10,831 nucleotides of DNA from the NCBI GenBank assembly GCA_016212295.1, contig JACRGO010000074.1, positions 1-10,831 on the forward strand. The letters run 5' to 3'. Numbering within the stretch: position 1 is the first letter of the stretch; each line of letters opens with the position of its first letter. The notes beneath the pieces are model-generated. The model was not told the DNA's origin. It searched no databases and was given only the letters and a program-made list of their open reading frames with translations. The stretch is from Nitrospinota bacterium (lineage in GTDB: Bacteria; Nitrospinota; Nitrospinia; JACRGO01). Made by a program: the position numbers and the translations under genes. Shown piece after piece: positions 1 to 10,831 of this stretch.

Positions 1-10
1 ACCTAGCCAT
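1..10 (-). CDS. 5' end of an unidentified minus-strand gene
   Basis: Only the start codon and two full codons (Met-Ala-Arg) lie inside the window, so the product cannot be named. The call rests on its upstream signals read on the minus strand. A near-ideal Shine-Dalgarno GGAGGAGGG (bases 15-23) lies four bases before an ATG at 8-10. Further upstream are a TTGACA -35 and an AT-rich -10. The gene diverges from the transposase/hsdS remnants and is probably an independently transcribed unit. It could be spurious if the frame closes just beyond the edge. Confidence 0.55.
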
Positions 11-32
11 TTTGCCCTCCTCCATCTTTTAT

Positions 33-50
33 AAGAGTATTTTTACTCTT
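33..50 (-). promoter_or_regulatory. 7-bp palindrome in the leader, possible operator
   Basis: AAGAGTA (33-39) and TACTCTT (44-50) form a perfect inverted repeat with a four-base T loop. It lies just downstream of the -10 of the minus-strand promoter, at about +1 to +18 of the expected transcript. The position suits a repressor operator, perhaps autoregulation, or a 5' leader hairpin. There is no U-tract suited to a terminator in the direction of the gene. Its role is inferred from position only. Confidence 0.45.
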
Positions 51-55
51 GATAT

Positions 56-84
56 AAAATATAAAAAAACCACCCATTTGTCAA
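56..84 (-). promoter_or_regulatory. Sigma-70-type promoter for the left-edge minus-strand gene
   Basis: On the minus strand a perfect TTGACA (79-84) is followed after 17 bases by TATTTT (56-61). An overlapping TATATT (58-63) lies at 15-base spacing. Transcription would start near base 48-50, about 40 bases before the ATG at 8-10. The consensus -35 and the adjacent strong ribosome binding site make this one of the clearer promoters in the window. Confidence 0.6.
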
Positions 85-102
85 GATAATGGACGGTATT
101 AG

Positions 103-350
103 AACAAAAAAGACACAGAAAGGGCTAAACTGTTACAAAAAATCAATGAAATGCGCAATACACCCGGATTGGAGGTATGGCAACGTAATTACTACGAACA
201 CATCATTCGAAAGAGAATAAACTAAACCTGATTCGGCAATATATCGTTAACAACCCGTTGAAATGGGGATTTGACAGAGAAAATCCAGCAAACGTAGGGG
301 CGTATGGCAAAGAAGGGGCGTATTGCTATACGCCCCTACAGGATGAATTG
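103..350 (+). pseudogene. REP-associated Y1 (IS200-like) transposase remnant
   Basis: Two adjacent frames together read like the C-terminal half of a RAYT, a single-strand DNA transposase that handles REP palindromes. Bases 103-212 encode Lys/Gln-rich sequence, then the family-typical RNTPG (157-171) and VWQRNYYEHIIR (175-210). One base is missing near 211-213, which leaves a TAA at 223. In the next frame the homology resumes (ENKLNLIRQYIVNNPLKW, 213-266) and continues through a palindrome. The N-terminal half with the HUH motif is absent, so the gene is inactive. The Tyr-Tyr pair near 190-195 probably includes the catalytic tyrosine of the family, but this is inferred. A stop at 100-102 closes the frame upstream. 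The 3' limit is uncertain, since the frame stays open to 389 but family-like sequence ends around 290. Confidence 0.75.
294..339. repeat. REP-like palindrome beside the transposase remnant
   Basis: GTAGGGGCGTAT at 294-305 has its exact reverse complement at 328-339. A second copy of the left half, GGGGCGTAT at 315-323, forms a tighter perfect 9-bp hairpin with 328-336 over a four-base loop (TGCT). GC-rich palindromes of this form are typical substrates and mobile partners of RAYT transposases, and this one lies inside or at the 3' end of such a gene. A related palindrome is present at 5563-5582. The element also supplies the first codons of the hsdS fragment frame. Confidence 0.75.
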
Positions 351-1008
351 CAAACCATCCTGGAAGGGAATGACGCTGGAAAGATATGAGTTGCCGGAGG
401 GATGGAAGTGGAAAAGGCTTTCTGATCCAGAGGTTTGTTTACTCAATCCTAAGAAAAGTGAGTTGAAAAATTTATCGGATTCAACATCGGTTACTTTTGT
501 TCCTATGGCTGCTGTGGACGAAGTTTCGGGCACAATAGCAAAACTTGAAGTAAGAAGGCTGGACGAAGTGCGTAAGGGATATACATATTTTGCTGAGGGA
601 GATGTGATTTTCGCCAAAATTACCCCTTGCATGGAAAATGGTAAGTCAGCAATAGCACGTAAACTCACTAATGGTGTGGGCTTTGGTTCTACAGAATTTC
701 ATGTGCTTCGACCACTCACACAGATGATACCTGAGTGGTTGCATATGCTTGTTAGAAGCAAGATCGTTAGAGACGAAGCGAAAAATAGTATGTACGGCGC
801 AGCAGGACAACAACGTGTGCCCATTGATTTTTTTAAGGAACTCGAAATCCCCATCCCGCCACTACCCGAACAGCGCCGCATCGTCAAGCGCATTGAAGAA
901 TTAACGAGGCGGGTTGAGGCAACGAGAAAACTTATAAAGGAAGCCGAATCAGAACTGGCTGCCTTTACTCCGGCCCTGTTGTCAAAGGCATTTAGAGGGG
1001 CGTTGTGA
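304..1008 (+). CDS. hsdS: HsdS C-terminal half (one target-recognition domain)
   Basis: HsdS is the DNA specificity subunit of type I restriction-modification, working with HsdM and HsdR. Homology starts around residue 26 (YELPEGWKWKRLSD), the usual opening of a target-recognition domain. It runs through one such domain to about residue 180. It ends with the conserved helical region (PIPPLPEQRRIVKRIEEL, about 183-200) and the terminal AFRGAL. At 234 residues it is roughly half a normal HsdS of about 400-450, so the first recognition domain and central spacer are gone. The first 22 residues come from the palindrome and are unlikely to be native. Other starts are ATG 343 and ATG 370, the latter directly after GGAAGGGA. 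No hsdM or hsdR is visible. Half-size HsdS proteins can act as dimers, but beside a transposase scar this is more likely a remnant. Its stop overlaps the next frame by four bases. Confidence 0.85.
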   Translation: MAKKGRIAIRPYRMNCKPSWKGMTLERYELPEGWKWKRLSDPEVCLLNPKKSELKNLSDSTSVTFVPMAAVDEVSGTIAKLEVRRLDEVRKGYTYFAEGDVIFAKITPCMENGKSAIARKLTNGVGFGSTEFHVLRPLTQMIPEWLHMLVRSKIVRDEAKNSMYGAAGQQRVPIDFFKELEIPIPPLPEQRRIVKRIEELTRRVEATRKLIKEAESELAAFTPALLSKAFRGAL

Positions 1009-1542
1009 AGGTAATTCTCTTTATTCCAACAATCAATGATTACACTGCAGCTAATTTTGATGTCTTGTTCAGCCTCTGGAATCAGGTAAATAATGACAAC
1101 CTGGACGTGACCTTTGAATTCAGCCAGTGCGGGTTTTTGCGTCACAACGCTGTTGCATTTCTCGGTGGCCTCGCGCGTCTAATACAAATCAGAGGGCGTT
1201 GGAATACCGTCTAATGTAAGAATGTTTTTCAAACATGATCCACGCTCACAGTCCTTGAGCGCCGCAAGCTGCCTGAAATGGGCCTTTCAACGCGGGACAA
1301 CCACAAGGCCTAACGGCACAAGCCGAGGCATGGGGCTTGATCTGCTTAAAGAGTTCGTAAAGCTCAATAAGGGAAAGCTTGAGGTATTCAGCCACGAGGG
1401 TTATGCTATAATAGACAGCAAGCGGGAAGAGTTCATGGACAGGTCTGCCTTTTTTGAGGGTACTCTTATCAATATAACTTTTATTTGCGATGAATCCTAT
1501 TGCCACTCTGCATCAGAAGTTGTTGACGGGCCGCTTTTCTAG
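1005..1542 (+). pseudogene. GHKL-type ATP-binding protein with internal deletion
   Basis: Two pieces of one gene are visible. The first (GTG at 1005, overlapping the hsdS stop as GTGA) encodes about 65 residues containing FEFSQCGFLRHNAVAFLGGL, an N-terminal STAS-like stretch, to RLIQIRG near 1196. The second runs in another frame from about 1195: GVGIPSNVRMFFKHDP, then SRGMGLDLLKEFVKLNKGKL, to the TAG at 1540. GVGIP and SRGMGL look like the ATP-lid glycine motifs of GHKL ATPases. The N-box helix (Glu/Asn) and the first Asp motif that should lie between are missing. The join at GGGCG therefore reads as a deletion, probably over 100 codons, plus a frameshift. The product cannot bind ATP normally. 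The remaining parts are well conserved in character, so the break looks recent. The family call is from recalled motifs and not from a search. Confidence 0.7.
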
Positions 1543-1560
1543 GCGATGGGAGGTTTTAAA

Positions 1561-1908
1561 ATGAAAATCAGCGTATTCGATCTGATTGGTGAAAATTGCA
1601 TTACGTTTGATGATGGCCAGAAGATTTATGGCCTGATATACCCTGAATTATCGGGCGGCAATGCGGTTGACCTTGATTTCAAGGATGTAAAAATATTCGC
1701 GACGCCATTTTTAAATCTTGCCTTTGGGCGGCTGCTCAAGGATATCAAACCGGATGATCTTAACCGCCTCCTTAAAATTACAAACATGCTTCCTACCGGC
1801 CTGGCAGCCCTCAGAAGAGTTATTGAAAACTCCAAGGAATACTATTCCAACCCCAATGTCCGCAAGGCCGTTGATGAAATCCTGCTTGAGCAATCCGAGG
1901 CGGCATAA
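1561..1908 (+). CDS. STAS-like DUF4325 protein
   Basis: This 115-residue protein matches the pattern of the STAS-like DUF4325 family. It has an N-terminal beta-strand pair (MKISVFDLIGENCITFDDG), a central LDFKDVKIFATPFLNLAFG and a C-terminal helix. STAS domains of the anti-sigma-antagonist type fold similarly and bind GHKL kinases, which fits the ATPase gene immediately upstream. The partnership is inferred. I chose ATG 1561 over the in-frame ATG 1546 because GGGAGG (1548-1553) lies seven bases upstream of 1561. The stop TAA overlaps the ATG of the PIN fragment (TAATG), so the genes are translationally coupled. It looks intact although both neighbours are broken. DNA- or ligand-binding residues are not evident. 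Confidence 0.75.
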   Translation: MKISVFDLIGENCITFDDGQKIYGLIYPELSGGNAVDLDFKDVKIFATPFLNLAFGRLLKDIKPDDLNRLLKITNMLPTGLAALRRVIENSKEYYSNPNVRKAVDEILLEQSEAA

Positions 1909-2057
1909 TGGCGGCCAATTATTCAGTCCATGCCGAAGTAGTGAATATCCGCAATGATATGCCAGTACAAGATGATATTTTTTTTGTCGATACGAATGTG
2001 TGGTACTGGCTCGCTTCAAAAACTAGCCCGGCAGGTAGATATTTTGATGTGGTTTGA
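1908..2057 (+). pseudogene. PIN-domain nuclease, truncated after the first motif
   Basis: The ATG overlaps the previous stop, and a GAGG (1897-1900) upstream serves as its ribosome site. The 49 codons contain FFVDTNVWYWL, the first acidic motif (Asp of DTN) of PIN-domain ribonucleases. The frame then stops at TGA 2055-2057. A PIN domain needs about 120 or more residues and three or four acidic residues, so this is a 3'-truncated remnant without activity. In the intact locus it would be the effector candidate, after an ATPase and a STAS-like protein. The sequence following in another frame (2048-2131) may be its displaced tail or a fragment of a different gene. Confidence 0.65.
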
Positions 2058-2131
2058 TCCTGGCGGAAAATGGACTTTTCGAGCGCCTCGGCGGTAAAGC
2101 TGTTATTATTGAATATGAAAATAGCACATGA
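2048..2131 (+). pseudogene. Orphan C-terminal coding remnant
   Basis: Directly after the PIN truncation, one frame reads CGLILAENGLFERLGGKAVI and then IEYENST before TGA at 2129-2131. The mix of hydrophobic and charged residues, ending 25 bases before the next start codon, looks like the tail of a real protein. It overlaps the PIN fragment end in a different frame and is preceded by a stop at 2045-2047. It is either the C-terminus of the PIN protein after a deletion, or the tail of an unrelated gene joined by it. I cannot assign a family. Confidence 0.35.
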
Positions 2132-2156
2132 AACTAATAGAACAGGGGGTCTGATT

Positions 2157-2414
2157 ATGAAAGCAAAAAGTCAGGTGATAGATGAAAACGCGCTTATCGA
2201 AAAACTGGTTCCGAAAATCGAGGAAAAAATCAGGACTGATGTTATAAGGAGTCTTATATCGGCATTGGAAGAGCAGATTTATCCCCCTGAGAAGGCGTTC
2301 AGGGAGGATTTTGTCAGGCGCGTGGAGAAAGCCGCCAGGAGTAAAGGCAGAATATTCAGGACGAAGAAAGAGCTTGCGGCCCATCTGAATAGCTCGCGAA
2401 TTTCATTTGAATAG
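2157..2414 (+). CDS. Small antitoxin-like protein, no toxin partner
   Basis: This is an 85-residue, charged, mostly helical protein. I chose ATG 2157 because AGGGGG (2144-2149) lies seven bases upstream, while the open frame extends back to 2070 without such a signal. An N-terminal helix (residues about 10-45) is followed by YPPEKAFREDFVRRVEKA and a C-terminal ELAAHL segment. The PP-E-x-FREDFV pattern recalls small RelB-type antitoxins of environmental bacteria and archaea, which normally sit directly before a RelE-like toxin. No toxin frame follows: the next 50 bases are a repeat and then msbA. Either the toxin was lost or the protein is something else. The family assignment is weak. Confidence 0.5.
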   Translation: MKAKSQVIDENALIEKLVPKIEEKIRTDVIRSLISALEEQIYPPEKAFREDFVRRVEKAARSKGRIFRTKKELAAHLNSSRISFE

Positions 2415-2435
2415 ATTAATATAAGCAGGAAACAT

Positions 2436-2463
2436 AATTTCAAATTACAAAATCCGAATTTCA
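2436..2463 (+). repeat. Four degenerate 7-bp repeats abutting the msbA start
   Basis: Four consecutive 7-mers read AATTTCA, AATTACA, AAATCCG and AATTTCA, ending one base before the msbA ATG. An AGGA at 2427-2430 lies 34 bases from the start codon, too far to act as Shine-Dalgarno. If the array plus one base were absent, AGGA would be five bases from ATG. The array therefore appears inserted between ribosome site and start. Confidence 0.6.
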
Positions 2464-2464
2464 A

Positions 2465-4189
2465 ATGCGCATCTACTCCCGTTTATTCCAATACCTGCGT
2501 CCGCACCTGAGTAAAATCATTTTCGCGATTTTCTTGTCCTTGATCGTGGGCGCCATCTCCTCGTCCCCGGTCCCGCTGATTCAAAAGACCTTTGACGATA
2601 TTTTCATCCAGAAAAACGAGTTCATGCTTTCCCTGATACCCTTCGTGGTCATCGGCCTTTACTCCATCAAAGGCGTGCTGAGTTACATCCAGAGCTGCAT
2701 CATATACCGCACTGTGTGGAGCCTTATCCACGAAATCCGGAACATCCTCTTCGAGCACATCCAAAGGCTTCCTTACTCGTTTTTCGAGGACAATTCCACG
2801 GGAAACCTTATGTCACGCATAACTTACGACGTAAACATCATGCAAAGCTCCATATCCAATCTTGCCAAGGAGCTTATTGAAAACTCCATCATGCTGGCGT
2901 GCATCCTTGCCTGGATTTTCTACTACAAATGGGACTGGGCCTTGATATCCCTTCTGGTCTTTCCAGTGTCCGGATACGCCGTCTCCGCCATAGGAAAAAA
3001 GATGAAAATCCTCGGCCACCGAGGGCAGGAGCAAATGGGTAAGATCACCTCGATCCTTCATGAGTCCTTTTCCGGGATCAAGGTGGTCCGCGCCTTTAAC
3101 ATGGACAGGGTTGAGGTGAAAAAATTCGAGAAGGAGAGCCTCGACTACCTTAATGTAATGGTTAAAAACGTCAAATACCAGGAGTTGTCCTCGCCTTTCA
3201 TGGAGACCCTTGGGATGATAGGCGTCGGAGTGATCCTGTATTACGGGGGCCGCCAGGTCTTCGATAACCAGATATCCCCCGGCACGTTTTGGGCCTTTGT
3301 CGGAGGAATGATGCTTATGTACAATCCGGCCAGGGTCCTTGGCAAATCATATACGCGCGTGCAAACCGCTCTTTCGGCCGCGGAAAGGGTTTTCCATATA
3401 TTGGACCTTAAGGTGGAATTGGACCCCAACGACCCCTCTCCCCAGTTGGCCCCTTTTTCAAGCCAAATCGCCTATCAAAACGTCACCTTTCAATATCCAA
3501 CAGGGAACAGGCCGGCGGTCCAGGATATCTGCATTTCCATAAGGAAGGGAGAGGTCCTGGCGATAGTCGGCATGAGCGGCGCTGGGAAAACCACGCTGGC
3601 GGACCTCCTGCTGAGGTTCCACGACGTGACGGAAGGTGGAATATATATAGACGGCACTGACGTGCGGTCCGTGAATGTACGGTCACTCCGGGACCAGATG
3701 GCCTTGGTGACCCAGGAGGTGTTTTTGTTCAACGACACAGTATGGAGCAATATCGCCTACGGTAGGCCGTCCGCCACCAAGGAAGAAATCCTGGCCGCTG
3801 CGGCGCAGGCCCATGTCGGCGTTTTCGTGGAAAAGATGGCCTTGAAATATGACACGGTCATAGGGGACCGGGGAGTCAAGCTTTCCGGCGGAGAGCGCCA
3901 GCGGATCGCCATAGCAAGGGCCTTGCTGAAAAACGCCCCTATCCTGGTGCTTGACGAGGCCACGTCTTCCCTTGACTCCGAATCGGAAAAAATGGTGCAG
4001 GAGGCCCTTAATTTTTTAATGGAGCACCGGACGTCCCTTGTGATAGCGCACAGGTTGAGCACCATAAAGCATGCGGATAAAATAGTCGTGCTGGACCAGG
4101 GGAGGATAGTTGAACAGGGAAACCACGAAAGTTTGATTAGAAAAGATGGGTTGTACCGCAAATACTGCCAAATGCAGCATTGGCTCTAA
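2465..4189 (+). CDS. msbA: MsbA-like lipid A/lipid exporter (ABC, TMD-NBD fusion)
   Basis: A 574-residue half-transporter of the MsbA/type IV exporter class. As a homodimer in the inner membrane it would flip lipid A-core or a similar lipid at the cost of ATP. Six membrane helices fall at about 17-40, 55-78, 139-154, 157-176, 247-262 and 272-288. The nucleotide-binding domain has Walker A GMSGAGKTT (369-377), signature LSGGERQR (473-480), Walker B ILVLDEAT (493-500, Asp497/Glu498) and the switch His529. Length and opening (MRIYSRLFQYLRPH) match full-size family members, so ATG 2465 is accepted although no ribosome site is close. MsbA is usually near lipopolysaccharide genes, but here it stands alone between an accessory island and a regulator. 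Substrate is inferred from family, and a generic multidrug exporter is the alternative. Confidence 0.88.
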   Translation: MRIYSRLFQYLRPHLSKIIFAIFLSLIVGAISSSPVPLIQKTFDDIFIQKNEFMLSLIPFVVIGLYSIKGVLSYIQSCIIYRTVWSLIHEIRNILFEHIQRLPYSFFEDNSTGNLMSRITYDVNIMQSSISNLAKELIENSIMLACILAWIFYYKWDWALISLLVFPVSGYAVSAIGKKMKILGHRGQEQMGKITSILHESFSGIKVVRAFNMDRVEVKKFEKESLDYLNVMVKNVKYQELSSPFMETLGMIGVGVILYYGGRQVFDNQISPGTFWAFVGGMMLMYNPARVLGKSYTRVQTALSAAERVFHILDLKVELDPNDPSPQLAPFSSQIAYQNVTFQYPTGNRPAVQDICISIRKGEVLAIVGMSGAGKTTLADLLLRFHDVTEGGIYIDGTDVRSVNVRSLRDQMALVTQEVFLFNDTVWSNIAYGRPSATKEEILAAAAQAHVGVFVEKMALKYDTVIGDRGVKLSGGERQRIAIARALLKNAPILVLDEATSSLDSESEKMVQEALNFLMEHRTSLVIAHRLSTIKHADKIVVLDQGRIVEQGNHESLIRKDGLYRKYCQMQHWL

Positions 4190-4223
4190 ACCGTCAATAT
4201 TTTCCATTAATATTAAATTTGCT

Positions 4224-4252
4224 TTGACAAACTTGAGGGAATGTTGTTAAAT
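4224..4252 (+). promoter_or_regulatory. Sigma-70-type promoter upstream of the sigma-54 activator
   Basis: TTGACA (4224-4229) is followed after 17 bases by TTAAAT (4247-4252), or after 18 bases by TAAATA. It lies about 115 bases before the ATG at 4370, leaving a long leader that contains an inverted repeat and a short tandem array. The perfect -35 is the main support. Confidence 0.5.
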
Positions 4253-4274
4253 AATGTCAATAAATTAACATGGC

Positions 4275-4288
4275 GTGGCCTTAGCCAC
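4275..4288. repeat. Small inverted repeat in the activator leader
   Basis: GTGGC (4275-4279) and GCCAC (4284-4288) pair perfectly across a CTTA loop, about 25 bases downstream of the proposed -10. It could be an operator or leader hairpin. No U-tract follows, so a terminator is unlikely. Confidence 0.35.
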
Positions 4289-4310
4289 ATAAATTGTAAT
4301 TCAAAATATG

Positions 4311-4344
4311 CCACAAAGTCACCAAGACACAAAGTATCACAAAG
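4311..4344 (+). repeat. Degenerate 8-bp tandem array (CACAAAG type)
   Basis: Three 8-mers (CCACAAAG, TCACCAAG, ACACAAAG) and a looser fourth copy lie before the activator gene. Read on the opposite strand, the sequence resembles the stretch at 8092-8117 (both contain TCTTGGTG followed by a CTTTG block). It therefore belongs to the same dispersed intergenic family, in opposite orientation. Confidence 0.55.
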
Positions 4345-4369
4345 AAGAACATTTTAAGCATTAAATCTT

Positions 4370-5488
4370 ATGGAAAACGAAAGAGTTCCACAGGGCCTGA
4401 AATTGAATTCAGGGGACTATAATATCGTTGGCAGCAGCGTCAAAATGATGGAGGTCTTCCAGGTCCTCCAAAAGGTGGCCCCTACTGACAGCACGATCCT
4501 CATAACCGGCGAGAGCGGCACCGGCAAGGAATTGATCGCCAGGGCCGCGCACATGAACAGCCACCGCCGCGCCAAACCCTTGGTGGCAGTGAATTGCGGC
4601 GCCATCCCGGAGGACTTGCTGGAAAGCGAGCTTTTCGGCCATGAAAAAGGGTCCTTCACAGGGGCCATCAGGACCAGAATCGGGCGGTTTGAGCTTGCCC
4701 ACGAGGGGACCATTTTCCTGGACGAAATCGGCAACATGAGCCCTAACCTCCAGGTGAAAATCCTGCGCATACTGCAGGAGCAGGTCTTTGAAAGGGTCGG
4801 CGGCGCGAAATCCATAAAGACCAACGCCCGCATCGTGGCCGCCACCAACGCGGACCTGGAAAAAAGGATACAGGAAGGAAAATTCCGCGAGGACCTGTTC
4901 TACCGGCTCAACGTCATCCCCATCACCCTTCCGCCGCTCCGGGAAAGAAAAAGCGATATCCCCATTCTAGCTAATTATTTCCTGGATAAATACCGCAAGT
5001 CCCATAACTCCATAGTGGAGGAAATCTCGGAAAGCGCCATGAACGTCCTCGTCAACTACGAATGGTTCGGGAACGTCCGCGAGCTGGAAAACATCATGGA
5101 GCGGCTGGTGGTCCTCTGTCCGGGCCGGAAAATAACCACAAAGGAGCTCCCGGAAAAAATCCTGAAATCCGATGGAAAAGGAGCGGCCGTCAATTCCCAC
5201 CAGGCTGAACTCTTCGCCGAGGAGGAAGAGGCGCTGGAAAAGCCAATTCAGGAAGACGTCATGGCCGCGATCAAGCAGAATTTTCAAGGCTCCTTTTTTA
5301 CCGGCATCCCGGCGGAGGGCGTCTGCCTGAAGACAATGGTGGAAAACTTTGAAAGAGAGATGATCCTTGAGGCCCTGGACAAAACCAATTGGGTCAAAAA
5401 CAAGGCATGCAAGCTCCTTAATCTGAACCGGACCACCCTGGTGGAAAAGATAAAAAAATTGGGACTGCAACGGGATAATGAAGAGTGA
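4370..5488 (+). CDS. Sigma-54 activator, PspF architecture (AAA+ plus Fis HTH)
   Basis: A 372-residue bacterial enhancer-binding protein that would remodel sigma-54 RNA polymerase using ATP. The AAA+ domain begins at about residue 18 with no receiver, GAF or PAS domain before it. It shows Walker A GESGTGKE (47-54), the sigma-54 contact loop GSFTGA (94-99, GAFTGA with Ala to Ser), Walker [10 protein letters not shown] (113-121) and the [10 protein letters not shown] segment. A C-terminal Fis-type helix-turn-helix (about 325-367) contains [14 protein letters not shown]. An acidic linker of about 50 residues makes it longer than PspF (around 325). PspF likewise lacks a sensory domain and is inhibited directly by PspA. 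A PspA-family gene lies 3.1 kb downstream, so control by that protein is a reasonable inference. The ATG is the first after an in-frame stop at 4355. No ribosome site is obvious. The stop codon lies in a repeat. Confidence 0.9.
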
Positions 5489-5626
5489 CTAAAGTGTCAA
5501 GTGAACTAAAGTGCCTAAAGTTGTGGTAGATTTCTTTTTTAGAAAAATAACTATTAGAGTAAGGGCGAATCATTATTCGCCCCAACAATTTTAGTCACTT
5601 CAAACTTTAGATCACTTTAGCCACTC
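5483..5626. repeat. Inverted-repeat element of about 144 bp after the activator
   Basis: The left arm (5483-5522) contains GAGTGACTAAAGTG and further CTAAAGTG units. The right arm (5586-5626), read in reverse, gives GAGTGGCTAAAGTG with similar CTAAAG units. The two arms are imperfect inverted copies enclosing an AT-rich centre. The arms are themselves degenerate 9-10-bp tandem repeats. The left end supplies the TGA stop of the activator. A separate GC palindrome (5563-5582) sits inside. This could be a MITE-like or other non-autonomous palindromic element. No protein is encoded. Confidence 0.6.
5563..5582. repeat. REP-like palindrome nested in the inverted repeat
   Basis: GGGCGAAT (5563-5570) and ATTCGCCC (5575-5582) pair perfectly around a four-base CATT loop. 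The layout (GGGCG, AT-containing stem base, four-base loop, CGCCC) parallels the palindrome at 315-336 beside the transposase remnant. Both may be substrates of the same RAYT type. Confidence 0.55.
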
Positions 5627-5743
5627 CCACTGAAATCCCGTTGATTTTAAAAGAAAACTTTGCAATTCCGACACAGTAGAATATCCATTGTGAACCATTA
5701 CTTCGCTTCTTTCCTTCAGCACTCTTTTGGACCTTTTTAAAAC

Positions 5744-6637
5744 ATGAACAATTTTTTTCTTAGCGTAGCCGACAATCTCGCATGCTTCGTGTCAGCGGCC
5801 ACGGTGGCCCTGCTGGGGCTGTATTTTTACGACTGGACCACTCCCTTTCAATTTAAATCGGAACTGAGCGAAAAGGACAATCCGGCGTTCGGGATCCATA
5901 TAACGGGTTATATCATCGGCCTGATGATTATAGTCATGGCCGCCGCTTCCCCGTCCGGCGGGGAGCTTCCGCATCCGGTTGATATATGGGTGTTCGGGGG
6001 ACTGGCGGTGGTCCTTTTCAGGTTCGGCGCCATCGTAACCGACAAACTGATTCTCCCCGCGTTTTCGGATTGGAAGGAAATCTCAGAGGACCGGAATATA
6101 GGCGTCGGCTTCGTCACCGCGGGGGTTTTTATCGCCACGGGGTCAATTTTAAAAGGCGCCCTCACAGGGGAGAGTTCCGGCCTCCTCATGGGAATTCTGA
6201 CCACTGTGGAATATTTCATCTTTTCACAGATAATCCTGGTGGCCGCTTCCTCCCTTTATGCCAAACTGCGGAAATACAAACACAATGACGGCTCGACCCT
6301 GACAGTCATTCAGGAACTGCGTGACAACGACAACCCGGCGGTTGGGCTTTCCTTCGCCGGATTTATCGTGGGCGCCGCCCTTGTGGTCTCGGCCTCAATC
6401 GATGGAAATGACATCACCTCGATGGACAAGCTTTTTCACGTGCTGTGGACCCTGCTGGCAAGCAGCGTATTGGGCGTCGGCTCCATGCTGCTTATTCAAC
6501 CATTCGTCGATAAAGCGGTCCTGCCTTACGCTTCCGTGAATAACGAAGTGGGCCAGCAAAAAAACATGGCCATAGCGGGCGTAAACGCCGCTTTTTACGT
6601 TGGCCTTGGGCTGATTCTGTACAGCCTGACGGCGTGA
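5744..6637 (+). CDS. Tandem DUF350 (YjfL-like) inner-membrane protein
   Basis: A 297-residue integral membrane protein with about eight helices (roughly 6-28, 48-68, 80-104, 119-138, 145-172, 199-218, 228-255, 275-295). A motif of Asn-x-Ala/Gly-x-Gly type recurs four times: DNPAFGIHITG (45), DRNIGVGFVTAG (116), DNPAVGLSFAG (196) and KNMAIAGVNAA (273). The protein is therefore an internal duplication of the DUF350 unit and about twice the length of E. coli YjfL. The family's function is unknown. DUF350 genes recur beside PspA/YjfJ and amidoligase genes, as here. The start is fixed by an in-frame TAA six bases upstream. No strong ribosome site is seen. It is probably the first gene of a cluster reaching 9272. 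Confidence 0.85.
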   Translation: MNNFFLSVADNLACFVSAATVALLGLYFYDWTTPFQFKSELSEKDNPAFGIHITGYIIGLMIIVMAAASPSGGELPHPVDIWVFGGLAVVLFRFGAIVTDKLILPAFSDWKEISEDRNIGVGFVTAGVFIATGSILKGALTGESSGLLMGILTTVEYFIFSQIILVAASSLYAKLRKYKHNDGSTLTVIQELRDNDNPAVGLSFAGFIVGAALVVSASIDGNDITSMDKLFHVLWTLLASSVLGVGSMLLIQPFVDKAVLPYASVNNEVGQQKNMAIAGVNAAFYVGLGLILYSLTA

Positions 6638-6652
6638 GAAAAGTGAACAGCC

Positions 6653-6727
6653 ATTGGTCAATAGTAAAATCATAAAAACACCAACAACTGACAACTGACA
6701 ACTGACCACTGACTAATGACCAATGAC
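6653..6727 (+). repeat. Heptamer array of six units with an inverted copy
   Basis: From 6686 to 6727 six exact 7-base steps occur: AACTGAC three times, then CACTGAC, TAATGAC and CAATGAC. ATTGGTCA at 6653-6660 is the reverse complement of TGACCAAT at 6717-6724, so the whole segment can also fold back. It fills the gap between the DUF350 gene and the next start codon, ending five bases before it, and leaves no room for a normal ribosome site. Confidence 0.7.
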
Positions 6728-6732
6728 ATAAT

Positions 6733-7398
6733 ATGATGAAACGTTTCTTCACGATCATTGCTCTTAGCGCCTTCTTTTTTTCCCTGATCCCTGACCTTCC
6801 AGCCGAGGCCAGGCGGGGTTTTGGAGGCGGAGGTTTCGGCCGTTCTTCTTCCTTAAGCGGAAGCATGGGACGCTCAGGGTGGGGAAGTTCATCCAGAAGC
6901 TCCCTGGGCGCTGAGTGCTCCTTTTCCTCCTGGGGGCGCTCATCGCGCCAGGCCACGACCACCGTCCCGCCCTCTCCGAATGCCAGGCCTTCCGGATGGA
7001 CCGGGGGAAACATGGACAAACGCATTGGGACCAGCGGAAAGATTTTCAACTCCAGAAGCGAGGCGGAAGACGCCTTCAGGAGAGACGTTAAAACCAAGTG
7101 GGACCGTGAACCATCGGCCAGGCCTGAATACGTCCCCAATACCTATTCCTCCGGCGGAAGGAATTATGACGTGGTTTTTAATAACGGCGGCTACGGCTAT
7201 TGGGGTCCCGGCAATACATGGATGGCGCTTTCCGCTGCCAGCATGCTGTTGAACGCGGGCCTTTTGGCGAACCACGGCTATTATTACGGCACTCCCCATT
7301 ACGCGGGCGGAGGTGGAGGAGGAAGTTCAGGTTTTTTTATAGTGCTGATGATTTTTGTGTTCGTGGCCGTGGCGGGAAGCAGGGCGAGAAGGTTTTAG
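6733..7398 (+). CDS. Secreted Gly/Ser-rich protein with C-terminal membrane segment
   Basis: 221 residues. A signal peptide (MMKR, hydrophobic 5-20, likely cleavage after AEA at 24-26) is followed by a Gly/Ser/Arg-rich low-complexity region (27-75). A conserved-looking middle comes next (about 100-150, with NSRSEAEDAFRRD, PSARPEYVP and GRNYDVVF), then aromatic Gly/Tyr repeats (150-190), GGGGGG, and a hydrophobic segment (201-215) ending in RARRF. The protein should be anchored at or beyond the inner membrane, facing the periplasm. I do not recognise a named family. Proteins of this look occur beside DUF350 genes, which is recalled context and not tested. Two adjacent ATGs (6733, 6736) are possible starts. 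It contains one cysteine (61) and no catalytic motif. Confidence 0.7.
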   Translation: MMKRFFTIIALSAFFFSLIPDLPAEARRGFGGGGFGRSSSLSGSMGRSGWGSSSRSSLGAECSFSSWGRSSRQATTTVPPSPNARPSGWTGGNMDKRIGTSGKIFNSRSEAEDAFRRDVKTKWDREPSARPEYVPNTYSSGGRNYDVVFNNGGYGYWGPGNTWMALSAASMLLNAGLLANHGYYYGTPHYAGGGGGGSSGFFIVLMIFVFVAVAGSRARRF

Positions 7399-7419
7399 GG
7401 ACTCAAAAATTAAAAACAT

Positions 7420-7500
7420 ACCGCGGAGACACAGAGACGCTGAGGAAGACATATATTGAAATTAAAATTTTTTTTCTCCGCGCCACTGCGTCTCCGCGGT
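7420..7500. repeat. Imperfect 81-bp inverted repeat (CCGCGGAGAC arms)
   Basis: The left arm begins ACCGCGGAGACACAGAG (7420-7436). The right arm ends with TGCGTCTCCGCGGT (7487-7500). Reversed, the right arm starts ACCGCGGAGACGCAG, so the outer 11 bases match exactly and the rest imperfectly. An AT-rich centre separates the arms. The 14 bases at 7487-7500 recur exactly at 8113-8126. It looks like a palindromic intergenic element. A transcript could form a long hairpin between the flanking genes. Confidence 0.65.
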
Positions 7501-7517
7501 TAATAAATGGTTAAAAA

Positions 7518-8066
7518 ATGTATCTTGACTTCATAACTCAAAACAGCACGGTCACGCTTTCAGAGCCGTCCCTCATGGAATTTTTCGGCGGAATGCCGGA
7601 ATTTTCCGTGAAGAAGATCCGCCGCCTCAGGCATCCCAACTTCCAAATGGTCCAGGTATTCATAAGCAGTCCGAGGATGGATGCAGGACTGATGCTGGCC
7701 AACCGTCTCACGGAAGGAGAGGACGGGGACGGCGATCTGGCGATTTTCCAGGAGGACCACACCGGCCATGTGGACCAGCTTGGGCCGGAGCACCTTTCGC
7801 CTGACAAGGAAAATTTCGCCGCTGAATTCAAGGCTGTATACACGGATGAAGGCCGGCCCCCATTTGAGGTAAAATATCGTTTGGTGAGGGCCGGGGAATT
7901 CCACGGAATTCGTGACGCCCAAAAAGAAGAGGCCCTGCTCTCCCAAGGCATATACGACACCCAGGACGACCAGAATTTCCCCCTCGCCATGGTGGAGTGG
8001 GAGCGCGACTGGCTCACGGCCTGGTTCGGAAAGGAGTTAAGGAAGGACCAAGCGGCCTTCTTGTAA
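7518..8066 (+). CDS. Unrecognised soluble 182-aa protein of the Psp-like cluster
   Basis: I do not recognise the family. The protein is acidic, with no signal peptide or membrane helix. Visible features are a basic stretch VKKIRRLRHP (31-40), a predicted beta-rich core (MVQVFISSPRMDAGLML, 44-60), an acidic EGEDGDGDLAIFQED (66-80), and a C-terminal WERDWLTAWFGKELRKDQ (161-178) rich in Trp and charge. The start is set by an in-frame TAA at 7512-7514, with no Shine-Dalgarno. In E. coli yjf clusters the comparable place is held by DUF2491 (YjfK), but I see no convincing resemblance. Codon and base use match the neighbours, so it belongs to the cluster. Confidence 0.65.
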   Translation: MYLDFITQNSTVTLSEPSLMEFFGGMPEFSVKKIRRLRHPNFQMVQVFISSPRMDAGLMLANRLTEGEDGDGDLAIFQEDHTGHVDQLGPEHLSPDKENFAAEFKAVYTDEGRPPFEVKYRLVRAGEFHGIRDAQKEEALLSQGIYDTQDDQNFPLAMVEWERDWLTAWFGKELRKDQAAFL

Positions 8067-8091
8067 ATGCAGGAAAGAATGATGCATGGCG

Positions 8092-8126
8092 CTTAGTGTT
8101 TCTTGGTGGCTTTGCGTCTCCGCGGT
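8092..8126 (+). repeat. Half copy of the CCGCGG repeat fused to a CTTGGTGG array
   Basis: TGCGTCTCCGCGGT (8113-8126) is identical to the right arm at 7487-7500. The preceding CTTAGTGTTTCTTGGTGGC resembles the reverse complement of the array at 4311-4334. No left arm is present. The sequence occupies the gap between two genes of the cluster. Confidence 0.6.
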
Positions 8127-8163
8127 AAACCAATTATAAAAAATTTTCTTGAAGGAGAAAAAC

Positions 8164-8559
8164 ATGGCGATCAATCAGGCGTCAATAACGGAAAAGGAGG
8201 TCGGTGTCTGCGCTCAGGTTAAGGACCATCTCATCCGTCTGGGGATAGGCTTCGAGACCACTGAACGGCCCGACATCCTTATTATCAACGAACCGGAAAC
8301 CAACATTCCCATCACAATCGACGCGGAGGAAACCGTGGTGTGCCTGCGCATCACGGTTTGCGATGAAAAGAAGGACAAGGATTTTTACCTCAAGCTTCTC
8401 AGGGCCAACGCCCTCATCTCCCACGGGCATTTCCAGATAGAAAACGGGAAGGTTATCCTTGCCGAGAACCTGGAAGCCGAGAACCTGGACGCCAACGAAT
8501 TGGAGGCGTCCATAGCCTCACTAGTGGCCGCTGTGATTCAAAACTCCGGCTGGCTGTAA
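8164..8559 (+). CDS. Small YjfI/YbjN-like protein (tentative)
   Basis: 131 residues. I chose ATG 8164 because AAGGAG (8152-8157) lies six bases upstream; an in-frame TTG at 8149 overlaps that site and is rejected. The layout is an N-terminal helix (15-27), beta strands (38-42, 49-52, 58-65), then FYLKLLRANALISHGHFQI (74-92), strand and C-terminal helix (112-127). This order, with a Leu/Asn helix followed by a strand pair, recalls YbjN/type III chaperone-like folds and YjfI (DUF2170), which sits before YjfJ in E. coli. The resemblance is by pattern only. A short internal repeat, AENLEAENLDANELEA (100-115), is notable. It ends 32 bases before the PspA-like gene and is probably cotranscribed with it. 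Confidence 0.6.
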   Translation: MAINQASITEKEVGVCAQVKDHLIRLGIGFETTERPDILIINEPETNIPITIDAEETVVCLRITVCDEKKDKDFYLKLLRANALISHGHFQIENGKVILAENLEAENLDANELEASIASLVAAVIQNSGWL

Positions 8560-8591
8560 CATAACAAACCTTTTTCACTCAGGAGAAAAAA

Positions 8592-9272
8592 ATGAACGTT
8601 ATTTCATCGGTATTCAGATGGGTAAGGGCAAAAAGCTCGGAAACAGCGGAGGCCATTGAAACAGCGAACGCAGTGGCCTTCGCCAGGCAGGACCTTGAAA
8701 ATCTGGAAAAGGACCGGGACTCAGCCCGGAACGCCATCGCCTCGATAAAGGCCGAAATAGCCCGTCTGGAACGGGACGTGAACGACAAGAAGGCCGCTGT
8801 CGCGGCGAAAACCGCGGACGCCGAGGCATTGCTTGCCAAGGGCAAGGAAGACCTGGCCAAGCAAGTTTGCGCCCTGATAGAAGACATGGAGGGGGAAATC
8901 CCGGTCCTGGAAAAGGCATTGGAACAGCAAAGGCAACTCTGCTTACAGCAGGAACAACAATTTCATCAACTTAACCAGGCGGTAAGCGACGCGCGAAGAA
9001 GCCTTAAAATGATGCAAACCATGGAGGCAGTGGCGGCCAGCACGGAAAAGGCGGCCGGGGTGAAAATCGGGGACGGCAGCAACGCCCTTGCCAGATTTAA
9101 AAAAAGGGAGGCCGCCATACAGATGCGCCTTGATAAGGCCCAGGCCGCCTCGGCTCTCAGTCTCCCGGCTGAACAAAGGCTCGATGACCAGGTCAAGGCC
9201 GCCCTCGGTTCCGGAAAAGGGGTTTCGGTTTTGGCCCGCCTCAAGGCCAGGGAAATGAAGCAGCTTTCGTGA
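8592..9272 (+). CDS. yjfJ: PspA/IM30 family protein, YjfJ type
   Basis: 226 residues, almost entirely helical, with a long coiled coil (about 34-150) of Lys/Glu/Ala/Arg heptads, as in PspA, IM30/Vipp1 and other ESCRT-III-like proteins that assemble on the inner membrane. The C-terminal third has NALARFKKREAAIQMRLDKA (164-183), a DD region and VLARLKAREMK (213-223). This parallels the LKRLQ/ARLDAA/VLARL pattern of E. coli YjfJ more than classical PspA. An N-terminal amphipathic stretch (VISSVFRWVRAK, 3-14) suits membrane binding. AGGAG (8581-8585) gives a clear ribosome site. It is the last gene of the cluster. In PspF systems PspA binds and inhibits the activator, and the activator at 4370 is the candidate partner. 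Confidence 0.85.
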   Translation: MNVISSVFRWVRAKSSETAEAIETANAVAFARQDLENLEKDRDSARNAIASIKAEIARLERDVNDKKAAVAAKTADAEALLAKGKEDLAKQVCALIEDMEGEIPVLEKALEQQRQLCLQQEQQFHQLNQAVSDARRSLKMMQTMEAVAASTEKAAGVKIGDGSNALARFKKREAAIQMRLDKAQAASALSLPAEQRLDDQVKAALGSGKGVSVLARLKAREMKQLS

Positions 9273-9281
9273 TAGTTAACC

Positions 9282-9345
9282 GGGGGGCAGGGATCAGGAA
9301 TCAGGGGGCAGGGGGCAGAAGACAGATGGCAGAGGACTGCGGGCA
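9282..9345 (+). repeat. G-rich degenerate heptamer array, possible G-quadruplex
   Basis: Runs of G occur at 9282-9287, 9290-9292, 9304-9308 and 9311-9315, with GGGGGCA-like 7-base units continuing less regularly (GAAGACA, GATGGCA). Four G-tracts on the plus strand with loops of 2, 11 and 2 bases could fold as a quadruplex. It lies directly after the last gene of the cluster. Confidence 0.5.
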
Positions 9346-9352
9346 GATGCAA

Positions 9353-9380
9353 ATTTTCAATTGAAAATTTTCAATTGAAA
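9353..9380. repeat. Two tandem 14-bp palindromic units
   Basis: ATTTTCAATTGAAA occurs twice in direct tandem (9353-9366, 9367-9380). Their junction forms a perfect 20-base palindrome at 9358-9377. A further CAATTG follows at 9388. The element lies between convergent genes and reaches the last codons of the DUF1848 gene. A hairpin here could help end transcripts from both sides, but no U-tract is clear. Confidence 0.6.
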
Positions 9381-9385
9381 AATCG

Positions 9386-10159
9386 TCAATTGTCAATCAA
9401 TGCTCCTCCTTCCGGGTCATGTCCGCTCCAATTTTTTTCCACCATCTCCTGCCTTGAATTGGCATAGCAGTAAAGGCAGCCGTGAGGGCAAGTGTCGTAA
9501 GATCCGATATCAAAACTCTTCAGGCAGCCGCAGTCTTTTCGCGACGGGGAGAAAACCATGCGGGATATGTCCACCCCGCATTCACTGGACAAGATGCCGG
9601 GGTCCACGCACCTCGCCTTTTTGATCCCACTGGCCGACATGGTGTCATCGCAGCAATAAAACAATTCCACCCCGTGGCCCCTCCCTATTTCCACGAAATT
9701 TCTTAAAAGCTCCATCTTTTCCTCCCATGATGGCTCTATTATTTCCACCCCCGCTCCCTCCAGCCTCCTTTCCAGTTTCCTGTACCGGTTCATGAAACTC
9801 ACGATGCAACGGCTTGTGTAGCCAGACAGCCTGGAGGCGATCCATTGAAATCTTTCCAGATGGCAATCAAGCGTGAGAGATGGAGAAAAGACGATTGGAT
9901 CATAATGCCATTGGACCCTGCCCGGGGAGATATTCATGGATAGTTTTTTAAATGTTTCCACTGATGCGGAAAGAGGCGGTACTTTCCTCTCAAGTGCCGG
10001 CGGCAGGCCGGTGATGGTGTAAAGGCAATAAAAAGGGTAGGCCCGGTCTTTCAGGAATGGGAGAATATCCAGAAAAGGGCCGAAGTTTTTGGACCAAAAC
10101 ACCAGGGCGGAGATTTTGTCCACTCCAAGGGGCAAACGGAAAACTTTCCTGGAATAGGG
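9386..10159 (-). pseudogene. DUF1848 (radical-SAM-like) gene lacking its 5' end
   Basis: The frame matches DUF1848: PYSRKVFRLPL, then ALVFWSKNFGPFLD, FYCLYTITG, a middle with RVQWHYDPIVF, and near the C-terminus a CxxxCxxC cluster in YDTCPHGCLYCYA (Cys216, 220 and 223 counting from the TTG at 10135). That cluster suits a [4Fe-4S] site like those of radical SAM enzymes. The family's reaction is unknown. The usual N-terminus (about 50-60 residues, with an ISASRRTDIPAFY-type opening) is missing. Homology begins at about 10159, four bases after an in-frame TAA at 10163-10165. A TTG at 10135 could initiate a shortened product, but an enzyme without its first strand and helix is unlikely to work. 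The 5' part is replaced by transposase sequence. The stop lies in an AT-rich repeat. Confidence 0.75.
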
Positions 10160-10831
10160 AGATTATTTTCCCGGCCAGATTTAATTTGACTACTTTCAAA
10201 GGAGACAATTTTTCCAAGGCCTTCTTTGCGGTGAGTTTTAGAGGATTTTGGGATAAAGTATTTTCCAATATGCTCTCTATTAAATAGGCGATAACACAGA
10301 CGGCCACATGGCCTTTAACCCGGATGTTGGTATGATGGCGGATAGGCCTGAGTTTTATGAAGTTCTTTATTTCGTTGAAGGCATTTTCAACCTGGGTGAG
10401 AGTTCTATATCCCTTGGCGATATTCTCCGTGGAAATGTTTTCGCAATCCGTTCTCAGGATCATGACGCCATCCAATGATTGTGACTCTTCAACTATGGAT
10501 TCAAGCAAACCATATTCCAGCCTGTGGGGGCCTTTACGATGAAAGGTAAAGTATTTTTTTGTTCCTTTTTTTCCAAGCCATTTATCAATCCGGTCTTCCA
10601 CCTTCTTATCATTTTTTTGAGCGCCCCTTTTGGTTTCATCGTTAAAGGAGTCGAGAAAAGCAAGGGATTCCTTGATCCGCTTTTGTCTTTTTTCAAATTG
10701 AGAATCTCTTCTCTTGGGGTTAAAGGCTATACATATTCTATGCCCGCCTACTTTGCGGGGATATTCATAAATCCACAAGTTTTCCTTTACCTTTATCCAT
10801 GCGGAGGTCTGTGGGTTTGTGTCAAAAGGCG
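10160..10831 (-). mobile_element. IS4-clan (IS1634-like) DDE transposase, truncated
   Basis: The frame enters from beyond the right edge (readable from 10829) and runs to the junction at about 10160. Recognisable parts are RICIAFNPKRRDS, a charged linker, LDGVMILRTD, and YRTLTQVENAFNEIK followed by LRPIRHHTNIRVKGHV. The last matches the Y-x2-(R/L)-x3-E-x6-K signature of IS4-type transposases, with Leu for Arg, and carries the catalytic Glu of the DDE triad. RPI-HH and RV-H are typical of the IS1634-like branch. The usual C-terminal residues and the terminal inverted repeat are missing. After LAGKIISL the reading continues out of frame into the DUF1848 gene to 9990, so the end is a chimeric join. 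The N-terminal catalytic Asp lies outside the window. Confidence 0.75.

Follow-up and report, generated by a model that had tools for sequence, protein, structure and literature searches.

The segment between positions 1005 and 2057 of the window (all 10,831 bases of contig G000:C20, from an assembly of 237 contigs) is almost certainly a decayed vapKSC locus for a kinase, an antitoxin and a toxin, which travelled with a type I restriction-modification (R-M) operon. As intact relatives indicate, VapK would phosphorylate VapS at Ser/Thr48 and VapC would be freed, probably as a second line after restriction. The system itself is already known; what is added here is that intact vapKSC loci are embedded repeatedly in R-M and other defence operons. 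An orphan-looking DUF4325 gene can now be assigned to a system for which a crystal structure and a phage phenotype are available.

VapKSC is a toxin-antitoxin system for which a role in phage defence was shown by experiment (Chambers et al., EMBO J 2026; PMC13373217; PDB 9z7o). In the Escherichia system, the only one for which phage protection and toxin/antitoxin activity were shown, VapC is toxic, its activity is blocked when VapS binds to it, VapS with the phospho-mimic S48E no longer has this effect, and the operon confers about 2-log protection against phage Bas42, for which D28 of VapC, S48 of VapS and F54 of VapK are needed (PMC13373217). Activation by ssDNA was shown for the cousin CapK and is predicted for VapK, which was insoluble as a protein and has its own predicted sensing groove (PMC13373217). 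The response would start with phosphorylation of VapS on Ser/Thr48 by VapK, a step shown or strongly supported in the Escherichia system; phosphorylated VapS would then let go of the PIN RNase VapC, and growth would stop. In the hsd-linked form, restriction of phage DNA and repair may yield ssDNA that trips VapK, and VapC would act as second line once restriction has begun but is perhaps insufficient.

Table 1 Features of the decayed vapKSC locus and its surroundings in the window, and the second copy in the same genome
Feature	Position	Strand	Evidence or state
hsdS, half-length type I specificity subunit, 212 aa, one recognition domain	370..1008	+	Pfam Methylase_S E 1.4e-13; PADLOC Specificity_I E 1.4e-77
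VapK fragment 1, N-terminal STAS-like domain piece	1005..1194 (ORF to 1214)	+	Kinase profile 3-71, E 5e-13; 80% DNA identity to L193 up to 1195
Junction of 352-bp out-of-frame internal deletion	1194..1195	.	DNA alignment with L193 and L064; conserved alignment columns
VapK fragment 2, C-terminal part of GHKL kinase domain with G2 box	1195..1542 (ORF 1222-1542)	+	Kinase profile 180-290, E 1.7e-39
Putative ribosome-binding site GGGAGG before vapS	1548..1553	+	Sequence
vapS, intact STAS-like (DUF4325) antitoxin, 115 aa, Thr48 at phospho-acceptor position	1561..1908	+	PF14213 E 3.4e-13; PDB 9z7o; STAS fold of model
vapC stub, about 35 residues of PIN toxin N-terminus including Asp28, remainder lost	1908..2057	+	PIN profile 1-41, E 2.6e-12; L193 homology ends at 2009
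Second decayed vapKSC, same genome, clade B	L003 (C99) 7000-8029 and L220 (C19) 120-444		Kinase 5'-truncated, VapS intact, VapC split

Downstream of hsdS, the window contains open reading frames of 69 aa, 106 aa (in another frame), 115 aa (DUF4325) and 49 aa, which represent three genes on one strand in the order kinase, STAS antitoxin and PIN toxin, the kinase being a remnant and the PIN gene a stub. The TGA stop codon of hsdS (1006-1008) overlaps with the GTG start of the next frame at position 1005 (GTGA), and the TAA stop codon of the DUF4325 gene (1906-1908) overlaps with the ATG of the PIN gene (1908-1910; TAATG). An earlier note on this DNA, made from the sequence, had described three ordered genes joined in this way, and the coordinates confirm it.

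VapS is the component that is identified most directly. The window protein aligns with residues 2-112 of the crystallised Escherichia VapS (PDB 9z7o) at an E value of 4.5e-19, its Thr48 falling on Ser48, and a profile of the VapS family matches the Escherichia protein at E 3.2e-31. It combines the STAS-like protein with the Ser/Thr48 position and the C-terminal tail and has no further domain within its 115 aa. The structural model (pLDDT 89) retrieves STAS proteins at Z 6-8 (VIA-align), and the best Foldseek hit has an E value of 0.18; because the latter is weak and Z 6-8 by itself is weak too, the identity of VapS rests on the match to the crystal sequence rather than on fold. The GGGAGG preceding the gene has the usual pattern of a ribosome-binding site, which we take it to be.

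The kinase is represented by two pieces, window 1014-1226 matching positions 3-71 of the kinase profile and window 1195-1539 matching positions 180-290. The nearest relative of the window locus, L193 (a genome from a search around a Planctomycetes locus), is 80-82% identical at the DNA level over window 950-2009, and the comparison reveals one 352-bp out-of-frame deletion at window 1195. This deletion takes out the G1 Asp together with the N box and its E, N and H residues, and with them the ATP-binding core, so that the window vapK is a pseudogene. The alignment is clean on both flanks, which is atypical of an assembly error; the contig is of metagenome type, and the deletions are read from the assembled sequence. 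A VapK with all of its N, G1 and G2 boxes is present in the intact relatives and absent from the window; the E, N and H of the N box, the DxGxG of G1 and the G2 residues are invariant in 18 relatives. An AlphaFold model of the intact VapK of L064 (mean pLDDT 87) superposes on SpoIIAB with a Z score of 14.9 and an rmsd of 2.2 over 135 residues, well above the histidine kinases (Z 10.9 and lower); for residues 1-91 of the model, the STAS protein RsbV gives a Z score of 10.3. Judged by this model, intact VapK is a predicted STAS-like domain joined to a SpoIIAB-like kinase domain. The N-terminal STAS-like stretch of the earlier note is real, but in the window it sits on a separate fragment and not on the ATPase piece itself. 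A Phe or Trp residue, at most a candidate counterpart of the ssDNA-stacking aromatic residue F54 of Escherichia VapK, is conserved in the STAS-like domain of the relatives and in the window fragment. Since the VapK profile found no chain among the PDB sequences, membership of the kinase in the VapK family rests on fold, motifs and synteny.

In the case of the toxin, positions 1-41 of the PIN profile match window 1908-2030, and the homology to L193 ends after position 2009, inside the PIN gene. The acidic PIN residues D28, E78, D156, D159, D178 and D180 are conserved in the relatives, and the truncation in the window removes every catalytic acid except the equivalent of VapC Asp28; for this reason the window vapC is likewise a pseudogene. 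The PIN profile of the relatives matches Escherichia VapC (PDB 9z7o) at E 5.1e-53; with a limit of E 0.01, it retrieves no further chain from the PDB. That the PIN fragment might be an unrelated frame, a possible refutation named beforehand, is excluded by the profile match and by the overlap and start codon, which are conserved in the relatives. Pfam, PADLOC and NCBIfam gave no name to the kinase and PIN fragments of the window, which are too short for Pfam; profiles built from intact relatives do match them.

The likeness to VapKSC thus comprises three genes in the same order, a full-length match of VapS with S/T48 and C-terminal tail, D28 of VapC, and a STAS-like domain together with a GHKL kinase; the differences are that VapK and VapC of the window are broken and that many clade A relatives stand head-to-tail with R-M operons. 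As kinase and toxin are destroyed and VapS alone is whole, the switch cannot work in the window.

The DUF4325 protein of the window, the C99 copy from the same genome and a copy from a Deinococcus plasmid were aligned, and a scan of 84,980 genomes with this alignment retrieved intact relatives. These relatives were found in many phyla and carry a kinase-like ATPase of about 290 aa, a DUF4325 protein of 115-120 aa and a PIN protein of 180-209 aa. Together with the alignment to L193, they confirm the view that the module is broken here and intact elsewhere. Of 55 loci with a strong kinase match, nearly all have the order vapK-vapS-vapC (K-S-C), which supports the earlier proposal of an ATPase/STAS switch gating a PIN effector and attached to a type I R-M system, the module being VapKSC. 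When samples of four further phyla were searched with the kinase profile, matches were obtained in 26 of 395 genomes (E up to 1e-20) and in 9 of 343, 13 of 339 and 7 of 345 genomes (E up to 1e-40). In the phylum of the window, full-family matches of this profile were confined to the remnants in the window's own genome, all others being weaker (E 1e-33 and above). The plasmid search yielded one locus (Deinococcus gobiensis P5), the phage search one unannotated record, and the search of viral contigs one locus with the alignment (L110) and no match with the window VapS as single query.

Several other arrangements of DUF4325 genes were encountered. Weaker kinases (E about 1e-30) belong to kinase-DUF4325 pairs without a PIN gene (L212-L219, L175), one of which (L215) has a gene for a patatin-like phospholipase about 430 bp downstream. 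Methanosarcina and related organisms have DUF4325-PIN pairs without a kinase (L094, L095, L097, L098, L103, L106), and several such kinase-less pairs are located shortly 3' of a small open reading frame that, judged by eye, presumably encodes a LigD 3'-phosphoesterase-like domain. In the phylum of the window, a common and conserved DUF4325 gene of about 118 codons is followed by a gene for a TPR protein (L007, L023, L024, L026, L027, L032, L033), which constitutes a separate lineage without kinase or PIN gene, and open frames of about 345-370 aa contain a DUF4325 domain (L004-L006, L008-L011, L013 and others), perhaps with kinase and substrate fused in one chain. The objection that DUF4325 proteins rarely adjoin PIN or type I R-M genes fails for the subfamily of the window: almost all of its members with a kinase have a PIN gene next to them, and hsd genes or their remnants are neighbours in 18 of 77 loci. 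It holds for other lineages such as the DUF4325-TPR pair of the same phylum.

R-M, Hma, Qat or CRISPR genes were located close by and on the same strand in 30 of 77 VapS loci: 18 are linked to type I systems, 8 to type III (one a remnant), 2 to Hma, 1 to type ISP and 1 to a type I-C CRISPR system. This count is based on homology to HMM-checked neighbours and additionally includes L187, the hsdS remnant in L193 and the window. The usual type I arrangement is hsdR-hsdM-hsdS-vapK-vapS-vapC with start and stop codons overlapping or nearly touching; in L193, a C-terminal remnant of hsdS precedes vapK. A location between hsdS and hsdR, as envisaged in the earlier note, does not apply to the window, where hsdM and hsdR are absent from the contig, and was found in a single relative (L195), the usual place being after hsdS. 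The linked hsd genes belong to several families (L066-type, L198/L211, L182, L195/L196). In L208 (3171-9903), hsdM-hsdS, a complete QatA-D set and vapKSC follow each other on one strand, i.e. three defence systems with a QatD-vapK gap of 5 bases, and in L072 (4225-5055) a gene of the Ymh family (PADLOC PD-Lambda-3_B) is inserted between hsdS and vapK. VapKSC has thus been wired repeatedly into operons of DNA-cutting defences. PMC13373217 is the only paper naming VapKSC in the literature searched, a collection free of subscription papers and preprints, and a search of its text found no description of vapKSC inside R-M operons.

The repeated embedding suggests a back-up alarm behind a first line of defence. 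There is, in our estimate, an even chance that vapKSC is instead an independent mobile toxin-antitoxin cassette which lands in insertion-tolerant R-M regions without being tied functionally to restriction. Over half of the vapKSC loci examined lack an R-M gene in their vicinity, many copies stand solitary beside housekeeping genes (e.g. psaB-like and pheT-like open reading frames in L200/L201 and L191), and only 36% of the published VapKSC loci have a defence gene at a distance of up to 10 kb (PMC13373217). The linkage types are also scattered on the VapS tree, on which type I linkage needs at least 12 changes, 8 of them forced by well-supported branches; this tree is based on few columns and is unrooted, leaving the direction of change unset, and its labels undercount type I linkage because the hsdS remnant of L193 and the upstream hsdS of L208 were recognised later. 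Against a mere cassette stands the tightness of the junctions, as vapKSC lies on the same strand as hsdS, mod, HmaA/HmaB or QatD and either overlaps with them by 1-4 bases or is 0-5 bases away. Moreover, the module is found inside operons, between subunit genes: in L195 as mentioned, in L184 and L086 with mod and res on either side, in L185 flanked by HmaA and HmaB with a 4-base overlap at both ends, and in L093 between cas7 and cas4. Finally, 12 of 55 strong-kinase loci have hsdS as the gene immediately upstream, and in most of these the two genes overlap or are separated by no more than 2 bases. By chance, such adjacency would be expected for about 1 gene in 800, which by our own arithmetic follows from a maximum of 256 specificity-domain hits across 54 of these genomes.

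Somewhat short of an even chance, and thus offered tentatively, is the proposal that VapKSC is a general add-on repeatedly acquired by DNA-targeting defence operons (type I, III and ISP R-M, Hma, Qat, type I-C CRISPR), in which ssDNA from the operon's own cutting would fire VapK, resulting in a two-stage immune operon. For CapK/CapS and R-M systems, the feeding of ssDNA to the kinase by restriction was suggested previously (PMC13373217). The coupling of vapKSC to restriction is one that we infer from gene order, and defence genes cluster for other reasons too. The testable question raised is whether restriction enzymes have a suicide back-up of their own, triggered by the DNA ends they create.

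With respect to the window itself, VapS is at most an orphan antitoxin, which could still be made. A continued use of this protein against a VapC arriving on another element appears improbable to us. Such a use would fit an intact VapS with a good ribosome-binding site next to two broken partners, and also the second copy of the genome (C99/C19), which shows a like pattern. However, dN/dS values against L193 are 0.07-0.12 for VapS and for the kinase and toxin fragments alike (about 0.07 for both VapS and the kinase fragment, with synonymous sites near saturation), and because the fragments look as conserved as VapS, the decay looks recent. The loss of the toxin before the antitoxin, seen in both copies, is expected in any case since losing the antitoxin first would kill. 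The second vapC is split, with one half at an end of contig C99 and the other at an end of contig C19; both halves are flanked by an identical 20-bp sequence, in opposite orientation, which suggests an insertion element within this gene.

Four known systems resemble VapKSC in part. SpoIIAB/SpoIIAA and RsbW/RsbV share the folds of kinase and substrate, the E, N and H of the N box and an equivalent phospho-acceptor position, whereas VapKSC has no sigma factor and the partner is an RNase. CapK and CapS are also a STAS-GHKL kinase and a STAS substrate linked to defence genes, about 20% of their loci being located between an R-M operon and another immune operon (PMC13373217); in contrast to the PIN toxin as output here, CapS acts as a repressor and contains a winged-helix domain, and the kinase CapK begins with an HTH. 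Membership in this group was rejected, as VapS has no further domain and the kinases of the relatives, of about 290 aa, start with the STAS-like domain. VapBC also has a PIN-domain toxin, but VapB is a DNA-binding antitoxin, whereas VapS, the DUF4325/STAS partner found here, is under kinase control; assignment to VapBC was rejected for this reason. PrrC of the EcoprrI type I operon is likewise an RNase that serves as a second-line effector from within a type I R-M operon; it differs as an ABC-ATPase/HEPN anticodon nuclease of unrelated sequence that is silenced by the R-M enzyme itself, and a PrrC-type system was rejected on account of the PIN effector and the GHKL ATPase.

A guard after the model of PrrC, in which the restriction complex silences VapKSC by direct contact and a phage anti-restriction protein releases it, is very unlikely: the precedent exists in the release of PrrC by phage Stp (PMC3710099) and the gene coupling of vapKSC is as tight as that of prrC, but in the solved complex VapS silences VapC by direct binding and VapK has its predicted sensing groove, so that no contact with R-M proteins is needed (PMC13373217), and the occurrence of the module beside type III, Hma, Qat and CRISPR genes as well as alone means that no single partner complex is required.

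The remainder of the contig offers little of the R-M operon with which the decayed vapKSC locus travelled. Window 361-415 matches the hsdM/hsdS junction of L070, but hsdM and hsdR are absent from the whole contig; the complete set of hsdR, hsdM and hsdS is found in L066, L068, L071 and L198. Where hsdM and hsdR would be expected, positions 120-340 contain a frameshifted remnant. Recognised by eye, it reads like a REP-associated tyrosine transposase (VWQRNYYEHIIR..., RQYIVNNPLKWGFDRENP), which we presume it to be. Just 3' of the broken vapC, positions 2157-2414 encode an 85-aa protein of no recognised family. Further downstream, positions 5744-9272 carry in a row open reading frames that by eye are presumably of DUF350 type (membrane protein), DUF2491 type, YjfI-like and PspA-like (coiled coil), and they are preceded at 4370-5488 by a gene that we take, also by eye, to be sigma-54 activator-like.
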